Positions 1 through 49,753 of a DNA stretch of 49,753 nucleotides are shown here, one piece after another. Origin of the DNA: an uncultured Caryophanales bacterium (GTDB taxonomy: Bacteria > Bacillota_I > Bacilli_A > RF39 > UBA660); contig CAMKQS010000004.1 in NCBI GenBank assembly GCA_946414975.1, positions 1 through 49,753 on the forward strand, given 5' to 3'. The notes beneath the pieces are model-generated. The model had not been told where the DNA came from, did no database searches, and saw only the letters and a list, made by a program, of their open reading frames with translations. Made by a program: the position numbers and the translations under genes. Position 1 is the first letter of the stretch; every line of letters begins with the position of its first letter.

Positions 1-36
1 CCACATGGACAAAGTTGATTTCTACCAATCTTCATA

Positions 37-765
37 TTACCACTCAATCTCCTCTGGATAATCATTATAATGTAAATCATCTAATGAACAATTTTTTTCT
101 TTACATAGTTTTTCCATATCTATTTTCATTTTTAAGTAATCTTCATAATCACCATAATTATATATAGCATCCATAATATGCATAAATTCTTTTTCTCTTT
201 GTTTTTTTGTCATATTAGCATAATCAATAGATATTATTTCAAACCATTGTGGAATAAATATACTATCTGTTACTACTGATTCAAGTAATCCCTTTTTAAT
301 TTTATTAAATTTTATTTCTGTAAGTAAATTTTCAAGTGAATGTAATACTAATGAATAAAAGTAATTTACCATATTTATATATGGATTATATATATCATTT
401 ACTCTTTTATCTACTTTTCTTATAAAATATTTTATTAAAACCATATCTAAAAATAAATCAGGTAATAAATAATTGAAACAAAAACATATATTTTTATCAG
501 TTATATCTTTCTTTTTAAATTTAAACCAATCTCTAGTATTATCATTTAAATCATTATCTATAAGTATTGCTCCTCTTTGTCCTTGATATGCATGCCTTAC
601 ATCATATAAAAATCCATATAAATGATTTTGCATTGTGTATTCTCCATCACTAATTGGATCACCAAGTATTAAATAATTTATTGAATCATACAAGAAATCT
701 AAATCATTATAATCTCCATAAATTGTAACTCCTGCATAATTTTCAGTTAACTCAACTTTTAACAT
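37..765 (-). CDS. hypothetical protein, 242 aa, possibly DUF6904-like
   Basis: The start follows a GAGGAG ribosome site about 9 nt upstream, and that site lies over the stop codon of the upstream UPF0158 gene, so the two are probably co-transcribed and translationally linked. The protein is acidic and soluble, with no signal peptide. Its N-terminus (YAGVTIYGDYNDLDFLYDSI) and the phrase YDVRHAYQGQR resemble an uncharacterised family I remember as DUF6904; this is recall and not a search. No catalytic motif is visible. It is the last gene of a small minus-strand cluster with a metallophosphoesterase and an AAA ATPase. Function unknown. Confidence 0.75.
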   Translation of the reverse strand: MLKVELTENYAGVTIYGDYNDLDFLYDSINYLILGDPISDGEYTMQNHLYGFLYDVRHAYQGQRGAILIDNDLNDNTRDWFKFKKKDITDKNICFCFNYLLPDLFLDMVLIKYFIRKVDKRVNDIYNPYINMVNYFYSLVLHSLENLLTEIKFNKIKKGLLESVVTDSIFIPQWFEIISIDYANMTKKQREKEFMHIMDAIYNYGDYEDYLKMKIDMEKLCKEKNCSLDDLHYNDYPEEIEW

Positions 766-771
766 ACTATT

Positions 772-1179
772 TTACTCCTCATAATCAATATTATTTTCTT
801 TGCACCAATTAATAGCTATTTCTTTATATTTCTTTTCTCTAAATTTATACCAATCTTCTATTATTTCAAAATTTATGCAAGTATCTTTAAATCTTCTAAA
901 AGCACCTGGACCATTAATTGCTATGCATAATTGATTGTATAATTTTACATCATCTATTGTTTCTATAAAATCTTCCATCATAGAATATTCATGGATATCA
1001 TACTTACTAGGTAGCATGATACAACTTTCTATAAGATCTTCCTGCTTCTCTTTATCATCAAAAGTATCATATTCCCCAATATAAAATATTTCATTTTTAT
1101 CCGGATTAAAATATGCATGTGTATCTAATCCACCATTTACAAATTCTAATCCATCTATTACTTCATTTAATTTAATCAT
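772..1179 (-). CDS. UPF0158 family protein
   Basis: A 135-aa protein with the layout of the UPF0158 family: a short N-terminal region naming a residue in a beta strand (HAYFNPDKNEIFYIGEYD), then the conserved INGPGAFRRFKD segment, then an aromatic tail (DWYKFREKKYKEIAINWCKEN). No biochemical role is established for the family. The start has an AAGGAG site 8 nt upstream and overlaps the 3' end of the metallophosphoesterase gene by 8 bp, which indicates an operon. UPF0158 proteins are often found as small accessory genes. The assignment rests on motif recognition only. Confidence 0.8.
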   Translation of the reverse strand: MIKLNEVIDGLEFVNGGLDTHAYFNPDKNEIFYIGEYDTFDDKEKQEDLIESCIMLPSKYDIHEYSMMEDFIETIDDVKLYNQLCIAINGPGAFRRFKDTCINFEIIEDWYKFREKKYKEIAINWCKENNIDYEE

Positions 1180-1699
1180 TATTTTTACTCCTTATTTTAT
1201 TAATTTCTTCTATACTTATTGGTTTATAATTAGTTACATCAACACTTAAATTAATATGTTTATCTTCACTATAATTTTTAGGATAATCATCACTAATTTT
1301 CTTATTATGAATATGTCCATGTAAATTAATATATCCATCTTTTATCTTAGCATCTGGTAGTGGCACATGAGATAACATTAATTTGTACTCATCTAATAAT
1401 ATTGGTGCATGTGTTAAAACCTTAAAACCAATTTCTTCATAAAATTTAACTGGTTTTCTATCATGATTACCACGAATAAGTATAATATTTCCATTTAATC
1501 TTTTAAATATATTTTTAATTTCATCATCACTAGATAAACAAAAATCCCCTAAATGATATACGGTATCATCATTAGTTACAATATTATTCCAATTATTTAT
1601 TATAGTCTCATTCATTTCATTAACATCTTTAAATGGCCTATTACAATATTTAATTATATTACTATGATGAAAATGGGTGTCAGTTATAAAATATACCAT
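1172..1699 (-). CDS. metallophosphoesterase (calcineurin-like, YfcE/MJ0936-type)
   Basis: Predicted dinuclear-metal phosphoesterase of about 175 aa. The metal ligand motifs appear in family order: DTHFHH near the N-terminus, GDFCL near residue 52, RGNHDRK near residue 80, then SHVPLP and the final GHIHN. The length fits stand-alone small phosphodiesterases. An ATG at 1699 is preferred because it has GGAG 9 nt upstream; reading from the earlier in-frame TTG at 1714 would place the ribosome site inside the gene. The substrate is unknown. Its stop overlaps the next gene by 8 bp, so it is probably in one operon with it. Confidence 0.88.
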   Translation of the reverse strand: MVYFITDTHFHHSNIIKYCNRPFKDVNEMNETIINNWNNIVTNDDTVYHLGDFCLSSDDEIKNIFKRLNGNIILIRGNHDRKPVKFYEEIGFKVLTHAPILLDEYKLMLSHVPLPDAKIKDGYINLHGHIHNKKISDDYPKNYSEDKHINLSVDVTNYKPISIEEINKIRSKNND

Positions 1700-1719
1700 A
1701 CTACCACACTCCAATTATT

Positions 1720-3015
1720 TTATTTATTTATACAAAATACTGCATAAAGTGGCACTGATTTTATATTGTTTTCAAATCCAAAGTTTTTAGAAGATATTCT
1801 AATACTATAATTAGGACGATATTTCTTTATATACTCATTTAAACTTTTACTATTGGTTCTTCTACCACTTTTAACTTCTACTGGAATAATATCTCCATCT
1901 ATTTTTATTAAGAAATCTATTTCATATCTATCAAAATTATAATAATATAATTCTTTAGATTTAGGATATAACTCACAAGCTATATAATTTTCCGTAAGTA
2001 CTCCTTTAAACATTTCATTTTTATTTAAAAGTATTTCACTATAATCTAAATTAGATAGTGATCTAAGTAATCCAACATCACTTAAATATAATTTAAATTT
2101 ATCAGAATTGACAAATGCCTTTAATGGTGATTCATTTTTCTCTGTTAAATCACATTTTAATATCATATTACTAGCAAGTAACCAATCTAGACTGCTTTCA
2201 TATCTAACTTTTCTTGCATCTTTATCAACTATACTATATTTAAAAGTATTATTAACTCTTGCAAGTTCTTTAGGAATAGAGTTATATATTTGACTATTTT
2301 TGATTCCTTCACTATTTTCTGTATATTTATTCATATCTGCTAAATATGATGTAATTATTTGTTCTTGCAAAGTAAAATCAACATGCGATATATTACAATC
2401 ATTATCTATAAAATTATTTATCATAGCAGGCATTCCACCTAGTACTAAATATTTTTTATATAAATCTAATGCTTTTTCATGTATTGGATTCATTAGAGCT
2501 TCACTAGATTCATAATGAGTCTTTATTTCATTAATTAATTTATCTTCTTTCAAAGCCAATAAATATTCTTCAAAATCCATTGGATATAAATATTTAATTT
2601 TTACTTTACCAACTGGAAATGATGATTTAAATCTATTGATTTTAACTCCAAGTAATGAGCCAGCACAGACTATTTTATATGGTTTTTCACTTTCACAAAA
2701 ATATTTTAATGAAGTAATAGCTCTTTCACTTACTTGGATTTCATCAAGGAATAAAATTGTATCATCTGGATTAATAACTACATTTTTAATTATTTCTATT
2801 TTTTCTATTATTGTATTTGGATCAATAGTTTCTTCAAATACCTCAGCAATATTTTCTTCTTTATCTAAGTTGATATAAACATAATTATTAAAATTATCCT
2901 TACAAAACTCCTCTAAAATATAAGTTTTTCCTGTTTGTCTTGCACCAACTAACATAAGTGGCATCTTATAATCATTCTTCCACTTTTTTAATTCTTCTTC
3001 TATTTTTCTATACAT
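1720..3015 (-). CDS. AAA-family ATPase with DUF4143 C-terminal domain
   Basis: A 431-aa protein with Walker A GARQTGKT at residues 24-31 and Walker B ILFLDEIQ near residue 88. A C-terminal DUF4143 region contains EIDFLIKIDGDIIPVEVKSG, which has the D...ExK spacing of a PD-(D/E)xK nuclease-like fold. Such ATPases are widespread, mobile, and of uncertain role (toxin-like or DNA-linked functions have been suggested for relatives). The start is supported by GAGGTG 8 nt upstream. It is the first gene of the accessory cluster, and the upstream spacer carries two short palindromes that could be operators. It is followed on the same strand by the phosphoesterase gene with a 20-bp gap. Confidence 0.85.
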   Translation of the reverse strand: MYRKIEEELKKWKNDYKMPLMLVGARQTGKTYILEEFCKDNFNNYVYINLDKEENIAEVFEETIDPNTIIEKIEIIKNVVINPDDTILFLDEIQVSERAITSLKYFCESEKPYKIVCAGSLLGVKINRFKSSFPVGKVKIKYLYPMDFEEYLLALKEDKLINEIKTHYESSEALMNPIHEKALDLYKKYLVLGGMPAMINNFIDNDCNISHVDFTLQEQIITSYLADMNKYTENSEGIKNSQIYNSIPKELARVNNTFKYSIVDKDARKVRYESSLDWLLASNMILKCDLTEKNESPLKAFVNSDKFKLYLSDVGLLRSLSNLDYSEILLNKNEMFKGVLTENYIACELYPKSKELYYYNFDRYEIDFLIKIDGDIIPVEVKSGRRTNSKSLNEYIKKYRPNYSIRISSKNFGFENNIKSVPLYAVFCINK

Positions 3016-3041
3016 AGAAATTCACCTCTATATACATTTTA

Positions 3042-3098
3042 GCACTTTTCGTGCAAAAATACATATTTTTATTGATATTTTCGTACATTTTGTACGAA
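3042..3098 (-). promoter_or_regulatory. two short palindromes upstream of the AAA ATPase
   Basis: GCAC-TTTTC-GTGC lies at 3042-3054, and a perfect inverted repeat TTCGTACA-TTT-TGTACGAA at 3080-3098. Both sit between the IS3 fragment and the ATPase start at 3015. A weak -10-like TAAAAT lies just downstream of the first on the minus strand. A regulatory role is inference from position only. Confidence 0.4.
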
Positions 3099-3141
3099 TT
3101 TTACGTTTTTTTAAATAATTATTAAAAAAAAATCACTTTTT

Positions 3142-3886
3142 TGAACTAGTCAAGCAAAAGTAGACAGTTATAAAAAACACATTAAAACCCTGATTCAATT
3201 TTATATTGAATTGGGGTTTTATAGTTTAAAGCATATGAAGGTCTTTTATTATTATAATAATAAATATATTCTTCAATAAGTTTAGGAACATCTTTACAAT
3301 GTTTTAAATCAAAATCTATTATTAACTCTTCTTTAATCCAACCATTTAATGATTCATTTACTGGATTATCCGTTGGTGTTCCTGCTCGACTCATTGAACG
3401 AGATATGTTATAATCTTCTAGAAGCTTATTATAAGCTTTTGATGAATAAACTGAACCTTGATCTGTGTGAAGAATAATCAAATTGTCAGTTTGTTCTTTT
3501 TTTATACGTTCTAATACTTGTTTTAATCCATCATAATACGATTTAATGTCTCCTTTTCGAGATACTAAACCATATCCAATTATTTCTTTATTCCAAGCAT
3601 CAAAATACATTGTTAATTCATAATAAGTATTTTTAACCCAAAAAGAAGTCATATCAGATACTATCACTTCAAATGGTCTAGATAAGTATTTCCATCCATT
3701 CCAAATTAAATTATTAAATTTTTCATGTTCTTCATTTGGTTTCTTCCATTGATAATGTTTTCCTTTAGACCTTATTCCCTCATATTTACAACATAAATGA
3801 ACGTGATTATTTGACCATATTATTCCATACGGCAGACTATGTCCACAACCTAACTTGAACTTCGATTGAAGTTCTTTTATATAATA
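3142..3886 (-). mobile_element. IS3-type insertion sequence, 5'-truncated remnant
   Basis: The 3' end is intact: the terminal sequence TGAACTAGTC begins at 3142 and is followed by AAGTAGACAGTTAT, the style of IS3-family ends. Within the element a long imperfect inverted repeat (3184-3199 with 3205-3220) overlaps the last codons of the transposase and can act as a transcription stop. The 5' half is missing: no orfA, no left terminal repeat. Homology stops at about 3886, exactly where the terminator of the candidate RNA begins. Confidence 0.75.
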
Positions 3887-3895
3887 AAAAAGCAA
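3182..3895 (-). pseudogene. IS3-family transposase OrfB, N-terminally truncated
   Basis: The open frame encodes 237 residues with the complete catalytic core of an IS3-type DDE integrase: D81 (VSDMTSF), D145 (LHTDQGS) and E181 (VNESLNGW), with the D-35-E spacing of the family. The N-terminal part starts abruptly within what should be the HTH_21 region (SNNHVHLCCKYEGIRSKG); a complete OrfB is usually about 280-300 aa and is preceded by OrfA. The only possible start is a TTG inside the terminator stem of the adjacent RNA, so translation is doubtful. I read it as a dead remnant. Confidence 0.8.
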
Positions 3896-4070
3896 ACCTC
3901 CACTTGAAATAGTTTGCTAAAACAGTATAATAACTGTTACGTGCTCTTAGGCACAATCATAAATAAGCAGTCGAAGCTGCAATGTAGTCTATGCTACCAA
4001 TATCGGAACCTCGGGAATTAATCCTCTGTTCCAGTTTTAAATAAAAGGCATAACTACCAGGGAGGTTTGC
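3886..4070 (-). ncRNA. candidate novel structured small RNA (about 180 nt)
   Basis: Seen on the minus strand: a sigma-A-like promoter starts transcription at about 4070, exactly at the 5' strand of a perfect 10-bp helix (GCAAACCTCC, 4070-4061) whose partner GGAGGTTTGC (3901-3892) is followed directly by a T run at 3891-3886. Between them lie hairpins at 4032-4005 (GGAAC/GTTCC with an inner short stem), 3997-3984, 3980-3967, 3954-3941 and 3938-3921, and a terminator hairpin at 3918-3912/3897-3891. No ORF of any length explains the region. The closed-end architecture is typical of independent non-coding RNAs. I do not recognise the class. raiA-type RNA is a comparator by size only, and the branched fold argues against 6S RNA. 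It is flanked by IS remnants on both sides. Confidence 0.7.
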
Positions 4071-4071
4071 A

Positions 4072-5338
4072 ATGAATATAATACAAAAAAATGAAGAAAA
4101 AATCAATACTTTTTTAAAATTTTTAAAATTTTTTTATTTTAAATAATTCTATCAAAGAAAAGATTATTAAAGGTAAAAATCATAAGATTATTGAAGCTTT
4201 TTTATCTTATAATCCTGATTATTGTCCTTGCTGTGGTATTGTAAACGATTCTTCAAATGACATTATTAAATGGGGTTTTAGAAAAAATTGTAAAATTAAA
4301 ATCCCTAATATTTCTAACTGTCGTAGTTTACTTTTGCTTCATAAACAAAGATTTTATTGTAAACATTGTCATAATACTTTTTTAGCTGAGACAAACTTAG
4401 TTAATAAATATAAAAATATTTCTAATAATTCTGAATTACAAATAAGAGTAGAACTTACTAAAAAACAATCTGAAAAAGATATTGCTGATAGAGTTAATGT
4501 TTCTCCTTCTAAAATCAATAGGGTTTTAAATGATATATCATCTAAAACTCTATTAAGGCATCCCTTTTTACCTATTAATATGAATTGGGATGAATTCAAG
4601 TCCACTAACAATATGGCTTTTATGATTATGGATAATGATAATAAAACTATATTTGATATTAAACCTTCAAGAAAATCTATTGATTTAGAACATTATTTTA
4701 GAACATATCAAAAAAGAGATAGAGATAAAGTTAAACTTATTTCAATGGACTTTTATTCAGGATACATTCATTTAGCTAAAAAACTATTTAAAAATGCACA
4801 TATTGTTATTGATCGATATCATATTGTTACTCAAGTTTATAATGCTTTAAACATTACTAGAGTTAAATTATGTTATAAATCTAATCCTTATTATAATAAA
4901 CTCAAACATTATTAGAAATTATTTTTAAAAAACAAAAATGACTTATCTGAAAAAAAGTACTATTCTAAATACTTTAAAAAAGAAATATCACAAAAAGAAA
5001 TTGTCACATTTTTAATTAATACTAACCAAGACTTTAAAAAAACTTATGAATGTTATCAGGGAATAATTAATTCTATTAATGATAAAGATTTTACTAAATT
5101 TAAAAACATTATTTATAATCAAGATAAATATCTTCCAGATAAAATGAAAAAAGCCTTAAAACTTTTTAGAGATAATATCAAATATATTGAAAATTCATTT
5201 AGATACGATATTAATAACGGAGTTATCGAAGGTACTAACAATTTAATTAAATCATTAAAGAGAATTGCTTTTGGCTATAAAAAACATTCTCATTATATTA
5301 ATAGAATTTTCTTAATTAAAGGATTAATAAAAGGATGA
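4072..5338 (+). pseudogene. ISL3-family transposase with frameshift and nonsense codon
   Basis: Three in-order pieces of one ISL3 transposase. A possible start at 4072 opens a frame that runs into a stop within the A/T runs near 4120-4146; homology then continues in the next frame with an N-terminal zinc finger (CPCC and CKHC), an HTH (SEKDIADRVNVSPSKINRV) and catalytic D residues in MDFYSGY and VIDRYHIV. At 4913-4915 an in-frame TAG interrupts KLKHY-stop-KLFLK, where relatives have Trp (TGG to TAG is one change). The same frame resumes to 5338 with the final acidic motif IEGTNNLIKSLKR. The gene cannot make an intact transposase. It is head-on to the neighbouring chromosomal genes, which fits a foreign insert. 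Confidence 0.85.
4078..4106 (-). promoter_or_regulatory. promoter of the candidate small RNA
   Basis: On the minus strand, -35 TTGATT (4106-4101), a 17-bp spacer, and -10 TATTAT (4083-4078). Start is predicted at 4070 or 4071, the first base of the closing helix. The exact coincidence of start site and helix supports the strand choice. The promoter overlaps the 5' end of the decayed ISL3 transposase, which is read in the opposite direction. Confidence 0.65.
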
Positions 5339-5684
5339 TTTTCATCACCCTCTATACTCAATTCATTATATCAAATTATTGTTTACCAACACTATTTGAC
5401 ATAGAACCTTTTTTAATGTCATTATTCTTCTTTTATAGCACTGCTCAACACAATTTTTTTATTTTCCCCTATAATGACATTACACTTTCATTATAACAAC
5501 AATACCAATATTAGCAATATTTTGAGAAAAATTTATTATTTTTTTCTCTTTTTTTGTGTAAAAAAATGTAAATTCATACATTTATCTTTTATATAGTTAA
5601 AACAATAAAATTAAATTATAATATATCATCAAACATCTGTTGGTAATATTTTAAAAAAATAGGAATTTATTTATAATTCCTATT
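5339..5684. other. 346-bp spacer: ISL3 right end plus AT-rich DNA with an inverted repeat
   Basis: No gene is visible. It contains the ISL3 right end (to 5408), an 11-bp inverted repeat AATGTCATTAT (5415-5425) / ATAATGACATT (5471-5481) separated by 45 bp, very AT-rich sequence, and the terminator of the transporter gene at its right edge. Confidence 0.6.
5653..5683 (-). terminator. Rho-independent terminator after the AbgT-type transporter
   Basis: On the minus strand, a 9-bp stem ATAGGAATT / AATTCCTAT (5683-5675 and 5667-5659) with a 7-nt loop, followed by a run of seven T. It begins just after the TAG stop at 5685. Confidence 0.85.
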
Positions 5685-7196
5685 CTACATTGTAATACTT
5701 GATGAAATACCAAGAGGTAATCCTATTAAATACCATCCTATAATAATTACAAACGATATAAGTGATATTATTAATATTACTGGCATCATTTTCTTCATTG
5801 TACTAAATATACTTGTATTCATATTTGAATCACTCTTATATAAAAATCCTATTGCAACTATTAAATAGATATATATTGGTGAAAATAATTTACCTACAGA
5901 ATCTGAAAATACAAATACTGTTTGAGCAAATGCTGGTGTTATATTAGCACGCATTAATAATGGAACCATGATAGGTCCTAATATATTCCATTTTAGTAAT
6001 GTTGATGGCATTATTATAGAAATCACTATTACCAATAAGAATATTATTAATAATAATGGAAAGCCACTAAAGTTTAAACTTCCAATAAAATCTATTATAT
6101 TAGTAGCTATTACATCCCCAATATTTGACCATTCAAGCAATCCTAACATAATTGATGAGAAAAACAATAATACAAATATATATCCAGTATTTTCGAACGA
6201 CTTAGTAAGAGAATATGTTGTATCATTACTATTTCTAATATTACCAGATATTCTACCATAAATATAACCACATAATACTAATATAAATATAAGTATTAAC
6301 ATATATCCATTTCCAAAAGCAGAATTTGGTCCAAACAATCTCACAATATATTCTTTAGTACCATCATAAAGAAGTATTCCCGAAAATGGTAAGCCAGGTA
6401 CTATTGAATAAACGACCAATCCAACCAATAAAATAAATAATGACATAGATATAATAAAAGCTTTCCTAGATATATTTAAATTATCTTTTTCATCATATCT
6501 TAAGAATTTTTTACTTAATGTTTTTTCAACTAATATCGTTGATGAAATTGTTAATATAACTATACTAGCAAGCGATATATATAAATTTGAAAATATATTA
6601 TATTGATATGAAGTATCAATACTAGTTGCAGATTGTGTAGTTATTAAGCCTAATAAATAATCCTGATAATTTGGGGTAATTCCAATTCCATATCCTATTG
6701 TTATTCCAAGAAACATAGTTATTATTCCAAGTGAAGGATTTCTACCTAATAATTTATAAGATACACCCGCCAGAGGTAATAATAAAGCATAACTAAAATC
6801 ACCAAAAATACTTGATATCATTCCTATAAATATAAATATTAAAGTAACATATTTAGGTTTTATTTTTTTTAATGGTGTTATTAAGTGCTTTAAAAAACCA
6901 CTTGATTCTAACATAGAAACAGCAATAAGAGACATTATTATATATATAATAGAGTCTAATACAGTAAAATTAGAAATAGAATTATTGAGTAAATATTTAA
7001 TTCCTTCTTTTCCAAAAATATTATTTACTGTAACAACTGACGTTTCTAAAGTTCCAGCTTCTGTAACATTACCACTTACTCTAAATAAATTTAAAATAAA
7101 ACTTAAAAAAGCAAATATAATACACAAAAATATAATAGTTGGTATTGGCCCCTGTTTTTTTATATTTCGTTTAATCTTTTCTCTTTTCGTTGCCAT
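5685..7196 (-). CDS. AbgT-family transporter
   Basis: A 503-aa polytopic membrane protein with roughly a dozen hydrophobic helices. It matches the AbgT (p-aminobenzoyl-glutamate transporter) family through GMISSIFGDFSYALLLPLAG around residues 130-150 followed by LGRNPSLGIITMFLGITIGYG, and a late segment IMPSTLLKWNILGPIMVPLL. Family members are described as importers of p-aminobenzoyl-glutamate or as sulfonamide/antimetabolite exporters; which applies here cannot be read from sequence. The ATG has AGGAGG 6 nt upstream. It lies 8 bp after the DUF951 gene and ends in its own terminator, so the chain parA-parB-DUF951-transporter may be one transcript. Confidence 0.82.
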   Translation of the reverse strand: MATKREKIKRNIKKQGPIPTIIFLCIIFAFLSFILNLFRVSGNVTEAGTLETSVVTVNNIFGKEGIKYLLNNSISNFTVLDSIIYIIMSLIAVSMLESSGFLKHLITPLKKIKPKYVTLIFIFIGMISSIFGDFSYALLLPLAGVSYKLLGRNPSLGIITMFLGITIGYGIGITPNYQDYLLGLITTQSATSIDTSYQYNIFSNLYISLASIVILTISSTILVEKTLSKKFLRYDEKDNLNISRKAFIISMSLFILLVGLVVYSIVPGLPFSGILLYDGTKEYIVRLFGPNSAFGNGYMLILIFILVLCGYIYGRISGNIRNSNDTTYSLTKSFENTGYIFVLLFFSSIMLGLLEWSNIGDVIATNIIDFIGSLNFSGFPLLLIIFLLVIVISIIMPSTLLKWNILGPIMVPLLMRANITPAFAQTVFVFSDSVGKLFSPIYIYLIVAIGFLYKSDSNMNTSIFSTMKKMMPVILIISLISFVIIIGWYLIGLPLGISSSITM

Positions 7197-7204
7197 AAAA
7201 CCTC

Positions 7205-7387
7205 CTAATATGTAACAACTTTCTTTAATTTTTTATTAAAATCAATACGTGGTAACATTATAGCTCTACCACATTTAGTACATTTTATTTTTATATCTGC
7301 ACCTACTCTAATTATTTCCCATAGATTTTCTCCACATGGATGCTGTTTTTTCATAATCACTATGCTCCCTAATTTATAATCGTGCAT
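7205..7387 (-). CDS. DUF951 domain protein (YyzM-type), 60 aa
   Basis: A small protein covering the whole DUF951 domain: VIMKKQHPCGENLWEIIRVGADIKIKCTKCGR with an HPCG motif and a CTKCGR pair that probably bind zinc. The family is common in Firmicutes and, in B. subtilis, sits near the parB/noc origin genes, as here. Biochemical role is not known. The start has AGGTGGTG about 5 nt upstream. It lies 27 bp after parB and 8 bp before the transporter, so it is likely part of that transcript. Confidence 0.88.
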   Translation of the reverse strand: MHDYKLGSIVIMKKQHPCGENLWEIIRVGADIKIKCTKCGRAIMLPRIDFNKKLKKVVTY

Positions 7388-7414
7388 AAATCACCACCTA
7401 TTTATAATTAAATA

Positions 7415-8293
7415 TTATAATTCTCCTATATTAAAAATATCTAAAATTCTATTTAAATCTGCTACATTTGCAAATGAAACTATTATTTTATTATCTTTTA
7501 TTTTAACTTTGGTATCTAACTTTTCCTTTAGCATTTCTTCTACTTCAAAAAATTCATTATTTTTTGTTTTAGAAGTTTTTACATTTTTTACTTTTTTTTC
7601 AGTATTCTGTGAAAGTTCCTCAACATTTCTTACAGGAATTTTCTTATCAACTATATCGTGAGCCATCTCAATTATTTTTTCATCACTTTCAAGTTTGCTT
7701 AAAACTCTAGCATGACCCATACTAATTTTCTTATTTACAACCATTTCTTGAACTTCGGATGGAAGACGTAATAAACCTAATATATTTGTAACATGACTTC
7801 TACTTTTTCCTACCTTTACACTCAATTGTTCTTGCGTTAAATGTAAATTTTCAATCATAGATTTATATGCCTTTGCTTCCTCTATAGCACTTAAATTTTC
7901 CCTTTGTAAATTCTCAAGAAGAGCAATTTCCATCATTTGTTCATCATTTAAATTCCTAACTATTGCAGGTACTTTTTCAAGACCAGCAAGTTTTGAAGCA
8001 CGAACTCTTCTTTCACCTGCAATTATTTCATAACCTTTTATACTCTTTTTTACAATAATTGGTTGAAATACTCCATGCTCTTTTATAGAGCTTGCAAGAT
8101 CAGATAATGCCTCACTATCAAAAACTTTACGTGGTTGATATGGATTAGGTCTTAGTTCTGATATTGCTACCTCAATTATTTCTTCTTTATTTGTAGTTTC
8201 ATAAACACGTTGTTCAAAACTTTGTAAATCTAAGTTTTCATTATTAAATAGCTGTTCAAGCCCAATTCCGAGTGCTCTTTTTTTAGTCTCCAT
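7415..8293 (-). CDS. parB: chromosome partitioning protein ParB (Spo0J)
   Basis: CTP-dependent DNA clamp that loads at parS and organises the origin with ParA and condensin. About 292 aa. The N-terminal CTPase domain has the GERRVRASK motif and ENLQRENLSAIEEA. The helix-turn-helix has KSRSHVTN and ISMGHAR, i.e. Arg and Gly at two positions that distinguish ParB from Noc, consistent with parS binding. An Asn-Lys-rich linker leads to a C-terminal dimerisation domain. The ATG at 8293 is chosen because GAGGTG lies 10 nt upstream; the in-frame TTG at 8302 would sit almost on top of it. It overlaps parA by 11 bp. Its target sites form the cluster at 32608-33376. Confidence 0.95.
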   Translation of the reverse strand: METKKRALGIGLEQLFNNENLDLQSFEQRVYETTNKEEIIEVAISELRPNPYQPRKVFDSEALSDLASSIKEHGVFQPIIVKKSIKGYEIIAGERRVRASKLAGLEKVPAIVRNLNDEQMMEIALLENLQRENLSAIEEAKAYKSMIENLHLTQEQLSVKVGKSRSHVTNILGLLRLPSEVQEMVVNKKISMGHARVLSKLESDEKIIEMAHDIVDKKIPVRNVEELSQNTEKKVKNVKTSKTKNNEFFEVEEMLKEKLDTKVKIKDNKIIVSFANVADLNRILDIFNIGEL

Positions 8294-9068
8294 TTCTTTC
8301 AATCACCTCTTTAGCTAAATTTATATATGCTTCTGTTCCTCTACTTTTAGGATCATATGCATGTATTGGTTTACCATGACTTGGTGCTTCTGATAGTCTT
8401 ACCAATCTTGGAATTATTGTATCATATACTTTATCTTTAAAATAACTTTTTATTTCTTCTACCACTTCTAAACCAAGATTAGTTCTATTATCAAGCATAG
8501 TCAGTAATACACCTTCTATATCTAAAGTTGGATTCAATTTCTTTTGAGCAATCATAATAGAATTTAATAGTTGCATTATTCCCTCTAATGCAAAAAATTC
8601 ACACTGTACAGGAATTATTACACTATTTGATGCCGCAAGAGCATTTGTTGTTATTAATCCTAATGATGGAGGACAATCTAAAATAATATAATCAAAAACA
8701 TCAACCACTTGTGATATTTGTTTTTTTAGTTGCATTTGTGCAACAAATGAAGGATCTTGCTTGGACATCTCCATTAACTCCATATCTACACCAGCTAAAT
8801 TAATTGATGCAGGAATAACGTATAAATTCTTAAAATTCGTTTTTACAACAACATCCTTTAAACTTGCCCTATCAACAAATAACTCATAAATACTAGCCTT
8901 ATTCTCTCCCTTATTAATTCCAACTCCAGTTGTACTATTTCCTTGTGGATCTAAGTCTATTAGTAAAGTCTTCTTTCCTAATAATCCTAAAGACGCAGCT
9001 AAATTAATACTGGAAGTAGTTTTTCCTACTCCACCTTTTTGATTTACAAATGCAATTACTTTTGCCAT
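8283..9068 (-). CDS. parA: chromosome partitioning ATPase ParA (Soj)
   Basis: A 261-aa ParA/MinD-type ATPase. Deviant Walker A QKGGVGKTTSS is at the N-terminus with the signature lysine, DLDPQGNSTTG follows, and the Walker B region is YIILDCPPSLG. It lacks an N-terminal DNA-binding extension, so it is the chromosomal Soj type. With ParB it segregates origins; in B. subtilis it also acts on DnaA. The ATG at 9068 is favoured because AAGGTG lies 6 nt upstream; the earlier GTG (9077) overlaps that site. It is the first gene of the parAB unit. Upstream DNA carries a perfect 18-bp palindrome at 9151-9168. Confidence 0.96.
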   Translation of the reverse strand: MAKVIAFVNQKGGVGKTTSSINLAASLGLLGKKTLLIDLDPQGNSTTGVGINKGENKASIYELFVDRASLKDVVVKTNFKNLYVIPASINLAGVDMELMEMSKQDPSFVAQMQLKKQISQVVDVFDYIILDCPPSLGLITTNALAASNSVIIPVQCEFFALEGIMQLLNSIMIAQKKLNPTLDIEGVLLTMLDNRTNLGLEVVEEIKSYFKDKVYDTIIPRLVRLSEAPSHGKPIHAYDPKSRGTEAYINLAKEVIERNGD

Positions 9069-9150
9069 AATCATCACCTTTTTAAAACATATTACTAATA
9101 ATATATTACCATATTTTTATCCATAAATCTATTATTTTTAATGAAAGAAA

Positions 9151-9168
9151 TTTTTAGCTAGCTAAAAA
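9151..9168. promoter_or_regulatory. 18-bp perfect palindrome between parA and the XRE gene
   Basis: TTTTTAGC-TA-GCTAAAAA is perfectly self-complementary. It lies 83 bp upstream of the parA start and about 110 bp upstream of the divergent XRE gene. It could be an operator or a short hairpin; no function is shown. Confidence 0.4.
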
Positions 9169-9193
9169 GTACATATTACATAGTTCAACAAAT

Positions 9194-9218
9194 TATTATA
9201 GACTATTTGTCTATAATA
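9194..9218 (+). promoter_or_regulatory. palindromic operator over the XRE gene -10 region
   Basis: A perfect 10-bp inverted repeat TATTATAGAC / GTCTATAATA with a 5-bp centre. Its right arm contains the -10 hexamer TATAAT (9212-9217), 44 bp before the regulator start. A repressor bound here would block the promoter. Autoregulation by the adjacent HTH protein is inference. Confidence 0.55.
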
Positions 9219-9261
9219 TTTAATACCTATTTATGAGAAAATAATAGAAAGAGTGTGAGTT

Positions 9262-9483
9262 ATGGAAAAAGATATTTATAATACTATTGGTAAGAATATA
9301 AAAAAATATAGAATTAGTAAAGGACTTAAACAACACGATTTAGCAAGTAAGTTATATATGAGTGATAGTTTTATTGCTAAATTAGAATCTAAAACAAGAC
9401 AAACAATTTCAATAGATACTTTAGAACAAATTGCAAAAACACTAGATGTTGATATTGCTGATTTTTTTAAAGAACAAAAATAA
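9262..9483 (+). CDS. XRE-family transcriptional regulator, 73 aa
   Basis: A single-domain helix-turn-helix protein of the Cro/C1 type: IGKNIKKYRISKGLKQHDLASKLYMSDSFIAKLESKTRQTISIDTLEQIAKTLD in family order (shown here by its key parts: the LKQHDLA helix, the SDSFIAKLE recognition helix, and the ISIDTLEQIAKTL helix). It has no extra domain, so it should act as a dimeric repressor or activator. It is one of very few plus-strand genes on this arm and sits divergently to parA. A palindrome overlaps its -10 element, suggesting autoregulation. It ends at a terminator shared with the convergent 404-aa gene. Confidence 0.9.
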   Translation: MEKDIYNTIGKNIKKYRISKGLKQHDLASKLYMSDSFIAKLESKTRQTISIDTLEQIAKTLDVDIADFFKEQK

Positions 9484-9510
9484 AAAGACCCTTCAAAGTG
9501 TCTTTTTTTA
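9482..9510 (+). terminator. terminator, probably bidirectional
   Basis: An 8-bp stem AAAAAGAC (9482-9489) / GTCTTTTT (9500-9507) with a T run after it on the plus strand and an A run before it, between two convergent genes. Confidence 0.75.
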
Positions 9511-10722
9511 TAAATAATTTTCCTCTTGATTATAATAAGGATTAAGTTTTTTTACTAACTTCTTTTTTTCTATACTGATTTTACTATTTAAATCGAACAA
9601 AGATTTTTCATCATATATTTCATTATTATACTCATAAAATTTTTTAATTATATAGCAAATAAAGCTTTTATTTTTCATAAGCATTTTAAAATCTTGACTG
9701 TTTTCAATAATTGAAATATATTTATTTGTCTCTGTTGAACTTTTTTCTAATAACAAATGTTCATATACATTAGTAATTAAAACCATCATCCAATTGTATA
9801 TATTTTCAGAATATTCCTCTGAATTAATAATTAATAGACTCTTTTCATATATGTTTTTACAAACAAAACCATTTGACTCTCTAATTAAATCATTAATTAT
9901 TTCTATAGTTTTTTCTCCAAGCCTTATACTGTCGATTTTCTCATCATTAAATTTATATCCATAATACTTTCTAAAAGCAAATATTACTGGTGGATATATT
10001 TCAACTAATTTTTTTACAATATCTGTTTCTATTGAATTAATATGAATTTTATCTATTTCATTTTTTGAAAGAACAGCATAATTATTGTAAGTAATTAGTA
10101 TATCATCTATATTCTCATTAAAAATACTAAACAATTCAAAAATATCAGTTGAATTTAATAAATCATTATATAATTCATAAAAAGAATCATCATAATCGAA
10201 AAACACAGATTCTGGTATATAATTTAAATAATAATTATAATATTCTAAATATATTGTAAGCAAGTATAACTTAATGTGTAAATTCTCTATATTTTTCTTA
10301 ATACCATATTTTATATCAAACATGCCAATAGAAGAATTATCAGATAATCCTTGTTTCAAATCATCAGCACTTTCATAAAACGACGTTAATCCAGAATCAA
10401 TTTCATCATATATATTACTAAAAGAAACATCTTTTAAATCTATCTTATTATCTAATTTTTCTTCTGTATTATAATTATAATATTTTAATATGTTTTTTTT
10501 AGTAAAAATATTTGATTTAGTGCTTTTTAATATATATTCTTTGCATTGCTCTTTTATATTCTTTTTATTCAAATTATAACTACTTGCATATTTATAAAAC
10601 AATTTATCATATTCACTTTCATTAATCATAATATTATATATTTTATCAACATAATTATCATCGATAATACTTAAAGTTTCTTTTAGCTTATCTAAAAGTA
10701 AACAAATATTCTTCTCGTCCAT
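9508..10722 (-). CDS. unrecognised protein, 404 aa
   Basis: I do not recognise this protein. It is rich in Asp, Glu, Asn, Tyr and Lys, predicted mostly helical, and has no signal peptide or membrane segment. No nucleotide-binding or catalytic motif is visible. The start has GAGGG 5 nt upstream and the frame is uninterrupted, so it is a real gene. It lies about 100 bp downstream of typA, separated from it by that gene's terminator and a short spacer, and converges with the XRE gene. Codon use resembles the neighbours, so there is no sign of recent transfer. Confidence 0.75.
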   Translation of the reverse strand: MDEKNICLLLDKLKETLSIIDDNYVDKIYNIMINESEYDKLFYKYASSYNLNKKNIKEQCKEYILKSTKSNIFTKKNILKYYNYNTEEKLDNKIDLKDVSFSNIYDEIDSGLTSFYESADDLKQGLSDNSSIGMFDIKYGIKKNIENLHIKLYLLTIYLEYYNYYLNYIPESVFFDYDDSFYELYNDLLNSTDIFELFSIFNENIDDILITYNNYAVLSKNEIDKIHINSIETDIVKKLVEIYPPVIFAFRKYYGYKFNDEKIDSIRLGEKTIEIINDLIRESNGFVCKNIYEKSLLIINSEEYSENIYNWMMVLITNVYEHLLLEKSSTETNKYISIIENSQDFKMLMKNKSFICYIIKKFYEYNNEIYDEKSLFDLNSKISIEKKKLVKKLNPYYNQEENYL

Positions 10723-10799
10723 AAAACCCTCTTATTTTATTATATAATTTCGTAACCTCTCTCTTTGTCTATCTATATTATACCTAATTAAAAAAAAAT

Positions 10800-10843
10800 A
10801 GCAATAAAAAACTACTAAAAATCATTTTATTTAGTAGTTTTTT
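10800..10843 (-). terminator. Rho-independent terminator of typA
   Basis: A perfect 14-bp stem (10806-10819 with 10830-10843), core ACTACTAAA / TTTAGTAGT, overlaps the last codons and stop of typA. Because the stem is flanked by A and T runs it may work in both directions. Confidence 0.85.
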
Positions 10844-12641
10844 TACTATCTTGTTTTTTTCTTAATTCAGTATTTAATATTCTTTTTCTAAGTCTAATAT
10901 GTTGTGGTGTTACTTCTACTAATTCATCAGAATTAATATAATCAAGTGCATACTCTAGAGTAATAACACGAGGTCTTTTTAAAACAACTGTATGATCTTT
11001 TCCAGCACTTCTTGTATTAGTTAAATTTTTTCCCTTTACAACATTTACAGCTAAATCATTCTCTCTAGTATGTTCTCCGACTATCATACCTTCATATATT
11101 TCTTCTCCTGGTTCTACAAACATTACTCCCCTATCTTCTAGAGCACCTAGAGCATATGCTGTAGATTTTCCATTTTCCATTGACACTAATACACCTAATT
11201 TACGTTCTCCAATATCAACAGATTCATAAGGACGATATTCTTTAAATGAATGATTCATTATACCATAACCTTTAGTAGTAGTCATAAAATCAGTAGAAAA
11301 TCCAATTAAACCACGAGATGGAATATCATATAATAATCTAGTCTGTCCATTTACATTACTCATATTAATCATAACCGCACCGCGAGTACCTAATTGTTCT
11401 ATGATACTTCCAACACAGTCCTCAGGACATTCAATTTGTAGCTCCTCGTATGGTTCACACTTAACTCCATCAATTTCTTTTATTATTACTTGAGGTTTAG
11501 ATACTTGTAACTCATATCCTTCACGACGCATATTTTCGATTAAAATACCAAGGTGTAATTCACCTCTACCAGATACTGTCCAAGATTCATTATCATATGG
11601 TTCTATTTTTAAAGATACGTCTCTTTCTGTTTCTTTAGTTAGTCTTTCTTCTATTTTACGTGCAGTAACTAAATCTCCTTCTTTACCACAAAAAGGACTA
11701 GTATTAACGCCAAAAGTCATTTGTAATGTTGGCTCATCAATTCTAAGAAGTGGTAATGCTTCTTCAAATCCCACATCACATACAGTCTCTCCTACAGAAA
11801 TATCAGGTAATCCTGCAATAGCAATAATATCTCCCGCTTCAGCTTCTTCTATTTCAATTCTTTTAAGCCCTAAAAAACCATATATTTTAGCAACCCTAAA
11901 TTGTTTTATAGAACCATCAGTTCTTACGCAACTTGCCATCTGATTTAATTTTATTTTTCCTCTTTTAACAAGTCCTATCCCAATTCTTCCAACAAATTCA
12001 TTATAATCAAGTAAAGCTGGTTGAAATTGTAATGTTCCATCACTAACATTAGGATCAATAGCCTCTTCAATAATTAAATCTAAAATTTTAGTCATATCTT
12101 CTTCTTGGGTATTTATATCTGGAGAGAAACTTGATGTTCCATTTACTGCTGATACGTACACAACAGGGAAATCTAAATCATCAACATCTGCTCCTAAATC
12201 AATAAACAATTCCATTACTTCATCAACTACTTCTTTAGGACGAGCTGCAGGTTTATCTATTTTATTAACGACTACTATAGGTTTAACATGTGCCTCCATT
12301 GCTTTTTTTAGAACAAACCTAGTTTGGGGCATAGTTCCTTCATATGCATCTACAACAAGTAAAACGTTATCCACCATATTCATTATACGTTCAACTTCTC
12401 CACCAAAATCAGCATGACCTGGTGTATCTAAAATGTTAATTCGATAATCTTTATAATTGATAGCAGTAGTTTTAGCAAGAATAGTAATTCCACGTTCACG
12501 TTCTATATCATTAGAATCCATAACACGTTCTTGAACTGATTCATTATCTCTAAAAGTACCTGATGCTTGTAATAATTTATCTACAAGTGTTGTTTTTCCA
12601 TGGTCTACATGGGCAATAATAGCAATATTTTTTTTCTTCAT
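10827..12641 (-). CDS. typA: GTP-binding protein TypA/BipA
   Basis: A 604-aa translational GTPase, full length for the family. The G domain shows AHVDHGKTTL (G1), ERERGITI (G2), DTPGHADFGG (G3), NKIDKP (G4) and an SAVNG-type G5. It then has the EF-G-like beta-barrel, the alpha/beta domains, and the TypA C-terminal domain (RGLIGFSTDFMTTTKGYG, then RKRILN near the end). It binds ribosomes and is linked to 50S assembly and growth under stress and cold. The start has GGAG 8 nt upstream. It is a monocistronic unit with its own promoter and terminator. Confidence 0.97.
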   Translation of the reverse strand: MKKKNIAIIAHVDHGKTTLVDKLLQASGTFRDNESVQERVMDSNDIERERGITILAKTTAINYKDYRINILDTPGHADFGGEVERIMNMVDNVLLVVDAYEGTMPQTRFVLKKAMEAHVKPIVVVNKIDKPAARPKEVVDEVMELFIDLGADVDDLDFPVVYVSAVNGTSSFSPDINTQEEDMTKILDLIIEEAIDPNVSDGTLQFQPALLDYNEFVGRIGIGLVKRGKIKLNQMASCVRTDGSIKQFRVAKIYGFLGLKRIEIEEAEAGDIIAIAGLPDISVGETVCDVGFEEALPLLRIDEPTLQMTFGVNTSPFCGKEGDLVTARKIEERLTKETERDVSLKIEPYDNESWTVSGRGELHLGILIENMRREGYELQVSKPQVIIKEIDGVKCEPYEELQIECPEDCVGSIIEQLGTRGAVMINMSNVNGQTRLLYDIPSRGLIGFSTDFMTTTKGYGIMNHSFKEYRPYESVDIGERKLGVLVSMENGKSTAYALGALEDRGVMFVEPGEEIYEGMIVGEHTRENDLAVNVVKGKNLTNTRSAGKDHTVVLKRPRVITLEYALDYINSDELVEVTPQHIRLRKRILNTELRKKQDSKKTTK

Positions 12642-12670
12642 AAAACGAACTCCTTTTTCACACTTTGTCC

Positions 12671-12679
12671 ATTATACCA
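12671..12679 (-). promoter_or_regulatory. extended -10 promoter of typA
   Basis: On the minus strand, TGGTATAAT gives a perfect TATAAT with an upstream TG (extended -10). The -35 region is a weak T-rich match. It lies about 30 bp before the typA start. Confidence 0.55.
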
Positions 12680-12794
12680 CAATTTAAAAAAAAGTAAAAT
12701 TTTAATAATACTATTATTTAAAAGTTTTCTTTTTTATTTAACTATATAAAAAAAATAAAAATTTATTTACTATTATTTTACAAAAATTACAAAT

Positions 12795-13517
12795 TTATTC
12801 AAGTGTATCTCTATCATTACCAATTTTTGAAGCCTCATATACTTTTACATTATCTTTTCCATCAATAGTCATAAGTAATATTTTTGATAGTGAATTATAT
12901 CCTTTTACTTTTAACTGTTGAAGTACCCAATCTTTATTTTTACCTATACTATTTAAATTCTCTTTCATTATTTTTCCATCTATAATAATATTTCTACATA
13001 ATCCTTCTTTTTTTACATTTAGTTTCATATCACTTGTATTAACTGGTCTATACTTTGATTTAGGTAAAATGCTAATATCTCCATTTGCTTCTAGTATAGC
13101 ATATTCAATTTGATCAATATCGAAATATCCATTTATTCTACATTTTTCTAATACTTCATTAATCTCCATACGATATTTTTTTAAATTATGAATATTAAAT
13201 TTTCCCCTTTCAATTATTATACTAGGTGTACCAATAAAATATCTACGCATAATAATACTTTTTATTGATAAATAAGAAATGAAATATGCGACAAGTCCAA
13301 AAATAATTACTGCAAGTATTCCATTTATTTTATTGGATTCTAAATTAATTGTCATTTCTGCTGCAAAATTTCCAATTGAAATTCCTATTACATAATCGAA
13401 TAGTGACATTTGTGAAACTTGCTTTTTTCCAAGTAACTTAGTTATTAAGAATAAAGCTATTAGTGATACCATTGCTCTTACAAATACATCATATAATTCA
13501 TTAATATTAATAGACAT
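12795..13517 (-). CDS. DUF421 family membrane protein (YetF/YcaP type)
   Basis: About 240 aa. Three hydrophobic segments lie at the N-terminus (VRAMVSLIALFLITKLLG, then the FDYVIGISIGNFAAEM region, then GILAVIIFGLVAYFISYL). A cytosolic domain follows, with GTPSIIIERGKFN and LRVNGYFDI-like text (here CRINGYFDIDQIEYAILEANGDISILPK), typical of DUF421. Family members in spore formers are linked to the spore membrane, but the function is unsettled. I prefer the ATG at 13517 because GGTGAT precedes it; an upstream ATG at 13529 has no ribosome site. Confidence 0.87.
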   Translation of the reverse strand: MSININELYDVFVRAMVSLIALFLITKLLGKKQVSQMSLFDYVIGISIGNFAAEMTINLESNKINGILAVIIFGLVAYFISYLSIKSIIMRRYFIGTPSIIIERGKFNIHNLKKYRMEINEVLEKCRINGYFDIDQIEYAILEANGDISILPKSKYRPVNTSDMKLNVKKEGLCRNIIIDGKIMKENLNSIGKNKDWVLQQLKVKGYNSLSKILLMTIDGKDNVKVYEASKIGNDRDTLE

Positions 13518-13561
13518 ATTCATCACCATTAATATTATTTATAATATTTAAAATTATATAC

Positions 13562-13584
13562 AAAAAAAGCATAACGATTATGCT
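13562..13584 (-). terminator. Rho-independent terminator of rpmE
   Basis: On the minus strand, stem AGCATAA / TTATGCT (13584-13578 and 13574-13568) with a 3-nt loop, then a run of seven T. It overlaps the rpmE stop codon. Confidence 0.85.
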
Positions 13585-13793
13585 TCTTTCTTATTTAAAC
13601 CATATTTACGATTGAATTTTTCGATACGTCCTGCTTTAGAAGCTGATTTATTAGATCCTCCAACATAAAATGGATGACATTTATCACATACTTCTAAATG
13701 AATTTCTTCTTTATTTGATTTTACAGTAAATGTATTACCACAAGCACAAATAACTTTTGTATCAACATATTCTGGATGTATGTTTTTTTTCAT
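13578..13793 (-). CDS. rpmE: 50S ribosomal protein bL31, zinc-binding type
   Basis: A 71-aa bL31 protein starting MKKNIHPEY with the four-cysteine zinc site CACGN...[10 protein letters not shown], so it is the zinc-dependent (C+) form. The C-terminal basic segment ([12 protein letters not shown]) is typical. The start at 13793 follows a strong GGGAGGAG site; an upstream in-frame start at 13829 would place that site inside the coding region and adds residues not seen in the family. It is followed by a terminator. Zinc-free paralogues usually replace it under zinc limitation; none is seen in this window. Confidence 0.95.
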
Positions 13794-13883
13794 TTCTTCT
13801 CTCCTCCCGCCATGACCTAATTTGGCCATAGAAATTTAAGTACGTTCATATTTTATCAAAAAAAAAAGATTAATGCAACTATA

Positions 13884-14444
13884 TTATAATTTTTTTATGT
13901 ACTTATCTAAATTAGACTTATTATAAAAGATACAATTATATTTATAACTAAGATTTTTTATTCTATTATAATAATAATCATTATACTTATTGTTTTTATT
14001 TACTTCATATAAGATAATTACTTCTTCTTTACTTTCTTTTCTTATAAACTTTAATAAATCTTCATAGTCTTTAACTATATTATCAATATAATCAAATGCA
14101 TCTATATCAATATTATTTATATTATTTAAATCTTTGTTCCCAATATTTAATATTATTAAATTACTTTTTACAAGCAAACTATTTATCGAATATTTATTAT
14201 TATTATACTTAATATCTATATTATCTATAATATCTCTTAAATAATCTACTACTCTATAATTATATTTATTATGATAAATTATATATTTATCTATTTTTTG
14301 ATTACAATTTAAAGTATTAGTATAATCTTGATTTGAAATATTTAAATCAGATATTTCAAATATTGTAATTTTATCATCTACCTTTAAATTATAAATTAAA
14401 CATATTGAAATTAAACACACAAATAAAAATAATATTTTTTTCAT
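13884..14444 (-). CDS. hypothetical secreted or membrane-anchored protein, 186 aa
   Basis: The N-terminus KKILFLFVCLISICLIYNL is a signal anchor or uncleaved signal peptide, so the rest is extracytoplasmic. The body is very rich in Asn, Asp, Tyr, Lys and Ile. The segment LIILNIGNKDLNN recalls the block near the catalytic region of SGNH/GDSL hydrolases, but the other blocks are not evident, so this is a weak hint. GGTGAT precedes the ATG. It follows murA on the same strand after the murA terminator, and precedes rpmE. Confidence 0.7.
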   Translation of the reverse strand: MKKILFLFVCLISICLIYNLKVDDKITIFEISDLNISNQDYTNTLNCNQKIDKYIIYHNKYNYRVVDYLRDIIDNIDIKYNNNKYSINSLLVKSNLIILNIGNKDLNNINNIDIDAFDYIDNIVKDYEDLLKFIRKESKEEVIILYEVNKNNKYNDYYYNRIKNLSYKYNCIFYNKSNLDKYIKKL

Positions 14445-14454
14445 TTTATCACCA

Positions 14455-14478
14455 AAAAAGTAGCTTTATCGCTACTTT
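14455..14478 (-). terminator. Rho-independent terminator of murA
   Basis: On the minus strand, stem AAGTAGC / GCTACTT with a 6-nt loop (GATAAA) and a following T run. It lies just after the murA stop at 14480. Confidence 0.85.
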
Positions 14479-14479
14479 A

Positions 14480-15733
14480 TTATATGTCTAAAAGTTCTAT
14501 TTCAGCACCAACATCGCCTAATTTTTTAATTATATTTTCATATCCACGAAGTATATGATCAACATTATCTATTATAGTTTCACCTGTTGCGATTAAACCT
14601 GCCAAAACAAGACAAGCTCCTGCACGAAGATCTGTTGCAGTTACACTTTTCCCTTTTAATTTAGTAGGACCATAAATAAATGCTTTATTATCATTAATTT
14701 TTATTTCTGCACCCATTTTATTTAAATATTCAACATTTTGAAATCTTCGCTCGTATACAGTTTCTTCTATTTCACTAACACCAGTACATTGCGTTAATAA
14801 AGTTGTTATTGGTTGTTGTAAATCAGTAGGATATCCTGGATAACCTAAAGTTTTTATTTTTGTACTCTTGTAATTATCACCTTTTGAGACAATAACATAA
14901 TCTTCTCCTTCTTCTATTTTTACACCAATTTCTATCAATTTTGAAGTTAAAGATTCAACGTGTTCATTTATTATATTACTAATTTTTAATTTTTCACCAA
15001 TTAATGCACCTGCAATTATATATGTTCCAGCTTCTATCCTATCTGGTATTACTTCATGTACACACTTATGTAATTTATCAACACCCTTAATTTTGATTTG
15101 ACTTGTACCTGCTCCAACTATTTTAGCTCCCATATTATTTAAAAATGTAGCAACATTTACAATTTCAGGTTCTTTTGCAGCATTTTCTATAATAGTTGTT
15201 CCTTTCGCTTTTACCGCAACTAAAATTGTATTTATTGTAGCTCCAACACTAGGCATATCTAAATACACATACCCACCCTTTAATTCATCTGCAGTAATTG
15301 TATATTTATCGCCATCTTCTTTAACCTTTGCTCCAAGTGCTTTAAATCCTTTTAAAGTTTGATCTATAGGACGAGCTCCTATAGAACAACCTCCTGGAAA
15401 ATACATTTCAACTTTTTTATATTTACCTAATAATGCAGACATGAAATAATATGAAGCTCTAAGTTTTTTTGATATTCCTTTTGGTATTTCCTTATTTACA
15501 ATAGACGATGAATCTATTTTAATCGTTTCTCCATCTCTTTTTACTCCTGCACCTAAGTATTCTAATATTTCATTTAAAGCATCTATATCAGATATATTTG
15601 GAACATTATATATTGTTGCATCTTCATCACAAAGAATTGCAGCAGGAATTAAAGCAACTGCACTATTTTTTGCACCACTTATTTTAATTTCACCTGTTAA
15701 TTTATTTCCACCAACTATTCTTATCTTATTCAT
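14480..15733 (-). CDS. murA: UDP-N-acetylglucosamine 1-carboxyvinyltransferase MurA
   Basis: About 417 aa, cytosolic. It transfers enolpyruvate from PEP to UDP-GlcNAc, the first committed step of peptidoglycan synthesis, so the organism has a cell wall. The N-terminus has ISGAKNSAVALIPAAIL; the active-site loop PGGCSIGARPIDQ carries the Cys that fosfomycin alkylates; the C-terminal part has LGYPGYPTDLQQP. The ATG at 15733 has GGAGG 5 nt upstream; the upstream GTG at 15748 would contain that site. Gram-positives often have two MurA paralogues; only this one is in view. Confidence 0.96.
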   Translation of the reverse strand: MNKIRIVGGNKLTGEIKISGAKNSAVALIPAAILCDEDATIYNVPNISDIDALNEILEYLGAGVKRDGETIKIDSSSIVNKEIPKGISKKLRASYYFMSALLGKYKKVEMYFPGGCSIGARPIDQTLKGFKALGAKVKEDGDKYTITADELKGGYVYLDMPSVGATINTILVAVKAKGTTIIENAAKEPEIVNVATFLNNMGAKIVGAGTSQIKIKGVDKLHKCVHEVIPDRIEAGTYIIAGALIGEKLKISNIINEHVESLTSKLIEIGVKIEEGEDYVIVSKGDNYKSTKIKTLGYPGYPTDLQQPITTLLTQCTGVSEIEETVYERRFQNVEYLNKMGAEIKINDNKAFIYGPTKLKGKSVTATDLRAGACLVLAGLIATGETIIDNVDHILRGYENIIKKLGDVGAEIELLDI

Positions 15734-15780
15734 AAAAACCTCCAACACTAATATATTTTATGTTTTTGCCTAAAAAAGTG

Positions 15781-16629
15781 CTACGCCTTATTTATGCTCC
15801 CTAATAAACTACATTTCTTAAAAATACATTCTTTTAATTCTAACTCACCCATTTTTATTATTTTTCTTGGATCGTATGCATCATCGCTTTTCATTTTTTC
15901 TCTTAACGCATTACTCCAAGCAATTTGCAACTCTGTATTAAAATTAATTTTACATATTCCACATTCTATTGCCTTTTTTATTTGTTCATCGTATATTCCT
16001 GTACCTCCATGAAGCACTAATGGTAAAGATGTTTTTACACTTATTTCTTTCATTCTTTCAAAGTTTAGTTTAGGTTCTCCTTTATATAAACCGTGAACAC
16101 TTCCTAATGCAGGAGCTAAAAAGTCAATTCCTGTTTCATTTACAAATTTAATACTTTCCATAACATCTGCATATACTATTCCACTATTTTTTTCACTATC
16201 ACTACTACCTACCTGACCAATTTCTGCTTCTACTGTTACATTATGTTTTTTTGCATAATCAACAACTTCTTTAGTAATTGAAATATTTTTATCTAGTGGG
16301 TATTTAGATGCATCAATCATTACAGAAGTAAAGCCTGCATCTATTGCATTTTTGCATATTTCAAAAGAACTTCCATGATCTAAATGAAGGCAAACTGGAA
16401 CTTTTATATCTAAAAAATCAAGTAAATTTTTAACCATATTACTAATTGTTTTAAATCCACCCATATACTTCATTGCTCCTTCACTTACACCAAGAATTAC
16501 AGGGGATGATAATTCATTACACTTTTCTAATATAAATCTAGTCCATTCTAAATTATTAATATTAAAGTGAGGCACAGCATACTTTTCACTTTTTGCTTTA
16601 TCTAACATTTTTTTCATATTTACTAACAT
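15781..16629 (-). CDS. fba: fructose-bisphosphate aldolase, class II
   Basis: A 282-aa zinc-dependent aldolase of glycolysis/gluconeogenesis, of the class IIA/B type. Metal and substrate motifs are in order: PHFNINNLEW near the N-terminus, HLDHGSSFE (zinc His), EAEIGQVGSSD, GSVHGLYKGEP, LPLVLHGGTGI and INFNTELQIAW. The related tagatose-bisphosphate aldolases share these motifs, so the exact sugar is not certain. AGGGTGAT precedes the ATG, and an extended -10 (TGTTATAAT) lies upstream. It is a single gene between murA and the MntP-like exporter. Confidence 0.93.
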   Translation of the reverse strand: MLVNMKKMLDKAKSEKYAVPHFNINNLEWTRFILEKCNELSSPVILGVSEGAMKYMGGFKTISNMVKNLLDFLDIKVPVCLHLDHGSSFEICKNAIDAGFTSVMIDASKYPLDKNISITKEVVDYAKKHNVTVEAEIGQVGSSDSEKNSGIVYADVMESIKFVNETGIDFLAPALGSVHGLYKGEPKLNFERMKEISVKTSLPLVLHGGTGIYDEQIKKAIECGICKINFNTELQIAWSNALREKMKSDDAYDPRKIIKMGELELKECIFKKCSLLGSINKA

Positions 16630-16724
16630 ATAATCACCCTTAATTAAAATTATTATAACATTTTTTTACTTTAGATTAAAGATATTTAGAAAATATATTA
16701 ATATATAATAAAATATAGTGTAAA

Positions 16725-17255
16725 CTATACAACAAATATAATTGCAATTAGTATTAAAATTACTCCACCAAATAAAGTTGAAATATTACCAAATATTCGA
16801 TTAATCTTTTTTCCAATTAATAATCCTATTAAAGTAAAAATAAAACTAGTTAGTGAAAATATTAAACTGCTATATAATATATTATTACATATAGTATCAA
16901 TTCCTAAGCCAACAGAAAAACTATCAATACTAACTGTTAATCCGAATAAAATCATATCTTTAATATTCATTACTTTAATACTATCTGTTTTTTTTATACT
17001 ATCTATTATCATTTCAAATGCTATTAATACTAAAATAATAAAAATAAAAAAATTACTTGCAATAGGTAATATAAAAGCAAATTTATTTCCAACAAAATGC
17101 CCAATAATAGGCATAAATAAATGATACATTCCAACAATTACTGATAAAGTATAAATATCTTTTTTTCTTATATTTAAAGTACCATATGCAAGAGAAAGAG
17201 AAAAAGCATCCATACTTAAACTAACTGCAATAATAAAAATAATAAAAAGATTCAT
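16725..17255 (-). CDS. MntP/YtaF-family membrane protein (putative manganese efflux)
   Basis: A 176-aa protein with six hydrophobic helices and an internal duplication, each half beginning with the family's acidic helix motif: SLSMDAFSLSLAYG in the first half and VSIDSFSVGLGI in the second. MntP exports Mn2+; the YtaF branch is a sporulation membrane protein of unknown transport. The short length fits both. Because spoIIR lies just upstream, the YtaF reading is worth considering. AGGTGG precedes the ATG. Motif recognition supports the fold and family, not the substrate. Confidence 0.85.
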   Translation of the reverse strand: MNLFIIFIIAVSLSMDAFSLSLAYGTLNIRKKDIYTLSVIVGMYHLFMPIIGHFVGNKFAFILPIASNFFIFIILVLIAFEMIIDSIKKTDSIKVMNIKDMILFGLTVSIDSFSVGLGIDTICNNILYSSLIFSLTSFIFTLIGLLIGKKINRIFGNISTLFGGVILILIAIIFVV

Positions 17256-17295
17256 ATAACCACCTATTAAATGGTATGAATCTATTACTATTTTA

Positions 17296-17817
17296 TTATA
17301 AGTATTGGTTTACAATTTCTTTTACCATTGTTGTATATTCAACATCTTTATCTTCTTCTGCCTCAATCATGCATATTGGGGGAAATAACACACACCACCA
17401 ATTTTCACCTTGTCCACTACCAAGTGTAACAACAAGGGATTCATACATTCCTTCTTTATATTCTACACCTTTATAAATTTTTTTAGGAAAATAATTATAT
17501 CCATAATTAATATTATATCCTAAATTATAATTAACTTTATTTAAATACTTATCAATATCCTGACTAAGAATATCAATGTTTGAATTAATTATATTTCTTG
17601 AACTATCTATTGTTTTTGAATCTTTAAGAAGATTATACATATCATTTATAACTATATCTTTAACTTCCTGCTTTACTCGTTGATCACTAGGTTCATCACT
17701 ATTAGCAATAACTCTAACTCTTATCGAATTATCTGGAATTTTATATTTACTAGAAAAAAATTGTCCTATTATAATGTATATAACTATTATTATAATAAAA
17801 TATGGTACATATTTCAT
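17296..17817 (-). CDS. spoIIR: stage II sporulation protein R
   Basis: A 173-aa secreted signalling protein. Under sigma-F in the forespore, SpoIIR crosses the septum and triggers SpoIIGA to process pro-sigma-E in the mother cell. Here an N-terminal hydrophobic segment (YFIIIIVIYIIIGQFF) is followed by SIRVRVIANSDEPSDQRVK and the diagnostic LGSGQGENWWCVLFPPICM block near residue 140. Length is close to family norm. AGGAGG precedes the ATG. Its presence suggests that the lineage sporulates or descends recently from spore formers. Confidence 0.95.
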   Translation of the reverse strand: MKYVPYFIIIIVIYIIIGQFFSSKYKIPDNSIRVRVIANSDEPSDQRVKQEVKDIVINDMYNLLKDSKTIDSSRNIINSNIDILSQDIDKYLNKVNYNLGYNINYGYNYFPKKIYKGVEYKEGMYESLVVTLGSGQGENWWCVLFPPICMIEAEEDKDVEYTTMVKEIVNQYL

Positions 17818-17865
17818 AGGTTCCTCCTAATAAATAATGTACCATTATATAACATTTAAACATAG

Positions 17866-18714
17866 TTATGAACATTTTTGTTCATTATTAAGTTCATTTG
17901 CAACCTCTATAAACACTTTCATAGGAATAATTTCTGCTCTATCACTTAATTTATACCCATAAATGTTCAAAACTTTGTCTATAACTTCTAAATTATAACT
18001 TTTTAAATTATTTTTTAAAGTTTTTCTTTTTTGTTTAAAACTATCTCTTACTAATTTAAAAAATAAGTCGATATTATGAACATCTTCACATTTCTCTTTC
18101 TTACTAAACTCGACAACTATACTATCAACATTAGGAACAGGAATAAAAACATTTCTACTTACATCAGTTATTTTTCTTATATTAAAATAGTAATTTAGAA
18201 ATATTGATAATGAATTATAATCCTTTGATCCTTCTTTTGCCTTAAATCTATCTCCTACTTCTTTTTGTACCATAAAAATCATTTTATCAACATCTATATT
18301 ATCTTCTATTATTTTTATAATTATTGGTGTAGTTATATAATATGGCAGATTTGCTATAATCATTAATTTATCATAACTGTATTTTTTTAAATCCTCTTTT
18401 ATATCTCTTTTTAAAAAATCATCAAAAATTATATTATAATTATTAAAATCTTTTAAATTATCTATTAACACTTCTTCTATATCTTTATCTATTTCATAAC
18501 ATAAAACATATTTTGCAAGAGATACTAATTTATATGTCAATGAACCTGCACCAGGACCTATTTCTATAACCATTGTATTATTGTCAATACCGGAGTTATC
18601 CACAATTTTGTTTATAATATTAGAATCTATTATAAAATTTTGTCCAAATTTCTTTTTAAAATAAAAATTATTCTCTTTTAATTTTTCTATCATTTCTTTT
18701 TGTGAATACTTCAT
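17866..18714 (-). CDS. rsmA: 16S rRNA dimethyltransferase RsmA (KsgA)
   Basis: A 282-aa SAM-dependent enzyme that dimethylates two adjacent adenines in the 3' helix of 16S rRNA, a late 30S maturation step. Motifs: KKFGQNFIID at the N-terminus, SAM-binding VIEIGPGAGSLTYKL, and the catalytic NLPYYIT. The basic C-terminal domain (RDSFKQKRKTLKNNL) is present. The ATG has AGGAGG upstream. It is next to the 3D-domain gene as in B. subtilis (yabE-rnmV-ksgA), although rnmV is absent between them here. Confidence 0.96.
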   Translation of the reverse strand: MKYSQKEMIEKLKENNFYFKKKFGQNFIIDSNIINKIVDNSGIDNNTMVIEIGPGAGSLTYKLVSLAKYVLCYEIDKDIEEVLIDNLKDFNNYNIIFDDFLKRDIKEDLKKYSYDKLMIIANLPYYITTPIIIKIIEDNIDVDKMIFMVQKEVGDRFKAKEGSKDYNSLSIFLNYYFNIRKITDVSRNVFIPVPNVDSIVVEFSKKEKCEDVHNIDLFFKLVRDSFKQKRKTLKNNLKSYNLEVIDKVLNIYGYKLSDRAEIIPMKVFIEVANELNNEQKCS

Positions 18715-18741
18715 AATTCCTCCTAAAAAATAAATGAGGAT

Positions 18742-19407
18742 TTACCATCCCCATCTTTGAACTGTATATGTTGTATTATTACTAGTAGTTGAATATATTG
18801 CTGGATCAGATTCAGTTGTATAAGCTAAATCCATCCATACTAAACCATTTTGCCAAGCTCTTCTCATACTTCCACCAGTATCCAAAACTACTGCATTAAA
18901 TGTACCAAGTACTGGATGATCAACAGTTACAATAGTTCCACATGGAAACTGAGATAAATCTGCTGCAACTATTCTAACACTACCATATGTAGCATCATTA
19001 TAATAATCACCATTTCCAGTTAGTGTATGAACAGAACCATCTTGCGCATGACAAGCTAAATAACCAACTCCATTACAACCAACACAATCTGCACCATAAC
19101 CCGTCATTTTACCAACATAAACTGCATCAGAAGAACTACTAGTATCAACAGTAACTTCTTCCTTTACCTCTTCTACAGGTTCAGTAACAATAACTTCTTC
19201 TTCTTTTACTTCTTCTTGTTCAGGTACAACTTCTACAAAATTGTACGATGAAACTGTTACATCAGGATTAATCTCATATTTTATAATAGAACTAATCTTA
19301 TTCATCGCTTTTTTTCTTGCAACTGATACAGTATTAATAACTATACTAGCAACCAAGAAAAATACTAATCCCGATGATACTAATAAAGCCATCTTTTTTA
19401 TACTCAT
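18742..19407 (-). CDS. membrane-anchored 3D-domain protein (YabE-like)
   Basis: A 221-aa protein with an N-terminal membrane anchor (LLVSSGLVFFLVASIVI), an acidic Pro/Val/Glu-rich linker at about residues 55-90, and a C-terminal 3D domain. The three aspartates of the domain are visible in AADLSQFPCGT, VVLDTGG and VWMDLAY. 3D domains belong to the MltA/RpfB-like peptidoglycan-active group, so it may cleave or bind cell wall. Cysteines (GADCVGCNG, LACHA, FPCGT) may form disulfides. GAGGTG precedes the ATG. Position between tatD and rsmA matches yabE of B. subtilis. Confidence 0.87.
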   Translation of the reverse strand: MSIKKMALLVSSGLVFFLVASIVINTVSVARKKAMNKISSIIKYEINPDVTVSSYNFVEVVPEQEEVKEEEVIVTEPVEEVKEEVTVDTSSSSDAVYVGKMTGYGADCVGCNGVGYLACHAQDGSVHTLTGNGDYYNDATYGSVRIVAADLSQFPCGTIVTVDHPVLGTFNAVVLDTGGSMRRAWQNGLVWMDLAYTTESDPAIYSTTSNNTTYTVQRWGW

Positions 19408-19473
19408 TTTTCACCTCGTCATAACTAATGACACATTAATTGTATCATATATATATATTTGAGTCAAATAATA

Positions 19474-20202
19474 CTATTTAATATTGAACGTTGTTATGCA
19501 ATTATCTTTAATGGTATTTAATACCTCTTTATATGAACATTTTTTTATTTTTACTAACTCATCTATTATATATTTTATATTACAAGAATTATTTTCTTTT
19601 CCTCTAAATGGTTCTGGACTAAGATAAGGACTATCTGTCTCAGTTAATATATCCTTAATTGAAATACCGCTAACAACTTCTCTTAATTTTTTACCATTTT
19701 TAAATGTTAAAACACCACCAATACCAATTTTATATCCAAGCTCTATAAATTTTTTTGCCATTTCTAAACTTGATGAAAAGCAATGAATTGTTCCTTTTAA
19801 ATTATAGCTACTTAATATATTATATGTATCGTTTATTGCATCTCTACTGTGAACTACAATTGGTAAATTATATTTATCAGCAATATCCAATTGTTTTTTA
19901 AATAATTTAATCTGTTCTTCCTTATTTTCACTTATATAATGATAATCCAATCCAATCTCACCTATTCCAATTATTTTAGGATTCGATAAATTATTTATAA
20001 TTATATCTATATCATATTTACTGTCTACCTCTTCTGGATGTATGCCAAGAGTTCCATAAACATTAGGATACTTATTTACTAAATCAATTACCTTCAAATT
20101 TGATTTATCATCATATCCACTAGTTATAATTATACCATCAAAATCATTAACTATTCTTTCTATATCACTACAACAATCTAAATGACAATGTGAATCTATC
20201 AT
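19474..20202 (-). CDS. tatD: TatD-family deoxyribonuclease
   Basis: About 242 aa, TIM-barrel metal-dependent hydrolase. It has the metal site DSHCHLD at the N-terminus, then GIHPEEV, GEIGLDYH, the VVHSRDA strand, and the late LTETDSPYLSPEP with its catalytic Asp. TatD enzymes are 3'-5' DNA/RNA exonucleases active in DNA repair. The start at 20202 is chosen because GGAGG lies 5 nt upstream; the GTG at 20214 overlaps it. The gene sits between the 52-aa ORF and the 3D-domain gene, in the same order as tatD-yabE in B. subtilis. Confidence 0.94.
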   Translation of the reverse strand: MIDSHCHLDCCSDIERIVNDFDGIIITSGYDDKSNLKVIDLVNKYPNVYGTLGIHPEEVDSKYDIDIIINNLSNPKIIGIGEIGLDYHYISENKEEQIKLFKKQLDIADKYNLPIVVHSRDAINDTYNILSSYNLKGTIHCFSSSLEMAKKFIELGYKIGIGGVLTFKNGKKLREVVSGISIKDILTETDSPYLSPEPFRGKENNSCNIKYIIDELVKIKKCSYKEVLNTIKDNCITTFNIK

Positions 20203-20249
20203 ATTTACCTCCACAAAAAAATTATACCATATTTTATGATATAATTTTC

Positions 20250-20408
20250 CTACTTATTTATATATATTAACAATAAATATACATACATAACTATTAAGTA
20301 TATAAAATCCTTTATATCTAAACTAACAACAAAACTACCAAAAACGCACATACTAACAGCACATAGTAACAAAATTACTAATTTACTACTAGTTTCTTCT
20401 GTTGTCAT
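20250..20408 (-). CDS. small membrane protein, 52 aa
   Basis: A short frame with a good AAGGAG ribosome site 6 nt before its ATG at 20408 and an in-frame TAG at 20252-20250. The predicted product has a polar N-terminus (MTTEETSSK) and two hydrophobic stretches, LVILLLCAVSMCVFGSFVV and FIYLIVMYVYLLLIYI, with a short DIKD link. It fills most of the spacer between metG and tatD. No family is recognised. The ribosome site and two-helix pattern support a real gene, but comparative data are needed for certainty. Confidence 0.55.
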   Translation of the reverse strand: MTTEETSSKLVILLLCAVSMCVFGSFVVSLDIKDFIYLIVMYVYLLLIYINK

Positions 20409-20503
20409 AAATTCTCCTTATCCTCATTTACTATAACACATTATCCATATAAATGAGAATAATATATTAATTTTTTTATCGACTTATTACTCCATTTTAC
20501 GCA

Positions 20504-22036
20504 TTACTTTACATTTTTTTCAATTCTAGCAAATAATGGTGATGGATCATTTAACTTTATATCAGAATCTAATCCATCAAAATTATCAATAGAATCATAA
20601 TTTTTATTTTCTGTGTTTAACTGTTTAAATATTTTATCAGATGTATCAGGTAAAAATGGTTTCAATAATACAGCTCCAACACGTATAGACTCAAGTAAAT
20701 TATAAATAACTGTCTTTAGTCTTGGAATATCTTCTTTTGCTAATTTCCAAGGCATTGTTTCATCTATATATTTATTAGATCTTCTAAATATTTCAAATAC
20801 CTCATCAATAGCATCTGCAACTCTTAAATTATCCATGCAGTTTTCTACTTTTTTCTTAGCTGATAGTACAACACTTTTTAATTCTTCATCTATACTATCT
20901 TCTACTTCTACTTCTGGCACAACGCCATCAAAGTATTTTTTTGCCATGGAAATTGTTCTATTTACTAAATTACCTAAAATATTAGCTAAATCTGAATTAT
21001 ATCTTTCAACCATTAAATCATTTGTATATGTTCCATCATTAGCAAATGGCATCTCATGAAGCATATAATACCTTACTGCATCAACACCATACTCTTTTAC
21101 TAAGTCATCAGCATAAACTATATTTCCTTTTGATTTGCTCATTTTATCTTCACCAGTAAGCATCCAAGGATGACCAAACACTTTTTTAGGAAGCGGTAAA
21201 TCTAGTGCCATCAACATAATTGGCCAATATATTGTATGAAATCTTAAAATATCTTTTCCAATTAAGTGAACATCACAAGGCCAAAATTCAGAAAATTTAT
21301 CTGAACTTCCATCTGGATCATAACCTAAAAAAGTAATATAGTTGCTTAATGCATCTATCCATACATATATTACATGCCTATCGTCAAAACTAACAGGAAT
21401 TCCCCAATCAAACGTTGTACGAGAAACACATAAATCTTGTAAACCTGGTTTAATGAAATTATTAATCATTTCATTTTTTCTACTTTCTGGTTGAATAAAG
21501 TCAGGATGTTCATCAATATATTCAACAAGTCTATCTGCATAATTACTTAATTTAAAGAAATATGCTTCTTCACTTGCTTGAGTAACTTCTCTTCCACAAT
21601 CAGGACATTTCCCATCTACAAGTTGAGATTCAGTAAAGAATGATTCACAAGGAGTACAATATAGCCCCTCATACTTTCCTTTATATATATCACCTTGATC
21701 ATATAATTTTTTAAATATTTTCTTTACTATTTTTTCATGATTAGGATTTGTAGTTCTAACAAATTTATCATAACTAGTGTTCATTATATCCCATATTTGT
21801 TTTACTTCTAACGAAACTTTATCTACATACTCTTGTGGTTTAATATTAGCTTCTTTAGCTTTTTCTTCTATCTTTTGTCCATGCTCATCTGTACCTGTTT
21901 GAAAATATACATTATACCCCTGCATTCTTTTATATCTAGCGATAGAATCAGCTAAAACAATTTCATATGTATTACCAATATGTGGTTTAGATGAAGTATA
22001 TGCTATTGCTGTTGAAATATAAAAATTTTTTTTCAT
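20504..22036 (-). CDS. metG: methionyl-tRNA synthetase
   Basis: A 510-aa class I synthetase charging tRNA-Met. The HIGH-type motif is KPHIGN, the KMSKS loop is EDKMSKSKGN, and a zinc knuckle is formed by CTPCESFF...CPDCGRE. The anticodon-binding domain follows. The protein ends at the catalytic plus anticodon-binding length and lacks the C-terminal Trbp111-like tRNA-binding domain that B. subtilis MetS (about 660 aa) carries. The start has AAGGAGG upstream. The upstream region is short and shows no T-box leader. Confidence 0.96.
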   Translation of the reverse strand: MKKNFYISTAIAYTSSKPHIGNTYEIVLADSIARYKRMQGYNVYFQTGTDEHGQKIEEKAKEANIKPQEYVDKVSLEVKQIWDIMNTSYDKFVRTTNPNHEKIVKKIFKKLYDQGDIYKGKYEGLYCTPCESFFTESQLVDGKCPDCGREVTQASEEAYFFKLSNYADRLVEYIDEHPDFIQPESRKNEMINNFIKPGLQDLCVSRTTFDWGIPVSFDDRHVIYVWIDALSNYITFLGYDPDGSSDKFSEFWPCDVHLIGKDILRFHTIYWPIMLMALDLPLPKKVFGHPWMLTGEDKMSKSKGNIVYADDLVKEYGVDAVRYYMLHEMPFANDGTYTNDLMVERYNSDLANILGNLVNRTISMAKKYFDGVVPEVEVEDSIDEELKSVVLSAKKKVENCMDNLRVADAIDEVFEIFRRSNKYIDETMPWKLAKEDIPRLKTVIYNLLESIRVGAVLLKPFLPDTSDKIFKQLNTENKNYDSIDNFDGLDSDIKLNDPSPLFARIEKNVK

Positions 22037-22056
22037 AAATTTCCTCCTTAACTAAA

Positions 22057-22080
22057 AATAATCACTTTTGCGTGATTATT
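22057..22080 (-). terminator. terminator between spoVT and metG
   Basis: On the minus strand, a 9-bp stem AATAATCAC / GTGATTATT with a 6-nt loop, followed by TTT. It lies 36 bp after the spoVT stop. Confidence 0.7.
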
Positions 22081-22115
22081 ACCGCTCATTCGAGCTTATT
22101 ATAGCACATAAATTT

Positions 22116-22646
22116 TTATTCCTCAAGATATTTAGTAATAAATGAAGATACTATATTTGATATCTGTAATTGCTCAATATTTAGTTTATCAGTTAATGAA
22201 AAAATTAAAATAAGACCAATACATTCACCATCTTTTATGATAGGATTTGAAACATAACTACAATTATATTTTTTACCTTCAATTATTTCTACTTCTTTAA
22301 AATATGACTCTAACATTTTTTCTCTTTTATCAATTTTTTCTGATAGAAATAAACTAATATTTTGATTTAATAATTCTTTTTTTAATTTACCAGATGCGAC
22401 AATAATTGTATGTAAATCTGTAATAATAATATTATTTTTCAAAAATGTGTACATTGCATCAACTAATTCTTGAGATAAGTCAGATATTCTATTAATCATC
22501 GAAAATTTTTTCATTAAAATTGAATCATTATTTACAAATATTTCTAAGCTTTCTCCACTTTTTAATCTCATATTATTTCTAATTTCTTTTGGAATTACAA
22601 TTCGACCTAATTCATCAATTCTTCGTATAATACCTGTTGATTTCAT
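22116..22646 (-). CDS. spoVT: stage V sporulation protein T
   Basis: A 176-aa transcription factor: an N-terminal swapped-hairpin AbrB-type DNA-binding domain (GIIRRIDELGRIVIPKEIR, GESLEIFV) joined to a C-terminal GAF-like domain. SpoVT adjusts sigma-G-dependent genes in the forespore. The two-domain length separates it from AbrB itself, which is about 95 aa. AAGGAG precedes the ATG. It lies upstream of metG and downstream of mfd, matching the pth-mfd-spoVT order of spore formers. A terminator follows. Confidence 0.93.
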   Translation of the reverse strand: MKSTGIIRRIDELGRIVIPKEIRNNMRLKSGESLEIFVNNDSILMKKFSMINRISDLSQELVDAMYTFLKNNIIITDLHTIIVASGKLKKELLNQNISLFLSEKIDKREKMLESYFKEVEIIEGKKYNCSYVSNPIIKDGECIGLILIFSLTDKLNIEQLQISNIVSSFITKYLEE

Positions 22647-22693
22647 ATAATTCTCCTTCTAAAATTATTCTGGAAAAAATATGAAATTTTATT

Positions 22694-25600
22694 CTATATA
22701 TTTGTTTTTTTATCTCTTCTTATAATATCAAGTAAATCATTTAAATAATAAATATAATGTTTATCTAATTTATTAATAGATAGTTCTATGTTAATCATAC
22801 CTAATCTCATTGAAAATCTAAAATTTCTATTTAAAGATATTACATCAACAAACAATTTATCACCATCTAATATTTCATTATATTCTTTTGGCAAAGTAAT
22901 AGTAACACTATTTTTATTTTGCTTGATATTTGTAATATTTAAATCTTTTGCCTTCTTTTCAAATAGCTGTTCATACATATATATTACGATTCTTTCATTT
23001 AAAGTTCCAAATCTATCTTCTAACTCATTTTTTAAACTATTCAATTTTTCTAATGAATCAATTTCACTAATTTTTTTATGAATTTCAATTTTTAAATCTT
23101 CTTCTTTTACATAATCATCAGATATATTATTTGATACCTCTATAAGTGGTTGTTCTTTAGTATCATGTTCTACTTTTTTACCTTTTAATAAGTCAACTTC
23201 ATCACTTAACATATTTAAAAACATATCAACACCAACACTATCTACAAAACCAGATTGTTCGCCACCTAGTAAATCTCCAGCACCTCTAATTGATAAATCT
23301 CTCATTGCAATAGCAAAACCACTTCCTAGTTCAGTAAAATCTTTTATTACACTTAATCTTTTTTTTGCAATATCAGATAGTACCTTACCTTTATGATACA
23401 TTAAATAACAATATGCAATTTTATTGCTTCTACCTACTCTACCACGTATTTGGTATAATTGTGATAAACCAAATCTATCCGCATCTACAACTATTAATGT
23501 ATTGACACTTGGTATATCAATTCCTGTTTCAATAATTGTTGTACAAAGTAAGACATCATACTCTTTATTTTGAAATTTATACATTACATTTTCTATTTGA
23601 GTTTTATCCATTCTACCATGGATATAAGTGATTCTCGCATTAGGAACAATTTTATTAATTTCACTTTTTTTATCTTCCATATTTTCTATACTATTATATA
23701 AAACAAATACTTGCCCATCTCTAGACATTTCTTTATATATTGCATCTTTTATAATAGAATTGTTCTCTTCTAAGACATATGTTTGAACAGGAAATCTATC
23801 CACAGGTGGAGTTTCAATTAAAGAAAGACCTCTAATACCCGATACTGCCATTTGTAATGTTCTAGGTATTGGTGTTGCTGAAAGTGTTAAAACATCAATG
23901 CTATTCTTATATTCTTTAATTTTTTCCTTGTGTTTAACACCAAATCTTTGCTCTTCATCTATTATTAATAATCCTAAATTTTTAAATTCAATGTCATTTC
24001 CTAAAACCCTATGAGTGCCAATTAATAAATCAATTTTTCCTTCTTTCAATCTATCGATAATTTCTTTTTGCTTCTTCATTGGCACAAATCTATTTAATAA
24101 TTCAATTTCAACATCAAAAGAACTAAATCTATCTTTTGCATTCTGATAGTGTTGATTAGATAAAATTGTAGTTGGACATAAAATTACTACTTGTTTATGA
24201 CTCATTATTGCTTTAAAAACTGCTCTAAAAGCAACTTCAGTTTTTCCATATCCAACATCACCACATAAAAGCCTATCCATTGGTTTATCACTTTCCATAT
24301 CTTTTTTTATTTCTAAGGTTGCTTTTAATTGGTCATCTGTTTCTTTATATGGAAAATCTTCCTCAAACATTATTTGCTCTTCACTATCTTTAAAAAATGC
24401 AAAACCTTTAGCTGCCTGTCTTTCAGAATATAATTTTAATAGATCAATAGCTATTTTTTCTACTCTTTTTTTTGTCTTTAACTTTGTTTTAGCCCATTCA
24501 CTTGAACCTAATTTATTTATAACTGGAGTATAATCATCCTTTGATGAATATTTACTAATCATATCAATTTTTTCAACTGGGACATACAATTTATCGTGAT
24601 CTTTATATTCAAGCATAATATAATCACGTTCTAATCCATTTTTATTAAGTGTTTTAATACCTTGATAAATACCGATTCCATGAATATAGTGAACTATATA
24701 ATCACCTTTTTCAAGCTTGTTTATATCTCTAATTTTATTTCCCATTCTAAACTTTGCTTTATAAATATAATTAGTATCCTTTTTATTAAAAAGTTCTTTT
24801 TCTGATATTACAATATATTTTCCAAACATAAATCCATTATTCATTTTATGAACAACAATATTTATATAATTATCAATAATACTATTTATACTTGTTTCTA
24901 TAACATCTAATTTTTCAAGCTTATCAACAACTTTTCTAGCAGTTATTTTATTATTAAGAGAAATAACAATAGTATAATCTTTTTTTAACATTAATTTTAA
25001 ATATTCTTCTAGACTATCTTTATTAAAGTTTAAATTTTCAATAGTCTTTGATCTATAGTCAATTGCTTTAACATCATACTTATCAAAATAATATATATTG
25101 TCATTTTTAATTTCATCAAAATCATACATATACTTAATATTTTTATCAATATTATTTTCTATTTTATAGTTATTAATCTCATCTACAAGCATTTTATATG
25201 AATTAAATATTTGATTATAATTATTAAAAAATATAATTGGATTATTCATAAACTTACTAATGCTTTCACATTTAATATATTTAGCAAGCATATAATGTTT
25301 CATATTATCAATATCATTAACAATAAATTCAGTTGTTGGATAAATATTTATTTCATTTAAATAATTATATCTTAGCTGTGAATTAACATTAAATTCACTA
25401 ATTTTTTCTATTTCATCATCAAAAAATTCAATTCTAACAGGATTATTTGATTCAAAAGGAAATACATCTAAAATAAACCCCCTTACTGCAATTTGACCGC
25501 TTTGTGAAACAACTGTTTCTCTCTCATATCCAATTTCATATAGTTTATTTTCTAATTTTTTTATATCAAAACAATCTCCAACTTTTATATGTATAATACT

Positions 25601-25957
25601 TTTTTTATAATCATTTCTATTAGGAAGAAATCTAAGATATCCCATTAAATTGGTTATAACAATACAATTTTTTTCTATTATTTTATTTAGTGTATCAAGT
25701 CTATAAGATAAAAACTCTGGACTAATTGCTAAAGCTTCACTTGTTAAAAAATCATCCATTGGGAAAAATTGAACATCACTAGTATAATTAAGAATAGTTT
25801 GATATATAATATTTGCTTCATATAAATTAGAAGTCACAAAAAGAACTGAATTTTTATCTTCAGCATATTTCTTATATAAATAATAACCTTTTAATTCACT
25901 AGTTAAACCATTAATAATGTGTTTACTAAAATCCAACTTTTTGTCAATAAAATTCAT
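22694..25957 (-). CDS. mfd: transcription-repair coupling factor Mfd
   Basis: A 1087-aa ATP-dependent translocase that removes stalled RNA polymerase and recruits UvrA. In order: UvrB-like N-terminal module (SQSGQIAVRGFILDVFPF near residue 150), RNA polymerase interaction domain (GDYIVHYIHGIGIYQGI near 420), helicase motifs GDVGYGKTEVAFRA, IIDEEQRFGVKHKE, LSATPIPRTLQ and the C-terminal QIRGRVGRS, then the TRCF domain. It is somewhat shorter than the usual 1150-1180 aa. AGGTGAT precedes the ATG. It follows pth by 8 bp and is probably in one transcript. Confidence 0.97.
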   Translation of the reverse strand: MNFIDKKLDFSKHIINGLTSELKGYYLYKKYAEDKNSVLFVTSNLYEANIIYQTILNYTSDVQFFPMDDFLTSEALAISPEFLSYRLDTLNKIIEKNCIVITNLMGYLRFLPNRNDYKKSIIHIKVGDCFDIKKLENKLYEIGYERETVVSQSGQIAVRGFILDVFPFESNNPVRIEFFDDEIEKISEFNVNSQLRYNYLNEINIYPTTEFIVNDIDNMKHYMLAKYIKCESISKFMNNPIIFFNNYNQIFNSYKMLVDEINNYKIENNIDKNIKYMYDFDEIKNDNIYYFDKYDVKAIDYRSKTIENLNFNKDSLEEYLKLMLKKDYTIVISLNNKITARKVVDKLEKLDVIETSINSIIDNYINIVVHKMNNGFMFGKYIVISEKELFNKKDTNYIYKAKFRMGNKIRDINKLEKGDYIVHYIHGIGIYQGIKTLNKNGLERDYIMLEYKDHDKLYVPVEKIDMISKYSSKDDYTPVINKLGSSEWAKTKLKTKKRVEKIAIDLLKLYSERQAAKGFAFFKDSEEQIMFEEDFPYKETDDQLKATLEIKKDMESDKPMDRLLCGDVGYGKTEVAFRAVFKAIMSHKQVVILCPTTILSNQHYQNAKDRFSSFDVEIELLNRFVPMKKQKEIIDRLKEGKIDLLIGTHRVLGNDIEFKNLGLLIIDEEQRFGVKHKEKIKEYKNSIDVLTLSATPIPRTLQMAVSGIRGLSLIETPPVDRFPVQTYVLEENNSIIKDAIYKEMSRDGQVFVLYNSIENMEDKKSEINKIVPNARITYIHGRMDKTQIENVMYKFQNKEYDVLLCTTIIETGIDIPSVNTLIVVDADRFGLSQLYQIRGRVGRSNKIAYCYLMYHKGKVLSDIAKKRLSVIKDFTELGSGFAIAMRDLSIRGAGDLLGGEQSGFVDSVGVDMFLNMLSDEVDLLKGKKVEHDTKEQPLIEVSNNISDDYVKEEDLKIEIHKKISEIDSLEKLNSLKNELEDRFGTLNERIVIYMYEQLFEKKAKDLNITNIKQNKNSVTITLPKEYNEILDGDKLFVDVISLNRNFRFSMRLGMINIELSINKLDKHYIYYLNDLLDIIRRDKKTNI

Positions 25958-25965
25958 TATATCAC

Positions 25966-26520
25966 CTAATTATAATTTGACATTAATCTATTAAAATCTG
26001 TATCTATAAATTCAAGTGCTATTTTTGAAGCTAATTTTATAGAATTATCTAATAGCTTATATTCTTCATTATTAATTTTTGATAAAACATAATCTTTTGT
26101 ATCTTTTAATTTATCATTACCTATACCAATTTTAATTCTTTTTATATCATTAGTATTAATATTAAAAAATATACTTTTTAAACCATTATGTCCACCACTA
26201 CTACTTTTTTTCTTTAATCTAACCTTTCCAAGTGACATATCAAGATCATCTACAATTATTAAAATATCTTCTATATTTATTTTAAAAAAATTAACATAAT
26301 CTCGAACTACTTCCCCAGATAAATTCATATATTTTTGAGGTTTTAAAAAAATAACTTTTTCTCCATTTAAGTTTATATCAAAATATAAGCCATTAAATTT
26401 TGACTTATTATATTCCATATTTAATTTTTTTGCAATTTCATCCATTACCATAAATCCCATATTGTGTCTTGTTTTTTCATATTCTTTTCCAGGATTTCCC
26501 AAACCTACTATTAATTTCAC
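25966..26520 (-). CDS. pth: peptidyl-tRNA hydrolase
   Basis: A 184-aa esterase that releases peptide from peptidyl-tRNA dropped by ribosomes. The conserved N-terminus GLGNPGKEYEKTRHNMGF contains the catalytic His; LKPQKYMNLSG and DDLDMSLGKVRLKKKSSSGGHNGLKS follow in family positions (key parts: DDLDMSLG and GGHNGLKS). It starts with GTG at 26520, overlapping the rsmI stop by one base (TAGTG), with AAGGAG 7 nt upstream. This is tight translational coupling. It is followed by mfd after 8 bp. Confidence 0.96.
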   Translation of the reverse strand: MKLIVGLGNPGKEYEKTRHNMGFMVMDEIAKKLNMEYNKSKFNGLYFDINLNGEKVIFLKPQKYMNLSGEVVRDYVNFFKINIEDILIIVDDLDMSLGKVRLKKKSSSGGHNGLKSIFFNINTNDIKRIKIGIGNDKLKDTKDYVLSKINNEEYKLLDNSIKLASKIALEFIDTDFNRLMSNYN

Positions 26521-27353
26521 TAATTATCTCCTTTTTCTTTTTGATAATATGCATAAACATCACTTTTTTTCATATTTCTTTCTTTTGCTACTTGTTTTAT
26601 AGCATCCATTATTTTTAAATCTTGTGATATATATAATTCTATATGTTCCATTAAAGACATATCATTATAATTATCAATTTCATTATTTCCTTCTACAACA
26701 ATCACAAATTCGCCTTTAATTTCATCTAATTTATTTAAAATATTTCCCAAAGTTCCATAATATTTTTTTTCATATTTTTTTGTTATTTCCCGGGAAATAG
26801 ATATTTTTCTATTATTTCCCAATATTTGGTTCATATCTTCAATGGTTTCTTCAATTCTATGAGGGGCCTCATAAAATATTATTGTTTCTTTTTCAAATCT
26901 TAATTTTTCCAATTCTTTTTTTCTATTTGACTTTTTTGAATTTAAAAAACCATAAAATAAAAATGGTTGGGGTATAATTCCAGAAGTTATTAATGCGGGA
27001 ATGAACGCTGTTGGACCTGGTATAGCAATTACTTCGTAATTATGCTCTACCGCTGCATTAGTAAGTATATAACCTGGATCACTTATACAAGGAGTACCCC
27101 TATCACTCACTATTCCAACATTTTTTCCTTCTTCCAAATACTTCAACATCTTATTAATATTACTCTCTTCATTAAACTTATGACTTGAAATAAGCTTCTT
27201 TTTAATATTCAAATAATTTAATAAAATACTAGTAGATCTAGTATCCTCACAAAATATAATATCAACATAATTTAATGTATCAATAATTCTTTTACTTATA
27301 TCATCCATATTTCCAATAGGAGTTGGAATTAAATATAATTTATTATTATCCAT
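26520..27353 (-). CDS. rsmI: 16S rRNA 2'-O-methyltransferase RsmI
   Basis: A 277-aa SAM enzyme that methylates the ribose of C1402 in 16S rRNA. Tetrapyrrole-methylase fold motifs: PTPIGNMDDIS, CEDTRSTSILL, VSDRGTPCISDPGY and IPGPTAFIPAL. A C-terminal small domain follows with VAKERNMKKSDVY. The coding region carries a perfect Noc-binding palindrome at 26784-26799 and additional ATTTCCC half-sites. It lies 2 bp after the TrmN6-like gene and overlaps pth by one base, so it is a middle gene of an operon. Confidence 0.96.
   Translation of the reverse strand: MDNNKLYLIPTPIGNMDDISKRIIDTLNYVDIIFCEDTRSTSILLNYLNIKKKLISSHKFNEESNINKMLKYLEEGKNVGIVSDRGTPCISDPGYILTNAAVEHNYEVIAIPGPTAFIPALITSGIIPQPFLFYGFLNSKKSNRKKELEKLRFEKETIIFYEAPHRIEETIEDMNQILGNNRKISISREITKKYEKKYYGTLGNILNKLDEIKGEFVIVVEGNNEIDNYNDMSLMEHIELYISQDLKIMDAIKQVAKERNMKKSDVYAYYQKEKGDN
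26784..26799. promoter_or_regulatory. Noc-binding site (NBS), perfect palindrome
   Basis: TATTTCCCGGGAAATA matches the known Noc-binding consensus ATTTCCCGGGAAAT completely. It is inside rsmI. Two further half-sites (ATTTCCC) lie at about 26745 and 26813. This is the only complete palindrome I found in the window. Confidence 0.75.
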
Positions 27354-27355
27354 AT

Positions 27356-28096
27356 TTATTCCTCCTTAGATTTGAACATTTTATTTATTATTTCTGTATA
27401 TGAGCCATCATTATTATGTACATACAATGGTGGCAATAATTTTAAACCAGCTCGTCCATTTTTTATTCCTTCAATTAATACTAAATTACTCTCCGAAGAT
27501 TCTTTTGGATAAATAAATTGAATTTTTTTAGGCTCAATATTATTTTTTTTCATATTTTCAATAATTTCAATTAATCTATTTGTTCTATGAACTATTGCAA
27601 TATTACCATTATTTTTCAATAATTTTTTTGCAATTAAACATACTTTTTCTATATCAAGGTAAACTTCATGACGTGCAATTCTTTTATAACTTGATAAATT
27701 TTGTTTCGTAAATTCATTTATTTTAAAATAAGGTGGATTACAAGTTATTGTATCAAATGAGTCTGATTCTATATTTTTATACAATTCGTTAATATCTCCA
27801 TTAATTATTTTTATTTGTCTATCGCATTTATTATAATTAACGGATTTAACTGCAAGTTTAAATACATCCTTTTGTATTTCTACACCTGTAATACTTGCAT
27901 TTGTTCTAGTAGATAATATTAAAGGAATTACAGCATTTCCGCATCCTATATCAAGTATATTACTTACTTTTTTATTAATAGTGACAAAGTTTGCTAATAA
28001 TACAGAATCTAGTGAAAAACAGAACATCTCAGTATCTTGATATATTTTATAACCATTATAATCTAACAAATCATTTAATACAATCATCTGAATCAC
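27356..28096 (-). CDS. TrmN6-type tRNA adenine methyltransferase (YabB-like)
   Basis: About 246 aa, or 243 from the internal ATG at 28087. A Rossmann-fold SAM methyltransferase: LDIGCGNAVIPLIL, then VEIQ for the ribose-binding acid, and the catalytic NPPYF motif characteristic of N6-adenine methylation. The family modifies A37 of tRNA1(Val) in E. coli; the B. subtilis equivalent is yabB. It overlaps the end of ricT by 26 bp and its start is ambiguous (GTG at 28096 or ATG at 28087). In B. subtilis, yabA lies between ricT and yabB; here there is no room for it. Confidence 0.9.
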   Translation of the reverse strand: MIQMIVLNDLLDYNGYKIYQDTEMFCFSLDSVLLANFVTINKKVSNILDIGCGNAVIPLILSTRTNASITGVEIQKDVFKLAVKSVNYNKCDRQIKIINGDINELYKNIESDSFDTITCNPPYFKINEFTKQNLSSYKRIARHEVYLDIEKVCLIAKKLLKNNGNIAIVHRTNRLIEIIENMKKNNIEPKKIQFIYPKESSESNLVLIEGIKNGRAGLKLLPPLYVHNNDGSYTEIINKMFKSKEE

Positions 28097-28850
28097 ACTC
28101 TATTATTTCTTTATTTTCATTTATAATACTAAACTTTCTTTTAAGTGGATCAATATTTACTACTTTTCCATTTCCTTTTTTTGTTTTTACATTTTTCCCA
28201 ATCCTAGGTATATTTTTTAAACACTCTTTATAACAATCCTCTTCATATTTTAGACAACAAAGAAGTCTTCCACAAATACCATTTATTTTATTAGGATTAA
28301 GAGCAATATTTTGATCTTTTGCCATATTAATAGAAACACTATTAAATTCTTTTAAAAAACCTTTACAACATAGTTCTCTACCACATTGGCCACAACCACC
28401 AATTTCTTTAGCCTTATCTCTTACACCGACTTGTTTTAGTTCGATTCTTGTTCTATATATATTTGCAAGTTCTTTTGCCAAATTTCTAAAATCTACTCTA
28501 TCTTCAGATGTAAATTTAAATATTAATTTATCCCTATCAAAAGTATAATATGCTGAAAATAACTTCATATTCAATTTATATTTATTTATTAATTCACGAC
28601 ATTTAATCATTGCTTTTTGCGAATCAATCTTATTTTTTTTATATTTATTAATATCTTTTATACTTGCTACTCTAATAAACTTATTTTCATCTGAAATTTT
28701 ATGATTAATATTACTACTAATTCCAATTACAGTTCCACATTCCATTCCAACATCAGTTTGAATAATTATTTTATCATTTGTTTTAATAATTTTATCTTTA
28801 ATATCAACATATATATTTCTATTATTAACACTTACATTTATAATTGACAT
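28071..28850 (-). CDS. ricT: PSP1-domain protein RicT (YaaT)
   Basis: A 259-aa PSP1-domain protein. The conserved cysteine cluster is clear: GGCGQCGRELCCKGFL near residue 150 and ICGRLLCCLKYE near 195, the ligands for the 4Fe-4S clusters of the RicAFT complex. In B. subtilis that complex controls RNA processing by RNase Y, competence, biofilm and sporulation. RicA and RicF are not visible here. It is in the order holB-ricT-yabB. It overlaps holB by 13 bp and the downstream gene by 26 bp, so translation is coupled. Confidence 0.94.
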   Translation of the reverse strand: MSIINVSVNNRNIYVDIKDKIIKTNDKIIIQTDVGMECGTVIGISSNINHKISDENKFIRVASIKDINKYKKNKIDSQKAMIKCRELINKYKLNMKLFSAYYTFDRDKLIFKFTSEDRVDFRNLAKELANIYRTRIELKQVGVRDKAKEIGGCGQCGRELCCKGFLKEFNSVSINMAKDQNIALNPNKINGICGRLLCCLKYEEDCYKECLKNIPRIGKNVKTKKGNGKVVNIDPLKRKFSIINENKEIIECDSDDCIK

Positions 28851-29749
28851 TTATCCACCTTCTCAAAATTAATAATTAATTTGTCTATTAATAAATTTAG
28901 ATTAACATTATTAATTATATATTTTTTAAATTCTAATATTATATCGATTTTTTTTAAAATATTTGCTATTTTTTGAGTTTCAAAATTACCTATTTCAATA
29001 TCATAATCCTTAAATATCTTCAATTCATTATTTAAAATATAGTTTATTATATCATTATAAAATAATATCATTATTTCAAAAAAATGAATATAATATATTC
29101 TATCTTTCAATTTACTATGAACTAAATCATTTGTATAAGCAATTGAATTAATTTTTTCTTTTTCTAAAAACTTAACAAAATTTAATGTATCATCAATCAT
29201 ATTTTTGTCATATTTTTTTAAAATATTTAGATCACTAGCTTTATATGAAGTTTTTAAACTAATTATTTGACATCTTGATATTATTGTATCAAGAATTTTT
29301 TCTTTATTTTCAGTAACTAAAATAGCTATAATTCCTTCAGCAGGTTCCTCAATAAATTTTAATAGTTTATTCGCAACACTATCTTTTATTTTATCTGCAT
29401 TATTAATTATATATATTTTTCTCTTTCCAATAACAGGTTTAAAGTTAAAATTTTTTTGTAAAGATTCTATTTTCTCCTTTTTTATCCACATATCATTTGT
29501 ATCTATAATTTCTAGTTCAATAAAATTATTGTCATCAATTGCATTACATTGATTACAATTATTACATTTAGAACTATTAAAATAGTTATGAGGACATAAT
29601 AATACTTTTGCAAATGCTATAGCAAAATCTAATCCATAATTATTTCCCAAAGTTTCTATTAAATAAGCATGCGCAATTCTATCGCTATTAACAGCATTTT
29701 TTATAATATTATATCCTATTGATTGTATATTTTTATAATCATCTATCAT
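28838..29749 (-). CDS. holB: DNA polymerase III delta-prime subunit
   Basis: A 303-aa clamp-loader subunit. It has the AAA+ fold of DnaX without a functional Walker A: the equivalent position reads ETLGNNYG. A zinc-like cluster LCPHN...CNNCNQC, the sensor-1 region NNADKIKDSVANKLLKFIEEP, and SRCQIISL follow. It works with DnaX and HolA to load the DnaN clamp. It lies between the bofA-like gene and ricT, as in B. subtilis (where tmk, yaaQ and yaaR are interposed and are missing here). Confidence 0.92.
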   Translation of the reverse strand: MIDDYKNIQSIGYNIIKNAVNSDRIAHAYLIETLGNNYGLDFAIAFAKVLLCPHNYFNSSKCNNCNQCNAIDDNNFIELEIIDTNDMWIKKEKIESLQKNFNFKPVIGKRKIYIINNADKIKDSVANKLLKFIEEPAEGIIAILVTENKEKILDTIISRCQIISLKTSYKASDLNILKKYDKNMIDDTLNFVKFLEKEKINSIAYTNDLVHSKLKDRIYYIHFFEIMILFYNDIINYILNNELKIFKDYDIEIGNFETQKIANILKKIDIILEFKKYIINNVNLNLLIDKLIINFEKVDKCQL

Positions 29750-29766
29750 AAATTCTTATATGAATA

Positions 29767-29955
29767 TTAAAAAATAACTAAATAAACAAAAATTAAACTC
29801 AAAAGTGCTGGAATGCCAAATAAAGAAATTGAAACAATTGTTACTATATTAATTGGAATAATAAAATTTAATGGGCCAATAATAGTATTATAACCATATA
29901 ACAAAAAAGAACTGAAAATTATTCTTTTTACTAATTTTATAACATAGATATACAT
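29767..29955 (-). CDS. bofA: BofA-like small membrane protein, 62 aa
   Basis: A short protein with two hydrophobic segments. The C-terminal stretch PINIVTIVSISLFGIPALLS closely follows the BofA pattern PINLVTTAISGILGIPG. In B. subtilis, BofA inhibits SpoIVFB and so delays pro-sigma-K processing; its gene follows recR, and that is exactly the position here. The N-terminal part is shorter than B. subtilis BofA (87 aa). GGTGAT precedes the ATG. Family membership is well supported; a role in sigma-K control is inference. Confidence 0.82.
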   Translation of the reverse strand: MYIYVIKLVKRIIFSSFLLYGYNTIIGPLNFIIPINIVTIVSISLFGIPALLSLIFVYLVIF

Positions 29956-29990
29956 ATAATCACCAATATAATTATATGCAAAAATATATT

Positions 29991-30596
29991 TTAATTATTA
30001 CTTATAATATTCCTATTTTCTAAAGCCATTTCAAGAGTTAAGGAATCAACATAATCTATTTCTGCACCATTAGGTATTCCTCTAGCAATTCTAGATACTA
30101 TTACATCATAATTTTCAAGTAATTTTGAAATATATAATGCAGTAGTTTCTCCCTCAATACTTGGTTTTAAAGCAATAATTACTTCTTTTACTTCATTTTC
30201 TTTTATTATATTAATAATCTTATCAATTTCAATAGTGCTTGGATCTAATCCATTTGAAGGTGATATTAAATTATTCAAAACATAGTATTTACCTTTAAAA
30301 ATATTATTTTTTTCAATCAAATTAATATATTTAGCATTTTCTACAATGCATAAAATACTATTATCCCTGTTTGAATCTTTACATATCTCACATAATTCAT
30401 CTTCTGTTAAATTATTACACTTATTACAACGTTTTATTTTTACTTTTACATCATTAAGTGAATTTGCAAATAAACTAATTACTTCTTCTGATAAATCAAG
30501 TGTAGACAATGCAAGTCTCTCTGCAGTTTTTGCACCTATTGATGGATATTTTTTAAAGCATTCTATTAAATTCAAAATTGTTTCAGGATATTTCAT
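29991..30596 (-). CDS. recR: recombination mediator RecR
   Basis: A 201-aa protein: N-terminal helix-hairpin-helix (KKYPSIGAKTAERLAL), a four-Cys zinc finger (CNKCNNLTEDELCEIC), and a Toprim domain (ILCIVENAKYINLIEK, then ALKPSIEGETTALYI). It works with RecO/RecF to load RecA at gaps. The start overlaps the ybaB stop by one base (TAATG), which signals coupling. Gene order dnaX-ybaB-recR-bofA is the conserved Firmicute arrangement. Confidence 0.96.
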   Translation of the reverse strand: MKYPETILNLIECFKKYPSIGAKTAERLALSTLDLSEEVISLFANSLNDVKVKIKRCNKCNNLTEDELCEICKDSNRDNSILCIVENAKYINLIEKNNIFKGKYYVLNNLISPSNGLDPSTIEIDKIINIIKENEVKEVIIALKPSIEGETTALYISKLLENYDVIVSRIARGIPNGAEIDYVDSLTLEMALENRNIISNN

Positions 30597-30889
30597 TAAA
30601 ATAATCCTGGAATTCCTTTAGTGTATGCACCCATCTTTTCTTCCATTTCTTTATCATATTGTGACTTTGCATTACCAATTGCAACAATTAACATATCTTC
30701 TAACATTTCAATATCATCTTTATCAAGTTTATCTGTATCAATTTTTATAGATGTAACATTGCCAGCAACTAATTCTACTTTTACATATGAAGATTCTCCA
30801 TAAAATTTTTTTGAATTAACTTCCTCTTGAGTTTTCATCATTTTACTTTGCATATTTTGTGCTTGTTTAAGCATTGATTGCATATTCAT
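30596..30889 (-). CDS. ybaB: YbaB/EbfC-family nucleoid-associated protein
   Basis: A 97-aa protein in the usual length range. The family pattern MLKQAQNMQSKMMKTQEEV at the N-terminus and the central EDMLIVAIGNAKSQYDKEMEEKM are clear. It is a dimeric DNA-binding protein placed between dnaX and recR in most Firmicutes. A ribosome site GGAGG precedes the ATG, and the gap to dnaX is only 11 bp. It ends in a one-base overlap with recR. Confidence 0.95.
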   Translation of the reverse strand: MNMQSMLKQAQNMQSKMMKTQEEVNSKKFYGESSYVKVELVAGNVTSIKIDTDKLDKDDIEMLEDMLIVAIGNAKSQYDKEMEEKMGAYTKGIPGLF

Positions 30890-30900
30890 ATTTATTCCTC

Positions 30901-32595
30901 CTACTCATATTTTACTATTTCCTTAAACGTATTGTCAATATCATTATATTTAAAAGTATTATCTTCTCTATTCTTTATATCTAGTACTATATCATCCATT
31001 AAAGTATACTTATTTAATCCATTTTTCATACTAGAATTAAAATCTTTTTTTATTATTTCCCAATCGTTTTCATTAATTGCTATTACTTTATATTTTTCAT
31101 TATATAATTTAAATAACAATTCTTCTATTTTATTAAATAAATTGTTAAAATAATCAGTAAATTTCATGTCACTATATACAAATACAATATATTCATTTCC
31201 CTTAATTTTTACTTCCCCATCTAAAAGTATAGAAACAATAGAACCATATAATTCATCATTTATATAGTCTTTAATATTTTTATAAGCATTTTTAAATTTA
31301 ATAAAATCCCTTTTATTAAACTGAGCTAAAGCATTGTTAATTCTTCTATTTTTAAATTCGTTAAAGTTACTAATTTTTATTATTTCTAAATTTGCTTTTG
31401 TTTTTTCTTTTTTGTTATTATCATTTTCTTTTTTACATTCTTTTATAGTATTATCAATATCATTATTTTCTTTTTTACATTCTTTTATAGTATTATCAAT
31501 ATCATTATTTTCTTTGACTTTTTTTATTATACTAAATGATTTTAATATACAAAGCTGTGCTAACATTATTCTATTATTATCGATTTTCATATCTTTAATA
31601 TATTTATTAAAAATATCAATAATTAAATACAATTTCATTTCATCAATTAATTTTAAATACTCCTCATATTTTTTTGACTCATCTTCATTTTCAAAATAAT
31701 CAGAAGCATTTGCATATATAATTATATTTTTTAAATTATTAACAATTTTTTCAAAAGTAATAACTAAGTTTTTTCCTTCATCGTTATATTTATTAATTTT
31801 TTCTAATACACTATTAATTTTTTTTTGCAACAATTCTTCAATAAACACATACAATTGTTCGTTTGAAATTAAACCACATAGATTATCAACATCGTCAATT
31901 TCTATTATTCCATTTTTATACGCAGCAAGTTGGTCTAATAAACTAATCGCATCTCTCATTCCACCATTAGAATAGATTGCAATACTTTTTAAAGATTCTT
32001 CTGTAATTTTTATATTTTCATTTTTACATATAAAAGATAATCTATTTACTATTTCACTATTTGTAATTCTTTGAAAATCAAAATTTTGACATCTAGATAT
32101 TATAGTTTCTGGAACTTTATACAACTCAGTTGTAGCTAATATAAATATTACAAATTCAGGAGGCTCCTCAAGTGTTTTTAAAAGTGCATTAAAAGCAGAC
32201 GTTGACAACATATGAACTTCATCAACAATATATACTTTATATTTACTATTATTTGGTACCAAATTAACACTATTTTTCAAATTTCTTATTTCATCTACTC
32301 CATTATTTGAAGCGGCATCTATTTCAATAATATCAATTGATTTATTATTAATATAATCAATACAATTTTCACATTGTTCACAAGGTAATCCATCTTCAAT
32401 ATTTTTACAATTTATTGTTTTAGCGAATATTTTTGCAATACTTGTTTTACCAGTTCCTCTCGGCCCTGAAAAAATATACGCATGTGAAATTTTATTGTTA
32501 TTTATTGCATTCATTAATGTATTTACAATTATTTTTTGTCCGACAACTTCAGAGAAATTCGTAGGTCTATATTTTCTATACAATGCTTGGTACAT
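30901..32595 (-). CDS. dnaX: DNA polymerase III subunits gamma/tau
   Basis: A 564-aa clamp-loader ATPase. Walker A is GPRGTGKTSIAKIFA, the zinc module is CKNIEDGLPCEQCENC, Walker B is VYIVDEVHML, and the SRC motif is ISRCQNFDFQ. The tau-type C-terminal part is low-complexity and contains two tandem copies of a 14-residue unit encoded by a 42-bp repeat (31424-31507). It starts with a ribosome site overlapping the first parS copy. In order with ybaB, recR and bofA-like genes it forms the dnaX operon. Confidence 0.96.
   Translation of the reverse strand: MYQALYRKYRPTNFSEVVGQKIIVNTLMNAINNNKISHAYIFSGPRGTGKTSIAKIFAKTINCKNIEDGLPCEQCENCIDYINNKSIDIIEIDAASNNGVDEIRNLKNSVNLVPNNSKYKVYIVDEVHMLSTSAFNALLKTLEEPPEFVIFILATTELYKVPETIISRCQNFDFQRITNSEIVNRLSFICKNENIKITEESLKSIAIYSNGGMRDAISLLDQLAAYKNGIIEIDDVDNLCGLISNEQLYVFIEELLQKKINSVLEKINKYNDEGKNLVITFEKIVNNLKNIIIYANASDYFENEDESKKYEEYLKLIDEMKLYLIIDIFNKYIKDMKIDNNRIMLAQLCILKSFSIIKKVKENNDIDNTIKECKKENNDIDNTIKECKKENDNNKKEKTKANLEIIKISNFNEFKNRRINNALAQFNKRDFIKFKNAYKNIKDYINDELYGSIVSILLDGEVKIKGNEYIVFVYSDMKFTDYFNNLFNKIEELLFKLYNEKYKVIAINENDWEIIKKDFNSSMKNGLNKYTLMDDIVLDIKNREDNTFKYNDIDNTFKEIVKYE
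31424..31515. repeat. 42-bp tandem repeat inside dnaX
   Basis: Two full copies (31424-31465 and 31466-31507) and the beginning of a third. On the coding strand each encodes a NNDIDNTIKECKKE-type 14-residue unit in the variable linker region of DnaX. The copies are virtually identical, so the number may vary between strains. Confidence 0.85.
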
Positions 32596-32607
32596 ATTTA
32601 CCTCCTA

Positions 32608-32623
32608 TGTTTCACGTGAAACA
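32608..32623. promoter_or_regulatory. parS site 1
   Basis: Perfect TGTTTCACGTGAAACA between the dnaX start and the tadA stop. It lies next to the dnaX ribosome site (AGGAGG at about 32606-32601 on the minus strand). Confidence 0.92.
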
Positions 32624-33040
32624 TTACTGTCTTTTTTGTTTAAAAAAACACACTAATTTTTCTTTTAAATCAGAATTCATATCTAATTTTTCAACTTCTA
32701 TTTTACTATTTTTTAACAATTCTGTACATCCATAATTATCATTTTTTATTAAATAATATACTTTTTTTATTCTAGACTGAATTATTGCTCCACAACACAT
32801 CATACAGGGTTCCATCGTACAATATAATTCACAATCATCTAATCGCCAATTATTAATTTTTTTATTTGCAGCAGTAATAGCTAGTATTTCTGCATGAAAT
32901 ACTGCTTTATTCTTTTTTTCCTTCTTGTTGTATCCTTTTCCAATGATTTTATTATTTTTTACTATTACTGCTCCAACTGGAACATCTCCTTTTTTCAACG
33001 CTTTAAGAGCCAACCTTTCCGCTACAGACATATAATCCAT
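32624..33040 (-). CDS. tadA: tRNA-specific adenosine deaminase
   Basis: A 138-aa zinc deaminase that converts A34 to inosine in tRNA-Arg(ACG), an essential enzyme. The CDA motifs are HAEILAI (zinc His and proton-shuttling Glu) and EPCMMCCGA (zinc cysteines). The start has AGGAGG 5 nt upstream. The first and second parS sites flank the gene. Gene order tadA-SRP RNA-dnaX is a Bacilli hallmark; here the SRP RNA is upstream of tadA instead of between the two. Confidence 0.95.
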   Translation of the reverse strand: MDYMSVAERLALKALKKGDVPVGAVIVKNNKIIGKGYNKKEKKNKAVFHAEILAITAANKKINNWRLDDCELYCTMEPCMMCCGAIIQSRIKKVYYLIKNDNYGCTELLKNSKIEVEKLDMNSDLKEKLVCFFKQKRQ

Positions 33041-33052
33041 TATTACCTCCTA

Positions 33053-33068
33053 TGTTTCACGTGAAACA
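33053..33068. promoter_or_regulatory. parS site 2
   Basis: Perfect TGTTTCACGTGAAACA immediately upstream of the tadA ribosome site and 18 bp from the 3' end of the SRP RNA. Confidence 0.92.
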
Positions 33069-33080
33069 TACCTAACTACA

Positions 33081-33157
33081 AAAAAAGCACACACACTTAG
33101 GGATTCTTAAGGCTGCTGTCTTCCAACTCTGACCTGGTTCGAATATAAATGTTGTGC
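33081..33157 (-). ncRNA. ffs: signal recognition particle RNA, small type
   Basis: Minus-strand RNA with the universal helix-8 signature: CCAGGTCAG, a GGAA tetraloop closed by GTT/GAC, then ACAGCAGCC. The ends pair (GCACA with TGTGC) and the 3' end runs into seven T. The RNA is about 71-77 nt, far shorter than the about 270-nt B. subtilis form, so there is no Alu domain. It binds Ffh and targets membrane proteins. It lies between tadA and gyrA and among parS sites. Confidence 0.9.
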
Positions 33158-33163
33158 ATTAAT

Positions 33164-33192
33164 AATATACTATATTTTTTATTATTGTGCAA
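33164..33192 (-). promoter_or_regulatory. promoter of the SRP RNA
   Basis: On the minus strand, -35 TTGCAC (33192-33187), 17-bp spacer, -10 TATATT (33169-33164). The predicted start, 33157, is the first base of the RNA's closing helix. Confidence 0.75.
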
Positions 33193-33204
33193 TAAAATAT
33201 TTAA

Positions 33205-33220
33205 TGTTTCACGTGAAACA
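33205..33220. promoter_or_regulatory. parS site 3
   Basis: Perfect TGTTTCACGTGAAACA just upstream of the SRP RNA promoter. Confidence 0.92.
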
Positions 33221-33243
33221 TATATTTTATTAATGTTAAAATC

Positions 33244-33275
33244 ATATTTAATGTTTCACGTGAAACATTAAATAT
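33244..33275. promoter_or_regulatory. parS site 4 in a 32-bp perfect palindrome
   Basis: The 16-bp parS core (33252-33267) is extended by 8 perfectly paired bases on each side (ATATTTAA / TTAAATAT). Confidence 0.9.
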
Positions 33276-33321
33276 ACAATCAAAAAAATAATAATTATAT
33301 TTATTAAATTATTTTTATAAT

Positions 33322-33346
33322 AAAAAATGGCTTTGTTGGCCATTTT
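33322..33346 (-). terminator. Rho-independent terminator of gyrA
   Basis: On the minus strand, stem AAAATGGC / GCCATTTT (33346-33339 and 33331-33324) with a 7-nt loop and a T-rich tail, right after the gyrA stop at 33349. Confidence 0.85.
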
Positions 33347-33348
33347 AA

Positions 33349-35889
33349 TTAATCATCTAATGTTTCACGTGAAACATCATTACTTTCTTCAGATAAATTA
33401 TCTAAATCATTATTTTCAATATCCTTATTAATCAACGTAATAGTACTTACTTTTTGATTATCTTTTAAATTAATAAGTTTAACTCCCTGTGCAACTCTTC
33501 CAGTAGTAGATACTTGATCAAGTGAAACTCTAATTATTATTCCACTATCTGTTACAATCATTAAATCTTCATCACCTATAACACTTTTAAATGCAACAAT
33601 ATTTCCGTTTTTATCAGTAATATTAAGAGCTTTTACTCCTTTACTACCTCTATGAGTCATTCTGTATTCCTCAACACTTGTTTTCTTTCCATAACCTTTT
33701 TCAGTAACAACTAAAACCTGTTTAGAAGAATCTGAAATTTCACATCCTACAACAATTCCGTCTCCTACTTCTATTCCTTTAACACCAGATGCAGTACGAC
33801 CCATAACTCTAATTTCATTTTCATTAAATCTAATCATACGACCATTAGATGAAGCTATTAATATTTCACTATTACCATCAGTATTCTTAACTTCAACTAA
33901 CTCATCATCCTCTTTTAATGTTATAGCAATTTTTCCATTTGCTCTTATATTATCAAATTCACGAACATTTGTTCTTTTTACTAATCCTTTTGCCGTAGAA
34001 AATATAAAGTAACCATCATTATTCTCATCTGCAACCTTTAACATAGCACTTATCTTTTCTTCTTTATCAATTGGAATTAAATTTATAATAGGAAGCCCTT
34101 TAGATTGACGACTATATAATGGTACCTCATATCCTTTAAGTCTATATACTTTACCTTTGTTAGTAAAAATCATTAAATAATCATGTGTTGTCATAGAAAT
34201 AATTTTATCAACAAAATCTTCTTCATTAGTAGACATTCCCTTAATTCCTACTCCACCACGATTTTGAGATTTATAATTATCTTCCAATGTCCTTTTTATA
34301 TATCCATTGTTTGTCAATGTAATAACTATATTTTCAACTGGAATTAATGACTCATCGTCAATATAATCTATAGCTGTCATATCTATACTAGTTCTTCTAT
34401 CATCACCATATTTTCTTTTGATTTCAAGCATTTCTTCTTTAATAATAGCCATTACCTTTTCATTTGAGGCTAAAATAGCTTTTAATTCTGCAATTTCTTC
34501 AAGTAACTCTTTTAATTCTGATTCAATTTTATCCCTTTCTAAACCAGTTAATCTTCTAAGTCTCATATCTAGAATACTTTTAGCTTGTATTTCAGATAAA
34601 TTAAAATTACTCATCAACTTACTTTGCGCTTCTTCATCTGATGAAGAATTTCTAATTATACTTACTACTTCATCTATATTATCAAGTGCAATTTTTAAAC
34701 CTTCTAAAATATGAACTCTAGCCTCATCTTGTTCCAAATCATATCTAGTTCTTCTAATAATTACTTCCTTTTGATGATCTATATACTTTGATATAATATC
34801 TTTTAAACCTAATGTTTTTGGTGTTCCATTATCAATAACTAAAAAGATAATACCATAATTTATTTGAAAATTAGTATGTTTATATAAATTGTTTAAAACG
34901 ACTTGAGGATTAGCATCTTTCTTTAAGGTAATAGTGATTTTTACTCCATTCTTTAAGTCAGTATGATAATCAGATATACCTTCAATAGTTTTATTATGAA
35001 CAAGTTCTGCTACTTTATTTTTTAATTCCATAGTATTTACACCATATGGAACCTCTGTAATTACTATTTGACTATGATTTCCTTTTTCCTCAATCTCTGC
35101 TCTACTTCTAATAGTAATACTCCCACGACCAGTTTCATATGCTTTTTTTATACCCGAATTTCCAAGTATAATTGCACCAGTAGGAAAATCAGGCCCTTTA
35201 ATATATTCCATTAAACCAGACGTATCAATATCAGGATTATCAATATATGCAACACAACCATCAATAACTTCACTTAAATTATGTGGTGGAATATTTGTTG
35301 CCATTCCTACTGCTATTCCCATTGAACCATTTATTAAAACATTAGGAATCCTTGATGGTAAAACTGTTGGTTCAGGAGATGTTTCATCAAAGTTAGGCAT
35401 CATATCAACTGTTTTCTTTCTTATATCTCGCAACATCTCAAGTGATATTTTTGATAATCTTGCCTCAGTATAACGGTATGCTGCTGCTCCATCACCTTCT
35501 ATATTACCAAAGTTACCATGTCCATCTACCATCATATAACGTTGATTAAAATCTTGTGCTAATCTAACCATTGCTTCATATATTGAAGAATCACCGTGTG
35601 GATGATAGTGTCCCATAACATATCCAACAGTAGTTGCTGATTTTTTATGTGGTTTATCAGGAGTATTACCTTCTTCAAACATTGACCATAAAATACGTCT
35701 ATGAACAGGTTTTAATCCATCCCTTAAATCAGGTATTGCACGTGATGTAATAACACTCATCGAATAATCAAGAAAAGATTCAGATATTTCTTTTACAATA
35801 TCATTTTCTGCTTGGCTATCACGTTCATGAAATTTACCACCGAAATCATTATTATTTTCAATTTTCTCATTTTCTATATTATTATCCAT
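33349..35889 (-). CDS. gyrA: DNA gyrase subunit A
   Basis: An 846-aa type II topoisomerase subunit that cuts and rejoins DNA. The active-site tyrosine lies in AAYRYTEARL; the quinolone-determining region reads HPHGDSSIYEAMVRLAQ with a Ser and a Glu at the positions where resistance changes occur, i.e. the sensitive state. The six-blade beta-pinwheel C-terminal domain includes the GyrA box motif QRRGGVGIKG-like text (QNRGGVGIKG). The last codons (DVSRETLDD) are written on top of the fifth parS site. A ribosome site AGGAGG precedes the start. Confidence 0.96.
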   Translation of the reverse strand: MDNNIENEKIENNNDFGGKFHERDSQAENDIVKEISESFLDYSMSVITSRAIPDLRDGLKPVHRRILWSMFEEGNTPDKPHKKSATTVGYVMGHYHPHGDSSIYEAMVRLAQDFNQRYMMVDGHGNFGNIEGDGAAAYRYTEARLSKISLEMLRDIRKKTVDMMPNFDETSPEPTVLPSRIPNVLINGSMGIAVGMATNIPPHNLSEVIDGCVAYIDNPDIDTSGLMEYIKGPDFPTGAIILGNSGIKKAYETGRGSITIRSRAEIEEKGNHSQIVITEVPYGVNTMELKNKVAELVHNKTIEGISDYHTDLKNGVKITITLKKDANPQVVLNNLYKHTNFQINYGIIFLVIDNGTPKTLGLKDIISKYIDHQKEVIIRRTRYDLEQDEARVHILEGLKIALDNIDEVVSIIRNSSSDEEAQSKLMSNFNLSEIQAKSILDMRLRRLTGLERDKIESELKELLEEIAELKAILASNEKVMAIIKEEMLEIKRKYGDDRRTSIDMTAIDYIDDESLIPVENIVITLTNNGYIKRTLEDNYKSQNRGGVGIKGMSTNEEDFVDKIISMTTHDYLMIFTNKGKVYRLKGYEVPLYSRQSKGLPIINLIPIDKEEKISAMLKVADENNDGYFIFSTAKGLVKRTNVREFDNIRANGKIAITLKEDDELVEVKNTDGNSEILIASSNGRMIRFNENEIRVMGRTASGVKGIEVGDGIVVGCEISDSSKQVLVVTEKGYGKKTSVEEYRMTHRGSKGVKALNITDKNGNIVAFKSVIGDEDLMIVTDSGIIIRVSLDQVSTTGRVAQGVKLINLKDNQKVSTITLINKDIENNDLDNLSEESNDVSRETLDD
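33361..33376. promoter_or_regulatory. parS site 5, inside the gyrA coding region
   Basis: Perfect TGTTTCACGTGAAACA that encodes part of the last residues of GyrA (VSRET). Confidence 0.92.
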
Positions 35890-35900
35890 TATTACACCTC

Positions 35901-37826
35901 CTAAATATCCAAGTTTTTAACATATCTTGCATTTTCCTCAATAAAATTCCTTCTAGGTTCAACCTCTTCACCCATCAATTTTGAAAACATTGAATCAGCT
36001 GCAACACAATCATCTACAGTAATTTTTCTTAAAACTCTTTTATTAATATCCATTGTAGTTTCATTTAACTCTTCAGCATCCATTTCTCCTAAACCTTTCA
36101 TACGAGCAATTTCAGCACGATTTCTAACATTTTCTGATAATGAAGCCAAATATTCTTCCTTCTCTTTTTCATCTAGAACATATTTTCTTGTTTTTCCATG
36201 CATAATTCTAAATAAAGGTGGTTGTGCAGCATAAACATGTCCTGCTTCAACAATAGGCCTAAAGAATCTATAAAATAATGTTAATAACAAAACTCGAATA
36301 TGCGATCCATCGACATCTGCATCGGTCATAATTATTATTTTATCATATCTTAATTTTTCAAGATTAAATTCGTTACCAATTCCAGTTCCAAAAGCAGTTA
36401 TAATTGTTCTTATTTCTTCATTTCCCAATGCTCTATCTAATCTTGCTTTTTCTACATTTAGAATTTTTCCTCTTAAAGGAAGAATAGCTTGTGTCATTGA
36501 ATCTCTACCTTTTTTTGCAGAACCACCTGCTGAATCTCCTTCGACTATGAAAATTTCAGATAATTTAGGGTCTTTACTTTTACAGTCAGACAGTTTTCCA
36601 AAAAAATTAGTAGTTGCTAAATCACTTTTTCTTGTTATTTCTCTCGCCTTTTTTGCAGCATTTCTAGCACGACAAGCAAGCATTGCTTTTTCTACAATTA
36701 TCTTTGCTTCATCAGGATTTTCAAGTAAAAATTTTTCAAATCCTTCACTAAAAACACTGTCTGCAAGCTTTCTTACTTCACTATTTCCCAGTCTTCCCTT
36801 TGTTTGTCCTTCAAATTGAGGATTAGGATGCTTACAAGATACAATCATTGTAAGCCCCTCTTTAACATCATCACCAGTAAGTGATTCATCTTTATCTTTT
36901 AAAATTCCTGATTTTTTACCATAACTATTTATTACTCTTGTTAATGCTCTTTTTACACCATCTTCATGAGTACCACCATCGTGTGTATTAATATTGTTTA
37001 CAAATGAATATATATTATCATTGTAACCATTAGTATATTGTAAAGCAACTTCAAACATTACATTATCTTCAGTTCCTTCTAAATGTATAACATTTTCGTG
37101 TATTGGTGTCTTATCCTGATTGATAAACTTTACATATTCACTAATACCACCTTCATAAACAAAAGTTTCACCTGTTGTATCTTCTAAATCTCTATCATCT
37201 CTAAGAGTAATTCGTAAACCTTTATTTAAAAATGCTAATTCACGAATTCTTACCTTTAGGGTATTATAATCATATATATCTGTATCAAAAATATCAGCAT
37301 CTGGCTTAAAAGTAACACTAGTACCAGTTCTATTTTCATCACATTTGTCAATTACTTTTAAAGGTTCTGTAGTGTGACCACCATTTTCAAAACGAATAAA
37401 ATGTACCTTACCATTTTTATAAACAGTTACTTCTACCCATTTTGATAAAGCATTTACAACAGATGCTCCAACTCCGTGTAATCCACCAGATACTTTATAT
37501 CCTCCACCTCCAAATTTTCCACCTGCGTGTAAAACAGTATATACTGTTTCTACTGTACTTTTTTTTGTTTTTGGATGTATATCTACAGGAATTCCACGTC
37601 CATCATCTCTTACAGTAATTGAATTATCTTTATTAATAATAACTTCAATATTATTACAAAATCCAGCTAATGATTCATCTATTGCATTATCAACAATTTC
37701 CCAAACTAAATGATGTAATCCCTTAACGTCAGTTGTTCCAATATACATTCCTGGTCTTTTTCTTACCGCTTCTAATCCTTCTAATACTTGAATATCAGAA
37801 GCATCGTAATGTTGGTTTTCATTCAT
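35901..37826 (-). CDS. gyrB: DNA gyrase subunit B
   Basis: A 641-aa ATPase subunit. GHKL ATP-binding motifs: [22 protein letters not shown] and [15 protein letters not shown]. The Toprim domain has [14 protein letters not shown] and [12 protein letters not shown], and [14 protein letters not shown] binds metal. The length fits GyrB of Gram-positives without an extra insert. Its start overlaps the recF stop by 8 bp, and gyrA follows after 11 bp, so recF-gyrB-gyrA form an operon. gyrB rather than parE is chosen from the location. Confidence 0.97.
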
Positions 37827-38928
37827 TTAACTCACCTCTTTGTATTTTTATTTTTCCATTATCTATTTTGAATACTTTTGCACATTTTAATATAGATTTA
37901 TCACAATTATTTAATGACACAGTTGTTATAATAACCTGAATATCATTATTTAAATAATTCATTAAATTTACATTTTTTATTTCATCTATTTCGCTAAATA
38001 CATCATCAAGAAGTAATATTGGTGTACTATTTTTAAACGATTTAAATATATTAATCTCAGACAATTTTAAAGCTAATACAGAAATTTTTTGTTGTCCCTG
38101 TGATCCAAACGTTTTTAGATTAATATTATCCAAATAAAATTCAAAATCATCTTTATGAACACCATAAAATGTAGATAAAAATTTAAATTCTGAATCATAT
38201 TTTTCTTGAAATAATTTTAAAATTTCTGTTTTATCATAATTATATTTCTCATAATCAAGATTTGGTTTATATTTTATATTAAAATTATGAATTCCTGTAA
38301 TATTATAAAAAATATCTTCGCAATACTCATTAATTTTTTCAATAAATTTCTTTCTTAGTTTATATATTAATATATTCTTATCTATTAAGAAAGAAGTTAT
38401 AATATCAAAATAATTTTTATCGTAATTTTGATTTTTTATATAATCATTACGCATTTTTAATACATTTTCATACTCATTTAACAAAATATAATAATTACTA
38501 TATAATTGAGAAAGTTCTGTATTTAAAAATTTTCTCCTATTAATAGGTGGACCTTTAATAATGTCAAGATCATCAGGCGTAAATAAAATTGTATTCATTG
38601 TTGAAATATAATTACTAATTTTATTAATTTCACTACCGTCTATTAAAAGTTTTTTTTTAGAACTACTATATACAATACTAAAATTTGTATCTAGTTTTTC
38701 TTTTTTTAATACACCTTCAATCGAAAAAAAAGAACTGTCATGCATAATTAATTCATTATCTGTAATATTTCTAAACGTATTAGTAAGTGCAAGAACATAT
38801 ATACTTTCGAGTAAATTAGTCTTCCCTTGAGCATTTAATCCATGAATAATATTAATACCTTTTACAAAAGATACTTTAATATTTTTATAGTTTCTAAAAT
38901 TTGTTAATTTAATACGTTTTAAATACAT
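37819..38928 (-). CDS. recF: DNA replication and repair protein RecF
   Basis: A 369-aa SMC-like ABC ATPase that helps load RecA at gapped DNA. Walker A is [15 protein letters not shown], the signature motif is in the [18 protein letters not shown] block, and Walker B is [11 protein letters not shown]. The ATG at 38928 is used because AGAGGG lies 6 nt upstream; the frame is open further upstream to 38976 but without a ribosome site. It overlaps gyrB by 8 bp. Instead of the S4 gene yaaA, its upstream neighbour is comK. Confidence 0.95.
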
Positions 38929-39004
38929 GATTATCCCTCTTTTTTTTATAAATAGAAAAATAAATGATTTTATCAAATATAAGTATCCCTATACAGACAA
39001 TATA

Positions 39005-39013
39005 ATTATACCA
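39005..39013 (-). promoter_or_regulatory. extended -10 promoter before recF
   Basis: On the minus strand, TGGTATAAT, a perfect TATAAT with an upstream TG, located between the comK terminator and the recF start. The -35 region overlaps the terminator T run and is weak. Confidence 0.45.
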
Positions 39014-39026
39014 CAAAATGGCCATT

Positions 39027-39056
39027 AAAAAAAGAAATTATGCTATTTCTTTTTTT
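39027..39056 (-). terminator. Rho-independent terminator of comK
   Basis: A 12-bp stem (AAAAAAAGAAAT / ATTTCTTTTTTT on either strand) with a 6-nt loop. The stem is formed by the last codons of comK, with the TAA stop within the loop region. Confidence 0.8.
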
Positions 39057-39490
39057 CTTTCGTATAATTTTGCTTTCAACATAGTTGCTCGATAATATTG
39101 ATTGTTCAAAGAATAATAAGATACTGGTAAATTAATACATCTTCCATTATTAAAAACAACTGTACAACCGTTATCTTTTTTCTTAATACTTTTTATTTTA
39201 TTAAGCGATAACCAAAAAGAATTCTTTGATCTTACAGAAGAAGTAGGAAAAAAGATAATATTTCTTGATTCTTCTATAATAATTGGAAACTTTGTTTTTA
39301 TGCCAGTTAATGCTTTTGTTCCTTCACACCTACCAATATATGAACTACCATAAAAAGAACAATTATATTTAATAATTTTATTGCTTGAATTATTAATTTC
39401 ATATTCTGTATTTTCTTCACATATTATAGATTTATTATTATTTATTGGTTTTATTAATTGTGTTGATTCATTAATTTCATACTCTACCAT
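39038..39490 (-). CDS. comK: competence transcription factor ComK homologue, short form
   Basis: A 150-aa protein that follows ComK block by block: CSFYGSSYIGRCEGT (B. subtilis CRFFGSSYAGRKAGT), FPIIIEESRNIIFFPTSS and INLPVSYYSLNNQYYRA. In B. subtilis ComK activates DNA-uptake genes and its own promoter. This protein ends about 40 residues early and has no FMLYP-type segment, the MecA-binding tail through which B. subtilis ComK is degraded. GGGGGG-AG precedes the ATG. It sits between dnaN and recF, where other Bacilli have yaaA. It has its own terminator, so it may be regulated separately from dnaN and recF. Confidence 0.9.
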   Translation of the reverse strand: MVEYEINESTQLIKPINNNKSIICEENTEYEINNSSNKIIKYNCSFYGSSYIGRCEGTKALTGIKTKFPIIIEESRNIIFFPTSSVRSKNSFWLSLNKIKSIKKKDNGCTVVFNNGRCINLPVSYYSLNNQYYRATMLKAKLYERKKEIA

Positions 39491-39564
39491 ACAACTCCCC
39501 CCTTTCTTAATTGTATTTTATATCACTAAGAATTGTCGAAAAATGATGAAATTTGTAAAAAAAA

Positions 39565-39589
39565 TAAAAAAAAGCATTTTTCTGCTTTT
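39565..39589 (-). terminator. Rho-independent terminator of dnaN
   Basis: On the minus strand, stem AAAAGCA / TGCTTTT with a 6-nt loop, then a run of T. It overlaps the dnaN stop at 39588. Confidence 0.85.
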
Positions 39590-40709
39590 AGTATGTTCTT
39601 ATTGGTAATATTAACTGAATTAAGTCACTATTATCAACATTCTTAATTATAATAGGTTTTATTTCTCCATTAAAACATAATTCTATATCTTCACTATTAA
39701 AAACTTTTATTGCTTCCATCATAAATTTAGAACTAAATGAAATGTTCAAATTTTTATTTTCATTATTAATAATACTTATATTTTCTTCAACATTACCAAT
39801 TTCCGGTATATTTGAAGTAATTTTGGCCCTATTAGAATCTATAAATAAATTAATAATATTTTTTTCTTCTTCATTTGTTAATAAAGAAGCTCTATCAATT
39901 GCATTATAAAAATCATCAAGTTTAACTTTAATAGTAAGAGCATAATCTTTTGGAATTAATTTATCAGTTGCTGGATAATTTCCATTAATTAATCTTGACA
40001 TTATTATAATATTATTACACTTAAATATAATTTTATTACCAAAAATGTGTAATTCTAATTTTTCATCATCTTCTATTAACATTTTTGTTGTTTCTACAAG
40101 ATTTTTGCTTGGAACAACAATATTTATTTCAGAATCTACATCATCATTAAGTAAAATAGTCTTTTTTGAAAGTCTATATGAATCTGTTGCAGTACATTCC
40201 ATTACTTTTTTACTAATCTTAAAATTTATACCAGTCAAAATTGGTCTAGATTCCTGTGTTGATGTTGAAAAAATAATTTGATTAATCATATTCTTAAATT
40301 CATTTTTTACCAACATTATAGGATTCTTTGTATATTCTAATTCAATATTAGGAAATTCATTTGATTTATTACAATTTAATTTAAATGAAGAATTTGTAGT
40401 TGTAATTAAAACTTGTGAATCAACTACTTCTTCTATAGTTATTATCTCATTACTAAGTTTTTTTACTATATCATATATATATCTTCCTGAGATAACTATT
40501 TCTCCAAGTTCTATTATTTCAACAATATCTTTCTTATCTATTAAACATTTAATTGCAAACTCATTATTAGTACTTAATAAATACAATCCTTCTTCTTTTA
40601 AATCAAATTTTATACATCCTAAAATAGGAATTAAGTTTTTATTAGATATTCCTCTAATTGCATAGTTTAAATTTTCCATTAATTTATTTTGTTTAATTTT
40701 TAATTTCAT
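39588..40709 (-). CDS. dnaN: DNA polymerase III beta sliding clamp
   Basis: A 373-aa clamp with the three repeated domains of the family: MKLKIKQNKLMENLNYAIRG (first), IFSTSTQESRPILTGINF (second) and the C-terminal ENISIINNENKNLNISFSSKFMMEAIKVF segment given here by parts (ISFSSKFMMEAIK). The C-terminus ends LILPIRTY, the hallmark LPxR pocket. The ATG at 40709 has GAAGG 7 nt upstream; the upstream in-frame ATG (40727) lacks a site. It follows dnaA and precedes comK. A strong promoter lies just upstream. Confidence 0.96.
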   Translation of the reverse strand: MKLKIKQNKLMENLNYAIRGISNKNLIPILGCIKFDLKEEGLYLLSTNNEFAIKCLIDKKDIVEIIELGEIVISGRYIYDIVKKLSNEIITIEEVVDSQVLITTTNSSFKLNCNKSNEFPNIELEYTKNPIMLVKNEFKNMINQIIFSTSTQESRPILTGINFKISKKVMECTATDSYRLSKKTILLNDDVDSEINIVVPSKNLVETTKMLIEDDEKLELHIFGNKIIFKCNNIIIMSRLINGNYPATDKLIPKDYALTIKVKLDDFYNAIDRASLLTNEEEKNIINLFIDSNRAKITSNIPEIGNVEENISIINNENKNLNISFSSKFMMEAIKVFNSEDIELCFNGEIKPIIIKNVDNSDLIQLILPIRTY

Positions 40710-40732
40710 TCCAAAACCTTCTTTCATTAATT

Positions 40733-40762
40733 ATTATAAAATATTATTATTATTAATGTCAA
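40733..40762 (-). promoter_or_regulatory. promoter of dnaN
   Basis: On the minus strand, a perfect TTGACA (40762-40757), 18-bp spacer, and TATAAT (40738-40733). The 13-bp segment containing TTGACA (TTAATGTCAATAA on the plus strand, 40753-40765) is repeated exactly at 40807-40819. A DnaA-box-like TGTGTATAA at 40766-40774 lies next to the -35. Confidence 0.75.
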
Positions 40763-40838
40763 TAATGTGTATAAGTTAAAAAAAAGCTTGATTTATAATG
40801 AATTATTTAATGTCAATAAATTGTGCAAAAAATAAATT

Positions 40839-42197
40839 TTAGCACATTTTTATTTGATTTACCATTTTTTGAATTTCATTATTTAAATCATCACTTTTAG
40901 AAACTTCTTTTTTTATTTTGTCAACACCGTGCATAACTGTTGTATGATTTCTACCACCAAACTCATTACCTATTTTTACTAGGTTTTCATTTAAATAAAT
41001 ACGACATATATACATAGCAATTTGTCTAGGCAATGTAATTTTACTAATTCTTCTTTTAGATTTTAAATCATCAACACTTACATTATAATTTGAACTTACA
41101 ATGTGCATAACTTGTTCTATGTTATTTTTAGCTACAATTGTTTTAACAAAGTAATCCTTTAGCGCTTCAGCAGCAAGTTCAATATTTATATCAGAACCAT
41201 TCATTATGGTTGCATAAGCAAATACTCTTGTTAATGCACCCTCTAACTTTCTAATATCCCCAATGCAATTACTAGCAATATATTCCTTAACATCTTCAGG
41301 AAAATTATTACTTAATTCGTGGTTTTCAATTTTTTTGTTGATAATATTCATTCTTAAATCAAAATCTGGGGGTTCTATACTAACAGTTAAGCCCCAATTA
41401 AACCTGGTTTTAAGTCTTTCTTCAAGTCTTTTTATATCGTCAGGCGATCTGTCAGATGATATTATAATTTGTTTTTCATTATTGTATAATTCATTAAAAG
41501 TATTAAAAAATTCTTGTTGTGCAGAAACCGCACCAACTAAATTGTGGATATCATCAATTATAAGTACATCAATATCTCTATATTTATTTTTAAATTGTTT
41601 AGTTATTTCAAAATTGTTTGAATCATTATTTTTTCTACATATTTCTACAAAATCAGATACAAAATTATCACAAGTAATGTAAAGTACTCTTTTAGCAGTA
41701 TTTTTTACGATATAATTACCTATAGCGTGCATAAGATGGGTTTTTCCAAGACCACTAGGTCCATAAATAAACAAAGGATTATACATTTTTCCTGGATGTT
41801 CTGCAACAGCAAGAGCGCTAGTTGCTGCAAATTTATTACTTTTTCCAATAATGTAATTTTCAAATGAGTATCTATTATCTAAATTAGTAGTATAACTTTC
41901 ATTACTTGGAATACCTATTTCTTCAACATTTACTGTTTTATTTGTATTTATTTCTTCTTCAAGTAGATATTCAAATTTGAAGTTTGTTCCTGTGACTTCG
42001 AGAAATGTTTCTTCAATAAGATCATTATAATTTTCTGATAAGTTTTTTTTATGAATATGGTATGGAACAACAACCTTTGCAATCCCATTATCAATGCTTA
42101 TTAGTCTTGTTTCACTAAACCAAGTTTCATAAGAAATATTACTTATCTTCGTTTTTAACTTTTCTAAAAAGTTTTTCCACATATTATCAAGATTCAA
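40839..42197 (-). CDS. dnaA: chromosomal replication initiator DnaA
   Basis: A 452-aa AAA+ initiator. The N-terminal domain is of the FLEKLKTKISNISYETWFSETRL type; Walker A GPSGLGKTHLM, Walker B VLIIDDIHNL, arginine-finger region RLEERLKTRFNWGL; the C-terminal domain IV has the box-binding helix GGRNHTTVMHGVDKI. TTG at 42197 is the probable start: AAGGTG lies 5 nt upstream, whereas the next ATG (42182) is 20 nt from that site. It lies beside the oriC spacer and dnaN, the classic bacterial order. Confidence 0.97.
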   Translation of the reverse strand: MNLDNMWKNFLEKLKTKISNISYETWFSETRLISIDNGIAKVVVPYHIHKKNLSENYNDLIEETFLEVTGTNFKFEYLLEEEINTNKTVNVEEIGIPSNESYTTNLDNRYSFENYIIGKSNKFAATSALAVAEHPGKMYNPLFIYGPSGLGKTHLMHAIGNYIVKNTAKRVLYITCDNFVSDFVEICRKNNDSNNFEITKQFKNKYRDIDVLIIDDIHNLVGAVSAQQEFFNTFNELYNNEKQIIISSDRSPDDIKRLEERLKTRFNWGLTVSIEPPDFDLRMNIINKKIENHELSNNFPEDVKEYIASNCIGDIRKLEGALTRVFAYATIMNGSDINIELAAEALKDYFVKTIVAKNNIEQVMHIVSSNYNVSVDDLKSKRRISKITLPRQIAMYICRIYLNENLVKIGNEFGGRNHTTVMHGVDKIKKEVSKSDDLNNEIQKMVNQIKMC

Positions 42198-42486
42198 AAT
42201 ATCACCTTCTTAGATATAAACACAAATATTTTACAATAAAATGTGGAAAAAATAAACAAAAAAACGTAAATATTGTAAAAAAATATAAATTTATAAACAT
42301 AATATGTTCATAAATAATTAACAATTAAATTTTTTAAACAATAAATAAAATGTTAATAAGTAAAAAAAATGTTGAAAAACTAATTTTTATATTAAAAATA
42401 GATGTAAAAATTCTATGCTTATTATGTTCATAATTTAAAATAAAAACACAAAATTATATTATAATGATAATAAAAAGAAAAAAACA
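42198..42486. other. oriC spacer with degenerate DnaA boxes
   Basis: Spacer between dnaA and rpmH, about 85% A+T by eye, with no gene. DnaA-box-like 9-mers (consensus TGTGGATAA) in one orientation: TGTGGAAAA 42242-42250, TGTTCATAA 42305-42313, TGTTAATAA 42351-42359, TGTTGAAAA 42370-42378 and TGTTCATAA 42425-42433. A 10-bp inverted repeat TTTTACAATA / TATTGTAAAA spans 42229-42238 and 42271-42280. The location between divergent replication genes supports oriC; none of the boxes is perfect. Confidence 0.65.
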
Positions 42487-42487
42487 A

Positions 42488-42516
42488 TTGACAAAAAATA
42501 AAAAAATCTATATAAT
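42488..42516 (+). promoter_or_regulatory. consensus promoter of rpmH
   Basis: TTGACA (42488-42493), 17-bp spacer, TATAAT (42511-42516): both hexamers match the sigma-A consensus perfectly. It lies about 40 bp before the rpmH start. Confidence 0.9.
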
Positions 42517-42556
42517 TGATAAAGCAAACGGAAAAATTAGGTACAGGAGGTGTGCA

Positions 42557-42679
42557 ATGAAAAGAACTTATCAACCAAATAATCATAGAAAAAGTAAGAA
42601 ATTAGGTTTTATGGCTCGAATGAAAACAAATATTATAAAAAGAAGAAGAAGAAAGGGTCGCAAAGTATTATCTCATTAA
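42557..42679 (+). CDS. rpmH: 50S ribosomal protein bL34
   Basis: A 40-aa basic protein, starting [20 protein letters not shown], a few residues shorter than B. subtilis bL34. The ATG at 42557 has AGGAGG 6 nt upstream; the longer open frame from 42464 would run across the promoter and is not real. It opens the rpmH-rnpA-yidC-jag-mnmE-mnmG-rsmG-noc series that flanks oriC in Firmicutes. Confidence 0.96.
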
Positions 42680-42680
42680 T

Positions 42681-42704
42681 AATCACTCTCAGTAGTGATT
42701 TTTG
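42681..42704 (+). terminator. stem-loop after rpmH (attenuator-like terminator)
   Basis: Stem AATCACT / AGTGATT with a 6-nt loop and a T-rich tail, located between rpmH and rnpA. It may let more rpmH than rnpA transcript accumulate. Confidence 0.7.
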
Positions 42705-42720
42705 TTTTAAGGAGAGAAAA

Positions 42721-43047
42721 ATGAAAAAAAATAATATAATTAGAAAAAATTATGATTTTACTAGAATAATTAAAAATAATAATTCATTTAAGTATAAAGA
42801 TTACATATTATATAAGGAAAGTAATGATAAAGGGATATACAAATTTGGAATATCAGTTAGTAAAAAAATTGGGAATGCTGTCGTAAGAAATAAATTAAAA
42901 AGACAAATAAAAAGTATAATTGATGCTAAAAGCTATGAAAAATCATTTAATTGTATTATAATATTGAGGAAAGGAATTTTGCACAAAAATTATTTTCAAA
43001 TGCAAGAAGACTTATATGAAGCATTTAAAATATTAAATATAATATAA
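42721..43047 (+). CDS. rnpA: ribonuclease P protein component
   Basis: A 108-aa basic protein partner of RNase P RNA, which removes 5' leaders from pre-tRNA. The family core is GISVSKKIGNAVVRNKLKRQIKSII, shown by its RNR-type motif VVRNKLKRQ. The N-terminus has the usual LRK-type start replaced by KKNNIIRKNYDFTRII. AAGGAG precedes the ATG. Gene order rpmH-rnpA-yidC is universal in this group. Confidence 0.95.
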   Translation: MKKNNIIRKNYDFTRIIKNNNSFKYKDYILYKESNDKGIYKFGISVSKKIGNAVVRNKLKRQIKSIIDAKSYEKSFNCIIILRKGILHKNYFQMQEDLYEAFKILNII

Positions 43048-43058
43048 GGAGGAAAAAA

Positions 43059-44069
43059 GTGAAGAATAATAGAAAGATTAAAATATTGTTACTAATAATA
43101 GCATGTGTCACTTTAGTAACGGGTTGTACTAAGCAACTTAAAGATGTAGATGGTAAGATTGTTAGAAATGAAAAAACAGGTCAAACTTTACCTTCGAATA
43201 TTTTATGTAAGCCGACAGATAAAGAAATAATTAAATTATATGAGGATACAAAAAACAAACAAATTAAAAGTTTAGATAAAAAATTAAAAAAAGAAGATAT
43301 TACAAAAGCTGAATATAATAAGAAAAAGAAAAATTTACTTGATATAGATAAATTAATTTCTTGTAAAAAGTTTAAAGTTACATCAGGTGGATATGAAGGA
43401 ATTTGGACAACAATTTTTGTAAAACCACTTGCATGGGTATTAATACAATTAGGAGAATTATTAAGAAATTATGGACTTGCTATTATTGCTGCAACTATTA
43501 TAATAAGAATGATTTTATTTCCAGTTACGAGAAAGGCAGCAAAACAATCTGAATTATTAAAAGAAGCTCAAGGTGAATTAAGTAAAATTGAAAAGAAATA
43601 TAAAGATAAAAATGATCAAGAGTCTATGACTATGAAGAGTCAAGAAATGATGATGGTTTATAAAAAACATGGTATAAACCCAATGTCAGGATGTATATTT
43701 GGAATAATACAAATACCACTATTTCTTGCATTTTACGAAGCTTTATATAGATTACCAGTACTTTTTGAAGATAAATTCCTTATATATAATTTATCAACAA
43801 CTCCAATATCAGGAATGAAAGCAGGAAATTATTTATATTTATTATTACCTATTATTGTTGGAATTGTAACATATTTTTCATTTAGACTTAATAGCGGAGC
43901 AAGTATGGGACAAGATCAAGCTAAGCAAATGAAATTAATGACTACTATTATGATGGTAATGATTGTATTTACATCATTCTCAATGTCTAGTGCAATAATA
44001 TTATATTGGATAACAAATAGTTCGTTTACTATTGCTCAGAATTTACTAATTAAAAGGAGAAAAAAATAA
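43059..44069 (+). CDS. yidC: membrane protein insertase YidC (SpoIIIJ/OxaA type)
   Basis: A 336-aa insertase with an N-terminal lipoprotein signal whose lipobox is LVTGC (Cys at residue 23), a Lys-rich coiled region, and five hydrophobic helices. The hydrophilic-groove arginine is in the IIIRMILFPVTRKAAKQ region. The C-terminal basic tail ends RRKK. It is of the Gram-positive type without the large periplasmic domain. It begins with GTG after AAGGAGG. Its stop overlaps the jag start (TAATG). Confidence 0.95.
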   Translation: MKNNRKIKILLLIIACVTLVTGCTKQLKDVDGKIVRNEKTGQTLPSNILCKPTDKEIIKLYEDTKNKQIKSLDKKLKKEDITKAEYNKKKKNLLDIDKLISCKKFKVTSGGYEGIWTTIFVKPLAWVLIQLGELLRNYGLAIIAATIIIRMILFPVTRKAAKQSELLKEAQGELSKIEKKYKDKNDQESMTMKSQEMMMVYKKHGINPMSGCIFGIIQIPLFLAFYEALYRLPVLFEDKFLIYNLSTTPISGMKAGNYLYLLLPIIVGIVTYFSFRLNSGASMGQDQAKQMKLMTTIMMVMIVFTSFSMSSAIILYWITNSSFTIAQNLLIKRRKK

Positions 44070-44665
44070 TGATAAATGTATATAAATATGAAGAAAAAGA
44101 TGAAGAATCTTGTAGGATGAAATGCTATGATGAATTAGATGTATATGATGATGAAATAATAACAAAAGAATATGAAGAAAGTAATAAATATATAATTGAA
44201 GTTTTGAAGATAAATGAAATTAGAGATTATATAGAAAACTATATATCTGATTTATTAAAAAAGATGAATATAAAAGCAACTATAAATGTAGATGTTGAAG
44301 ATAAAATATTTAATGTTAAAATAAAAGGAAAAGATAATGCTATATTAATTGGAAAAGATGGTAAAAATATGTCTGCTTTACAATTATTAATAAGACAGAC
44401 ACTTAGATCTAAAACAAAATTTAATATTAAAGTAAATATTGATATTTCAAATTATAAGCAAAGAAAAGAGCATTTATTTGAAAGAGATATTAAAGAAATA
44501 ATAAATGAAGTTTTAACATCGAAGACTGATACAACTTTAGAACCTATGAATTCCTATAAAAGAAGAATTGTTCATAATGTAGCAGGTAATTATTATAATA
44601 TAGAAACAAAGAGTGATGGTGAAGAACCAAATAGATGTGTAACAATAAAATATATAGAAAACTAA
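44069..44665 (+). CDS. jag: KhpB/Jag RNA-binding protein
   Basis: A 198-aa protein with a KH domain (LIGKDGKNMSALQLLIRQTL) and a C-terminal R3H domain (RRIVHNVAGNYYNIETKSDGEEPNR in parts, with RxxxH). The usual Jag_N N-terminal domain appears short or replaced by a Glu-rich stretch. The protein binds RNA with KhpA and influences cell division in streptococci. Its ATG overlaps the yidC stop by one base, a sign of coupling. It ends before a terminator. Confidence 0.9.
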   Translation: MINVYKYEEKDEESCRMKCYDELDVYDDEIITKEYEESNKYIIEVLKINEIRDYIENYISDLLKKMNIKATINVDVEDKIFNVKIKGKDNAILIGKDGKNMSALQLLIRQTLRSKTKFNIKVNIDISNYKQRKEHLFERDIKEIINEVLTSKTDTTLEPMNSYKRRIVHNVAGNYYNIETKSDGEEPNRCVTIKYIEN

Positions 44666-44690
44666 ATACTACTTTGTAGTATTTTTTTGG
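44665..44690 (+). terminator. Rho-independent terminator of jag
   Basis: Stem AATACTAC / GTAGTATT (44665-44672 and 44676-44683) with a 3-nt loop, then a T tract. The mnmE ribosome site follows almost directly. Confidence 0.8.
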
Positions 44691-44699
44691 AGGTAAATT

Positions 44700-46049
44700 A
44701 TGAATGATACAATTGCAGCAATTTCCACTCCACTTGCTCCAGGTGCTATATCAATTATAAGAATTAGTGGAAAAGAAGCAATAAAAATTGCAAATAATGT
44801 ATTTAAAGGAAAAGATTTAGAAAAAGTAGATGATCATACAATAAATTATGGACATATATATGATAAAAATGAACTTATTGATGAAGTAATGGTTTCTGTA
44901 ATGAGAGAACCTAATACATATACACGTGAAGATATAATTGAAATAAATGCTCATGGGTCAATAGCAAGCGCAAAGAAAATATTAACTTTATTATTAAAAA
45001 GTGGATGTCGTTTAGCAAACCCAGGAGAATTTACTGAAAGAGCTTTTTTAAATGGAAGAATTGATTTAGTAGAAGCAGAAGGTGTTATGGATATAATTGA
45101 ATCAAATTCAGAAAAATCACTATCTTTAGCTCTAAATCAATTAAATGGTAATACATCAAATAAAATAAAAGATATTCGAAAAAAAATTAGTAATATTGAA
45201 ACAAATATAGAGGTTAATATTGATTTCCCAGAATATGATGATATAGAAGTATTAAGTAATGAAATAATAAAGCCAAAACTAATAGAAATAAAAAATGAAT
45301 TAAATAGACTATTAGAAAATTCAAAAGATTCTAAAATTATAAAGAATGGAATAGATACTGTAATAATTGGAAAGCCAAATGTTGGAAAAAGTAGTATATT
45401 AAATAAATTAATAGAAGAAGAAAAAGCTATTGTAACAGATATTCCAGGCACAACACGTGATATTGTTGAAGGTGTTGTGGATATTAATGGGATAAGATTA
45501 AATCTAATTGATACAGCAGGAATTAGAAAAACAGATGATTTAGTAGAAAGTATCGGAGTAAAAAAAAGTATTGAATTAATTGACAAGGCATCCTTAATTA
45601 TAATGGTGTTAAATAATAATACAGAAATTACCAAAGATGAATTAGAAATATTAGATAAAATAAAAAATAAAAATTATATAATAATAATTAATAAAATTGA
45701 TTTAGAAAAAAAGATTAATGAAAAAGAATTAAAAAATATTATATATATGTCAACATTAAAAAATATAGGTTTAGATAAATTAAAAGAAAAAATAATAAGA
45801 ATGTATGAATTGGACAAAATTAATACTAAGGATTTTTCTTACCTAAGTAGTACGAGAAGTATAAGTTTAATAGAAAAAGCAATTAAAAGTATTAATGAAA
45901 GTATTAATTTAATAGATGAATTAATGCCTATTGACATTGTAGAAATTGAAATTAATAAGGCATCAGAATTCTTAGGAGATATATTAGGAATTAATTATAA
46001 GGAAGATTTATTTGATCAATTATTTAGTAATTTTTGTTTAGGTAAATAA
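44700..46049 (+). CDS. mnmE: tRNA uridine 5-carboxymethylaminomethyl GTPase MnmE
   Basis: A 449-aa GTPase that with MnmG makes the 5-carboxymethylaminomethyl group at U34 of several tRNAs. N-terminal tetrahydrofolate-binding domain (TIAAISTPLAPGAISIIRISG), G domain with GKPNVGKSSILN (G1), DIPGTTRD (G2/G3 region) and LIDTAGIR, and the C-terminal cysteine motif FCLGK. The protein is of normal length. GGAGG precedes the ATG. mnmG follows after 40 bp. Confidence 0.97.
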   Translation: MNDTIAAISTPLAPGAISIIRISGKEAIKIANNVFKGKDLEKVDDHTINYGHIYDKNELIDEVMVSVMREPNTYTREDIIEINAHGSIASAKKILTLLLKSGCRLANPGEFTERAFLNGRIDLVEAEGVMDIIESNSEKSLSLALNQLNGNTSNKIKDIRKKISNIETNIEVNIDFPEYDDIEVLSNEIIKPKLIEIKNELNRLLENSKDSKIIKNGIDTVIIGKPNVGKSSILNKLIEEEKAIVTDIPGTTRDIVEGVVDINGIRLNLIDTAGIRKTDDLVESIGVKKSIELIDKASLIIMVLNNNTEITKDELEILDKIKNKNYIIIINKIDLEKKINEKELKNIIYMSTLKNIGLDKLKEKIIRMYELDKINTKDFSYLSSTRSISLIEKAIKSINESINLIDELMPIDIVEIEINKASEFLGDILGINYKEDLFDQLFSNFCLGK

Positions 46050-46089
46050 AAAAGTAAAAGGTCGCAAAAAAAAGAAGCGAGGGATAAGT

Positions 46090-47958
46090 ATGTATGAAAT
46101 AATAGTAATAGGTGGAGGACATGCAGGGTGTGAAGCAGCACTTGCCTCATCTAGAATGAATCATAAAACATTATTAGTTACAGGTAACATAAAAAATATA
46201 GCAGATATGCCTTGTAATCCATCGATAGGTGGTTCAGCAAAAGGAATAATAGTAAGAGAAATAGATGCATTGGGTGGAGAAATGGGCAAAAATGCAGATA
46301 AATCATTATTTCAAATGAAAATGCTTAATAGTTCAAAAGGACCTGCTGTAAGATCATTGCGTGCACAAGCAGACAAAATAACATATCCACAAGAAATGTT
46401 GAAAACACTAAATAATCAAAAAAACTTAGATATATTAGAAGCAATGGTAAAAGATTTAATTATTGAGGATAAAACTGTTAAAGGAATTATACTGGAAGAT
46501 GGTAAAATAATTGAATCAAATGCAGTAATAATAACTACAGGAACATATTTAAAATCTGATATATTAATTGGATCAACAAGAAAAAGACAAGGTCCTCATG
46601 GTGAAAAAACAAGTAATTATTTAAGTGATAACTTAAAAAAATATGGTTTTATAATTAAGAGATTAAAGACAGGAACACCACCAAGAATAGAAAAGTCAAC
46701 AATTGATTTTAGTAAAACTAGAATAGAAAATGGTGATGATAAGTATTATACTTTTAGTTATGATAACGAAGTTTTTTATGACAAAGACAATCAGGTACCA
46801 TGTCATTTAATTTATACTACAGAAGAAACTCATAAAATAATAAATGATAATTTAAATAAATCTAGTATGTATGGTGGATTAAATGATATAGAGAGTGTTG
46901 GACCAAGATATTGCCCTTCTATTGAGGACAAAATTGTTAGATTTAAAGATAAAGAAAAACATCAATTATTTTTAGAACCTGAAAGTATATACTATGATGA
47001 TATATATTTACAAGGATTTTCAACAAGTATGCCAATAGATGTTCAGGAAAAAATGGTTCATAGCTTACCTGGAATGGAAAATGCAAATATTTTAAAATAT
47101 GCATATGCTATAGAATATGATGCCATAGATTCAAAACAATTAAAATTATCACTTGAGACAAAAATTATAGATAATTTATATACAGCAGGCCAAATAAATG
47201 GAACAAGTGGATATGAAGAAGCAGCAGCACAAGGATTAATTGCAGGAATAAATGCATCTTTAAAGATTGAAAAAAAAGAACCATTAATATTAAAAAGAAG
47301 TGAAGCATATATAGGAGTATTAATTGATGATTTAATTACAAAAGGGATAATGGATCCATACAGAATGCTAACATCGAGGGCAGAATATAGACTATTACTA
47401 CGTAACGATAATGCGGATATGCGTCTTACTGATTATGGATATAAAATTGGATTAGTTAATTTAGAAAAATATGAAAAATTTAAAAGTAAAAAGAATAATA
47501 TTGAAAAATTAATAAATGAATTAAAATCAAAAAAAATAACTCCTAATAGTAAAGGATTAGAATTATTAAATAATATAAATACTACTGAAATAAAAGATTC
47601 AATTACTTTATATAATTTATTAAAAAGACCTGAAGTAAAAATAAAAGATATAATAAACTTACTTAATGAATATAATAATGATGTCTTAGAACAGGTTGAA
47701 ATTTCAATAAAATATGAGGGTTATATTAAAAAAGCATTAAAAGATGCAGAAAGATTTAATGAATTAGATTCTAAAAAAATACCAGCTGATATTAATTATC
47801 ATAATATAAAGAATCTTGCAAGCGAAGCACGTCAAAAATTAGAACAAATCCGCCCTACTTCCATAGGACAAGCTATGAGAATAAGTGGTGTTAATCCAGT
47901 TGATATTTCTTTAATTATGGTATATATAAAAAAGGAGTATTTTTATGACAGAAAATGA
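46090..47958 (+). CDS. mnmG: tRNA uridine modification FAD enzyme MnmG (GidA)
   Basis: A 622-aa FAD protein partner of MnmE. The dinucleotide-binding motif is GGGHAGCEAALASSRM, then CNPSIGGSAKG and GLKTGTPPRI-like text (RLKTGTPPRIEK). The C-terminal helical domain is present (DNADMRLTDYGYKIGL). Length is normal. The ribosome site is GAGGGAT. It overlaps rsmG by 14 bp. Gene order mnmE-mnmG-rsmG-noc matches B. subtilis. Confidence 0.97.
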   Translation: MYEIIVIGGGHAGCEAALASSRMNHKTLLVTGNIKNIADMPCNPSIGGSAKGIIVREIDALGGEMGKNADKSLFQMKMLNSSKGPAVRSLRAQADKITYPQEMLKTLNNQKNLDILEAMVKDLIIEDKTVKGIILEDGKIIESNAVIITTGTYLKSDILIGSTRKRQGPHGEKTSNYLSDNLKKYGFIIKRLKTGTPPRIEKSTIDFSKTRIENGDDKYYTFSYDNEVFYDKDNQVPCHLIYTTEETHKIINDNLNKSSMYGGLNDIESVGPRYCPSIEDKIVRFKDKEKHQLFLEPESIYYDDIYLQGFSTSMPIDVQEKMVHSLPGMENANILKYAYAIEYDAIDSKQLKLSLETKIIDNLYTAGQINGTSGYEEAAAQGLIAGINASLKIEKKEPLILKRSEAYIGVLIDDLITKGIMDPYRMLTSRAEYRLLLRNDNADMRLTDYGYKIGLVNLEKYEKFKSKKNNIEKLINELKSKKITPNSKGLELLNNINTTEIKDSITLYNLLKRPEVKIKDIINLLNEYNNDVLEQVEISIKYEGYIKKALKDAERFNELDSKKIPADINYHNIKNLASEARQKLEQIRPTSIGQAMRISGVNPVDISLIMVYIKKEYFYDRK

Positions 47959-48646
47959 ATTTATTAGTTATATAGAAAAATTAGGAATTGATTGTAATGA
48001 TGAAAAATTAAATAAATTAAAAAAGTATTATGAAATGTTAGTTGAATATAATAAACATATGAATTTAACAGGCATTACTGAAAAAAGTCAAGTATATTTG
48101 AAACATTTTTACGATTCGTTAACAATTATGAAGGTAGTAGATTTAAAAAATTATAAATCATTATGTGACATTGGAACAGGTGCTGGATTTCCAGGATTAG
48201 TAATAAAAATATTTTTTCCAAAATTGAAAGTAACATTAGTTGATTCTTTAAATAAGAGAATAAAATTTTTAAATGATGTAATTAATAAATTAGAATTAAA
48301 AGATATTGAAACAGTACATGCCAGAATTGAAGATTATGCACATAATAATAAAAATAAATTTGATATTGTAACAGCACGTGCAGTTGCCCCATTAAATATA
48401 TTATTGGAATACTCTATGCCGATTGTTAAAGAAAATATGTATTTTATTGCTCTAAAAGGAAATTTAGAAGAAGATAATACATATAAAAAAGCTTTAAATA
48501 TATTAAAATCAAGCATTGTATTAATTGAAAGTTTTAAATTACCATATGAGAATAGTAATAGAACTATTTATAAAATAAAAAAAATTGGAAAAATAGAAAA
48601 AAAGTATCCGAGAAATAATCAAAAAATAAAGAATAATCCCCTATAA
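47945..48646 (+). CDS. rsmG: 16S rRNA (guanine527-N7)-methyltransferase RsmG
   Basis: A 233-aa SAM enzyme that adds N7-methyl to G527 of 16S rRNA; loss gives low-level streptomycin resistance in other bacteria. Motifs: DIGTGAGFPGLVIKI for SAM, and the ARAVAPLNILLEY catalytic loop. Its start lies inside mnmG (14-bp overlap), so the two are translationally coupled. The 3' end forms part of a terminator. noc follows after 87 bp. Confidence 0.95.
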   Translation: MTENEFISYIEKLGIDCNDEKLNKLKKYYEMLVEYNKHMNLTGITEKSQVYLKHFYDSLTIMKVVDLKNYKSLCDIGTGAGFPGLVIKIFFPKLKVTLVDSLNKRIKFLNDVINKLELKDIETVHARIEDYAHNNKNKFDIVTARAVAPLNILLEYSMPIVKENMYFIALKGNLEEDNTYKKALNILKSSIVLIESFKLPYENSNRTIYKIKKIGKIEKKYPRNNQKIKNNPL

Positions 48647-48665
48647 AAGAGTATTATTCTTTTTA
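48628..48665 (+). terminator. terminator of rsmG
   Basis: A 10-bp stem AAAGAATAAT / ATTATTCTTT (48628-48637 and 48653-48662) with a 15-nt loop, overlapping the rsmG stop and followed by T-rich DNA. The large loop lowers certainty. Confidence 0.6.
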
Positions 48666-48707
48666 TTTCCCAAAAATCTTGCATTATTTCCCAAAATGTA
48701 GTAATAT
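48663..48707 (+). promoter_or_regulatory. noc: noc promoter with two phased TTATTTCCC repeats
   Basis: -35 TTGCAT (48679-48684), 17-bp spacer, -10 TAATAT (48702-48707). The sequence TTATTTCCCAAAA occurs twice, at 48663-48675 and 48684-48696, exactly 21 bp apart (two helical turns). The second copy lies in the promoter spacer. ATTTCCC is the half-site of the Noc-binding palindrome, which makes autoregulation plausible but unproven. Confidence 0.6.
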
Positions 48708-48733
48708 AAAAATGAGAATAGAAAGGAGAATAT

Positions 48734-49753
48734 ATGGATAGTCAACAAGCACTTAACAAGGTTGTAAATATTTCAAATAATGATATACTTCCTAATAGAT
48801 TTCAGCCTAGGAAATATTTTGATGAAGAAGAAATATTACAACTTTCTGAATCAATTAAAGAGCATGGCTTAATAAATCCAGTAATTGTTAGAAAACTTGG
48901 TGATAAATATGAACTTGTTGCAGGCGAAAGAAGATACAAGGCAAATATTTTAGCAGGAAATGATAGTATTCCAGCAATTATTATGGATATAAATGATAAA
49001 GAAAGCTCTGAAATAGCAGTTGTTGAAAATGTTCAAAGAAAAGATTTAAATGCTATAGAAGAAGCAATTTCATATAAGAGAATTCTTGATATTGGATATA
49101 TGACACAAGAGCAATTAGCACAAAAAATGGGAAAAAGTCAGTCAGCAATTGCTAATAAAATAAGATTGTTAAAATTATCGGATGATGTTCAAGACGCACT
49201 TATGAGAAAAGAAATATCAGAACGTCACGCAAGATCATTATTAAGAATTAATTCACATAAAAAACAAAATGAGATGTTAAACAAAATAATAAAAGAAAGG
49301 CTAACTGTAAGAAAGTTAGATGAGGAAATAGATAAAATGAATAATAATATTGAACAAAATAATAGTAACCAAATTAATAATACTGTAACACCAATTCAAC
49401 CATTACCAATCACAGAGAATAATATGAATGAATTAGTAAATATAGGTAATATTGATATGCCTAATTTAAGTCCAATTGAGGAAAATATAACACCAATTAA
49501 ATCTGTACCATCAACTCCAACAGCTCCAATAGCCCCAGAGGTACCAGGTTTAACAGATTGGAACTTAGCACCAAAAGAAGAGCCAGTAGCTCCAGTGGCA
49601 CCTGCCGCACCAACAGCTCCAACAGCCCCAGAGGTACCAGGCTTAACAGATTGGAACTTAGCACCAAAAGAAGAGCCAGTAGCTCCAGTGGCACCTGCCG
49701 CACCAACAGCTCCAACAGCCCCAGAGGTACCAGGCTTAACAGATTGGAACTTA
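48734..49753 (+). CDS. noc: nucleoid occlusion protein Noc (partial, runs off the window)
   Basis: 340 codons are visible without a stop. The ParB/Noc fold has the CTPase motifs GERRYKA and ENVQRKDLNAIEEA. The HTH reads KSQSAIANKIRLLK...ISERHAR: Gln136, Lys142, Lys147 and Arg164 match the four residues reported to give Noc its NBS specificity. The AAAGGAG ribosome site precedes the ATG. B. subtilis Noc has an N-terminal amphipathic helix for membrane binding; the N-terminus here (MDSQQALNKVVNIS) does not show it. After residue 210 the protein becomes Asn/Pro-rich and then enters a tandem 31-residue Pro/Ala repeat, so a C-terminal dimerisation domain is not yet seen. Confidence 0.9.
   Translation, partial: MDSQQALNKVVNISNNDILPNRFQPRKYFDEEEILQLSESIKEHGLINPVIVRKLGDKYELVAGERRYKANILAGNDSIPAIIMDINDKESSEIAVVENVQRKDLNAIEEAISYKRILDIGYMTQEQLAQKMGKSQSAIANKIRLLKLSDDVQDALMRKEISERHARSLLRINSHKKQNEMLNKIIKERLTVRKLDEEIDKMNNNIEQNNSNQINNTVTPIQPLPITENNMNELVNIGNIDMPNLSPIEENITPIKSVPSTPTAPIAPEVPGLTDWNLAPKEEPVAPVAPAAPTAPTAPEVPGLTDWNLAPKEEPVAPVAPAAPTAPTAPEVPGLTDWNL
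49538..49753 (+). repeat. 93-bp tandem repeats in noc
   Basis: Unit 1 at 49538-49630, unit 2 at 49631-49723, and a partial unit 3 to the window end. The unit encodes 31 residues including EVPGLTDWNL and APTAPTAP. Copies differ only slightly. It is visibly more GC-rich than the rest of the window. Confidence 0.9.

Follow-up and report, generated by a model that had tools for sequence, protein, structure and literature searches.

The window, a stretch of 49,753 nucleotides from an uncultured Caryophanales bacterium, carries insertion sequence remnants on either side of the segment studied here. The first is an IS3-family orfB remnant on the minus strand (3182–3829), which retains the rve integrase core (Pfam rve, E 2.5e-12, with rve_3 and rve_2, on 3185–3829) and lacks its 5' part. 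The second, on the plus strand (4130–5408), is an ISL3-family transposase remnant with Pfam DDE_Tnp_ISL3 matches on both of its pieces, whose start and right end were placed by eye against seven relatives (L001–L007); its N-terminus is missing, it is interrupted by a stop codon at 4913–4915, and its right-end repeat lies at about 5386–5408. Beside this IS cluster, a minus-strand ORF of 431 aa (1720–3015) appears by eye to encode an ATPase with a P-loop (GARQTGKT).

A sequence-only reading had taken the segment between these remnants for a stand-alone minus-strand RNA delimited by a promoter, a closing helix and a terminator. The 10-bp helix, P1, is present in the sequence and in folds, its 5' arm GCAAACCTCC (3892–3901) pairing with its 3' arm GGAGGTTTGC (4061–4070), as are a minus-strand T run directly past it (3886–3891), a possible terminator of a minus-strand RNA, and a multi-hairpin interior between the arms. 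The same reading's statement that no ORF lies within is correct for frames of at least 40 aa, except for a 49-aa minus-strand frame (3957–4106), which shows no sign of being a gene, and a 10-nt overlap with the IS3 frame (3182–3895). It overlooked a Shine-Dalgarno (SD) sequence in the plus-strand 3' arm of P1, just before an ATG (4072), and a better promoter match on the plus strand, a putative TTGAAA-16-TATAAT (3904–3931; 11/12 matches to consensus) enclosed by P1. The ATG opens about 12 remaining codons (MNII..., 4072–4106) of an ORF of about 511 aa, recognised by DNA similarity to the element at locus L047 and by the full ORF in relatives.

The earlier reading recognised no class for the RNA, and no Rfam family matched it: at the gathering threshold the sole match in the whole window was the small bacterial SRP RNA (RF00169, 55.8 bits) at 33078–33163 on the minus strand, a search of 3700–4300 at E≤10 returned four hits of E 6.4–9.7, all far under their family thresholds, and none was found in seven related loci at E≤1.

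Anatomy of the element

We searched 241 genomes from the order of one Bacilli metagenome-assembled genome at the DNA level (E≤0.01). Matches were obtained in 28. Sixteen of these genomes reached a best E of 2e-5 or below and were accepted as real, confirming conservation in relatives; the other 12 were put down to chance similarity over short stretches. In a phylum-wide sample, the only match among 392 genomes was the query's own. Several genomes carry more than one copy, and many of the copies lie at contig ends, as is usual for repeats. When the loci from the 16 genomes were set in the same orientation, most showed a left end (LE), (C)GGCAGAC-NNN-GTCCGCAACCTAAC, ahead of the leader, and their outer flanks differed. 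Seven contigs end inside the leader (L034 at the opposite side from L035, L036 and L038–L041), L037 is a degenerate copy, and L030 has ATA instead of ATG. The ORF that follows the ATG comprises 511 aa in the intact L047, is open over its full length in several others and is interrupted or incomplete in the remaining copies. On its 3' side are a GGGGTAAGGGG stretch and then the element's right end (AACTTG...AATAGCATA). The length is 1799–1872 bp in five copies that have both ends; the element is about 1.85 kb long, and its ends are defined. A 615-bp internally deleted copy, L052 (about 1026–1640), keeps both ends, the complete leader and part of the ORF, and may be a non-autonomous derivative.

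Similarity between the window and the L047 element covers 3830–3856 and 3886–4106; from about 4130 the remainder of the element is replaced by the ISL3 remnant, the ORF being cut after about 12 codons. The window therefore holds only the LE, the leader and those codons. The segment is a fossil leader, because its gene is gone. Truncation of this copy makes it look stand-alone; in other copies the segment precedes, as 5' leader, a gene of about 511 aa that belongs to a third mobile element.

The flanking remnants, suggested earlier as possible carriers of the RNA, did not bring it: the IS3 remnant directly adjoins the start of the element, similarity to the LE beginning at 3830, and the ISL3 relatives have other leaders. 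An SD sequence and an ATG in front of the ISL3 transposase had first led us to read the segment as the leader of that gene. This was ruled out by the seven ISL3 relatives (67–73% at the amino acid level), which by eye have other sequence in the upstream 330 nt (230 nt for L005); a search for the leader in their genomes gave 18 short matches (best E 0.0079) that were taken as chance, the four viewed looking so.

In phages and plasmids there were no DNA homologues that count, 15 phage records matching at E about 8. Viral contigs gave nothing for the ISL3 protein or for the element's protein as a single query, and two partial relatives (L096, L097), set aside from the comparisons, when the protein alignment was the query.

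Insertion without target duplication

In the window, the LE (3830–3854, plus strand) reads C-GGCAGAC-TAT-GTCCAC-AACCTAAC and forms a subterminal hairpin with a 3-nt loop, a motif common to 26 sites at which the loop (TAT, GTT, TAC, TTT, TTC, TGT, GCT, GAT) is more variable than the surrounding letters. These sites are the 26 distinct left flanks matching the LE pattern, 25 from relatives and one from the window, with degenerate ends such as L037 excluded. All 26 flanks end in CATA and 22 carry the exact consensus ATTATANCATA, which is degenerate in the window (ATTATTCCATA, 3819–3829). Read outwards, the consensus becomes an extended -10 box, TATGNTATAAT. An ORF start preceded by an SD sequence lies 29–143 nt downstream of the outward -10 in 17 of 25 cases. 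Among 880 random positions the proportion with such a start is 16.0% for this orientation and 3.6% for the opposite one; of nine right flanks, two have it. As counted by eye, the LE places TTGCGG 18 nt upstream of the outward TATAAT. The element lands repeatedly upstream of host -10 boxes, and it may keep the neighbouring gene expressed.

Empty sites were found for three junctions. One (L103, genome G001) reads straight across the L046 junction with AATTATATCATAGAAAAGG, and another (L107) reads across the L047 junction with a 2-nt gap just past CATA. The beta-proteobacterial copies L083, L100 and L101 have the ends CTA, then ACGAGGC...GGAATCTA, then G, the exact cut being inferred within shared letters; the third empty site is on the C. 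zhejiangensis plasmid, in which the ORF MDILDSLRQAPSAELYRLYL is intact, whereas in L100 the element separates codons 4 and 5; the plasmid's site has CTGG in place of CTAG. There is no target duplication at any of the three empty sites. Because their hosts are other species (75–84% identity in search listings), it is the site that is compared, not the donor event; an empty site for L101 was searched for and none was found. At the three sites compared the element has inserted without target duplication, after CATA in Bacilli or between CTA and G in beta-proteobacteria. In genome G171, 33 further places match part of the L047 left flank (query about 52–128), a short repeat in dozens of copies, 79–87% alike, that adjoins the L047 insertion.

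A predicted TBP-fold protein

The protein family is large, with 7706 members among the 7999 candidates that one search scored. Pfam and NCBIfam hold no family for it; only winged-helix models match, and these weakly. Two AlphaFold models point to a TBP-like fold joined to a winged helix, as in Rep_trans-type initiators. According to two papers (PMC13107129, PMC5714925), the Rep_trans (PF02486) and Rep-Arvir (DUF7845) rolling-circle initiators have a TBP-like fold with the order D - acidic - YxK - RxE, and Rep-Arvir also carries a winged helix. The element's protein has invariant D19, E246 and D250, Y323-x-K325 and R330-x-E332, so ordered, and its D, E, Y, E order matches that of the Rep_trans-type initiators; its motif I is QxE, not RxD. 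The resemblance would lie at the level of the predicted fold and motif order, with no significant sequence match: the PF02486 model did not match two proteins at E≤1 and was not among the best 25 of 33 families matched by 90 proteins (E≤0.1), and hhalign against one Rep_trans protein gave a probability of 0.3. These initiators belong to plasmids, phages or ICEs, and the present protein is encoded by an insertion element of about 1.85 kb.

The Y1 transposase family was found neither for two proteins nor among the best 25 of 33 families for the 90, no histidine stands in an invariant or nearly invariant alignment column, and no IS110-type or DEDD domain was found in domain searches, the best 25 of 33 families included. 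Against solved structures, a sequence search returned nothing for one protein and only weak matches, ferritins first, for the alignment; in PADLOC all matches were weak, and most fell on the winged helix. A viral structure library yielded four matches at E≤0.001, all of low TM-score, with a large-virus TBP among the matches listed.

We infer that this protein is the element's transposase, a TBP-fold single-tyrosine nickase and fold-level relative of the Rep_trans initiators. It would cut next to CATA, and the element would move in the manner of IS200/IS605 or IS91. Like IS200/IS605 (HUH Y1), the element inserts 3' of a short fixed sequence without target duplication and has a subterminal hairpin and a proposed single catalytic tyrosine, but its protein has a predicted TBP-like fold and winged helix instead of HUH, its leader is long and structured, and its target in Bacilli is an extended -10 box. 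With IS91/ISCR and Helitrons (HUH Y2) it shares the lack of target duplication, a relation to replication initiators and asymmetric ends, and differs in its one conserved YxK motif, its other predicted fold and its size of about 1.8 kb. Known bacterial transposase classes are few (DDE, DEDD, HUH, and the tyrosine and serine recombinases), and a numerous Rep_trans-like family with a TBP fold, if true, would add one and tie TBP-fold replication initiators to transposition. No description of the family was found in open-licence PMC papers; it is widespread and apparently undescribed.

The folded leader

The structured feature is real and conserved. The plus strand folds with z -5.90 (226 nt) and the minus strand with z -4.36 (241 nt), none of 200 shuffles being as good in either case; these values are no test of strand, because the folded stretches differ, and wobble pairs are likewise even (6 versus 5 cells). 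In an alignment of 12 distinct leaders (A2), 97.8% of 500 cells are paired, and the covariation sought earlier is present: seven of 43 pairs change on both sides, against a shuffled mean of 1.9 (0/500 shuffles as high) and 0–2 for slid structures, while a measure of further pair types is not above shuffles (490/500 as high). Stem letters of H1 (3921–3938), whose loop TATAATAA contains the -10 box, differ in the L060 and L064 types and still pair; H2 (3941–3954) has a compensatory C-G to A-T change (6 CG, 5 AU, 1 unpaired); H3 (3967–3980) changes on both sides at three pairs, and the window's own H3 departs from the other leaders at two pairs with pairing kept. H4 (3984–3997) is without variation, and H5 (4005–4032) has one compensatory change in its outer stem and a less regular inner stem. 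The inner closing helix P2 (3910–3914 with 4052–4056, plus 3916–3917 with 4048–4049) provides no covariation evidence, because it never varies in the 12 leaders.

P1 is nearly constant within A2, and other pairing sequences occur in L060 (ATCAAAACC/GGTTTTGAT), in L064, L066, L067 and L070 (ACAAAACACA/TGTGTTTTGT), in L083 and in L101 (TGGCTCCGGTCG/CGACCGGAGCCA). A covariance model made from A2 (R1), with which 143 kb were searched, recovers the second-group leaders L064, L066, L067 and L070 at E 4e-6 to 6e-5 and finds none in L060 or in any of eight GC-rich loci. P1 is placed before the ATG in five of these eight, L080 (with a weak SD), L102 and the close relatives L083, L100 and L101; it was not seen in L081 or L099, and L082 was compared at the wrong start. 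Because R1 misses L060 and the GC-rich leaders, RNA homology across phyla rests only on this place of P1.

We somewhat favour the reading that the segment is the left end and 5' leader of a truncated, apparently undescribed insertion element with a TBP-fold nickase, and that the leader guards against read-through. RNA entering from outside would contain both arms of P1 and so hide the SD, whereas RNA from the element's own promoter would start inside P1, lack the 5' arm and leave the SD free for translation; the element's gene is thus probably kept quiet by its folded leader. The promoter or an equivalent lies between the P1 arms in 12 of 13 leaders (window included), and both of its hexamers are invariant in A2. 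Across 14 leaders the mean probability that the SD is unpaired is 0.09 with the 5' arm versus 0.56 from a start past TATAAT; L060 goes the opposite way, and shuffling the upstream part of the window gives 0.48 (sd 0.18, 50 shuffles). The control principle proposed is of a known kind: the read-through guards of IS10 and IS50 have the same layout, hiding the SD in transcripts that enter from outside, and IS10/IS50 and IS200 also resemble the element in a possible antisense RNA. The present element differs from them in that its P1 spans a multi-hairpin region of about 160 nt and encloses the element's own promoter. This is a new structured leader, testable by reporters.

An antisense RNA of about 185 nt, running on the minus strand from opposite the ORF start to past P1 and repressing the transposase mRNA, would have precedents in IS10 RNA-OUT, IS200 art200 and the pT181 countertranscripts. 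The candidate promoter on which the earlier reading relied, TTGATT-17-TATTAT (4078–4106), is there as a sequence match, and its predicted start is the first base of P1; TTGATT-17-TAT[TA]AT stands at the same place in ten of 13 leaders (window included), among them ones whose protein is 50% identical. By eye, P1 is followed by the T run or, in L064, L066, L067 and L070, by a separate hairpin and T run at that position. The 5' arm of P1 and most of H1 are absent from the own-promoter mRNA, so their conservation needs another carrier, and L085 has C.A on the plus strand, equal to G.U on the minus, in P1, H1 and H2. As a defining signal, however, the promoter was not confirmed, with 23 promoter-like sites in 3000–5500 against 21.9 expected in shuffles; it overlaps codons of a conserved peptide, is absent from L026, L031 and L091, and by eye neither it nor a T run occurs in the GC-rich relatives. 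The SD within P1 would moreover be a coincidence. An independent minus-strand transcript is possible, because the promoter is present in those ten leaders, and as the explanation of the fold we consider it unlikely.

The same coincidence would have to be accepted if the fold acted as single-stranded DNA, forming with the LE hairpin a structured end for recognition by the nickase. The whole element end may act in this way, given the parallels of subterminal hairpins in IS200/IS605 and origin hairpins in Rep_trans plasmids, insertion without duplication, the retention of both ends and the whole leader in L052, and an LE hairpin with a 3-nt loop in Bacilli and beta-proteobacterial copies, with a similar one seen by eye upstream of Rhodococcus genes. 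Folded as DNA, however, the segment is weaker (z -3.16, 1/200 shuffles as good), and no matching structure was found at the right end; we regard this account as rather improbable.

A conserved multi-hairpin RNA that a mobile element carries beside the gene of a putative nuclease also recalls the noncoding structured ends of IS110 (bridge RNA) and IS1111 (seekRNA), and the H1 loop, UAUAAU, could pair with the target ATTATA. A role for the RNA in trans, as guide or scaffold for the protein, is nonetheless quite improbable: the own -10 box accounts for the H1 loop, inspection by eye of the beta-proteobacterial copies, whose target is CTA followed by G, showed no CUAG in a leader loop, the protein is a different one in which no IS110-type domain was found, and guide pairing with targets, viewed by eye, was unsupported in the beta-proteobacterial copies. 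Equally speculative is a fuller scheme for a class of TBP-fold tyrosine nickases in which the left-end RNA would bind the protein and help it find -10 boxes, the element slipping between a host -35 and -10 and supplying a new -35 (TTGCGG, 18-nt spacer).

In L001–L007, inverted repeats directly ahead of the ISL3 transposase (about 2870–2940 in L001) span the start codon. By eye, their arms vary between copies and still pair (GACATGTAATC/GATTACATGTC, GTACATAG/CTATGTAC), a pattern that resembles such a guard, here in an ISL3 family.
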